This document shows positions 1-34,395 of a stretch of 34,395 nucleotides of DNA, piece after piece. The stretch's first letter is position 1, and each line of letters begins with the position of its first letter. The notes beneath the pieces are model-generated. The model was not told the origin of the DNA. It made no database searches and worked only from the letters and a program-made list of their open reading frames with translations. Source of the DNA: a virus; the IMG/VR virus record IMGVR_UViG_3300032516_000094, positions 1 to 34,395 of that record, one strand, 5' to 3'. The position numbers and the translations under genes are program-made.

Positions 1-32
1 TCCCCGGGTGCGGCCCCGTTCGTTCAATACGG

Positions 33-47
33 GGCGTTATAAACGCC
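33..47 (-). repeat. Hairpin element, copy A (GGCGTT-TAT-AACGCC)
   Basis: A perfect 6-bp inverted repeat with a 3-base loop, within a 21-bp sequence (29-49) identical to 12881-12901. It lies about 60 bases past the stop of the last gene and next to a second hairpin (50-75). The two copies bracket the chaperone-to-lysis gene block. Confidence 0.8.
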
Positions 48-49
48 TT

Positions 50-75
50 CCTGCCCGCCATGAGGGTTGGGCAGG
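50..75 (-). repeat. Hairpin CCTGCCC/GGGCAGG downstream of the last gene
   Basis: A perfect 7-bp inverted repeat with a 12-base loop, 32 bases after the stop at 108 and immediately before the shared 21-bp element. No T tract follows, so intrinsic termination is not supported on its own. Confidence 0.6.
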
Positions 76-107
76 GCCGTGCCTACGCGCCACGCCCCGC
101 AGTTCCT

Positions 108-371
108 CTACGCGCCGCCCGGGTGGTGCTTGTTGTACCCCGCGTGCCCGGACTGAATGTCGGCCCAGACCTTCGTCGCCAACGACAGCGCGTAGGTGGG
201 GTCGCCGACCGCCGCCTCAAGCTCGGGAAGCACGGCGTCAAGAAACTCTGCCGGGGCGTCCGTGACGCCCGCGAACTTCGCGCGCAGGTCGGCGGCCAGA
301 GCCTTGATCTTGAACAGCACCGACGCGAGGCCGGTGATCACGTCGGGCAGGGACGGAAGGTTGGACGGCAT
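108..371 (-). CDS. Unknown protein, 87 residues
   Basis: The ATG at 371 overlaps the previous stop (ATGA); the frame further upstream to 419 is shadow. It begins MPSNLPSLPDVITGLASVLF and ends KHHPGGA. It is predicted helical and amphipathic (LFKIKALAADLRAKFAGV, FLDAVLPELEAAVGD). No membrane segment is certain. It is the last gene in the window before the hairpins at 29-75. Confidence 0.6.
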   Translation of the reverse strand: MPSNLPSLPDVITGLASVLFKIKALAADLRAKFAGVTDAPAEFLDAVLPELEAAVGDPTYALSLATKVWADIQSGHAGYNKHHPGGA

Positions 372-1192
372 CAGTTGCCCCCGATCAGGTTCAGGCCGAG
401 CCCTGCGAACAGGTCCCACCCGTTGACGGTGTCATAGGACACCTGTGGCTTCACGTAGATCAGATCGCGGTCGCCGCTCTTGACCGCAACCCACGCGAGG
501 TTGATCCCGGTACTCCACGACTCGCTTGCAGGTTGTAGGGGGTTCTCGTTGCCCGACAACCACACGCGGTCCACGGCCAAATATGCGGCGATGCGATCGG
601 AGGGCAGGTTGCCCACCACGCACGCACGCGCACCCGCAGTCGTGCGGACGTACCCCCAGCGCACGTCGTCGCTGCACTTCACCGCCAGCGACAGCACGTC
701 GGTCAAGCTGTACGAGCCCCACGCGCCCACACGCAGGCCGGTCTGCGTTGCTCCCCCCAAACTTTTGTATGACACGTACCCGCCGTCCACCCCGAGGGCC
801 CCGCGACTGAGGGACAGCACCGGGCGCACGTCGTCCACCGTCGCGGGCGTGATCGGTGGCGGTGTCTCCGAAGCGTGCGCCGTCACAGCCATAGCGAACG
901 ACGCGACGAGGACCACCGCGACCATGAGGCCGACGAGCGTTGAGGGCTTCACGTCCGACCGTTTGTTGATTTGCTCGAGCGTCGCCGGTTGGAAGGGCGG
1001 CTTCCATCCGAGACTCACGAGCACGAAGCCGAGGCTGCCCGCGATGAACATGGCCGCACTCAGGCTGCCGAGGCCCGCGACGTTGATCTCCACCGGCCAC
1101 GCGAGGTACTTGCCCGCCAGAGCCCACAGCAGACCGATGATCAGGAACACGCCTTCAGGCGTGTCGGTGACGGAAAACAGTTTCTTCAGCAC
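371..1192 (-). CDS. Unknown membrane protein with possible beta-barrel-like C-terminus
   Basis: 273 residues from GTG 1192, with an AGGTG site upstream. Three hydrophobic segments (~14-30, 40-62, 85-105) are followed by AHASETPPP, which looks like a signal-peptidase site. After that comes a beta-rich region (VSYKSLGGATQTGLRVGAWGSYS, GWDLFAGLGLNLIGGN) with alternating hydrophobic residues, in the style of outer-membrane barrels or secreted beta proteins. Such a mix is odd for a phage lysis region. The function is not recognised. The stop overlaps the next ATG (ATGA). Confidence 0.5.
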   Translation of the reverse strand: MLKKLFSVTDTPEGVFLIIGLLWALAGKYLAWPVEINVAGLGSLSAAMFIAGSLGFVLVSLGWKPPFQPATLEQINKRSDVKPSTLVGLMVAVVLVASFAMAVTAHASETPPPITPATVDDVRPVLSLSRGALGVDGGYVSYKSLGGATQTGLRVGAWGSYSLTDVLSLAVKCSDDVRWGYVRTTAGARACVVGNLPSDRIAAYLAVDRVWLSGNENPLQPASESWSTGINLAWVAVKSGDRDLIYVKPQVSYDTVNGWDLFAGLGLNLIGGN

Positions 1193-1195
1193 GAG

Positions 1196-1555
1196 TCACC
1201 TGCCTTTCTTCGCGGGCAACGCGCGCTGCACGCTGTCCACGTCCGAGTGCAACCGTTCCAACTCGCGCGTCACAACCGACGCTTGCTCGCGTTGAAACGC
1301 GCGCGTTGCCTCGGCGTGTTCGCGGATCGTGGAGAGGATCTCGCGGACCCCCGCCGTTGATTGACTCTGCACGGAGCGAACGTCACGACCCACTTGACCC
1401 ACCTCGCGAAGCACGAGCATCGTGGAGTCTTGCACGGATCGCAACCCCGCGTCGCGCAGTCTTTGCTCGCGTTCGTGCAACAGCAGGACCCCAAGGACCG
1501 CAACCGCCACGAGCAGCAACAGCGAAACCTCTTGTCGTGCCAGCATGGAGCCCAT
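1196..1555 (-). CDS. Membrane-anchored coiled-coil protein (i-spanin-like candidate)
   Basis: 119 residues from ATG 1555; GGAGGG five bases upstream favours it over longer starts. An N-terminal membrane helix (EVSLLLLVAVAVLGVLLLH, ~9-27) is followed by a long, charged, Gln/Glu/Arg-rich helix (REVGQVGRDVRSVQSQS, EHAEATRAFQREQASVVTRELERL) and a basic end. This is the architecture of inner-membrane spanins (Rz-like). No overlapping Rz1-like frame is convincing, so the name is tentative. It is coupled to the holin-like gene. Confidence 0.5.
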   Translation of the reverse strand: MGSMLARQEVSLLLLVAVAVLGVLLLHEREQRLRDAGLRSVQDSTMLVLREVGQVGRDVRSVQSQSTAGVREILSTIREHAEATRAFQREQASVVTRELERLHSDVDSVQRALPAKKGR

Positions 1556-1556
1556 C

Positions 1557-1808
1557 TTATCCCTCCCCATCCCTCCCGGTTGAGCGATGGCGTTCCAACC
1601 ACGCGATCCGATCCGACAGGTCACGCCCGTTCGGGTGCAGGGTCACGTTCGTTACGTGCTTATTGAATTCTGACGACAGGGTCTCGTGCGCTTTGACCAG
1701 CGCCTCCAAGCGCGCAATCAGGATACCGAACGAGACGAGCGTGCCCCCGATCGCCACGAACACGAGCAGCGTCTGTCCCCACGCAAGGACGGGCGACGGA
1801 TCAGGCAT
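1557..1808 (-). CDS. Holin-like small membrane protein
   Basis: 83 residues from ATG 1808; AAGGA seven bases upstream favours it over ATG 1841. A single membrane segment (VLAWGQTLLVFVAIGGTLVSFGILI, ~8-31) is followed by a charged helix (RLEALVKAHETLSSEFNKHV) and a basic tail (WLERHRSTGRDGEG). One transmembrane helix with a short N-terminus and charged C-terminus fits a class III-like holin, or a spanin partner. It lies in the lysis region, about 1.6 kb downstream of the endolysin. The next gene follows within 2 bases. Confidence 0.5.
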   Translation of the reverse strand: MPDPSPVLAWGQTLLVFVAIGGTLVSFGILIARLEALVKAHETLSSEFNKHVTNVTLHPNGRDLSDRIAWLERHRSTGRDGEG

Positions 1809-1922
1809 CGTCGGGTCCTTCGGCGAAGCAAAAGCGGCCAACTCGTTGCTCAGGCGAACACGCTTGCGCGTGCCCGAGGCTGGTCCGTGCAGGGAGTCCC
1901 AGACCTCGGATTGGCCGCCGCG
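1809..1922 (-). other. 114-bp spacer between lipoprotein and holin-like genes
   Basis: This spacer is longer than most in this window. It contains a small inverted repeat (ACGC-GCAA-GCGT) and ends with AAGGA seven bases before ATG 1808. There is no T tract and no convincing promoter. The holin-like frame extends into it to 1841, so a slightly earlier start is possible. Confidence 0.4.
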
Positions 1923-2450
1923 TCATGGGTTGCGCTTCAAGGACAGGAACGCAACCACGCTGTCCGGGCCGTAGGGGCCTGCGGGCACGATCGCCCACGC
2001 CCTGCCTTCGAGTGAGTCCGGCAGCACGCACGTCAGGGCATACCCGCCACTCGTCGCGTGCAGGCTGTCCACTAACGGCCCGGTGAATAACAACGTGCCG
2101 CGCAGCGTGTCCCCCGGCACAGGGGTGTGGTCGAACGCGCCCGCGAACACCGCGCCCGCCTCGTAGTGATCCGCGAGTTGCCCCACGGGGTGCGCCTTCA
2201 TGTAGGCGCGCAGGTTGCACGCCACGTTGACGGGACCGTGGCCCCACACCAAGCACCAGTTGCCGTTGACGCTCCTGTACCAAATCGAGTCCGGGCGAAC
2301 TTCGACGACACTCACGACACCCACCGCCTGCGTCGTGTACGGCACGCCGCCGCACCCGACGACCAGCCACGCGATGAACACCATGAGGATTGCGGCGACG
2401 ACGCTCGCGATCACAAGAGGCCAAAACGACTCCTCGCCCTCGCGCCTCAC
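1923..2450 (-). CDS. Putative membrane lipoprotein, 175 residues
   Basis: The start is GTG 2450, overlapping the previous stop; a TTG at 2477 is less likely. After RREGEESFWP comes a hydrophobic segment (LVIASVVAAILMVFIAWLVV, 12-31) ending in a lipobox-like VVGC (C33), so lipidation at Cys33 is plausible. The rest is probably extracytoplasmic (SVVEVRPDSIWYRSVNGNW, GYALTCVLPDSLEGRAWAIV). Its position just before the holin- and spanin-like genes would allow an outer-membrane lysis or exclusion role, but it is longer than usual o-spanins and lacks their Pro-rich linker. Uncertain. Confidence 0.5.
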   Translation of the reverse strand: MRREGEESFWPLVIASVVAAILMVFIAWLVVGCGGVPYTTQAVGVVSVVEVRPDSIWYRSVNGNWCLVWGHGPVNVACNLRAYMKAHPVGQLADHYEAGAVFAGAFDHTPVPGDTLRGTLLFTGPLVDSLHATSGGYALTCVLPDSLEGRAWAIVPAGPYGPDSVVAFLSLKRNP

Positions 2451-2662
2451 GGGTACAGCACCTCGGCGGGCAGGCAACTCACCGTGATCTTGACTGCGTT
2501 GGTGAACCCCGAAGGCGTCACCGTCGAAGGCATCTCGACGAGCGCGTTCGTCGTGTCGCGCAGGGAGGCGAACTGCGCCTGACTGATCTCCAGCGTGAAG
2601 CCGTACACCGCCAACGTACCAACGCTGATCGGGTCCACCACGGGTCCAACAGGGGCGGCCAT
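2447..2662 (-). CDS. Unknown small protein, 71 residues
   Basis: ATG with TAGGAG about 7 bases upstream, similar to the preceding gene. It begins MAAPVGPVVDPISVGTLAVY and ends VKITVSCLPAEVLYP. The stop overlaps the GTG of the lipoprotein gene (GTGA). No motif is recognised and the function is unknown. Confidence 0.55.
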   Translation of the reverse strand: MAAPVGPVVDPISVGTLAVYGFTLEISQAQFASLRDTTNALVEMPSTVTPSGFTNAVKITVSCLPAEVLYP

Positions 2663-2670
2663 GTCGTCTC

Positions 2671-3378
2671 CTACGGGTGCGCGGGATTGACGAGGGTGCT
2701 GCGCGAGATCGACAAGAACAAACTCTTGTTGATCCCCGGCAACGTGAACGGCATTTGCAGCAATTCGTAGATGTTGCTGTCCATCAGGTCGATGTCGTCG
2801 GGGTTGTTCAATTGCACACGCGCGGTAAACCGGATCGGTTCGTCAACGGCGAGATCGCACGACAGCACGAGCAGGTCCGCGGGCGCGCTGGACACCGTGG
2901 CGATTTCCCACGTCACGTCGAGGCGCACCTTGCTCACCCACACTTCGTTGCCCGCACACGTCACTGTCTCGTACCCGGCCAACAGGTCGTTGATGTCCTG
3001 CGGGTGCCAAGAGCCCGCTCCCGGGCGCGCAAGGTTGTCGCCCGTGTTATACGCGGTCCAAGTGGTGTTGAGCGTGTGATTGGTACCGACCACCGAGGTC
3101 GCTCCGAGCTTGATCACGCCACGGAAGGTCGGGGCGCCTGCGGACGAGCGCGCGCGGTACGAAACCTGCACACCGCTTGGCGGGTTGCCCCCGGTGATCC
3201 AATGCGCGAGCGCGGACACGGGGCGCATCCCGAACAGGTCGCGCGTGGTGTCAACGCTGCTCTTGTTGTACTTCGTGTCGTCGTCGCATTGGGCCGCCTC
3301 GAGGTTGGTCAAGGCGACGACGGGAGTGAAGCCGTTGAGGCTTTCCGCGTCGGGTGTCAGGTTTTCGGTCGTGGCCAT
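2671..3378 (-). CDS. Unknown beta-rich protein, 235 residues (possible fibre/receptor-type)
   Basis: ATG with AGGAG about 8 bases upstream. There is an N-terminal acidic region (TENLTPDAESLNGFTPV), then beta-rich sequence with many Thr, Val and Asn (VSYRARSSAGAPTFRGVIKLG, YNTGDNLARPGAGSWHPQDIN, VSKVRLDVTWEIATVSS), in the style of a lectin-like sandwich. The C-terminus is LLQMPFTLPGINKSLFLSISR. Between endolysin and the small lysis-region genes, it may be a tail or virion-surface protein. I do not recognise the family. Confidence 0.55.
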   Translation of the reverse strand: MATTENLTPDAESLNGFTPVVALTNLEAAQCDDDTKYNKSSVDTTRDLFGMRPVSALAHWITGGNPPSGVQVSYRARSSAGAPTFRGVIKLGATSVVGTNHTLNTTWTAYNTGDNLARPGAGSWHPQDINDLLAGYETVTCAGNEVWVSKVRLDVTWEIATVSSAPADLLVLSCDLAVDEPIRFTARVQLNNPDDIDLMDSNIYELLQMPFTLPGINKSLFLSISRSTLVNPAHP

Positions 3379-3387
3379 GTCGTACTC

Positions 3388-3909
3388 CTACCCGGTGAGA
3401 GGGATGCGCCAATCGTCCGCGTGTTCGGCGACCCACGTGGCCGCCTCGTCGGGGTGCTCCCACCCGCTGTGATACTCGACGTGCGGGCGGTCTTTGAACG
3501 TGCGCCAATCACCGCCCCATTTGAACCCGACCTTCTTCGCCTCGTCGGCGATCTCATCCCAATGGTCGGCGGGGAACTCGGGGTCGTACACCCAGTCGAT
3601 CTGACCGTTGACCAGCGGGGCGAAGTCGAGAGCGCAGCCGTATTGGTGCCACGACTGCCCGGGCTTCGCCTTGGTGATGATCTTGTTGTCCTCGTCCTTG
3701 ATCGGGCGCAGCCCCGCCGCCGCGTAGTACACGAGGGCGTCCTTCAGGGGCATCCGACCCGTCACCCAATACGCCCGCGCCACCGCCATCGTGCGGCGCG
3801 TTTCGATCACCAACAGGGGGAGCCCGCGCACCGCGCACGCGGCCAGCCACAGGCGCGCGCGCGGGAGAACGACGGGGTGCAGTTCGTTCAGGTCACGCAA
3901 GAGGGGCAT
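3388..3909 (-). CDS. Endolysin, M15-family peptidase (L-Ala-D-Glu or D-Ala-D-Ala type)
   Basis: 173 residues from ATG 3909, two bases after the tail-tip stop; GTG 3918 is an alternative. It cuts peptidoglycan peptides at lysis. The zinc motif is SWHQYGCALDF (H88, D95) with PHVEY (H143, E145), the SxHxxGxAxD...HxE arrangement of M15 peptidases. WGGDWRTFKDRPHVEYH is typical of phage enzymes. DLNELHP at the N-terminus is also typical. There is no signal peptide, so a holin is needed for export; a candidate lies at 1557-1808. Confidence 0.88.
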   Translation of the reverse strand: MPLLRDLNELHPVVLPRARLWLAACAVRGLPLLVIETRRTMAVARAYWVTGRMPLKDALVYYAAAGLRPIKDEDNKIITKAKPGQSWHQYGCALDFAPLVNGQIDWVYDPEFPADHWDEIADEAKKVGFKWGGDWRTFKDRPHVEYHSGWEHPDEAATWVAEHADDWRIPLTG

Positions 3910-3911
3910 GA

Positions 3912-6900
3912 CTACCACGCGTGCGGGTTGATCGCCCGCAGTTCGAGGGTCACGCGGTCGTTTATCGGGTCGATGCTGACCGACTCGACTAGAGCGGCGA
4001 TGGCGATTGCTGTGTCCGGTGCGACGACCGGGTTGTCTCCGTTCGGGGAAGTCCCCACGGTGTACGGCAACGTCCGCGGATCTTGGATCAAGTACGCTTG
4101 ATTGATCTTCGGCAGCCAGCGCATCGGCATGTCCACCGTGAGGTCCGTGTGGGGCAGACCGTAGTTGGTGCTGATCGCGCGCGTGATCTCAACGCACTGC
4201 CGATACCCCGCGAAGCGGGACGTGCGCGACTGCGGCCATGGGATCTTGTTACCGCTCAGTTTTTGAATCGACGCGGTGTTGTACGAGATGATCTTCGCGT
4301 TGGACTGTTCCTCGAGCTTGAGACCGGGGCACACGATGTCGATGGTGTCCCCGACCATGAACGGGTTGTCTCCCGTGTCGGGAAGGTCGGGAAACCGCAT
4401 GGACACGCCGGTGCCTCCAATGCCGAAGCGCGTGCCGTCGGGGAAGTCTCCGACGACGCCCGGGGCCCAAAACGCCTGCACGGGTTCAATGTTGACGTGC
4501 CACTGCGGAGTCGTGCCGTTGATCCCACGACGCACGGATGCTTGCGTGCTGTTGAGAACGGTCAGCACGCGCACCTCCTCGCCCGTCTCGTACCGCAGCA
4601 CCATGCCCGGAGCCATCTCGCGCGTCGAGAAGAAGTCCATCGTGCTGATGCCCCCGACACTTCCCGACCCGCCCGCGCTCGACGCGTTCGACGTGATGCC
4701 CACTCGGTCGTCACTCCATCGCGCGTTGCCGAACAAGCGCAACGTGCATTTGGTGCCTGTGGGCCACCCGGGCCCGAAGTTCAGCGGGTCCAACAGCAAC
4801 GTCGCGGTCCCTGAAGCGGCGTCGAGAGTCACGCGTCGGATCTTGTACTCCTCGGTATCCGCGATGCGCAGCACGTCGGCGGTCGGATAATTCTGCAAGG
4901 CGAAGTCCCACGCCGGGTCGAGGGAGCGCACGCCCTTCCCCGCGTCGTACGGGATCACGACGGTCGTGGGGCTGCCCGGCGTGAACGTGATCACCTGAGT
5001 CTCAATGACGGTGTCGTACAGGAGGTACGAGAACCGCAAGCGGTGGTACGTCTGCGAACCCGACGGCGAATAGTCCACCAGCGTCTTGCCCGTCGCCGTC
5101 TTGCGCACGCACCCGTCGTCCTCGGCCCCGGACAAGCCACCCTTCACGCACCGCAGGAGGACGTTCAGGTTGCGGTTGTTGCCTTGGAACACTTCGGGCT
5201 TGGCGTCCCACGGCGGGCGCACGAACGTGCTCGGGCGCGCGAGGACACGCACGGTGCCTTCAGGCGGCCTGAGGACCGCGATGGACGGCGACATCTCAAC
5301 CACGTTGAATATCTTTTTCGCCCCAGACCGCTTCTTCACCGTAGCCCCGGGAATGGTGTTGGTCAGGTCGAGATCGAGTGTCGTGATCGTCATGGCTGGA
5401 GTGCCCGTGAGCGGTCGCGTCTTGAAGTAGAACGCGCCCGTCTCGTCAAAGTCGAAAACGCCGTCCACGAACCCGGCGAGTTCTTCGAGGGCAGCCCACA
5501 CGTCCATGGACTCGCCCTCGCCTTCGGAGAAGTCGGCGATCTCCACTCGGTCGGTCAACCAATTGGCGAACTGCCACAGGTAGTACTTCCCCGACAACGG
5601 GGCGTCTCCCATGATCTCGGGATTCGCCTGCGCCCCCGCCCCCGGTCCCGACACGCCCCATAGCATCGCTCGGCTCGCGTCGTACACCATGCCGTAAAGC
5701 AACGACGGGTCGCCGTTGACAGGCGGTTGTCCCGTGTCCTCGAACAACCAGAAGTCATTGACCGTATCGACCGACGACGCGAGCATGGAGCGCATTTGAT
5801 TTGCGCCCGCGTCGTGAATGTAGAACTTGCCGACGGTCGGATCGTACACGCCGCCGCCGAGACGCCCCGGGGAGTATAGGTAGTTGCCGTACGCCGAGAC
5901 GCTGAGGCGGTGTTCCACGGCCACGTAGCCGATGCCGCCCGGCGTGGTCGCGCGAAGGTCCAAGCCCGAGATCATCACGTAGTCGTTGGTAGCCCCGTAG
6001 ATCGCGTCGAAGTACACGACCCGAAATCGCTCCGGGTTGATCACGGGATCGTGATTGGTGTTGACGATGGCCCCCGTAGTCGTCGGCATCGGGCCTGCGC
6101 CCGTTAGTGGATACGTCCATTCAACGACCGTGCTGGTATAGGGCTCGTTGTTCGTGCGCACCGTCATGCCGATCGGTTGACCAGCGACCCACGCCGTCTC
6201 GCGGAAGCGCACCCCACTGACCAATAACTTCGCGTCGTCCGAACGGAAGACCATGGACAACGGGGCAAAGTCCTCGGTCGTACTCACCGTGGCGTACAGG
6301 GTCGCGCCGCCCCACGTCGAAGTGAACGCCCCGGTGTTGGTGTCGAGTTTCCACAGGAGGTAGCGGTACGTTGTGCCGCTCCACGACACCACGCAAAACA
6401 CGAACGAGTCGCCCGAGTTCTGGTGCGCGAACGCGCCCCGGTACTGGCCCAGCGTGAAGCGGTAGTCCATCGGGTCGGCGGGAATCGGGTTGAACGGCGC
6501 ATAGAACCCCGGAAGGTCCACGCGCCATGATCCCGTGGTGGTCACGTCACTGCCCTGCTCCGTCGAATCCGTCTTGACGTTGCACGCCGTTTTCTTCTTG
6601 GAGTGCGGCGGCACGCCTGCACTCCACGCCGTGAGCCACGTCGCGCGTGAATAGTAGCCAGCGGGCACGGGGATGTTCAGGCCAGCGCAGTTCGCGTCAA
6701 GCTGTGCCGGGCCGGGTGCCCCGACGTTCGTCGTTCCGCCGCTGCTGCGCCCCGCGCGCACGCAGTAGTGCCCGGTGTAGATGTTCAGCGGAGCACCTGC
6801 GAACTCCTGCAGCACGCTCGGCGGCGTCGTCATGTCGGCGTACAGGATGGCGACGTCGCCGTTCTTCGCACCCGAGCGGTGCCCGGTGGTCGTCGGATAC

Positions 6901-7766
6901 GTCGGCGCCGGGATGTCCAGCTCCCACGCCACGGCGATCACCTTGTTCCGCGTGGCGTTGACGTACAGGTGCATGATTTTGAAATTGGCTCGCCCTGCGG
7001 GCATCCCGCACCAGAGCGTCCACACGTCGGTGTCCGGGTTGTACTTCCACAGCGCGCCACCAATCCCCATCCAATGCTTGCCGTAGTGCGCGCCCGCGTT
7101 GTTGACGACGGCGTAGGCGTTGCCGTACAGCGTCGTGCCGTCCTCGCGCCACACGGAGCCGTCGTATTCAGGGGGGCGACCGTAGGTCGAGAACGCGCGC
7201 CGCGTCGTGTCGGCCAGCAGGATCTTGTACCGCTGCGCGATGCCGGTCCACGACTGCATCTCGGCCACCGTGAACTCGGTGAGCAATAGCTGTCGAATGA
7301 GCCACCCGACACCCTTGTTCGTCCACCAATCGCGCCCGTTCTTCACGCGATCGGCCTTCTTATCCACAAGGCGTTTGCTGAACCCCGCAACGGTCAGCGT
7401 GGCGACGTCGGAGTCTGTTGCCGTCTCGAGGTCCTCGATCAGGAACACGCCGAGCACCACAGGCGCAGGCGGGGCGACCACACTGACGCGAATCTGCTTG
7501 CGCAGCCACGTGATGATTCCCGCTGGAGGGCTCTTGTCCCAGAACCGATCGCTATTGTCCATGACGATCGACGACAACGACACCTCGGCGGCACCCGCCT
7601 GTCGCGTTTGCCTGCGCTGCAACCCCGGCAACGACGCCAGTCGGTCGTAGGCCACTCGATCGGTGAGATCAAGCCACGTGGTCCCGTTCGCCATGAGGAC
7701 TTCCACGCGGATGCTGTACACGACACCCTTGCGATTGAGGAACACGTTGACGGATTGAAACGCCAC
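3912..7766 (-). CDS. Large tail tip / baseplate hub-type protein with propeller-like insert
   Basis: 1284 residues from GTG 7766, with GGAGG 8 bases upstream. The N-terminal ~160 residues (WLDLTDRVAYDRLASLPGLQ, VSLSSIVMDNSDRFWD, VLGVFLIEDLETATDSD) resemble tail hub domains. Residues ~195-720 carry repeated aromatic motifs with W-x-Y-N-P-D-T-D-x-W and YLLWKLDTNTGAF, like Kelch or beta-propeller blades. From ~735, VWAALEELAGFVDGVFDFDE and FYFKTRPLTG are again hub-like, followed by IFNVVEMSPSIAVLRPPEG and a long C-terminal tail domain. It probably forms the tip that meets the host surface. It is the largest gene in the window. No protease or hydrolase motif is certain. Confidence 0.65.
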   Translation of the reverse strand: MAFQSVNVFLNRKGVVYSIRVEVLMANGTTWLDLTDRVAYDRLASLPGLQRRQTRQAGAAEVSLSSIVMDNSDRFWDKSPPAGIITWLRKQIRVSVVAPPAPVVLGVFLIEDLETATDSDVATLTVAGFSKRLVDKKADRVKNGRDWWTNKGVGWLIRQLLLTEFTVAEMQSWTGIAQRYKILLADTTRRAFSTYGRPPEYDGSVWREDGTTLYGNAYAVVNNAGAHYGKHWMGIGGALWKYNPDTDVWTLWCGMPAGRANFKIMHLYVNATRNKVIAVAWELDIPAPTYPTTTGHRSGAKNGDVAILYADMTTPPSVLQEFAGAPLNIYTGHYCVRAGRSSGGTTNVGAPGPAQLDANCAGLNIPVPAGYYSRATWLTAWSAGVPPHSKKKTACNVKTDSTEQGSDVTTTGSWRVDLPGFYAPFNPIPADPMDYRFTLGQYRGAFAHQNSGDSFVFCVVSWSGTTYRYLLWKLDTNTGAFTSTWGGATLYATVSTTEDFAPLSMVFRSDDAKLLVSGVRFRETAWVAGQPIGMTVRTNNEPYTSTVVEWTYPLTGAGPMPTTTGAIVNTNHDPVINPERFRVVYFDAIYGATNDYVMISGLDLRATTPGGIGYVAVEHRLSVSAYGNYLYSPGRLGGGVYDPTVGKFYIHDAGANQMRSMLASSVDTVNDFWLFEDTGQPPVNGDPSLLYGMVYDASRAMLWGVSGPGAGAQANPEIMGDAPLSGKYYLWQFANWLTDRVEIADFSEGEGESMDVWAALEELAGFVDGVFDFDETGAFYFKTRPLTGTPAMTITTLDLDLTNTIPGATVKKRSGAKKIFNVVEMSPSIAVLRPPEGTVRVLARPSTFVRPPWDAKPEVFQGNNRNLNVLLRCVKGGLSGAEDDGCVRKTATGKTLVDYSPSGSQTYHRLRFSYLLYDTVIETQVITFTPGSPTTVVIPYDAGKGVRSLDPAWDFALQNYPTADVLRIADTEEYKIRRVTLDAASGTATLLLDPLNFGPGWPTGTKCTLRLFGNARWSDDRVGITSNASSAGGSGSVGGISTMDFFSTREMAPGMVLRYETGEEVRVLTVLNSTQASVRRGINGTTPQWHVNIEPVQAFWAPGVVGDFPDGTRFGIGGTGVSMRFPDLPDTGDNPFMVGDTIDIVCPGLKLEEQSNAKIISYNTASIQKLSGNKIPWPQSRTSRFAGYRQCVEITRAISTNYGLPHTDLTVDMPMRWLPKINQAYLIQDPRTLPYTVGTSPNGDNPVVAPDTAIAIAALVESVSIDPINDRVTLELRAINPHAW

Positions 7767-7769
7767 GGC

Positions 7770-8903
7770 CTAGACCTCCACCAACGACAAGACGCCCCGA
7801 TACAACTGGCCGAACTCCGTGCCCGCCATGAAGCCACCGTCGGGCTCGAGCGGGAAGTCGGTGCCCTCGAACGCCACGTAATAGAAGCCCACGTCGTCAG
7901 ACGCCTGCGGGGAGAACAGGATCGGGAACGCGGTGCCGTAGTACGACTGAAGGTCCTGCGTCTGCCCCTTGTTCACGAGCCACAGGCGGTACAGTTTTTG
8001 ATAGTCCTTCCACGGGATCAACGACAGCGGCACGGTGAAACGTCTGCGCATGGCCCCGCCCGAAGGGTCGGCCCAACGATACGCGCCGCTAGGCAGTCGA
8101 GTCGCCTTCCCGAAACGGATCGGCGTGACCTTGTAGCCCGAGTAGTTGTGCGTCTTGGTCAGTTGGTAGTAGGTGCCCCCGACGCCCTCCTCAGCGAAGG
8201 TGCCGTTGGAGGCCTCGATGCCCGACGTGACCGCGGCAGAGTCGGCGGGACCAAGGGTCTCGATGGAGATGTCGGAGAACACGCCGGTAGCCCATCCCGC
8301 AACGCCACGATCGGCGACGATGCGCACGAAGAAGCGCGCCGTCTCCGTGGTGAGCTTGACGGCAGCGGACACCTTGACCACGTCGCCCTGAGTCGCGTTC
8401 CAGTCGTTGACGCCGTCGAGGGGGATCGACACGAGCATGGTCGAAGTGGTCCCCGGAGTACTGACGCCCCACAATTGGACCGCCCACGCCGCGCTCGCTC
8501 CCGGAGCGACCCCGAGGCCGCGCCACCAGAACCGCAGGCGCAGGTACCAGAAGTCTTGCGTTGTGCCGAGGGGGTCCAACGCTTCGACGCCCCACGCGTA
8601 TCCGGCAGCCGTCGAGGCTGAGTCGATGTACCGCGTCGCGTCGATCGACGCCAAGTCGGACAACGACACCGAAAAGGCGCGCCCGCGCGAGGCGTGGTTC
8701 ATGGCGCGCGGATACAAATTTGAACCCCGGCGTAGTTGCGTCCAAAGGGTTTTCATCTTCGTTGGCGCAACCAAGTCGAACAGCCACCGCCCCGTCGGCT
8801 GCCACCCGTCAGGGAAACCACCCGCCGGACCCTGCCCGTCCGATTTGTATTCGAAGTTGCCGTTCGGCACCGGGATGCCGACCGCAAAGATTGGCCTTCC
8901 CAT
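7770..8903 (-). CDS. Distal tail protein-like, with N-terminal carbohydrate-binding-type region
   Basis: 377 residues; ATG one base after the tape-measure stop. The N-terminus (PVPNGNFEYKSDGQGPAGGFPDGW, then W- and R-rich strands to ~230) has the look of a carbohydrate-binding jelly roll (GNFE...PDGW is a common opening). The C-terminal part from ~245 (YSGYKVTPIRFGKATRLPSG, RRFTVPLSLIPWKDYQKLYRLW, FEGTDFPLEPDGGFMAGTEFG) resembles distal tail proteins that form the ring below the tube. Position supports a distal tail role. The two-domain reading is inference. Confidence 0.5.
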   Translation of the reverse strand: MGRPIFAVGIPVPNGNFEYKSDGQGPAGGFPDGWQPTGRWLFDLVAPTKMKTLWTQLRRGSNLYPRAMNHASRGRAFSVSLSDLASIDATRYIDSASTAAGYAWGVEALDPLGTTQDFWYLRLRFWWRGLGVAPGASAAWAVQLWGVSTPGTTSTMLVSIPLDGVNDWNATQGDVVKVSAAVKLTTETARFFVRIVADRGVAGWATGVFSDISIETLGPADSAAVTSGIEASNGTFAEEGVGGTYYQLTKTHNYSGYKVTPIRFGKATRLPSGAYRWADPSGGAMRRRFTVPLSLIPWKDYQKLYRLWLVNKGQTQDLQSYYGTAFPILFSPQASDDVGFYYVAFEGTDFPLEPDGGFMAGTEFGQLYRGVLSLVEV

Positions 8904-8904
8904 G

Positions 8905-11900
8905 TCAGGCGACCCTCAGTTGGTGCGTGTCGAACATTTCTTGGATGTACGGCCCGAGGGTCTGCGCGAACTCGCGCGCGCCCTGTTGCCCGAAGTACGT
9001 CACGCCTCCGACGAAGGAGACGTTGTTGTAGAAGTGCATGGTGATGGGCTGGTTGCCCTGCGACACCGTGAGGCTGACCGACGACGCGCCCGCCGTGCCT
9101 TGGATCGCCTGTTGTTGCGCAGTCATGCCCCCGACTTGTCGATCGCGTTCATCCTGTGCGATCGACGCGCGCTCCGTTCGTGCGAGTCCGGCAAGTGCGA
9201 TCGACGCCGCCCCGCCCATCGCCGCAGCCTCGGCAGCCGCCGCCGCGCCCGCCAGTGCGGACGGGTCGTGGAAGATCAGTGCGCGCGCCAGTCCTTCGAG
9301 GGCAAGCTCGGCGTTGACGATCGCGCGCGCCTTCAATTCCCCCGACGCCGCCTCGAGGGCCGCAGCGATCGCCTCCTTGGCGTTGTTCTGTGTCAGGAAC
9401 TTGGCGACCGCGTATCGTTTTTCCTCGCTCAGCATCAACTCTTTCGCCTGCTTTTTGATGAAGTCGAACGCCACCTTCGGGCCGTGCGACATCTGCGCGG
9501 TCCACGACTTCGCCTGCGCCAACGAGTCGATATGCGCCTGTTTCTCCTTCGCGCTCATATCGTCCCACGCCTTGCCGTGCAGGCCCTTGAACTCGTCGAG
9601 CAGGGCGACCCGGTGAAAGAACGTCGCCGTCTCCATGTCCCGTTGGTAATCGGCCACGCGCCGCGCGTCGGCCTCGATCTCAGCGGCGGCCTTCGCGTCC
9701 GCACCACTCAGGCCCCCGGCGTTTTCGTTGCGCACGGTCGCCGCCTTGACCAAGTCGTTGCGATCGGCCTTGGTGCGCAAGGCGTCCTCAAGCTCTCGCT
9801 TCAGTTTTTGCGCGTCGATCGACGTTTCCGCGAGGGCCGCTAGTCGCTTGCGCAGGTGGGCGATGTACTGGTCGGTCGTCTCGCCGTACAGGTCGCGCTC
9901 GAAGCGCGCGTCGTCCACGAGGGAAGCTGCATGGTCCGCAGCCGCCTTCGCGTCGCCCGCGGCCTTGAGCTTGTCCCGTTCGCTCTGCGTGGCGGCTGCG
10001 GTCCTGCGTTCGAACATACCCGACTCGTAGACCGCGTCGTTCGCCGCCAATTCCTTTTCGCGAAAGTCTCGAAGCTCTTGCAGCATCTGCGTGCGGGCCG
10101 CTCCCGTGCTCGTGCGCATGATCATCAGCCGACGATCGGCAACGTCGGCCTCGATCGCGGCCTCCTTGTCCGCGCGAAGTTGTCCCGAGGCCACAAGGTT
10201 GCCGTACACCTCGCGCGCGTACAGGTCGAACAACTCTACCTTCGCCAACCCTTCGGCCCCGGTTGCATCCACGCGCAGTTTGATTTGCTCCAACACCACG
10301 CGGGTCGCTTCGGTGGCGTCCTTCTCCATCGCCGTCTGCGCCTCGCGCGCGACTTTGACGCGTTCGTTGATCAACGCGCGTTCGTCCTTCGTCGTCGGAT
10401 CGTCCGGGGCCGCCGACGGCTTCGGGCCGAATACGCCGTCCCCCGCGTCGATCTTGCCGAGAGCGACGCCCACCTTGTCGATCGCGTCTTGGGCAATCTT
10501 CGCTTGGCGCGTGAGGGACGCGAGTCGATTGTCCGCCGTCTGCGCCGAGGTGGCCTGCGACGCACCCATCGACGCGGTGGAGCTCGCGTTGAAGTCGGCG
10601 GCATCCTGCAACAACGCCAACCGCTTCTCCGTCAACGCATGCAGACTGGCGACGAGGTCGCTGCGGGACGTCGAGTCCACGTCGAACTCGATCTTAAACG
10701 GCTTCATGGTGTTGGCGTCGAGGGAGTCCAAGGCGACGTTCAGCGCAGTCACCGCGATGATCGCCCAACCGACTGGACCGAGAGCGGTGTTGACCGCCTG
10801 CCCGAACGACGACACACCCGCCGTCAACGCCGGGAACAACCGCACGAGGCTGCCGCCTTGGAACGCGACAATGCGCAGGGCGTACGCGATGCCCCCGGTC
10901 GCCGCGATCGAGGCAGCGAGGCTGGTGAACGCCACACCGAGCAACGCCGCGCCCGCGATCGGACCCACGAACCGCAACAGGTCGAGGACGGGCGGCACGG
11001 CGCGGATCATGTAGGACAGGAACTGCCCACCGGCGCGCACAGCACCACCGATCGCCTGCGACCACGCCGACAAGGAACCGTCGTCGCGCATCCGCTTCAG
11101 TTGCGTGATCACCTCGTCCACCACGAACGTCAACCCTTCGCCCCAACCCGCCTTGTAGATGTCCTCGCGGAACTGATCGAAGCGTTCGGAGATTCCCGTG
11201 AGCTTACTTTCCGTCTCGCGGGCGAACTTCTCGGTGCCCCCACGCACCTGTGCGTCGAGGTCGGCGAGGGCTTCCCGCGCGAGCATCCGCAACGCCTGCG
11301 GGGACTTGCGCATCCCGCCCTCGATCTCCTGTTGCGCTTTGAGTACGGAACTCGTCGCTGCGGGAACCAAGTCGAGGAAGCCGCGCAGGTTTCCACGCGC
11401 CACCTGCGACATGCGCGAGGCCACGTCCTCCATGCTCATGCCGTACGTGGTCGCCGCGTCGGACACGGTCTTGAGGGCCTGATCGGTGAGCAACCCGACG
11501 CGTTGAAGGTGTGCGGCGGCGTTGACGACCTCGGCCTCGGGGATGTTGTACTCCATGACGAAGTGCTTAAACTTCGCCATCGCCGCCGATGCCGCTTCGG
11601 GCGACTTGGTCATAACTTCGAACTGCCTTTGCCACCGCTCGGCCTCGAAGCCCTCTTTGTTGACCGCCTCCATGCCCTCGCGGACGTTCTCAAGCAGTTG
11701 AAGTACTTGTTCCATGGCCGCACTCGCGGCGGTGTACGCGGTGGCGAACGCGGTGACGCTCGACGTGGCCATGAGGGTCTTGCCGTGCAGGCCGTCGAGG
11801 GCAGCGGCGGTCTTCGCATTGGCCGCCGCGCTTTGCTGTGCGGCTGCGGCCTGCTTCGTTTGAATCTGAATCAACGTCTCGGACATGCGAACGAGGTCTT

Positions 11901-11958
11901 GCTGGCCCTTGACGATCGTCTCGACCGTGAAGATCAACTTCTCCTGTGACGTGGCCAT
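8905..11958 (-). CDS. Tape measure protein
   Basis: 1017 residues; ATG with GAGG six bases upstream, overlapping nothing. It fixes tail length and is ejected with the DNA. Features: an N-terminal helical region rich in Gln/Ala (LIQIQTKQAAAAQQSAAA); long Lys/Glu/Ala helices throughout; a hydrophobic stretch about 325-430 (VGPIAGAALLGVAFTSLAAS, GPVGWAIIAVTALNVAL) likely to enter the membrane; a second Ala-rich hydrophobic stretch near 930-970; and a short beta C-terminus (MHFYNNVSFVGGVTYFGQQ). At the often-quoted ~1.5 angstrom per residue this predicts a tail near 150 nm. No lysozyme or peptidase motif is visible. Confidence 0.9.
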   Translation of the reverse strand: MATSQEKLIFTVETIVKGQQDLVRMSETLIQIQTKQAAAAQQSAAANAKTAAALDGLHGKTLMATSSVTAFATAYTAASAAMEQVLQLLENVREGMEAVNKEGFEAERWQRQFEVMTKSPEAASAAMAKFKHFVMEYNIPEAEVVNAAAHLQRVGLLTDQALKTVSDAATTYGMSMEDVASRMSQVARGNLRGFLDLVPAATSSVLKAQQEIEGGMRKSPQALRMLAREALADLDAQVRGGTEKFARETESKLTGISERFDQFREDIYKAGWGEGLTFVVDEVITQLKRMRDDGSLSAWSQAIGGAVRAGGQFLSYMIRAVPPVLDLLRFVGPIAGAALLGVAFTSLAASIAATGGIAYALRIVAFQGGSLVRLFPALTAGVSSFGQAVNTALGPVGWAIIAVTALNVALDSLDANTMKPFKIEFDVDSTSRSDLVASLHALTEKRLALLQDAADFNASSTASMGASQATSAQTADNRLASLTRQAKIAQDAIDKVGVALGKIDAGDGVFGPKPSAAPDDPTTKDERALINERVKVAREAQTAMEKDATEATRVVLEQIKLRVDATGAEGLAKVELFDLYAREVYGNLVASGQLRADKEAAIEADVADRRLMIMRTSTGAARTQMLQELRDFREKELAANDAVYESGMFERRTAAATQSERDKLKAAGDAKAAADHAASLVDDARFERDLYGETTDQYIAHLRKRLAALAETSIDAQKLKRELEDALRTKADRNDLVKAATVRNENAGGLSGADAKAAAEIEADARRVADYQRDMETATFFHRVALLDEFKGLHGKAWDDMSAKEKQAHIDSLAQAKSWTAQMSHGPKVAFDFIKKQAKELMLSEEKRYAVAKFLTQNNAKEAIAAALEAASGELKARAIVNAELALEGLARALIFHDPSALAGAAAAAEAAAMGGAASIALAGLARTERASIAQDERDRQVGGMTAQQQAIQGTAGASSVSLTVSQGNQPITMHFYNNVSFVGGVTYFGQQGAREFAQTLGPYIQEMFDTHQLRVA

Positions 11959-11961
11959 GCG

Positions 11962-12474
11962 TTACCTCTTTCCCGCCGCCTGTTGCTGCTTGAGGTTCCG
12001 TTCCTCGATCCCGTTCCGCGCGAAGCGGATCTCCGCGAACGCTTGCACGTGCCCGTACGGTTGATCCAACCAGCCGCCCCCGTTGGGCGTGCCCCCGAAC
12101 TGTTCGATCAGACCCTCAAGGCCGATCAGGTCGTACGCCTCGCGCACACCCGAAAGCCACGGTGACGTGCACAACCCCGCGAAGCATACCCCCATTTCTT
12201 CCACTCGTTGCATGAGCGACAGTCGCTGCCAGTCATGCAGGTCCGTGCTCAGGTGCGCCACCACTTCATCAGCGGACAGGATCACCCGCCGTCGTTCATC
12301 CTCCGACCCCATGGGACCGACGCGTGCGAACACGTAGGGAGATCGTGAAGCGCACGCGTCCTCGTTGCCGTGTCGGCCCCGTCGCCTTGCCTCGTCGCAG
12401 TCCACCTCGGTCACGACACCGTTGCTGCGGCACGCCGAGGCGAACGCTCCCCACTCCACGAGCAGGGCTAGGAG
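11962..12474 (-). CDS. Tail assembly chaperone, gpT-type extension made by -1 frameshift
   Basis: 170 residues read after the shift at 12474-12480, fused to the first 128 of the short form, giving ~298 residues. It starts LLALLVEWGAFASACRSNG and ends NLKQQQAAGKR. CRSNGVVTEVDCDEAR and VGPMGSEDERRRVILSADEVV are followed by helices. A GTG at 12459 is in frame, but it has no ribosome binding site. In lambda the G-T fusion bridges the tape measure and the tube subunit. The gene ends 3 bases before the tape-measure ATG. Confidence 0.8.
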   Translation of the reverse strand, partial: LLALLVEWGAFASACRSNGVVTEVDCDEARRRGRHGNEDACASRSPYVFARVGPMGSEDERRRVILSADEVVAHLSTDLHDWQRLSLMQRVEEMGVCFAGLCTSPWLSGVREAYDLIGLEGLIEQFGGTPNGGGWLDQPYGHVQAFAEIRFARNGIEERNLKQQQAAGKR

Positions 12475-12857
12475 TTTTTTGCGCCGTCCGCAAGCGTCGT
12501 GCGACTACTCGCCGCGCCCAACAGTTCCTGCACGACGCCCCAATCGAGTTTCTCGACCAGTACGCCGATCGCGTCAGGCCCTTCGACCACGTCGCCGTCC
12601 TTGTAGATATGCTCGGCCTTGTTGAACACCGACCGCAACACCTCGAAGTCGAGGTCCGACGTGGCATCGGCCTGCTTGTCCACACTCTGCCTGCGCAGCG
12701 CGGGGTCTCCGTCGCGCCGCGTGAAGTACCGCTGCGTCTCGCGCGCCACCATCGGGCGAATCCAGAACAGGGGAGGGACGCCCGTGTAGGCCTCACTGCG
12801 GTGATAGCGGAGCTTGTACGGCTGCGGGGCGTCGTCGGTGAACTCGAACAGGGGCAT
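12468..12857 (-). CDS. Tail assembly chaperone, gpG-type (short form)
   Basis: 129 residues from ATG 12857, with AAAGGAG. It begins MPLFEFTDDAPQPYKLRYHR and ends TLADGAKNS. Lambda G-type proteins coat the tape measure during tail assembly and sit between the major tail and tape-measure genes, as here. The 3' end carries an A AAA AAC slippery heptamer two codons before the stop, allowing a -1 shift into the next frame. The protein is acidic and helical, without enzyme motifs. Confidence 0.8.
   Translation of the reverse strand: MPLFEFTDDAPQPYKLRYHRSEAYTGVPPLFWIRPMVARETQRYFTRRDGDPALRRQSVDKQADATSDLDFEVLRSVFNKAEHIYKDGDVVEGPDAIGVLVEKLDWGVVQELLGAASSRTTLADGAKNS
12474..12480 (-). promoter_or_regulatory. 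Programmed -1 ribosomal frameshift site (A AAA AAC)
   Basis: On the minus strand the zero frame reads GCA AAA AAC TCC TAG. The heptamer A AAA AAC (X XXY YYZ) is an efficient slippery sequence in Escherichia coli. Slipping back one base gives CTC CTA GCC CTG CTC GTG GAG, which joins exactly the next long open frame. A weak stem (GCTC/GAGC) follows downstream. No ribosome binding site precedes the second frame, so the shift is the likely way to make it. Confidence 0.88.
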
Positions 12858-13006
12858 GGGAGCACTCCTTTGAGGGGCACACGGGGCGTTATAAACGCCT
12901 TGCGCGCCGGGTTGTGCGTCGTGGACAGGTACTACACCCCGGGCGGGGCGGGTTGACGACGCCATCTGGCCGAGTCGCCGTGCCCCGCGCCCTCCCGAGG
13001 GTACTG
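12858..13006 (-). promoter_or_regulatory. 149-bp leader between major tail protein and tail chaperone genes
   Basis: The leader contains the GGCGTTTATAACGCC hairpin (copy B) and GC-rich inverted repeats (for example CCCTCGGGAGGG). It ends with AAAGGAG seven bases before ATG 12857. The chaperone frame stays open through it to an ATG at 12965, but that start lacks a good ribosome binding site. Because the hairpin recurs at a non-coding place at 29-49, I treat this stretch as regulatory. Confidence 0.45.
12885..12899 (-). repeat. Hairpin element, copy B (GGCGTT-TAT-AACGCC)
   Basis: A perfect 6-bp inverted repeat with a 3-base loop, inside a 21-bp sequence (12881-12901) identical to 29-49. It lies between the major tail stop (13007) and the tail-chaperone start (12857). 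No T tract follows, so it is not a simple intrinsic terminator. TATAAC in the centre resembles a -10 box, but no -35 is visible at 16-18 bases. Confidence 0.8.
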
Positions 13007-13990
13007 CTACAGCGAAAGATCAGCCGTCGCGTAAATCTTGAACGACGTGGCCGTGGCGTTCTTCGCCTGCTGGAACTCGAAGTCGATCATCTTCAGACCG
13101 TTCGATTCCACCAGCTTCGCCCCGCTGTACGTAATGTCGAACGTCCCCATCAGGTTGCCGTCAGCGCTCGTGCTCGTCTTGACGTAGTCAACGATCAGCA
13201 CGCTGTTCGTGCGCGCGAGGAATTTGCCGTACTCCGTCAACCCGACACCCTTGTAGGGAAGGGAGAACGAGCCCTTGATCCCCATCTGCCCGAGCACGAG
13301 ATCCTGCGGGGTCTGTGCCGTCCCGTAGAACGGCACAAGGTTGTTCATCACTTCCAGCTTGAACTTCGACGGGAACTGCGCCGTGCCCGCCAACTGAAGC
13401 AGGATGTTGTAGTGCGACCATTGGTTGCCCGCGTAGAGCGTGCCCGCCGCTGCCGACGTGGCGAGTGTGGCCGTCGTGCCGCGCCACTTGCACGCCATCT
13501 TGACGAAGCCGCCCTCCTCGCTCTCGAGCGAGAACGACTCGCAGATCGCGCCGAGGAACTGCGGCGACGCACCAGCGAGCCCATCCAACTGCGACACGAC
13601 GATGGAGATACCGAGGTTTGTCGCGGGTTGAACAATCCACGGGAACTTCGTCGCGGTCGCCGCGCTCCACGTGAAATTGAACGGAGCCGCCCCGGCCTTG
13701 GTCGGCTCGGACTGCGCGAGTGATCGCAGGGCCATGTAGACGCGCGAGTCAGACGCGCGGCTCGACCACGACACCGACGCCTGCTTCTTGCCGACCGCGA
13801 ACTCCGTCAGGAACCGCTCGGATGTCCCGCTGCCGCCTTCGCCCGCGTCGATGAACTCGGGGCCGGGGTCCACCTCGGGCGCACCGATCGCACCCCAGAC
13901 AAGCAGCGGGGTCGCCAGCGTGCCGTAGGTGCCTTCCTTGCCGAACTGGATATTATCCTGCCAGTCGGCAATCTGATTGATGCTAGGCAT
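13007..13990 (-). CDS. Major tail protein (tail tube subunit)
   Basis: 327 residues. It forms the hollow tube. The N-terminus NIQFGKEGTYGTLATPLLVWG and the sequence FAVGKKQASVSWSSRASDSRVYMALRSLAQ are typical of siphophage tube proteins, as is a strand-rich middle with IVVSQLDGLAGASPQFLGAICESFSLESEEGGFVKMACKWRG and a closing MIDFEFQQAKNATATSFKIY. It sits directly upstream of the tail chaperones and tape measure, which is the standard place. No sheath gene is present, so the tail is non-contractile. Confidence 0.85.
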   Translation of the reverse strand: MPSINQIADWQDNIQFGKEGTYGTLATPLLVWGAIGAPEVDPGPEFIDAGEGGSGTSERFLTEFAVGKKQASVSWSSRASDSRVYMALRSLAQSEPTKAGAAPFNFTWSAATATKFPWIVQPATNLGISIVVSQLDGLAGASPQFLGAICESFSLESEEGGFVKMACKWRGTTATLATSAAAGTLYAGNQWSHYNILLQLAGTAQFPSKFKLEVMNNLVPFYGTAQTPQDLVLGQMGIKGSFSLPYKGVGLTEYGKFLARTNSVLIVDYVKTSTSADGNLMGTFDITYSGAKLVESNGLKMIDFEFQQAKNATATSFKIYATADLSL

Positions 13991-14222
13991 TGGTCAGGTC
14001 CTCCGGCCCCGTCAGGGGATGCAGCACGGGAGCGGTGGCTGCGGGTGTGGTGATGATGCGAAAGCGATCGGGCTCTGCGGCCACGATGCGCTCGGCGACT
14101 TCGCGCGTGCACTGCGCTGTGGTGTTGCCTTGGAACGTGGGACCATCCTTCAGCACGACGCACGCCGCTGTCAGAATCTCCAACGTCACCAACTCGTTCG
14201 GGTCCGCGTCCTTTTTGGCCAT
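13983..14222 (-). CDS. Unknown small protein, 79 residues
   Basis: ATG 14222 is chosen for a strong AGGAGGG five bases upstream; a longer frame to 14465 reads through the preceding gene. It begins MAKKDADPNELVTLEILTAA and ends TGPEDLTNA, and overlaps the major tail gene by 8 bases. It is probably a small alpha/beta protein. Short proteins are often found just ahead of major tail genes; the function is unknown. Confidence 0.6.
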   Translation of the reverse strand: MAKKDADPNELVTLEILTAACVVLKDGPTFQGNTTAQCTREVAERIVAAEPDRFRIITTPAATAPVLHPLTGPEDLTNA

Positions 14223-14230
14223 TCGCCCTC

Positions 14231-15037
14231 CTACAGTCCGACCACGTACTTGCCACCGCTGCTCGGGGACTCGCCCGGGGGCCTGTCCGGGTACAGTCCC
14301 GGCACCTCGATCATCAACGGCAACTTCGCCTCGTACACCACCAAGTCGTTGTCCGCGCTCATGGCGGGCTCGATGCCTTGCGTGGTCGTGTTGATCGCCC
14401 ACCCGCCCCACGTCATTTGCTCGTCGAGTGCGATGCTCCGCAGCGTCTCGCACCAACTGACGCACTCGTGGATCACGGCGGGGTCGTCGGTGCCTTCGGC
14501 GGCAACGAACAACTCGACGCCTACCCGGGCGATGAACATGTCCCGGTGCTCACGGTCCACGCCCTGCTTCCCGGGTCGGATGCCGTAGCACGGCAGGATA
14601 GCGGGGATGCCGAGGCCGACGCCCGCGTAATTGATTCCAGACAACGCCTCGTTGGCCGTCGAGTACAACGCGAGCAACGACGCCATGCGGTCGATCAGCG
14701 CCGCTTCAATGGCCGCGACCCACCCGAAGATGGCCGACGTGAACGTTCCCCCGAGCGTCAGGAACACGGTCATGGGCGTCACCACGAACGGGGCCGCCCC
14801 GTCGGGCGCGATCACCGACGACACGTTGAGCCCCGCGCCGCACGTACCGAAGCCGAGGCGCGCCTGTTGCGTGTCGGCTTCGTCCTTGCTCCGGTACACG
14901 TCCACCGAGTACGTGATGCCGTCGCCGCTGGCCACGCGCACCCAGTAGTCGCGGAAGATGGTGCTCTGCACACCGATCACGTTCGCCGCCGCGCCCGCGC
15001 TCGCGCCCGTCAGGCTGTACCGCAGGGCCGCCCTCAT
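14231..15037 (-). CDS. Unknown protein, possible tail terminator-like
   Basis: 268 residues. The ATG overlaps the gpG-like stop by 4 bases. By position, between connector and major tail protein, a tail terminator (Mu gp37/gpU-like) is expected. The C-terminal half (FIARVGVELFVAAEGTDDPAV, CVSWCETLRSIALD, LVVYEAKLPLMIEVPGLYP) reads as an alpha/beta domain of that kind. The N-terminal half is Ala/Gly-rich and unrecognised, so the protein is longer than ordinary terminators (~140). Confidence 0.45.
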   Translation of the reverse strand: MRAALRYSLTGASAGAAANVIGVQSTIFRDYWVRVASGDGITYSVDVYRSKDEADTQQARLGFGTCGAGLNVSSVIAPDGAAPFVVTPMTVFLTLGGTFTSAIFGWVAAIEAALIDRMASLLALYSTANEALSGINYAGVGLGIPAILPCYGIRPGKQGVDREHRDMFIARVGVELFVAAEGTDDPAVIHECVSWCETLRSIALDEQMTWGGWAINTTTQGIEPAMSADNDLVVYEAKLPLMIEVPGLYPDRPPGESPSSGGKYVVGL

Positions 15038-15807
15038 CGCTCGGGCATCTTTCCGTCAACGATGTAGTCGCGCATTGGTGCGCGCCAGTATCGAGCGATC
15101 AACGACTCGCGCACCACGACGAACCGGCGCGCCTTGTACCCCGGGTGCCGCACCTTCTTCGCGCACACCCACACCGCAGCCGCGCGCGACGGCACCTTGG
15201 TGGCCTTGCCCGCGCGCCTCGACTTCAACGCCTTGCGCCTGCGTGCGGTGAACACCTTGTGGTCCTCGGCGACTTGGAACCACAGGAGCTTCTGCGGCAG
15301 GTGGTTCTTGATCTTCTGAACCACCTTGGTCTTTTGGAACCGCCCGCTCGAACTGCGCGCCGGGCGCGTGACCGTCCGTAGGTACGACTTCTTCCGTTGA
15401 TTCCTCGGTCGGATGACCTTGCCCGCCCATCCCGCTTGGTGGAACGCGCCGATCTCCGACGTGGAGACGTCGATCAGGTACCGCCCCGTCGGCTTCCCGT
15501 CACCCATGAAGCCGATCAGCAGCACGTGGGTCGCCTTGTAGATGCCGCCGAGGCCGCCCTGTTTCTTCCCGATCAGCGGGCGCGCGTGGCCCTTGACTGC
15601 AACCGTGTTGCGGGCGTTGCGCGCCCAATTGTACGGAGGGCGACCGCCAACCTCGAAGTCGGTCTTGATCGACCGTTGCAGCGCGCGTTTGAAGCCGACC
15701 ACGACGGGGTACACGTCGCGCGAGGCGTTCCACAGCCGCTTCATTATCGTCGTCGTGGTCGCCTGCTTCGTTCCCACAGTGACGGTGCGCGTGATGGTGA
15801 GGGACAC
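15034..15807 (-). CDS. Tail completion / virion morphogenesis protein, Mu gpG-like (putative)
   Basis: 257 residues from GTG 15807, with AAGGGG seven bases upstream. It is very basic (many Arg and Lys). The N-terminal half, FKRALQRSIKTDFEVGGRPPYNW, then GHARPLIGKKQGGLGGIYKA, matches the gpG/PF05069 layout in which a helix is followed by a W and a PL-TG strand. IDVSTSEIGAFHQAGWAGKVIRPRN is also family-like. These proteins finish the head-tail joint. The C-terminal ~90 residues are a basic extension (RRRKALKSRRAGKATKV). The stop overlaps the next ATG. Confidence 0.6.
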   Translation of the reverse strand: MSLTITRTVTVGTKQATTTTIMKRLWNASRDVYPVVVGFKRALQRSIKTDFEVGGRPPYNWARNARNTVAVKGHARPLIGKKQGGLGGIYKATHVLLIGFMGDGKPTGRYLIDVSTSEIGAFHQAGWAGKVIRPRNQRKKSYLRTVTRPARSSSGRFQKTKVVQKIKNHLPQKLLWFQVAEDHKVFTARRRKALKSRRAGKATKVPSRAAAVWVCAKKVRHPGYKARRFVVVRESLIARYWRAPMRDYIVDGKMPER

Positions 15808-15808
15808 G

Positions 15809-16588
15809 TCAGTACCCCTTGAGCGGCGAGTTGTCGTCCGTGACCGAAAACGCGGGGGACCTGTCCGCGCTCGACACGATCACGGACCCCGCGCCGCCGC
15901 CCGCATCGTTGAGCGGCAGGGGCAGCACGGGCTTGCCGAGCGCGAGGTCGGCGAGTTCCATCTCGGCGCGCGCAATCAACGTCGCGCCGAGTTCGTTCGT
16001 GTTGCCGCGCTGGCCTTGCAGGTTCTCGAACGTGTACCCCGCACCCAACCAGATGCAGACGAGGACAATGCCGTCGTTGTACGTGGGCGTGAACGGCACG
16101 ACGTACAGGCCACCGAGCTTGAGGTCGATGAACCGCGACGCGCGCTGAATGGCGTTGAGGACCACGGCGGTCGGCGTGGTCACACCCGGGATCAGAATGG
16201 CCGACACGTCGCGCACCTGTTGCTCGGAACAGTACGCGCCCGACGCGAAGCCCGCCGTGGGAGACGTGGGGCTGTCGTCCACTTCGAACGTGTCGGTGAC
16301 GATCGACGCCACGCCGCCGATCGTGGCGTTTCCGACAAGCTGATAGTCGCCCGCAGGCCACGTGGTCGCGTTGCTGATGTCTTGGAACGCACCCCACAGG
16401 CCCGTCGTGGCAACGAGCTTGGCGATGTTGAGAGTGGCCTTGAGCGTGAGCGTGCCCGCAGCCTCGACGAGATACACCTTCAGGGTGGGGGTTCCGGTGG
16501 GATCAGCAGCCGCTCCGGTAGCGTCGGTGAAGGCGACCGCGAACAGAACCTTCGAGGTCTGGCCCTTCCATGCGCGCGTCGTCGCCAT
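15809..16588 (-). CDS. Head-tail connector, DUF1320 / Mu gp36-like, with extra N-terminal beta domain
   Basis: 259 residues; ATG with AGGGGGG upstream. Residues ~115-235 match the gp36/DUF1320 pattern: YCSEQQVRDVSAIL, VVLNAIQRASRFIDLKLGGLYVVPF, CIWLGAGYTFENL and TLIARAEMELADLALGKPVLPL. This domain joins the portal to the tail in Mu-like phages. Residues 1-110 form an added beta domain (PTLKVYLVEAAGTLTLKATL, WPAGDYQLVGNATIGG) resembling an Ig-like or BppU-type module. Usual DUF1320 proteins are ~140 residues, so this is a fusion. The next gene starts one base after the stop. Confidence 0.7.
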   Translation of the reverse strand: MATTRAWKGQTSKVLFAVAFTDATGAAADPTGTPTLKVYLVEAAGTLTLKATLNIAKLVATTGLWGAFQDISNATTWPAGDYQLVGNATIGGVASIVTDTFEVDDSPTSPTAGFASGAYCSEQQVRDVSAILIPGVTTPTAVVLNAIQRASRFIDLKLGGLYVVPFTPTYNDGIVLVCIWLGAGYTFENLQGQRGNTNELGATLIARAEMELADLALGKPVLPLPLNDAGGGAGSVIVSSADRSPAFSVTDDNSPLKGY

Positions 16589-16597
16589 CGGTCCCCC

Positions 16598-17308
16598 CTA
16601 CGAGCCGTATGTCATGCGCATCAACCGCTTGATCGCTGCCAAACCAACCCTCATGGCCGCCTGTCCAGCCGACACGCTCGGCAGGATGCTCACCGCCGTC
16701 GTGCCCCACGACTTCGACAATGACAACGTCCACGCTGCGTGCGCGTCACCGCCGCCGAGTTCGTCGGACGCCGCGTACTGATAGCGAAAGCCCGACGACC
16801 CGATGCCTTGATTCTGCCTGCTCACCTGCCCACCGTGCGGGGTCAGGGTCACGAACGACGCTCCCCCTTCTGCCGTCACCGTGTCGAACACCATGCTCCC
16901 GTTCGGCGTTGCCAGAATCGTCGCGCTCGACCCCGTGCCTGCGCCGTTTACGATCGCACCAACCCCGAACGGGGTCACTTGATCCACGCCCGTGTAGCTG
17001 CACGCGAACACGATCAGGTCGCTCAGATCCAGAACGGCCACGTCGATCATCAACGCGCCGCTAGCGAATCCCATCACCGACCACAACTCCGACTGCACGA
17101 CGCCCGTGCCCCCGGGGTTGTTCGCTAGTGCGATGGCCGTACCGGACGAAGGGACGGGCGCACCGTCCAGTCCCGTCTGTCCAAGCTGCCCCTCGTACGC
17201 GATGCCCAACAGCACCGCCTTGTTCGCGCCCGTGGGAGTAATCGAAATCGTTACGCCCAACGCACCCGAAGCGGACGTGGCGTTGGTGGTGTTGAACGCG
17301 ACACTCAA
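16598..17308 (-). CDS. Unknown beta-rich protein, 236 residues
   Basis: The start is TTG 17308, with a GGGG site upstream. The sequence is Gly/Ala/Ser/Thr-rich and reads as alternating strands (VTISITPTGANKAVLLGIAYEG, ATILATPNGSMVFDTVTAEGG), typical of jelly-roll or Ig-like decoration domains. The C-terminus turns basic (VGLAAIKRLMRMTYGS). The function is unknown. In this neighbourhood a head decoration or head-fibre role is plausible but unproven. Confidence 0.55.
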   Translation of the reverse strand: MSVAFNTTNATSASGALGVTISITPTGANKAVLLGIAYEGQLGQTGLDGAPVPSSGTAIALANNPGGTGVVQSELWSVMGFASGALMIDVAVLDLSDLIVFACSYTGVDQVTPFGVGAIVNGAGTGSSATILATPNGSMVFDTVTAEGGASFVTLTPHGGQVSRQNQGIGSSGFRYQYAASDELGGGDAHAAWTLSLSKSWGTTAVSILPSVSAGQAAMRVGLAAIKRLMRMTYGS

Positions 17309-17317
17309 GGCGCGCCC

Positions 17318-17797
17318 CTACTTCGGACTGATGATGCAGTCGTCGCGCAGCGCCCAGAACCTGAACACCGGGGTGAAGATGAAAGCGGTCGCCCCGATCG
17401 TGATATGGAGTCGGAGCTCGTCCCACACGATGCTCGGCCCCCACGGCAGAGTCCCACCGCCACCCGCCGGGAAGATGCTCCCGCGCAAGCGTGGATTGCG
17501 CCAGAAATTGGCGATCGCACCCGAGTTGATCTTCAGGCCGATGAAGTTCGGGTCCTCCTGCCACGCGGTGTCACCAGTCGCGCGCGCGGCGATGGCAAGC
17601 GCACTAGGGGCGACTGCCGTGCCCCCGTTGGTGTCCTTCACCTCGTACACGACGCCGCGCGCACCGAACAACCCGAGGAGTGGGGACGTGTACCCGTCGA
17701 GAGCGAAGCCCGCAGCCGGATTCGACATGCCGGTCAGCGCGGCACCACCTGAATCTTGCAGCGTCGGCACCGGGAGTTCCTGAAGCATCCACGCCAT
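17318..17797 (-). CDS. Unknown protein, 159 residues, in the connector region
   Basis: ATG with GAAGGAG upstream, 3 bases after the previous stop. It is rich in Gly, aromatic residues and beta strands (GPSIVWDELRLHITIGATAFIFTPVFRFWAL). There is no signal peptide or Cys cluster. Not recognised. It sits between the capsid gene and the gp36-like connector, so it could be a minor head or vertex protein. The next gene begins 9 bases after its stop. Confidence 0.55.
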   Translation of the reverse strand: MAWMLQELPVPTLQDSGGAALTGMSNPAAGFALDGYTSPLLGLFGARGVVYEVKDTNGGTAVAPSALAIAARATGDTAWQEDPNFIGLKINSGAIANFWRNPRLRGSIFPAGGGGTLPWGPSIVWDELRLHITIGATAFIFTPVFRFWALRDDCIISPK

Positions 17798-17800
17798 GCG

Positions 17801-18067
17801 CTACTCCTTCGCCTTCTTCAGCGTCGGGGCCTTGGCGAGTTCGGACTCGACCTTCGCGAGTTCGGCCTCGAGCTTACGAGTCAGGTCGTACGCCTCCTGA
17901 CTGATGCTCACGTCGCTGCCGAGCGGGACGATGCACCGCGCCACCCACTCCAACGTGGGGTCGAGGTTCGTGCCTGCCGGGTACACCTCGTCCTGATACG
18001 TCACGTCGCGGACGAGCGTGAGAAGGGTCGTCTTGCTTGCACCCGCGGTCGTTCCTGCGTCTGCCAT
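17801..18067 (-). CDS. Unknown small protein, 88 residues, helical C-terminus
   Basis: ATG with AAAGGAG 9 bases upstream. It begins MADAGTTAGASKTTLLTLVRD. The middle DEVYPAGTNLDPTLEWVARC resembles short phage proteins that follow the major capsid gene. The C-terminal 30 residues form a charged helix (RKLEAELAKVESELAKAPTL). No catalytic motif is seen. It may be a head-completion or head-tail accessory protein, by position only. Confidence 0.6.
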   Translation of the reverse strand: MADAGTTAGASKTTLLTLVRDVTYQDEVYPAGTNLDPTLEWVARCIVPLGSDVSISQEAYDLTRKLEAELAKVESELAKAPTLKKAKE

Positions 18068-18093
18068 GTTCGAGCACTCCTTTTGCTTCGGTT

Positions 18094-18130
18094 GAACAAC
18101 GAAGGCGCGGGCCGTTCCTGCACCCGCGCC
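18094..18130 (-). terminator. Terminator-like hairpin after the major capsid gene
   Basis: On the minus strand a perfect 8-bp stem GGCGCGGG/CCCGCGCC (18123-18130 with 18104-18111) has an 11-base loop and is followed by TTCGTTGTTC. The T tract is interrupted, so termination may be partial. It lies about 35 bases after the capsid stop, where phages often use a leaky terminator to keep capsid mRNA higher than downstream connector mRNA. Confidence 0.55.
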
Positions 18131-18164
18131 TCGGTGTGCCTTGCGGGCCTTGCGTTGTGCGGAC

Positions 18165-19094
18165 TTAGCAGCCCGTGATCATCGCGCCGCAGTTGGCCGA
18201 CACGAGGAACTCGGTCTGATACGTCGCGTACTCCGCGTACCAGTAGCGGCCATCGTCCACGAACCACGTGCGGACACCTTCGCCCCCGATGCCGAACTTC
18301 GACCAGCGCATGGTCGAGGCCCACGTGATCGACAGGTTGCCCGCGTTGGGATCGACGTACAGCACCTGCACCTTGGTCGCAGCCGCCGAGTAGGTGTACA
18401 TGCGCGCGGGCGTCTGCGTCTGGCCCTCGATCGCCGTCACCTGACGCGCGCCCGGGATCACGACCTTGAGGCCCCACAGCACCGGAGGCAGATCGCCGTT
18501 CACGAGCAGCGACGGGTCGGTGTACTTGACCAGATCACGGATGTTGCTGTTGCGCTTCAGGACCTTCGCGAGCCCCGGCGAGATCACGATGGTGTTCGCT
18601 TCCTTGCCCGAGTTGACCGCGACGGCCTCCTTCGCCGTGTCCACGTCGGCTTCCTGCGTGTTCGAGGTCCACGCAGCACCAGCACCCGTGACCGTGGTGA
18701 AGTTGCCCGTGGCGAGAAGCATGGTGTTGATGCGCTGCTCCCACGCGAGCATGACGACGCTCTTGACGTACAGCGACGCGTTGCCCATCGGGTCGATCTG
18801 CGGGTCCGCGTTGTCGATCGTGTCCTGTTCGACCGCCGTCTTGAACGGATACTCCTGACAGGTGAAGGAACCCTGCCCGATGGCCCAGCGACCTTCGCCC
18901 GACTGCGCGCGTGCGGCGCGCGGCTTCACGTCGTTGGCGTTGAGCCACTCCGTTCCGAACTTGTAGTACTTGTCGGACTTGTGAATGGTCGGGAAGGCCG
19001 GGGCGACCGCCGTGGCGACGCCGTCGAACTGCCCTTCCTTCGTGACGAAGCCAGTGAGGGCAGCGTCAATATGTACCGTGCTCGGTGCAGGCAC
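18165..19094 (-). CDS. Major capsid protein
   Basis: 309 residues from a GTG at 19094, with AAGGA seven bases upstream. It sits directly after protease/scaffold and decoration-like genes, the standard position of the major head subunit, and is followed by a terminator-like hairpin. Sequence features fit an HK97-type fold of the Mu-like group: an N-terminal arm, AVEQDTIDNADPQIDPMGNAS, a long helix (SLYVKSVVMLAWEQRINTML), then VISPGLAKVLKRNSNIRDLVKYT and LWGLKVVIPGARQV, with a C-terminal aromatic strand region (DGRYWYAEYATYQTEFLV). No separate delta domain is obvious. Confidence 0.85.
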   Translation of the reverse strand: MPAPSTVHIDAALTGFVTKEGQFDGVATAVAPAFPTIHKSDKYYKFGTEWLNANDVKPRAARAQSGEGRWAIGQGSFTCQEYPFKTAVEQDTIDNADPQIDPMGNASLYVKSVVMLAWEQRINTMLLATGNFTTVTGAGAAWTSNTQEADVDTAKEAVAVNSGKEANTIVISPGLAKVLKRNSNIRDLVKYTDPSLLVNGDLPPVLWGLKVVIPGARQVTAIEGQTQTPARMYTYSAAATKVQVLYVDPNAGNLSITWASTMRWSKFGIGGEGVRTWFVDDGRYWYAEYATYQTEFLVSANCGAMITGC

Positions 19095-19147
19095 CTTCGT
19101 GTCCTTCTGGCCAGATGGACGGGGTTGAGGTTGAGGTCAGATGCCTG

Positions 19148-19543
19148 TTACACCCACACGGACAGCGGGTTGACTTCGATCAGCACGAGGTCGCCCGACA
19201 CGCCGGTCTCCATGAAGCGACCGTACGTGGCCGAGATCGCGCCCGTCGCAGCGTCCACGAAGTTGCCCGAGGCGTCAGACGCCGCGTGCTTGTTCTGCGT
19301 GGCGCCCGCAGCGCCGACCTTGCCCTTGACGTAGCCCGACGCGGCGAAAGCGAACGTCGTGCCCACGACAGCGGCGACGTCCTCCATGGCGATGCCCGCA
19401 GGGCCCGCCGTGGCCGCGCCCGACTTGATTACCTTGGAGCCGTCGGCGACGGCGTTACGAACGACGGCCTGACCGCGCGAGATGGCGGTGGCCGCGTTGT
19501 TGTTGCCGGTCAGGATATGACCCGGGGCTTCTCCGAGCGACAT
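19148..19543 (-). CDS. Capsid-associated protein, DUF2190-like (putative decoration protein)
   Basis: 131 residues; ATG with AAAGGAGA upstream. The composition is Ala/Gly/Val-rich with predicted beta strands. RGQAVVRNAVADGSKVIKSG and GIAMEDVAAVVGTTFAFAASGYVKGKVG resemble DUF2190-type proteins, small trimeric capsid-cementing proteins found between scaffold and major capsid genes. The position here is exactly that. The assignment rests on position and general pattern. Confidence 0.6.
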   Translation of the reverse strand: MSLGEAPGHILTGNNNAATAISRGQAVVRNAVADGSKVIKSGAATAGPAGIAMEDVAAVVGTTFAFAASGYVKGKVGAAGATQNKHAASDASGNFVDAATGAISATYGRFMETGVSGDLVLIEVNPLSVWV

Positions 19544-19573
19544 GGGGATCTCCTTTCAACCAGCGTGCGTCGG

Positions 19574-20125
19574 TTAGACGCCAGCCGTGCGGTAGGGGTT
19601 GTTGGTCGTGCGCAGGGCCTTGAACGCCTCACCGTAGCTGATCTTGTGCTCGGCGGCGTACGCCTCCGTCTGTTCGTGGAACGACACGCTGGTGGCGTCC
19701 ACGGGCGCACCCGCGCCCGCATACACCTTGCTGCCACCGGGCGAACTCGCGCTCGCGCCCGAACCGACGCCCATCGGCACCGGCGTGATGCGACGCTCGA
19801 CCATCTCCATGAAGAAGTGGCGAGCCTCGTGAGCCTTGTCACCGACCTTGAACGTCACGCCGTCGATGGCTTCCATGAACGCCTCGACGCCCGCATCCAC
19901 GTCGCCAACGTTCAGCTTGCCGTCACGCTTCTGCGCCTCGGCGAACGAGTGGATGGTCGCGCGCAGCCCGCTGACCTCGATCGCGTGGATGCGCTCGGCG
20001 TTGGCCGCCTGCTCGAGCTTCAGCGCGGCGTTCTCGGCCTGAAGCTCCGCGAACTTCTGTGCGTCCACCGTGGGCTTCTCGTCGCCCTTCGGCGTCTCGC
20101 TGCCTGCGGGCTTGTTCTCTGCCAT
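19574..20125 (-). CDS. Nested scaffold protein (internal in-frame start)
   Basis: An in-frame ATG at 20125 is preceded by AAGGAG with six bases spacing, as good as any site in the window. The product would be 183 residues, beginning MAENKPAGSETPKGDEKPTV and containing only the coiled-coil scaffold part of the protease polypeptide. Nested protease/scaffold genes are known in lambda (C/Nu3) and Mu (I/Z). Here the arrangement is inferred from the ribosome binding site and the domain boundary. Confidence 0.65.
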   Translation of the reverse strand: MAENKPAGSETPKGDEKPTVDAQKFAELQAENAALKLEQAANAERIHAIEVSGLRATIHSFAEAQKRDGKLNVGDVDAGVEAFMEAIDGVTFKVGDKAHEARHFFMEMVERRITPVPMGVGSGASASSPGGSKVYAGAGAPVDATSVSFHEQTEAYAAEHKISYGEAFKALRTTNNPYRTAGV

Positions 20126-20614
20126 CTGCTTCTCCTTCGTCGGAGCGGTCGGACTCTCCGCGTTCGTGGTGTGTTCGGGGACAACGGCGAAGTACTGCAC
20201 CACGTCCGCTTCGACCTGATGCTCGAAGTCGAGGGACGCCTTGAGCCCCTTCACGGCTGGCGGGGTCGCACCCAACAGCGCGACCGCCTTCAGGTACGGT
20301 CCCTTGCCGTTCAGGTTGGGGTAGATTTCCGAGGACCACCCGGACACCTGACCGAGCGAGAAGGCGTCCTTGACGACCTGCGGGGTGGCTGCGGACAGGC
20401 GAGCGATGAGGGTGTCGCCGACCGCGCGCAGGCGATCGAAGATGCCATACGCCATGCCGCCGTCCTTGTGCCCGGCCTTGAGGTAGGCGCGGTGGCTGTT
20501 CTCGGGGTCGTAGCTGGCAGCGATCGCGGCCACGTCGGCTTCGGTGTACTTCGCCTGCGGGTAGTCGCCCGCGCGAAACACCTCGATCTCGCCCGGTTCC
20601 AACTTGTTGCTCAT
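19574..20614 (-). CDS. Prohead protease with C-terminal scaffold region, Mu gpI-like
   Basis: 346 residues; ATG with GGAGG. Residues ~1-135 follow the Mu-type phage protease pattern: GEIEVFRAGDYPQAKYTEADV, AYLKAGHKDGGMAYG, DAFSLGQVSGWSSEIYPNL and KGPYLKAVALLGATPPAVKGL. This enzyme processes scaffold and capsid inside the prohead. The catalytic residues are probably the His (HKDG) and Ser (WSSE). After a linker (~150-185) comes a charged, helical scaffold region (KFAELQAENAALKLEQAANAERI) likely to form a coiled coil. The C-terminus ends in YGEAFKALRTTNNPYRTAGV. An internal start inside this gene probably makes the scaffold separately (see next entry). Confidence 0.82.
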   Translation of the reverse strand: MSNKLEPGEIEVFRAGDYPQAKYTEADVAAIAASYDPENSHRAYLKAGHKDGGMAYGIFDRLRAVGDTLIARLSAATPQVVKDAFSLGQVSGWSSEIYPNLNGKGPYLKAVALLGATPPAVKGLKASLDFEHQVEADVVQYFAVVPEHTTNAESPTAPTKEKQMAENKPAGSETPKGDEKPTVDAQKFAELQAENAALKLEQAANAERIHAIEVSGLRATIHSFAEAQKRDGKLNVGDVDAGVEAFMEAIDGVTFKVGDKAHEARHFFMEMVERRITPVPMGVGSGASASSPGGSKVYAGAGAPVDATSVSFHEQTEAYAAEHKISYGEAFKALRTTNNPYRTAGV

Positions 20615-20686
20615 GGCGCATCCTCCGGTGGGGACTGCTGGACGGCGGGCAGAGTTTCCGCACGGCGTCGCGCAGTCAATAACTTT
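20615..20686 (-). promoter_or_regulatory. Leader of the protease/scaffold gene, with strong ribosome binding site
   Basis: A 72-base gap, one of the few real spacers in the head operon. It ends in GGAGG seven bases before the ATG. A TTGACT hexamer lies in the upstream half, but no convincing -10 follows at 16-18 bases, so a promoter is only possible. Confidence 0.35.
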
Positions 20687-20941
20687 TTACGAGGGCCGCA
20701 GGGCCAACGGCATCGCGGCCACCCGCACGAGCGCACTCGGTGGGTTGACGACGACGTTGCCCAACTGCGACTCCAACGCCTTGTGAAGCATGGCCATAAT
20801 CAGGGCGCGGTCGTCGCACGGTTGCGGTTGCTCATCCACGATCCACAGGGCCGCAACGTTCAATTGCATCTGCTGTTGCCCGTCCTCCGTGCGTCCTGAC
20901 GACGGGATCAATTCGACCAGCACTTGCACGCGAGCACTCAC
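20687..20941 (-). CDS. Unknown small protein, 84 residues
   Basis: The start GTG 20941 is preceded by a near-perfect AAGGAGG six bases upstream and overlaps the gpF-type stop (GTGA). The frame is open further upstream, but that part lies inside the previous gene. It begins VSARVQVLVELIPSSGRTED and ends PPSALVRVAAMPLALRPS. It has no Cys cluster or membrane segment and is predicted alpha/beta. I do not recognise the family. Its place between head morphogenesis and protease genes suggests a virion or assembly role, by position only. Confidence 0.6.
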   Translation of the reverse strand: MSARVQVLVELIPSSGRTEDGQQQMQLNVAALWIVDEQPQPCDDRALIMAMLHKALESQLGNVVVNPPSALVRVAAMPLALRPS

Positions 20942-21918
20942 CGTTTGCCTCCTTGGATTTTGGCGTCCACGTAGCGGGCGGGGTTGCCTGCGAACGACGT
21001 GCCGCCCGCCGAGTCCGGTTGCACCTTCTCCCCTTTGCTGCGCGGCCACCTCGCACTCCCATCCATCTGCTGCCATTGGCGAACGGGCACACCCATCACG
21101 CGGCACCGGCAGTTGTACCCGTTCGGCGGCCACCACGTATCCCAGAACGGGTGATTGCGCGCGAACACCTTGCCCTCCATACGGGCGTGCTCAGGGCGCA
21201 CGCGATTGTCGCGCATCGTCACGTAGCGGAACGCGGGGATGATCCCGCGCATGCCCGGTGCGTGCAATTGCTCCCACGAGCCCGCCCCGTAGGCGGTGGC
21301 GTAGTTCATCTGCGCAACGAGGCGCGCGTGCCACGGTTCCAGCGGGTCGTACCCTGCACGCTTCAGCGCGTCGTTCAACGACTTGCCCGCACGCACCGAG
21401 TCGTAGCCACGCCGCAACGATCCAGCCACGCTGCGCTTTGCGACCTCGAGCAAGTCAACCTCAGTCTGCCCCGCGATCGAGAACCCGGCGTTGCGGTAGC
21501 CGTCGCGCAGCGCGGCATACGCACGGGGAGTCATCAGGTCTTTCGCGGACAGGTAGTCAACGCCACGCTGCACCAACGCGTGAGGACGCCACGACGAGGG
21601 CGTGGCTGACCGCACGCGAGACGAGTCGGCAAACGTGTGGTGCGTGGGCAGCACCCACCTCACGCTGTGCCACCGACCCATGACGCTGCCCGCCAGCACG
21701 ACGTCGCTGATAGACCCCACCAAGGTCCAGTCGGGTGCGCGTGGTGCGCGTGCCTGCCTGCGTTCGATCGTGCCCAACGCCGCACCTAGCGTGGGTGCGT
21801 CGAGGTAGTGACGCACCTGCCTCGTCAGTCGGTTCACGTCGTTGACGATGGCCGATTGCGCGCGGTACTCCACCGACGCCGACTCTCGGTGGGCGATCAC
21901 GTCCTCGGGGCGGTTCAT
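20938..21918 (-). CDS. Head morphogenesis protein, Mu gpF-like
   Basis: 326 residues, overlapping the portal stop. The C-terminal third carries the family signature: YVTMRDNRVRPEHARMEG, then HPFWDTWWPPNGYNCRCRV (about residues 235-280). In Mu the F protein is a minor head component needed for assembly, located near the portal. The N-terminal half is helical and variable. Portal, gpF-type and protease in this order are diagnostic of the Mu-like head module. Confidence 0.88.
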   Translation of the reverse strand: MNRPEDVIAHRESASVEYRAQSAIVNDVNRLTRQVRHYLDAPTLGAALGTIERRQARAPRAPDWTLVGSISDVVLAGSVMGRWHSVRWVLPTHHTFADSSRVRSATPSSWRPHALVQRGVDYLSAKDLMTPRAYAALRDGYRNAGFSIAGQTEVDLLEVAKRSVAGSLRRGYDSVRAGKSLNDALKRAGYDPLEPWHARLVAQMNYATAYGAGSWEQLHAPGMRGIIPAFRYVTMRDNRVRPEHARMEGKVFARNHPFWDTWWPPNGYNCRCRVMGVPVRQWQQMDGSARWPRSKGEKVQPDSAGGTSFAGNPARYVDAKIQGGKR

Positions 21919-23327
21919 GCGTCGGGCGGCGTCTTGCCCTTCGCCTTGCGCTTGGGCTTGGACATCGGCGCATCTTCAGGGTCGAGAGGTTCCCCATCAG
22001 GACCGATGCCGCCCATGGGATCAAGCCCCGGAGGCATGGCCGCCTGCGCCGCGTCTGCCATGTCGTCGTTGATCAACTCCTCATCGTCCTCGGGTGTCGG
22101 CACGCCGTAGCGTTCGTAGAAGTACGCGCGCGACACGGGCAGGCCGAGGTCCTTGACGAGAATGACGTCGCGGTCGGCGAGCGATTTCGTGTCCTCAGGC
22201 GGCTGCGCGTTGATCGTGAGGAACGGATAGTCCTCCTCGGGCTGCTGTCCGAAGTTGAAGTCCACGAGGTAGCGGAAGATGGTGCCACTGATGAACGTGC
22301 TGACCCACAGCGCGTCGCGTTCGAGGATGTCCTGTCGCACCTTCGACGCCTCGGCAGGCGCGCGCGAGTTGAGCCCCGTGTTCTTCGCGTCGGCGGTCAT
22401 GGTCTGGCCGAGCACGCGCTTGCTCATTTGGTCGTCGAGGTAGGTCAGGAGATCAAGGTGGCCGCTGATGCCCCCGCGCGTCTCCAACAGCTTGACGTCC
22501 ACGTCTTTCGACGTGGCGAGCACGGTGTCGGTCATAACCTTGTTGCCCGCGTCGATCAGCTTGTCTCGCTGCGCCTTGGTGAGCCCGACTTCGTGCGATA
22601 GGTGGATGGTGGGCACGCCGAACTTCTCGACGGCCACGAGCCACGACTTCAGTCCGTTGCGTTTGATCCACGTGAGCCACCACAGGCCGCGCCCGACGCC
22701 CACGCCATATGGGTTGTTGGCGCGCGGTTGATGAACCAGCACGACGAACTTGCGCGGGTCCAACTCCTCGCCGTCGGACGGATGCTGAATGGTGCGCAGG
22801 CGCAGGTTGTAGTCCACGTCGAAGCAGTACGACTCGGGGTCACGGTCGTGCAGCTTGACGATGCCCACCAGCCCGTCGGGCCATACCGTGTACTCGATCT
22901 CGGCGGGGCGGTAGCCGTACACCAGCGACAGCATGAGGGCCTGCACGTCAGCCTCGAACGTGTGCCACCTGTCGAACACGGTGCGCACCACGTCCGCGAG
23001 GCGCTTGGCGTTGTCCCCTTCGTTGCCCGGTGTGACCTCTCGCGGCAGACCCGTCGTGGCGTTGAAGCGCGTGTCGAGCACACCTGCAATATGCCCGTCC
23101 TTGTCGATCATCTCGTCATAAACGTGCGTGCCGACGCCACCCGCCTGTTCCTGCACGATCGGGTCGGGGTTGCGCAGGATGCGAGTGCCCGCCACGTTCA
23201 ACAGGAAGGTCTGCTGCGTGATGTAGCCCACGAGGATGTCGGGGTTGTTGCTGCCCGCGATCATGCCTGCCGGGGGCTTCTGTTGCGGCACGAGTTTCGT
23301 CGGCTTGGTCACGGTCTTGGCCATCAT
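21915..23327 (-). CDS. Portal protein, DUF935 / Mu gp29-like
   Basis: 470 residues. It forms the dodecameric channel at the head vertex. DUF935 signatures are visible: HIAGVLDTRFNATTGLPREVTPG, YGYRPAEIEYTVW, FVVLVHQPRANNPYGVGVGRGLWWL, KRNGLKSWLVAVEKFGVPT and the TLATSKDVDVKLLE-type segment before the C-terminal helix. The C-terminus is acidic then basic and Pro-rich (DPEDAPMSKPKRKAKGK). Two consecutive ATGs exist; the second (23324) is better spaced, 6 bases from the AAGGGG site. The stop overlaps the next gene by 4 bases. Confidence 0.92.
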   Translation of the reverse strand: MMAKTVTKPTKLVPQQKPPAGMIAGSNNPDILVGYITQQTFLLNVAGTRILRNPDPIVQEQAGGVGTHVYDEMIDKDGHIAGVLDTRFNATTGLPREVTPGNEGDNAKRLADVVRTVFDRWHTFEADVQALMLSLVYGYRPAEIEYTVWPDGLVGIVKLHDRDPESYCFDVDYNLRLRTIQHPSDGEELDPRKFVVLVHQPRANNPYGVGVGRGLWWLTWIKRNGLKSWLVAVEKFGVPTIHLSHEVGLTKAQRDKLIDAGNKVMTDTVLATSKDVDVKLLETRGGISGHLDLLTYLDDQMSKRVLGQTMTADAKNTGLNSRAPAEASKVRQDILERDALWVSTFISGTIFRYLVDFNFGQQPEEDYPFLTINAQPPEDTKSLADRDVILVKDLGLPVSRAYFYERYGVPTPEDDEELINDDMADAAQAAMPPGLDPMGGIGPDGEPLDPEDAPMSKPKRKAKGKTPPDA

Positions 23328-23334
23328 GGACCCC

Positions 23335-24786
23335 TTAGTAGGACTTCAGTTCGTCGAGACTCGAGCGATGCCCACGCACGGCGTACGCGCTTGCACGCTT
23401 GCCGCCTGACGCGATCATCGCCTGCCCCGGGTTGACACGTCGAGCCTCGTGCACAGCGTACGCCAACGCCTTCAGGTGATCCCAATGCACCAAGTCGCCG
23501 TCCTCGTTCGTGTCCTCCTTCGCGTCCCACGTGTAGTGCCGCAGGTCGAAGTCGAGGTCCGCGTCAAAGGGCAACTCGAACAACGGCGGTTGCGCCGTGC
23601 CTGCGTGCTGCAAGCTGACGAGCACCTGATCTGCCGAGACGCCCTGCCCCGTGATGCCGTACCGCTTGGGGTCGAGGCCCATGAGTTCCCCCACCGGGTC
23701 GCCGATGCCGTTGGAGTCGTAGCGCACGTGCGCGCGCCATTTCTTTTTCATGGCGAGGATGGTCTCGATCTGTTTCTCCCACCGGACTTGGAACATGGTC
23801 TTGACCTCGTACACGCGCCACGGGCGGCAGTCCACGCGCATGAGGACGATCACCGTCTTGTGCCGATGGCGCGCGAGGTCGATGCCCATGACGTGCACGT
23901 GATTCGCGTCGGGCACGTACGTATTTAGGTTGAGGTCCGGGTTGGTGAAGTCCGTGACTTGTTGATCGGAGAACATGGCGTTCTCCAATTCGACGAAGTA
24001 CCCCTCAACCTCCTGTGCCCACGCTCGCGCAGGGAGGCGGCGCAGACGCTTCCACACGCGCGCCGGGATGTAGGGGTTCTCGTACGAGGGGCCGTGCCTG
24101 AAGAACGACTCCAACCGGATGATCGGGACTCCGCGTGCGCGCTGTGCCTGCATGATCGCGCGCGCCCTGCCCGCCTCGTAGAATAACCAGTTCTTCCCCT
24201 TGGGCGTGGTGGTACACGACAGCAGCCCGTCCGAGTCGGCCACGCGCATCGACAGCACCTCGTCCCACACCGCCTTGCGCTCGTAGCCGCCTTCGTCGAG
24301 GTTGAACTCGTGGAACTTTTCGCCGCGCAGGTACTTGGCGTCCAACTGCGTCGAGCGGCACGTGTGCCGCGCGCCGTTGTGCAGCCTGATGTCCGGGAAC
24401 GGTGACTCCTTCACGTCCCGGATCATCGGGGCGAACCGGCCTCGCGTGCCGAGCATCAGCATCTTGTCGTGGACGATGCGGGCCTGCTGCTGCGTGATCG
24501 AGCCGTTGCCGTGGAAGGTGTCGGGCCGATAGAACATGCGCCGCCACCTGCGCGCCGCCTCGCCCTCCGACTTGCCTGACCGGGCTCCCGTCACGAGGAA
24601 CGCCCTGCGCGCGCGGTGTGACCCCCACGCGAGTTGACCCGGATGCGGGTCCCAGTCGAACCAGAACCGCGTGAAGAAGCGGTGGTCCTCGACGCCACGC
24701 CTGAGCACGTACTCCATGCTATGCGGCAGGTTCAGGTCGTCGCGCACTCTCTCCGCGACTGCGGCGGTGGTGCTGTCAGTCGCCAT
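23335..24786 (-). CDS. Terminase large subunit
   Basis: 483 residues from ATG 24786, inside the end of the small terminase; a frame start at 24819 is less likely. It is the packaging motor ATPase and nuclease. Walker A is TGARSGKS (66-73) and Walker B is FNLDEGG (161-167), with the catalytic Glu after the Asp. CTTTPKGKNW (191-200) matches the coupling motif. The RNase H-like nuclease domain follows, with VMGIDLARHRHK (D303) and YDSNGIGDP (D357, D363). Length and order fit phage TerL. It works at the portal to cut and pump DNA into the prohead. The portal gene follows. Confidence 0.93.
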   Translation of the reverse strand: MATDSTTAAVAERVRDDLNLPHSMEYVLRRGVEDHRFFTRFWFDWDPHPGQLAWGSHRARRAFLVTGARSGKSEGEAARRWRRMFYRPDTFHGNGSITQQQARIVHDKMLMLGTRGRFAPMIRDVKESPFPDIRLHNGARHTCRSTQLDAKYLRGEKFHEFNLDEGGYERKAVWDEVLSMRVADSDGLLSCTTTPKGKNWLFYEAGRARAIMQAQRARGVPIIRLESFFRHGPSYENPYIPARVWKRLRRLPARAWAQEVEGYFVELENAMFSDQQVTDFTNPDLNLNTYVPDANHVHVMGIDLARHRHKTVIVLMRVDCRPWRVYEVKTMFQVRWEKQIETILAMKKKWRAHVRYDSNGIGDPVGELMGLDPKRYGITGQGVSADQVLVSLQHAGTAQPPLFELPFDADLDFDLRHYTWDAKEDTNEDGDLVHWDHLKALAYAVHEARRVNPGQAMIASGGKRASAYAVRGHRSSLDELKSY

Positions 24787-25432
24787 TCTGACCGTTCGTC
24801 CCGTTGGTGATCGGCACACCGAAGTCGTCCATCGGGCGCACCGGGGCGTCGTGATCGTCCCCGTTGCGCTTGGGCGCGGTCGAATAGGACAGGTCGATCA
24901 TGGCGCGCGGAGCCATCGCCACGGTCAACTCCTCCTCGCGCGTCCAGTCGTCGATCTCGTCGATGCGTCCGTCAGCAACCTCGGCGGCGCGCGTGAAGAT
25001 GGAGGACACGCGGTCGTCTTTGGGGTCCACCAACTCGCGCTCGCCCTCGTGCGCGATGCGCAGCGTGGCCGCCACCGCACGCAACGACGTCGCGTCGTCC
25101 CGGGTCACGACGGGCATGGCGGCGATGCGGTCGTGGATCTTCGCCAACGCACCACGCGCCACACCACCGAGGCCCTTGTAGGACGTCAACAGGCGCGTGC
25201 GCATTTGCGCTTCCGTCTCTGCGGAGGCGCGGCGTACTTGCGCCGTCACCTCACCGACATGCTTACGGCGTTGTGCCGCCCAATCATCACGTGACGATAC
25301 GCGCTCCAACTGTCGCAACGAGCAGCCCTTATGCCCTGCGAGCTTGGCTGCGATGGCTTCGAGGGACAGGCCGCTGACCACGTACAGGTCAACGGGGCGT
25401 TCTGGCGGTGCCGTGCCTGCCTTACCGCGCAT
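24776..25432 (-). CDS. Terminase small subunit (putative)
   Basis: 218 residues; ATG with GAGG about 10 bases upstream. The N-terminus has a helix-turn-helix-like segment, LYVVSGLSLEAIAAKLAGHKGCSLRQLERV (~17-46), followed by DDWAAQRRKHVGEV, the pattern of phage small terminases that recognise DNA before packaging (the 'W..R...' stretch is common in Mu-like and P2-like TerS). A long helical middle (60-140) would support oligomerisation. It directly precedes and overlaps the large terminase by 11 bases, which is the strongest evidence. The acidic, disordered end (NGDDHDAPVRPMDD) may contact the large subunit. Confidence 0.75.
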   Translation of the reverse strand: MRGKAGTAPPERPVDLYVVSGLSLEAIAAKLAGHKGCSLRQLERVSSRDDWAAQRRKHVGEVTAQVRRASAETEAQMRTRLLTSYKGLGGVARGALAKIHDRIAAMPVVTRDDATSLRAVAATLRIAHEGERELVDPKDDRVSSIFTRAAEVADGRIDEIDDWTREEELTVAMAPRAMIDLSYSTAPKRNGDDHDAPVRPMDDFGVPITNGTNGQNGD

Positions 25433-25435
25433 GGC

Positions 25436-25645
25436 TCACGCCTCGCGGGCGACGGGTCCACGACGACGTGCAGGACAGTCGAGGGAGCCCTCGTTCCTGC
25501 GCGTGATCGACGAACCGCAGCGGGCGATCTGACATCCGACGCACAGCTTGGGAGTGGGCGCGCCGGACAGGGGCTCTAGGGCGCGTCCGCAGGGCACGCC
25601 GATGCCGTCCCCGGGGCACGAACAGTAACGGGAGTGCGTGGTCAT
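25436..25645 (-). CDS. Small Cys-rich, zinc-ribbon-like protein
   Basis: 69 residues; the ATG overlaps the preceding stop (ATGA), and the stop lies 3 bases before the small terminase start. The cysteines form a plausible metal site: C8xC10P, C19, then LCVGC (C35, C38) and C43. The C-terminus is basic (RRRGPVAREA). The layout CxCPxG...LCxxCxxxxC resembles the N-terminal cluster of the DUF1064 protein at 33506-34069. Small zinc-ribbon proteins next to terminase may act as HNH-like or DNA-binding accessories, but no HNH motif is visible here. The function is unknown. Confidence 0.55.
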   Translation of the reverse strand: MTTHSRYCSCPGDGIGVPCGRALEPLSGAPTPKLCVGCQIARCGSSITRRNEGSLDCPARRRGPVAREA

Positions 25646-25971
25646 TCGGCAACCTCCCCGAGCACGAGGACGAACCTGCCGCGATCGTGCCGCAGGTAGT
25701 ACGAACCTGCGGGCAGGGCGAGCAGGGTCGGCCAGTCGGCCCGCTTCCACTTGTCGGGCGTTGCGTCGGCGGCAACACCGAAGGCGACGTTGTTGATCGC
25801 ACCGCGCCACCCTTCGTCCACCTCATGCAGCGCGAGCGTCTGGTCGGTCAGCATGGACACGAACACGGGGCGGGTGACTTCGGACGTGAAGCGGGCGACG
25901 TTGGCCCCGCCCACCTCGACGACGTACTCGGCCCCCTCGTCCACCTTGCGGTCCACGACGACGCAGATCAT
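25642..25971 (-). CDS. Unknown protein, 109 residues
   Basis: The start ATG 25971 overlaps the previous stop (ATGA); the longer frame to 26079 lies in the upstream gene and looks like shadow sequence. It begins MICVVVDRKVDEGAEYVVEVGG and ends YYLRHDRGRFVLVLGEVAE. It is predicted to be mostly beta, with no signal peptide, membrane segment or Cys cluster. The family is not recognised. It sits between the hydrolase-like gene and a small zinc-ribbon gene just ahead of the terminase. Confidence 0.6.
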   Translation of the reverse strand: MICVVVDRKVDEGAEYVVEVGGANVARFTSEVTRPVFVSMLTDQTLALHEVDEGWRGAINNVAFGVAADATPDKWKRADWPTLLALPAGSYYLRHDRGRFVLVLGEVAE

Positions 25972-26933
25972 CCCGGCCACCCTTCGCCCGCGTGCGAGTC
26001 GCGGCCCCACGAGCAATAGCAGCCGTTCGTCGAGCAGAAGGCGATCACCGCCTCTTGATAGGGGATGTCGTAGGGCCACGGCATGTCGTTGTACCCGCCC
26101 CCGCGCAAGGACAACTCCAACGTCATGCTCGACTTAGCACCCGCGTGCGGGATCGTCGCGGCGGCCCAAGCGTCGAATTGTGCTTGGTGGTACGTCTGCC
26201 ACGGGTTGGTTCCCCAACGATCGGGGTCTTGCTCCACGTACCGCCCGTTCAACTCCCGCATCTCGAGGGTCGGGTTGCTGTTGTTCTGCCATTGTTGCCC
26301 GACGATGAACGCGCCTTGCGCGAGCAGTCCGCGTTGCACGCGGTACTCGTGCACGAAGCGGTTCATGCCTTGCATGTACAGGTCGTCGGTCATGTCGATC
26401 CCCTGATATCCGGGGTTGAGCGTGGGGTCGGCAGCGATGGCAGACAGCGCCGTCCAATAGTCAACGTGCAGGCCGTCAGCCCACGTGTACCGTTGCGCCA
26501 TGCGCAGGGCCAGCCATCGGCACACCTCACCACGCGACAAGTCCCACGCCCACGTTTCGTTGCCGCCGTTGCCTTGGTCGGTGCCCGCGTAGGTGCGGCA
26601 CCGCGCCATGACGAGGCCACCGCCTGTGGGGATCATCGGCAGGAGGTCGTATCCAAGGGCCACGCCCTCGGTGCAGATGTCGAAGATGGCGTCACCCGCC
26701 GACCCGGGGATGCCACCGTTGAACGTGGCGAGCGCGAGCGACCCTCCGACGAGCGTGGTGCGCCCTGCGATCGGCTTCGCCTGATAGCCCACGTTCCCCC
26801 ACGTCTGCCCGCACGACACGAGGTCGCCCGGGCGCAAGAGGTCGTTCGCAGTCCACGACGGAGGACCGCGCCAGTCGGTGAGCATGAGCTTGGCGTTGGT
26901 GTCCAGCGCGGACGGCATGAGGTCGAGTAGCAT
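25968..26933 (-). CDS. Possible TIM-barrel glycoside hydrolase-like protein
   Basis: 321 residues. Features suggestive of a glycosidase-type TIM barrel are DLLPMIPTGGGLVMAR (strand and loop), then ETWAWDLSRGEVCRWLALRMAQRY, then WADGLHVDYW (residues ~151-160), which resembles the DGxxxDy strand of GHL-type hydrolases where an Asp is catalytic. Trp and Tyr are abundant, as in sugar-binding clefts. If correct, it could be a virion-associated depolymerase acting on cell-surface polysaccharide together with the two fibre-like genes upstream. The family assignment is tentative; no match could be tested. ATG 26933 has GGGG upstream, and the stop overlaps the next ATG. Confidence 0.4.
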   Translation of the reverse strand: MLLDLMPSALDTNAKLMLTDWRGPPSWTANDLLRPGDLVSCGQTWGNVGYQAKPIAGRTTLVGGSLALATFNGGIPGSAGDAIFDICTEGVALGYDLLPMIPTGGGLVMARCRTYAGTDQGNGGNETWAWDLSRGEVCRWLALRMAQRYTWADGLHVDYWTALSAIAADPTLNPGYQGIDMTDDLYMQGMNRFVHEYRVQRGLLAQGAFIVGQQWQNNSNPTLEMRELNGRYVEQDPDRWGTNPWQTYHQAQFDAWAAATIPHAGAKSSMTLELSLRGGGYNDMPWPYDIPYQEAVIAFCSTNGCYCSWGRDSHAGEGWPG

Positions 26934-26935
26934 GA

Positions 26936-27073
26936 CTACCCCACGCCGAGCGTCAGGAGGTTTTGGTTGTTCGACGTGCTCGGCTGTTGTTCAAGGATCA
27001 AGACGCCGAGCCCGTCTTCCATGAGGTAGCCATCCACCGCGCTCGTCTCGATCAGGTAGCGGTCGGCAGCCAT
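26936..27073 (-). CDS. Small unknown protein, 45 residues
   Basis: ATG 27073 follows the previous stop by one base, with GAGGG about 10 bases upstream. The stop TAG at 26936-26938 is two bases before the next ATG. It reads MAADRYLIETSAVDGYLMED and continues GLGVLILEQ, then a Gln/Asn/Ser-rich tail. The pattern xRYLIExSAVDGYLxEDGxGVLxLE is one I associate with small hypothetical proteins beside phage structural genes; no function is known to me. The tight packing on both sides supports it as a real gene. Confidence 0.6.
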   Translation of the reverse strand: MAADRYLIETSAVDGYLMEDGLGVLILEQQPSTSNNQNLLTLGVG

Positions 27074-27074
27074 G

Positions 27075-27824
27075 CTACGCGACCCTCGTGACGACCAGCG
27101 ACGTGCCGGTCATAACGGTCGTTGACGTAGTGGTCTGCGACGAGTGCCATAGTTCGAGATCGCCCGAGGCCGTGACGATCACCGACCCCGTGATCTTTGC
27201 CATGAAGGTCGTGTTGATGGTCTTCACTCGGTTGGTCGCGCCGCTCGAGTTGCCCATGTTCGGCGACGTCGTTGAGTAGGCGTTTTGCGCCGACGCCATC
27301 CCGAAGCCGACCGCCGTGGTGCCGAGCTCGCTCATGGTGCCGATGGCCGCGAGCAGCGTGCTCGACAGGTCCGCATACTGGAACCAGAAGTTCTTGACGG
27401 CGGCGGTGCCGGTGAAGTTGATGCCGACGAGCGGGGACACCGTGAGCGTGGCCGATTGGAGCAGGAGGTAGTACTCGAAGGTGTAGGTGCCCGCCTCAAG
27501 CGTCACGGGTCCAAGCTGAGTCACCTCCGTGCCGGTCACGGACGAGATCGCGTGATCTGACGTGCACTTGAATACGCGCGGCATCCCCTTGGTCTGAAGG
27601 TAGGTCACGAGGTCGGTGAGCAGCGCGTCCTTCGCGACCGACGATTGGACCACCAGAATCGTGTTGGCGTCTGCGAGCGCCGCCGCGTTGGCAAGCAAGG
27701 ACACCCCGTCCAGTACCTGTTGGAGCGTTGCCTTTTTGCTCGTCCCCGCCTCGTTGACTGCGAACTCGTTGGCGAGGGCGGTGACGGTGACTCCGGTGAG
27801 TGCTGAGATTTTGGTATCGGCCAC
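27075..27824 (-). CDS. Structural-type protein, possible fibre or appendage subunit
   Basis: 249 residues from GTG 27824, with GGGGG 4-8 bases upstream and 8 bases after the previous stop. It opens with MADTKISALTGVTVTALANEFAVNEAGTSKKATLQQV, a pattern seen at the start of many phage fibre and tail-associated proteins. The rest alternates Thr/Ser/Val-rich strands (EAGTYTFEYYLLLQSATLTVSPLVG, GSVIVTASGDLELWHSS), suggesting a C-terminal beta-sandwich similar in style to C1q or lectin folds. No catalytic motif is visible. It probably acts with the preceding fibre-like protein. Confidence 0.55.
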   Translation of the reverse strand: MADTKISALTGVTVTALANEFAVNEAGTSKKATLQQVLDGVSLLANAAALADANTILVVQSSVAKDALLTDLVTYLQTKGMPRVFKCTSDHAISSVTGTEVTQLGPVTLEAGTYTFEYYLLLQSATLTVSPLVGINFTGTAAVKNFWFQYADLSSTLLAAIGTMSELGTTAVGFGMASAQNAYSTTSPNMGNSSGATNRVKTINTTFMAKITGSVIVTASGDLELWHSSQTTTSTTVMTGTSLVVTRVA

Positions 27825-27832
27825 GTCGCCCC

Positions 27833-29485
27833 CTACTTGTACAGCAGGTTGATGATGATCTCGCCCGTCGCGGGCGCGCCCACGTCCGAATCGAGGATGC
27901 CGGTGGTGATCGCGTACCCGATCCCCGTGGCGAACGCGATGCCGTTGGTGAACTCGACGTTCGCCCCGGCGCCTGCCGTGTTACCGGGAATGGCGATGGT
28001 CATTACGGGAGTGTCGGTCCCCACCGTCGGGGCCGTCGCCTTGTTGTAGAGCTTCAGGTAGCGCACTGCGGCGTTGATGTTCGAGATGGTCCAGCCGAAC
28101 ACCTGCCCCGCCGATCCCTTGGCACTCGTGGCGTGCGTCGTCCCGGTACTGAGCAGGCGACTGATGAGTAACCCGCCCGTAGTGAGGGGCACGATGCCCG
28201 TCTGTCCCGTCGAGTCCGAGGCGATCGTCACTCGCTGAACACCTGTGCCCGAGGCCCCGTTGCCCATCGTGGGGGCGACGCCGTTGATCTTCGTTACCTC
28301 GGCGCTCACCACGTCCGTCGCCGTCAACGCACGGATGGTCTGCGGGTTGATGGCTGCGGCCCCGTGGTACAACTGCACGTCGAGGGCGTTGTTGTTCGCT
28401 CCCTCTGCGGTCGAAGTCACGTCGGCTGCGGTGGTCGTACCCTTCGCGCCGCCTCGCGCGATCGCCTTGGCGGTGCCGCCCGTGAGCGTGGCGTCTGCCG
28501 CCGCGCCCGTGGGCAGGGGCAGCGAGGCCGCCGACACCGCAAGCGTGCCGGTGCCCGCGTTCGCCGTCACCGTGCCCGACACCGTGACGGACCCATCAAC
28601 CGTGATGGAGTTGCCACCGTCCTGAATGTTCACGGCGGCAGCCCCGGCAGCGTTGTTGATCGTGACGTCCCCGATGTCCACACCCGGTTGCGTCTGCAAG
28701 GCCGAGGTTGCCGCCCCGGTGGGAAGCGGCAGGGCCGCAGCCGACACCGCGAGCGTCCCGGTCCCTGCGTTCGCCGTGACCGTACCTGAGACGGGCTGAG
28801 TGACCGCAGAGCCGTCCACCTTCACCGCGCCTGCCGCCGACACGGTGGCACGCTGGCCTCGTGTCGTGGCGTCCTCGATCACGTTTACAACGGCCCGCTT
28901 CGAGTCGATGCGGGCGGCGGCGGCGTCGTTTTCGGTGAGGGCCGTGCCCGCCACTTCGTCGAAGATGTAGCCCGCAGGCTGCACCTTGGTCGTGCCGTCA
29001 GTGAAGCCCGCGTTGTCGGCCACGGCCAACCCGCCGAGGGTCGCCTCGGTCGCTGCGCCCGTCGGCAGTGGGAGGGACGCGGCAGAGACGGCCAGCGTGC
29101 CCGTGCCTGCGTTCGCTGTGACGGTGCCGCTGACGGTCACGGTGCCCGACACGCCGACCGTACCATCCACCGTCAGGGAGTTGCCGCCGTCCTGCACGTT
29201 GACCGCCGCCGCGCCCGCCGCGTTGTTGATGGTCACGTCACCGATGTCCACGCCGGGCTGCGTTTGCAACGCGGACGTCGCCGCGCCTGTCGGCAGGGCC
29301 GAGCGCGTCACGTCCACGTCGAGCCCGTTGGCGGCGTCGGCGAGGGCAAGGTCGGTGGCGGCTGCGCCTGCGATGCGCACCCGCTGCCGCAGCACGGTGT
29401 TCGCGCCGACGGTCAGGGTGTCGTTGTCCACCTTCTTGCCGGTGTAGGTGGCGTCGTCTCGGAGTTTGAGGATCTCGTCAGCCAT
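27833..29485 (-). CDS. Repeat-containing fibre-like structural protein
   Basis: 550 residues from ATG 29485, with AGGAG upstream; the open frame extends to 29641 but that part overlaps folE. The protein is rich in Ala, Gly, Thr and Val, with almost no Cys or Trp. Residues 66-110 and 256-300 are near-identical copies (ALQTQPGVDIGDVTINNA...). A second unit, TVTANAGTGTLAVSAASLPL, occurs at ~120, 234 and 304. The last ~190 residues look like a beta-sandwich domain (VFGWTISNINAAVRYLKLYN, TMTIAIPGN-like strands). Such repeated beta-strand architecture is common in phage fibres and appendages, either on the tail or the head. No enzymatic motif is seen. The function is inferred from composition and from the following structural genes. 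Confidence 0.6.
   Translation of the reverse strand: MADEILKLRDDATYTGKKVDNDTLTVGANTVLRQRVRIAGAAATDLALADAANGLDVDVTRSALPTGAATSALQTQPGVDIGDVTINNAAGAAAVNVQDGGNSLTVDGTVGVSGTVTVSGTVTANAGTGTLAVSAASLPLPTGAATEATLGGLAVADNAGFTDGTTKVQPAGYIFDEVAGTALTENDAAAARIDSKRAVVNVIEDATTRGQRATVSAAGAVKVDGSAVTQPVSGTVTANAGTGTLAVSAAALPLPTGAATSALQTQPGVDIGDVTINNAAGAAAVNIQDGGNSITVDGSVTVSGTVTANAGTGTLAVSAASLPLPTGAAADATLTGGTAKAIARGGAKGTTTAADVTSTAEGANNNALDVQLYHGAAAINPQTIRALTATDVVSAEVTKINGVAPTMGNGASGTGVQRVTIASDSTGQTGIVPLTTGGLLISRLLSTGTTHATSAKGSAGQVFGWTISNINAAVRYLKLYNKATAPTVGTDTPVMTIAIPGNTAGAGANVEFTNGIAFATGIGYAITTGILDSDVGAPATGEIIINLLYK
28586..28720 (-). repeat. Internal repeat unit, copy 2 (45 codons)
   Basis: This codes residues 256-300 of the fibre-like protein. 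It differs from copy 1 (29156-29290) at only a few residues (VNV to VNI, SLT to SIT, and the end), but the DNA differs at many third codon positions. The duplication is therefore old and kept by selection on the protein. Confidence 0.75.
29156..29290 (-). repeat. Internal repeat unit, copy 1 (45 codons)
   Basis: This codes residues 66-110 of the fibre-like protein, the partner of 28586-28720. A shorter unit (27 codons, GTVTANAGTGTLAVSAA...) also occurs three times in the same gene, at about 29048-29128, 28706-28786 and 28496-28576. Confidence 0.75.
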
Positions 29486-29505
29486 GAGGTCAGGCTCCTG
29501 TCGGG

Positions 29506-30063
29506 CTAGCGGAAGCCCTCTGTGCGGTTCTGAACAAGCGACATGAACTCGGCACGGAGCGTGGCGTCGTCGCGGAAGCGGCCCCGCATCTCGCTCGTGG
29601 TCATAAGCGCGGGCGTCCTGACGCCGCGCATAGTAGCGCACAAGTGCTCGCCAGCGCCAACCACGGCCACGTTCTCGCCCACCCTCGACAACAAGTCGTC
29701 CGCGATCTGCGCCACGAGGCGTTCCTGCATCTGCAACTGACGGGCGTACTTGTGGGCGATGCGGGCGAACTTCGACAGCCCGAGCACGCGTTCACCCGAG
29801 AGGTAGCCCATGGCGAGGTCGCAGGAGAAGGGCAGCAGGTGGTGCTCGCACAGGGACCACACGCGGATGCCGCTGACGACGATCAACTGATCCACCTTGT
29901 CCGAGGCGAAGGTCGTACCGAGGCGATCCTGCTCTCCATCAAGGAACTCGGCCCAAAAGCGTGCGACGCGCGCAGGCGTGTCCGCGATCGACGGGTCGTC
30001 CGTCTCGTAGCCGCACGCGCGCAGCAGGAGGCCCACGGCCACGGCCACGGCGGGTTGATTCAC
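29506..30063 (-). CDS. folE: GTP cyclohydrolase I FolE
   Basis: 185 residues from GTG 30063, just after the queE stop. The frame is open further upstream to 30135, but that would overlap queE, and the extra residues look unlike GCH-I. It converts GTP to dihydroneopterin triphosphate, the first step of 7-deazaguanine synthesis. VWSLCEHHLLPF gives zinc ligands C72 and H75; GEHLCATMRGVR gives H140 and C142. LGLSKFARIAHKYARQLQMQERL is the conserved core helix. A phage copy would raise precursor supply so that preQ0 synthesis does not depend on the host folate pathway. It is the last of five contiguous modification genes; structural genes follow 20 bases later. Confidence 0.95.
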   Translation of the reverse strand: MNQPAVAVAVGLLLRACGYETDDPSIADTPARVARFWAEFLDGEQDRLGTTFASDKVDQLIVVSGIRVWSLCEHHLLPFSCDLAMGYLSGERVLGLSKFARIAHKYARQLQMQERLVAQIADDLLSRVGENVAVVGAGEHLCATMRGVRTPALMTTSEMRGRFRDDATLRAEFMSLVQNRTEGFR

Positions 30064-30076
30064 CTGTCCACTACGC

Positions 30077-30784
30077 CTATCGGCCACGGTCGGAGCCCCA
30101 CAACGCGATATGCAGGCGCGGTGACACGGCCACACCGTGCATCAGCGCGGTCGCGACGACGTTGAGTGCGCTGCCGAGCCACGCCGTGTGCGTGCGCCCT
30201 TCGGGCAGGATGAAGATGCTCGAGCGGGGGAGCTTGTACACCGTGGCGAAGATCATCGCCTCCTCCACGTCCTCGGGCAGCTTGCAGACGAACTTCCACG
30301 CCACCTTGGACGCGCCCATGTCGCGGAACGCCTTGATCGCCTCGGGCCGCAGGGAGAACTTCGCGTCGTTGCCCGACAGCGAGAGCTTCGGGCTCACCAC
30401 GTACAACGACACGGCCACGTCGGGCGCGGGTGCGGTCGTGCCCGCAGTCTCCACGTCGATCGACCACCCCTCCTCGCGTAGTGTGCGCGCGAGTGCGGAC
30501 CAGCGGTCCTGCTGAAGCATCGGCTCGCCGCCCGTGATCACGAGGCGGCGGACGAGCCCCGCCTTGCGGTTGATCGCGTCGAGCACTTCTTCCGCGGGCA
30601 TGGCGTGACGCTCCTGCTCGCGATCGAACCTCTGCCAGTCCCACGAGTACGGCGTGTCGCAGAAGCGGCAGGCGAGGTTGCACCCCGCCAGCCGCAGGAA
30701 CACGGCAGGCTGCCCGGTCATGGGCCCCTCGCCCTGCACGGTCGGGCCGAAGATTTCGTTCACGTAGAGCACGGCGTCAAGCAT
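30077..30784 (-). CDS. queE: 7-carboxy-7-deazaguanine synthase QueE (radical SAM)
   Basis: 235 residues. This radical SAM enzyme rearranges 6-carboxytetrahydropterin to 7-carboxy-7-deazaguanine. The iron-sulfur cluster motif is GCNLACRFCDT (C35, C39, C42), and TGGEPML (84-90) is the SAM-binding glycine-rich strand. The N-terminal EIFGPTVQGEG and the following FLRLAGC are typical of QueE. The ATG lies inside the last codons of queD, so the two are coupled. The stop lies 13 bases before the preferred folE start. Confidence 0.95.
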   Translation of the reverse strand: MLDAVLYVNEIFGPTVQGEGPMTGQPAVFLRLAGCNLACRFCDTPYSWDWQRFDREQERHAMPAEEVLDAINRKAGLVRRLVITGGEPMLQQDRWSALARTLREEGWSIDVETAGTTAPAPDVAVSLYVVSPKLSLSGNDAKFSLRPEAIKAFRDMGASKVAWKFVCKLPEDVEEAMIFATVYKLPRSSIFILPEGRTHTAWLGSALNVVATALMHGVAVSPRLHIALWGSDRGR

Positions 30785-31151
30785 CGGGGCTCCACGAATA
30801 GCGCGCGGTGGTCTTGGGCGTCTCGCTGACTTCGACCCACGTCACGCTCGTGTAGCGCGTGGCCACGTGGCGGTAGATCAGCATGGCCATGACTTCGGCG
30901 GTGGTCTGCTTGCCCTTGAACATGGGCAGGTCGTTCAGGTTGCGATGGTCCATCGTCTCGTTCAGCCACAGATTGATCGGAGACAGGTCGCCGTAGTCGC
31001 GCACCCACCCTTCGGCGGTGAGGCCCGCCGCCGTGAACGCCACGGTGACGCGGTAGTTGTGCCCGTGCAGTCGCGCGCATTGATGCTCGGGCGGCAGGCC
31101 GTCGAGTTGATGCGCTGCGGAGAACTCGAACGTCTTGGTGATGGTGAACAA
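30777..31151 (-). CDS. queD: 6-carboxy-5,6,7,8-tetrahydropterin synthase QueD
   Basis: 124 residues, normal for QueD. It converts 7,8-dihydroneopterin triphosphate, the FolE product, to 6-carboxytetrahydropterin. The zinc ligands are visible as AAHQL (H14) and LHGHNY (H29, H31), with the catalytic cysteine at C25 in HQCARLHGH. DHRNLND and VEVSETP are further family motifs. The start is TTG at 31151, supported by a GAGG site about 8 bases upstream inside the end of queC, only one base after the queC stop. The end overlaps queE by 8 bases. Confidence 0.93.
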   Translation of the reverse strand: MFTITKTFEFSAAHQLDGLPPEHQCARLHGHNYRVTVAFTAAGLTAEGWVRDYGDLSPINLWLNETMDHRNLNDLPMFKGKQTTAEVMAMLIYRHVATRYTSVTWVEVSETPKTTARYSWSPDA

Positions 31152-31152
31152 G

Positions 31153-31812
31153 TCACGCCTCGTAGGTGGAGGGGTCGATCACTTGCGCGAGCGCGAACGC
31201 TTCGCGCCGCTCGGTGCACGTACCGCACTTGCCACAATGTTCCTCGCGCCCCGCGTAGCACGAGTACGTCAGGTGCAGCGGTACCCCAAGCCGAACTCCC
31301 ATCAGGGCGATGCTCGCCTTGGTGAAGTCCGTGAACGGTGCCACGAGACGCACCTTGTGCCAGTCGGCGAGGTACAGCGCGCGCTCGAACGCGGACATGA
31401 ACTCCGGTCGGCAGTCGGGGTAGATGGCGTGATCGCCCGCGTGCGCGGCGTAGGCGATCCAATCGGCCTTCACGCTGATCGCCCACGCACCAGCGATGGC
31501 CAGCATGAGCATGTTGCGGTTCGGCACCACGGTCGCCTTCATCGACTCCTCGGCGTAGTGCCCGTGCGGCAACGGAACGTCGTCGCTCGTCAACGCTGAC
31601 CCCGCCAGCAGCGGCTTCAACGACGACAGGTCGGCCACGCGATGCTCGACGCCGTAGTGTGCCGCGATCAGTCGCGCCGCATCGAGTTCCCGCACGTGCC
31701 GTTGCCCGTAGTCAATCGACAGCGTCCGGCAGTCGGTCCCTCCGCGCAGCAGATGCCCGAGCAGCACGGTGCTGTCCATCCCGCCCGACAACAAAACAAC
31801 CGCCGCTCCCAT
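31153..31812 (-). CDS. queC: 7-cyano-7-deazaguanine (preQ0) synthase QueC
   Basis: 219 residues, the usual QueC size. It converts 7-carboxy-7-deazaguanine to preQ0 with ATP and ammonia in the cytoplasm. The N-terminus carries the PP-loop ATP motif SGGMDST (9-15). LSIDYGQRH and ATVVPNRNMLML are family signatures. The C-terminal zinc site is four cysteines in SCYAGREEHCGKCGTC (C185, C193, C196, C199). There is no fused amidotransferase (GAT) domain, so the expected end product is preQ0 and not the dG+ (archaeosine-type) base made by Gat-QueC phages. The ATG overlaps the dpdA stop as ATGA, indicating translational coupling. Confidence 0.95.
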   Translation of the reverse strand: MGAAVVLLSGGMDSTVLLGHLLRGGTDCRTLSIDYGQRHVRELDAARLIAAHYGVEHRVADLSSLKPLLAGSALTSDDVPLPHGHYAEESMKATVVPNRNMLMLAIAGAWAISVKADWIAYAAHAGDHAIYPDCRPEFMSAFERALYLADWHKVRLVAPFTDFTKASIALMGVRLGVPLHLTYSCYAGREEHCGKCGTCTERREAFALAQVIDPSTYEA

Positions 31813-32630
31813 CAGTTTTTCCTTTCGCGGGCTTTCAGCGCCCCGTTGTTTTCACCCGGGTTGTTCCCGTTGCACGACAACCGGACTGAGGGTGCGATTT
31901 CTCTCCCGCTGCCGATGGTGGCCAGCCGTACGTGTGGTCCGTCCGCGTCAAGGAGGGCCATCTCTTTCGGCCACCGTCGCCGCGCCTGCTGCTCGAGGTC
32001 AAGGTACCAGTCAACCTCAGCGCGCATGTTCTGCCTTGTCCCCCGCCACGACAGCCGCGTGTTGCCGTACGCTTTCCATTGACCGAAGCACGCCGGTCCC
32101 ATCTCCCACGACGAGGCGTCGGTGCTGTGGAACGGTAGGCCGAGCACACCCGCCGCGCTGCCGAACCCGAACCCGTGAATCTTCTTCGGCCACACGCGCG
32201 TGAAGCACTGAGCCGCCCACGCGAGCTTGGCCTTCTCGCGCTTACGCGCCACCCCGCCGAGAGCGATCTTCGGGTAGTCGCGGGCCAGTTGCTTGAGCAC
32301 GTCAACGGGCTCGCCGAAGTGATAGCACGGGATCGCCGGGACGCCTGCGGCCCAGAGCGCCTCCGTATTCTTCAACCCGGCGCGCCAGTTTCCAATCACG
32401 TCGAGCGCGAACACCTCGGTCAACAGCGGGTCGGTCGCCAGAAGGTGCTTCGCCGTCTCCGTGTAGGCCTCAAGCTCGATCACCTTGCCCTTCATGTAGG
32501 CGGTGAACGCCCCCGAGTCCAGAGCCCAATCCCGCATCGCGTACATGCCCCTCACGCGCATGCGCTGGAAGGGCTTGAGGTATACGTACGAGCACAACAG
32601 CGCGGGCAGGTGCTCGGGGTCACTCGCCAT
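31812..32630 (-). CDS. dpdA: DpdA-like DNA guanine transglycosylase (7-deazaguanine insertion)
   Basis: 272 residues from ATG 32630, chosen for its GGGAG site 9 bases upstream; a TTG at 32657 is a weaker alternative. The motifs follow the tRNA-guanine transglycosylase TIM barrel in order: ALDSGAF (D38, equivalent to the TGT general acid/base Asp), EVFALDVIG (D77, base recognition), IALGGVA (124-128), IHGFGFGS (H152) and HSTDASSWE (D171, position of the TGT nucleophile). DpdA proteins exchange guanine in DNA for a 7-deazaguanine such as preQ0. No CxCxxC zinc cluster typical of tRNA TGTs is visible in the C-terminal third, which fits a phage DpdA and not a host tRNA enzyme. The stop overlaps queC (ATGA), and the four preQ0 synthesis genes follow directly. 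The base specificity and sequence context of modification cannot be read from sequence. Confidence 0.85.
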   Translation of the reverse strand: MASDPEHLPALLCSYVYLKPFQRMRVRGMYAMRDWALDSGAFTAYMKGKVIELEAYTETAKHLLATDPLLTEVFALDVIGNWRAGLKNTEALWAAGVPAIPCYHFGEPVDVLKQLARDYPKIALGGVARKREKAKLAWAAQCFTRVWPKKIHGFGFGSAAGVLGLPFHSTDASSWEMGPACFGQWKAYGNTRLSWRGTRQNMRAEVDWYLDLEQQARRRWPKEMALLDADGPHVRLATIGSGREIAPSVRLSCNGNNPGENNGALKARERKN

Positions 32631-33516
32631 CGGGGCTCCCGTGGCCGAGCACGGCAACGATCCACGCCACCAGCGGCAGGTCGGTGCCGGTGCGCTCGTG
32701 CGCCGCGTTCAGCGTCGTCCACTCCTCCTCGTTGAACGTCAGGTGGTGCAGGTGGACTCCGGGTTGGTCGTCGAGTTGTGCCATCGGGGGAGCCACCCAA
32801 TCGGCGTTGAGCAGCGGTGCCAGTTCGTCGTCGCTCCACCCGAGGCGGTGCAGGTTCTCGCCCGCCGCGTTCATGCGCTGCAACTCCTTCGACAACGCCT
32901 CGTAATCCCACCGCGCAAGCTCGGCGGTGCGGTTGTCGTAGAGCGCGAGACGGGTCTTTTGTTCGGGCGTCAGGTTCGTCCGGCGCACGGCGATGATCTC
33001 GTTGCCGTCAGCCTCGACCACGCGCACGCGTTCGATGCCCGCGTTGCCTGCGGCCTCAATCGTCGCGTTGCCCGCGAGGACGACACCGTCCTCGTCGATC
33101 ACGATGCTGCGCGCCGCGCCAACGTCCTTGAGGGCTTCCTCCAACGTGCCGACGTTCGCTGGCGTGTGCTCGCGCACGTTGTGCGGGTCGGGCGTCAGGT
33201 CTCGTAGGTGCGTGATCTCGCGGCGCGCGGTCGCCCCCGTGGCAGGGGTGGGGGTGGGCGTTTGCCGGGCGGGGCGGGTGGGGCGGGTCGCCGGGGGCGG
33301 TGCCAAGCCCCCCGCAACCGCCCGAGACGCCCCCACGCCCCGGATTTGACCCACTCCGGGGGCCTGTGGGGCGGTTCCCGCCCTACGGGGTTGCCCCGGG
33401 GTGGGGGTGGCGGGTGGGGCGGGAACGCGGGGCTTGGGCTTTGAACCCCGTACGGGCGACGTACGGCCCCCTGTGGTCCCCGTGGTACGCGGCGGCGTGG
33501 TGCGCTTACCTGCCAC
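32620..33516 (-). CDS. ParB-like nuclease-domain protein with long Pro/Thr-rich N-terminus
   Basis: 298 residues from a GTG start that overlaps the DUF1064 gene by 11 bases. Residues 1-98 are low complexity, rich in Pro, Thr, Ala and Gly, and probably disordered. Residues ~99-205 match the ParB N-terminal domain: ITHLRDLTPDPHNVREHTP, then DEDGVVLAGNATIEAAG (compare the family's LAGNxRLEAA motif), then LTPEQKTRLALYDNR. Phage proteins of this kind sit next to terminases, methylases and modification genes. Some ParB/Srx-fold proteins bind or cut DNA and some have nucleotide-dependent activities. The exact job here is unknown. Its stop overlaps the dpdA start, so it is probably translated with the modification cassette and could guide or regulate it. 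A later start that removes the disordered tail is possible. Confidence 0.7.
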   Translation of the reverse strand: MAGKRTTPPRTTGTTGGRTSPVRGSKPKPRVPAPPATPTPGQPRRAGTAPQAPGVGQIRGVGASRAVAGGLAPPPATRPTRPARQTPTPTPATGATARREITHLRDLTPDPHNVREHTPANVGTLEEALKDVGAARSIVIDEDGVVLAGNATIEAAGNAGIERVRVVEADGNEIIAVRRTNLTPEQKTRLALYDNRTAELARWDYEALSKELQRMNAAGENLHRLGWSDDELAPLLNADWVAPPMAQLDDQPGVHLHHLTFNEEEWTTLNAAHERTGTDLPLVAWIVAVLGHGSPDGE

Positions 33517-34069
33517 GGCGCACCGCCTTCACGCGCCGCCACCGCTCGGTGCTGCCGCTGATCCTGATGTCGATGCCGTACGCCTCGCGCATCCACCGTT
33601 GCTTGCGCAGGAAGTCGCGCGTGATCAGCCCGTTCTTGAAGTCTTCCACGACGTGCCTCCTTGACTCGGTTTCGGTGTACGTGAAGTCGGCGATGTACAC
33701 GTCGATCAACACGCCTCCGGTGAACACGACCCGAGCGCCATCCAGCCGCAACTCGAACCGTACTTGATACTGCAAGTCCTCGATCGCCCCGCCGCGCTGC
33801 ATCGCCGCCAACAGGACGCCGCGAACGGCCTCGCCCTTCGACCCGTACGCGCGCAGGTCGCCGCGCACGTCTGGCGCGGCCACCTTGCGCACGCCGTAGC
33901 GCGAGCGGTGCCGCAGCCCGGGACATTGAGGCGACAGTCGTGTGGCGGTGCATCCGGCCTTGGCGCAGGGACCGCACAGGGCGGCGGTGCCGCGACCTTG
34001 ATGCTCGCGGAAGGTACCGGCAGGACGTGAGTGCCCGGACGGGCAGACGCAGCGCGGTCGCGGTGACAT
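33506..34069 (-). CDS. DUF1064-family nuclease-like protein with N-terminal cysteine cluster
   Basis: 187 residues. Residues ~57-175 follow the phage DUF1064 pattern, a PD-(D/E)XK-like fold: RYGV at the start, a conserved Glu in SKGEA (E80), YIAD (D128) on a strand, then VVEDFK (D143, K145) as the D/ExK element, and a closing REAYGIDIRI. DUF1064 proteins are usually described as putative endonucleases or resolvases in phage replication and recombination regions; the substrate is unknown. Residues 7-49 add a cysteine cluster (CVCPSGH, LCGPCAKAGC), probably a zinc ribbon. The start is ATG with only a weak G-rich site upstream. It lies just after the terminator, so a promoter probably sits in 34070-34173. 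The end overlaps the next gene by 11 bases. Confidence 0.65.
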   Translation of the reverse strand: MSPRPRCVCPSGHSRPAGTFREHQGRGTAALCGPCAKAGCTATRLSPQCPGLRHRSRYGVRKVAAPDVRGDLRAYGSKGEAVRGVLLAAMQRGGAIEDLQYQVRFELRLDGARVVFTGGVLIDVYIADFTYTETESRRHVVEDFKNGLITRDFLRKQRWMREAYGIDIRISGSTERWRRVKAVRRGR

Positions 34070-34173
34070 GAGTTGGACCCCGCCCGGGCCGATCGTCGGC
34101 GCGCAAGTGGGTTACGCACGGACTGGCTCAAGGGCGGGGCAGGCGCACGCTATCACGACCTCGGGGCTTGAGC
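34070..34173 (-). other. Intergenic region likely to hold the promoter of the modification operon
   Basis: About 100 bases between the terminator and the DUF1064 start. A promoter is expected here because transcription from upstream should stop at the terminator. I see only poor sigma70-like matches, for example TTGCTC followed 17 bases later by TAGCGT, and no clear operator. The location is inferred from context, not from a recognised motif. Confidence 0.3.
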
Positions 34174-34215
34174 AAAAAAAAACGCGGGGCACCGACCCGA
34201 AGGCCGACGCCCCGC
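34174..34215 (-). terminator. Strong rho-independent terminator
   Basis: On the minus strand a perfect 7-bp stem GCGGGGC/GCCCCGC (34209-34215 with 34184-34190) encloses an inner stem CGGCC/GGTCG, with one G-T pair, capped by a C(TTCG)G tetraloop. A run of nine T follows (34174-34182). This is a textbook intrinsic terminator. It separates the partial gene at the right edge from the DUF1064-ParB-dpdA operon. Confidence 0.9.
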
Positions 34216-34230
34216 CGTGCTCCCCTTCTA

Positions 34231-34395
34231 CTACTCCCGCAGCCGCAGCGCGCGCACCTCACGCGCCAGCGCGAAGATGGCGGTCAGCAAGGCCCTCACC
34301 ATGAACGCCTCACGCTCGCCGCTCCGCTCGTGCGACTGGCGGATGTAGTGTGCTTCGCCCGCCGCGCGGTACTCGGCCACCTCAAGATCAGGCGG
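34231..34395 (-). CDS. Unknown protein, C-terminal part only (cut by window edge)
   Basis: An open frame enters from the right edge and runs 54 codons to a TAG stop at 34231-34233. The visible part begins PPDLEVAEYRAAGEAHYIRQ and ends in a likely helix rich in Ala, Leu and Arg (AREVRALRLRE). No start is visible. I do not recognise the family. It is supported as coding because the frame stays open to the edge and is followed 16 bases later by a strong terminator of the same orientation. It would be the last gene of an upstream operon. Confidence 0.6.
   Translation of the reverse strand, partial: PPDLEVAEYRAAGEAHYIRQSHERSGEREAFMVRALLTAIFALAREVRALRLRE

Follow-up and report, generated by a model that had tools for sequence, protein, structure and literature searches.

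A six-gene phage cassette with a predicted preQ0 DNA-modification pathway and a ParB-like candidate partner of DpdA

The viral record analysed here, in its entirety termed the window (34,395 nucleotides), harbors six adjoining genes which we interpret as a phage DNA-modification operon, in which DpdA would insert preQ0 into phage DNA and a ParB-like protein would act as its dedicated partner. The probability of this explanation as a whole is estimated at roughly 0.7. Base exchange at guanine is a known protection against bacterial DNA-cutting enzymes, and is predicted here for an uncultured branch with a ParB-like partner and an undescribed tag on DpdA. Five contiguous genes, dpdA-queC-queD-queE-folE, had been recognised in an earlier note and proved to be intact at the coordinates given there, all on the minus strand. 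The extent of the cassette had, however, been underestimated, as a sixth gene of the conserved unit, the parB-like gene at 33516-32620, was missed.

Gene content and predicted product

32620..33516, minus strand: parB-like gene, 298 aa (phrog_620; 5e-30)
31812..32630, minus strand: dpdA, predicted DNA guanine transglycosylase, 272 aa, ATG at 32630 (phrog_887; 2e-26)
31153..31812, minus strand: queC, 7-cyano-7-deazaguanine (preQ0) synthase, 219 aa, unfused (PF06508; 5e-63)
30777..31151, minus strand: queD, 6-carboxytetrahydropterin synthase, 124 aa, TTG start (PF01242; 6e-31)
30077..30784, minus strand: queE, 7-carboxy-7-deazaguanine synthase, 235 aa (phrog_2076; 6e-53)
29506..30063, minus strand: folE, GTP cyclohydrolase I, 185 aa from GTG (PF01227; 1e-46)

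Each of the five previously recognised genes is backed by profile searches and active-site motifs, and all of the FolE, QueD, QueE, QueC and DpdA motifs reported earlier are present in the translations. QueC also matches TIGR00364 above its cut-off, and contains the motifs SGGMDS, YGQRHVRE, VPNRN and YPDC and four cysteines. These correspond to the canonical QueC set (PF06508 cluster 1: SGGxDS, YxQxHxxE, VPxRN, YPDC and four Zn-binding Cys; PMC13329287), with a cysteine spacing of C-x7-C-x2-C-x2-C as opposed to the published C-x8, while the QatC motif set is absent from the window QueC. QueD (motif: C-ARLHGH) falls slightly below the cut-off of TIGR03367 (4e-23), QueE (motif: CNLACRFC) matches the radical SAM family PF04055 and, below its cut-off, TIGR03365 (1e-29), and FolE (motif: CEHH...C) furthermore matches phrog_2197 (2e-47). 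The queE and queD reading frames overlap by 8 nt, and folE probably starts at the GTG at 30063, as read from the sequence, in a frame that is open from 30135.

The FolE, QueD, QueE and QueC enzymes would convert GTP to free preQ0, after which the TGT-fold DpdA would excise guanine by means of an Asp nucleophile, probably D171, and place preQ0 into the phage DNA; the resulting dPreQ0 may confer resistance to many restriction enzymes. Group 2 phages have been defined by DpdA, FolE, QueD, QueE and QueC and the lack of an amidotransferase, dPreQ0 makes up 28-32% of G in the DNA of CAjan and Rosebush, and DpdA-dependent restriction resistance was measured in the same work (PMC6884629). The window encodes a DpdA homolog and all four synthesis enzymes. 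Neither an amidotransferase nor a match to QueF, DpdC (DUF6884) or YhhQ was found within the 34-kb record, which is a linear fragment, such that genes absent from it may lie beyond its ends. As the gene content matches that of CAjan and Rosebush, dPreQ0 is the best prediction for the modified base. The earlier suggestion of dPreQ0 and restriction resistance thus gains support from the group 2 gene content, and the unfused QueC and lack of QueF on which it drew hold within the record.

The DNA might alternatively be modified with a different final base, such as dADG, dPreQ1 or dG+, if a DpdC-like, QueF-like, amidotransferase or other converting enzyme is encoded beyond the ends of the record, for which a linear fragment leaves room. 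DUF6884, the DpdC domain, is encoded on one relative contig (L003). Furthermore, the end products appear to vary in the clade, as relatives lacking QueC carry a SAM methyltransferase or glycosyltransferase inside the cassette, and this replacement of queC by other enzymes in some members hints at further bases. However, the additional modifying genes of the relatives examined are located within the cassette, and no converting-enzyme gene is found in the window cassette or the rest of the 34 kb, making a different final base unlikely. Weak Pfam matches to QueF were also obtained in relatives, but those with a checkable position coincide with folE and represent a T-fold cross-hit.

A further alternative is that the genes serve host tRNA queuosine synthesis or protein deazaguanylation rather than DNA modification. 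Members of the QueC family have taken on protein deazaguanylation in type IV CBASS and Qat (PMC13329287), and it has been published that phages with que genes but without DpdA may boost tRNA Q. Such roles are disfavoured by the complete canonical preQ0-synthase motifs of QueC and by the cassette content, which includes folE, queD and queE. Furthermore, the DpdA homologue of CAjan has been proven to act on DNA and no recognised CD-NTase gene adjoins the cassette, and as such we consider this alternative highly improbable.

DpdA and its C-terminal tails

The 272-aa DpdA matches the phrog_887 profile, annotated as 'queuine tRNA-ribosyltransferase', and shares 28% identity with the genetically proven DpdA of CAjan (tblastn; E=1e-14), while no Pfam or NCBIfam family was matched. 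The earlier note had named a closer relationship to an unrelated TIM-barrel family as evidence that would count against DpdA; the sequence matches (2e-26 and 1e-14) all point to DpdA, and none to a different family. Residues D38, D77, H104, H152 and D171 (47, 86, 113, 161 and 180 in the 281-aa open reading frame) are invariant across 67 aligned relatives, and the TGT-like Asp pair D38 and D171, together with H104 and H152, is also present in CAjan DpdA. The predicted structure is a TIM barrel (pLDDT 85), for which Foldseek comparison against the PDB returned generic, non-discriminating TIM barrels only (best E: 4e-3; TM ~0.4). An hhalign comparison with E. coli TGT was not significant over the full length (Prob 1.9%), with only the DSG motif aligning. 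Published networks likewise place phage DpdAs apart from TGTs, and no DpdA was found among solved-structure sequences.

In the DpdA tree, the window protein falls in a large clade, separated from that of CAjan by a stem of 1.01 changes per column; none of the sequences sampled from this clade belongs to a cultured phage. Of the first 600 pattern matches, 471 were confirmed as relatives, and a search for window relatives via the terminase found none. Since the clade is large, yet no isolate with at least 40% identity occurs among the matches listed, it constitutes a source of DNA base-exchange enzymes that is yet to be explored.

Most members of this clade carry a [VI]RLA motif in tails outside the core, in up to six copies per DpdA and far in excess of expectation (60 observed versus 0.44 expected). 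The window DpdA contains two copies, the first exact and the second near:

31911..31940, minus strand: first [VI]RLA copy, DpdA C-terminal tail, GPHVRLATIG, exact
31866..31895, minus strand: second copy, DpdA C-terminal tail, APSVRLSCNG, near (S for A)

The second copy is modelled, at low confidence, as a strand. It is the amino-acid sequence of the motif that is conserved: all six codons for Arg are used and synonymous changes occur throughout, which rules out a DNA-level origin such as a ParB binding site inside dpdA. [VI]RLA tails were not found in the DpdAs of CAjan, 9g and Sonali, and a single match occurs in that of mycobacteriophage Rinkes. This short repeated tag on DpdA is previously undescribed.

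The ParB-like gene adjoining dpdA

The ParB-like protein comprises a disordered basic N-terminal region of ~95 aa, a ParB/sulfiredoxin-fold core (aa ~100-232) and a C-terminal domain (aa ~233-298):

32623..32820, minus strand: ParB-like C-terminal domain, specific to the dpdA slot, begins APLLNADWVAPP

Both profiles (Spo0J/ParB structure profiles: 2e-14) and the AlphaFold model (core pLDDT >90; top Foldseek matches: ParB-CDP, E 1e-4) place the protein in the ParB fold. The P-motif, however, reads GNAT, with Thr152 in place of Arg; this position is Arg in 29 and Thr in 19 of 53 relatives. In tested ParB folds the P-motif arginine is required for NTP binding. Conservation was too low for an alignment-wide search with ParB A2.

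Of the 47 relatives with the complete six-gene set, 46 have parB immediately upstream of dpdA, and this is the best-conserved junction, persisting where the que genes are reordered. The dpdA ATG (32630) falls within the 3′ end of the parB-like gene and overlaps its stop codon, which suggests translational coupling. A profile of the C-terminal domain recovers 63/65 dpdA-linked ParBs and 0/56 unlinked ones, with held-out recovery of 22-24/26, and the window protein itself is recovered in leave-one-out analysis (E=4e-7). The best reading is that the ParB-like protein is a dedicated partner, which, translated immediately before DpdA, would bind DNA and/or nucleotide and recruit DpdA to phage DNA. 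Contact between the two would most likely involve the C-terminal domain of the ParB-like protein and, on DpdA, the [VI]RLA tails.

The gene could instead be an unrelated partition/regulatory or terminase-proximal-region gene that merely adjoins dpdA. ParB-like genes are frequent in phages, many within methyltransferase fusions, DpdA phages of the clamp type have no ParB-like gene, and the window core is nearest (57-71%, best stretch) to ParB domains of dpdA-less contigs, mostly such fusions. However, chance adjacency is improbable given that the linkage outlasts que gene reshuffling, that the C-terminal domain is found solely in dpdA-linked ParBs and that the start/stop overlap points to coupling.

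Across 106 loci, dpdA neighbours include a ParB-like gene in 75 and a sliding-clamp gene in 17, but never both (Fisher 1e-11), although the independent support for this exclusivity is small since the DpdA tree requires just two ParB/clamp changes. A tentative, rather doubtful reading is that phage DpdA is a base-exchange enzyme guided by a clamp, either the replicative sliding clamp or a ParB-like DNA-binding clamp, and that in this uncultured clade the repeated [VI]RLA motifs are docking tags by which the ParB-like partner, or some other factor bound to DNA, tethers DpdA. No explanation was found in the literature of how DpdA selects guanines and attains ~30% of phage G; the ParB-like candidate partner and its distinctive C-terminal domain, the DpdA peptide tag and the ParB-or-clamp choice offer concrete testable parts of this selection.

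Comparison with known systems

Like the window, the CAjan/Rosebush preQ0 cassette (PMC6884629) encodes a DpdA together with FolE, QueD, QueE and QueC; it has no amidotransferase, and none was found within the 34-kb fragment, for which dPreQ0 is predicted. CAjan dpdA, however, adjoins sliding clamp and DNA polymerase genes, whereas that of the window adjoins the ParB-like gene, and CAjan-type phages modify their DNA without a ParB neighbour. The actinophages Sonali and PenguinLover67 share the ParB-dpdA-queC-queD-queE-folE order with overlapping starts, while Rinkes and Sour share it with one inserted gene, the Rinkes locus being followed by adenylate kinase and terminase genes. The DpdAs of these four phages are, however, at most 36% identical to that of the window and lack repeated [VI]RLA, and their ParB-like proteins give a weak match to the window-type C-terminal domain (Sonali: 6e-5) or none.

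Phage ParB-DNA methyltransferase fusions likewise pair ParB with a DNA-modifying enzyme, and their core is 57-71% identical over the best stretch; in the window, by contrast, ParB is unfused, carries a different C-terminal domain and is paired with a predicted base-exchange enzyme.

In bacterial dpd islands the TGT-like DpdA works with the ParB-like ATPase DpdB (reviewed in PMC12839542), which has been tied to the DndB family (PMC11888242), and ORF1 of CRB2 has been suggested to be a DpdB homolog. These islands combine DpdA and DpdB with DpdC and restriction genes, which are absent from the window. The phage partner matches ParB_N (24/53 members scanned) and not DndB (0/53). As such, without a DndB-type match, the ParB-like protein is not established as a DpdB ortholog. 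Bacterial DpdB and the phage ParB-like protein are nevertheless alike in being encoded with DpdA (phage: 46/47 complete relatives), and recruitment by the latter would parallel the role of DpdB.

The modification cassette and its predicted product

The 34,395-base window, an IMG/VR virus record classed as linear, carries a packaging, head and tail module on the minus strand, recognized by profile searches, with the modification genes located upstream of the terminase gene on the same strand.

Features of the window
Terminase, minus strand, phrog_2
Portal, minus strand, phrog_113
Major head protein, minus strand, phrog_1005
Tail tube, minus strand, PF18906
33516-32620, ParB-like gene immediately before dpdA, running over the dpdA start codon
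32630-31812, minus strand, dpdA, 272 amino acids, intact
31812-31153, minus strand, queC, intact
31151-30777, minus strand, queD, intact
30784-30077, minus strand, queE, intact
30063 (GTG, probable start) to 29506, minus strand, folE, intact

The earlier note had described a dpdA-queC-queD-queE-folE cassette, and this finding is correct: all five genes are intact, tightly packed and clearly assigned by profile searches, and chance cannot account for any of these sequence-based assignments. A gene resembling DUF1064/Holliday junction resolvases (33506-34069; phrog_190, 5e-10) is located upstream of parB with an 11-nt overlap, while a repetitive, structural-looking protein with repeated ANAGTGTLAVSAASLPLPTGAA and no family match is encoded downstream of folE (27833-29509).

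The 272-amino acid protein has no match in Pfam or NCBIfam. The comparison with DpdA families that the earlier note had proposed gave matches to phrog_887 (queuine tRNA-ribosyltransferase; profile search, 2e-26) and to the genetically proven DpdA of phage CAjan (28% identity; 1e-14). Residues D38 (DSGA), D77 (LDVIG), H104, H152 and D171 (S-x-D) are invariant in 67 aligned DpdA relatives and are common to CAjan DpdA; by analogy with TGT, D38 and D171 presumably provide the acid/base and nucleophile. Structure prediction confidently yields a TIM barrel (pLDDT 85), for which Foldseek returned generic barrels; compared over its whole length with E. coli TGT, the protein shows no significant similarity, and the DSG motif alone aligns. 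As the fold search is unspecific and the TGT similarity insignificant, identification of the protein as a DpdA is based on sequence, synteny and active-site residues.

The translated queC product carries the canonical QueC signature (SGGMDS, YGQRHVRE, VPNRN, YPDC and four Cys), as defined in PMC13329287, with the first Cys pair spaced C-x7 rather than the published C-x8. A QatC type is thereby ruled out, and the enzyme probably synthesizes preQ0. Neither QueF, a DpdC domain nor YhhQ was found across the 34,395-base record, in agreement with the absence of QueF already claimed; since the record is a fragment, the phage may still form an end product other than dPreQ0. The gene set corresponds to group 2 of Hutinet et al. 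(PMC6884629). dPreQ0 accounts for ~32% of G in CAjan and ~28% in Rosebush, and deletion of CAjan dpdA removes dPreQ0 and renders the DNA fully digestible (PMC6884629). For the window phage, the best prediction is dPreQ0 together with partial resistance to restriction, and the interpretation in the earlier note is the best available.

queC is undetectable in ten relatives. A SAM methyltransferase (PF13489) occupies the queC slot in two relatives' loci (L011:1192-2001; L050:6762-7568), and a glycosyltransferase lies between queD and queE in another (L017:11272-12297). Such relatives may produce carboxy-7-deazaguanines, or methylated or glycosylated forms. The cassette of relative L003 (contig G001, 38576-38953) includes DUF6884 (DpdC domain; E 1e-18), which suggests dADG in that phage.

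The proposed ParB-like partner of DpdA

The six-gene order of the window is identical in phages Sonali and PenguinLover67, while Rinkes and Sour differ by one inserted gene. Counting distinct relatives whose DpdA profile score is at least 230 and whose loci extend far enough upstream (57 in total), a ParB-like gene immediately precedes dpdA in 54 and immediately follows it in two. Of the 47 window-clade relatives that hold the complete six-gene set, 46 keep the ParB-dpdA junction, which makes it the most conserved, ahead of every que junction; it is also kept where que gene order is shuffled. Since the loci were gathered with DpdA as query, this linkage is not a retrieval bias.

The ParB core shares 57-71% identity, over the best-matching stretch, with ParB domains of contigs lacking dpdA, most of them ParB-methyltransferase fusions. 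The C-terminal ~65 residues (APLLNADWVAPP...) set the window protein apart: a profile of this region matches 63/65 dpdA-linked ParBs and none of a partly redundant set of 56 unlinked ones. In a leave-one-out test, the window was recovered at 4e-7; profiles built from half of the set detected 22-24 of the 26 members held out and matched no unlinked ParB. Read most simply, the protein joins a common ParB core to a tail that serves DpdA.

Profile and model comparisons place the protein in the ParB/sulfiredoxin fold. Mutation of one Arg abolished NTP binding in tested ParB folds (PMC12704722); this position is Thr in the window (GNAT) and in 19/53 relatives, so the protein may or may not use a nucleotide. 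Identity with a DndB-type DpdB was rejected, as Pfam detected no DndB-type domain. The bacterial DpdA partner DpdB is a ParB-like ATPase (PMC12839542), and a DpdB role has been suggested for the ParB gene of mycobacteriophage CRB2 (PMC6392294); by analogy, the window protein may work like DpdB.

A repeated motif in the DpdA tails

In the window DpdA clade, a short motif, in its usual form P-[TS]-[VI]-R-L-A, is carried by the tails that flank the barrel on both sides. Exact [VI]RLA occurs 60 times in 4,641 tail residues (0.44 expected; maximum of 4 over 1,000 shuffles), with up to six copies per DpdA, near copies included (relative L015). It is found in 40/71 clade members vs 1/34 other DpdAs, and it is the peptide that is conserved, since the copies draw on all Arg and all Leu codons. 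Among the ORFs of the first 27 loci, none besides dpdA carries it twice. The C-terminal tail of the window DpdA holds both of its copies, one exact and one near (VRLS); the sole structural hint is a low-confidence strand predicted at the second. Our best guess at the function of the motif is docking.

In one subgroup (L006, L007, L009 and L014), the N-terminal tail of DpdA includes a stretch of Arg/Glu repeats (RERERER). In L105 (500-530), a MAG contig of very low coverage, the part of dpdA that encodes the N-terminal tail contains a CCGT-type tetranucleotide repeat that changes the reading frame from one [VI]RLA copy to another, representing either phase variation or an assembly error.

The DpdA clade and comparison with known systems

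In a tree of 106 DpdAs, uncultivated viral contigs and one short Chloroflexi MAG contig make up the 72-row clade that includes the window (SH-aLRT 100; stem length, 1.01 changes per column), and all cultured-phage DpdAs lie outside it. tblastn of 50,697 phage records gave no match at 60% identity, with at most 36% among the matches listed. Two or more dpdA genes, mostly in tandem, share one locus in L003, L023, L034, L050, L057, L082, L093, L101 and L170, and likewise in Microbacterium phage Megan (gp2 and gp3).

dpdA adjoins a ParB-like gene in 75 of the 106 loci, a sliding-clamp gene in 17 and both in none, an alternative that amounts to two changes on the DpdA tree and thus has low phylogenetic independence; 14 loci, several at contig ends, have neither neighbour. 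Clamp-type loci include CAjan, 9g, R7M, RHEph06, Me-ZS1, Ssp-JY38, vB_VibM_83AMN and ZHS. As ParB is a CTP-controlled DNA clamp (PMC12704722), we infer that both neighbour types may offer DpdA a ring-like tether.

The ParB C-terminal domain, the [VI]RLA motif and the ParB-or-clamp alternative had no description in the literature covered by an incomplete search. While this kind of cassette is already known, its ParB partner domain, tail motif and uncultured clade set the window cassette apart from routine members.
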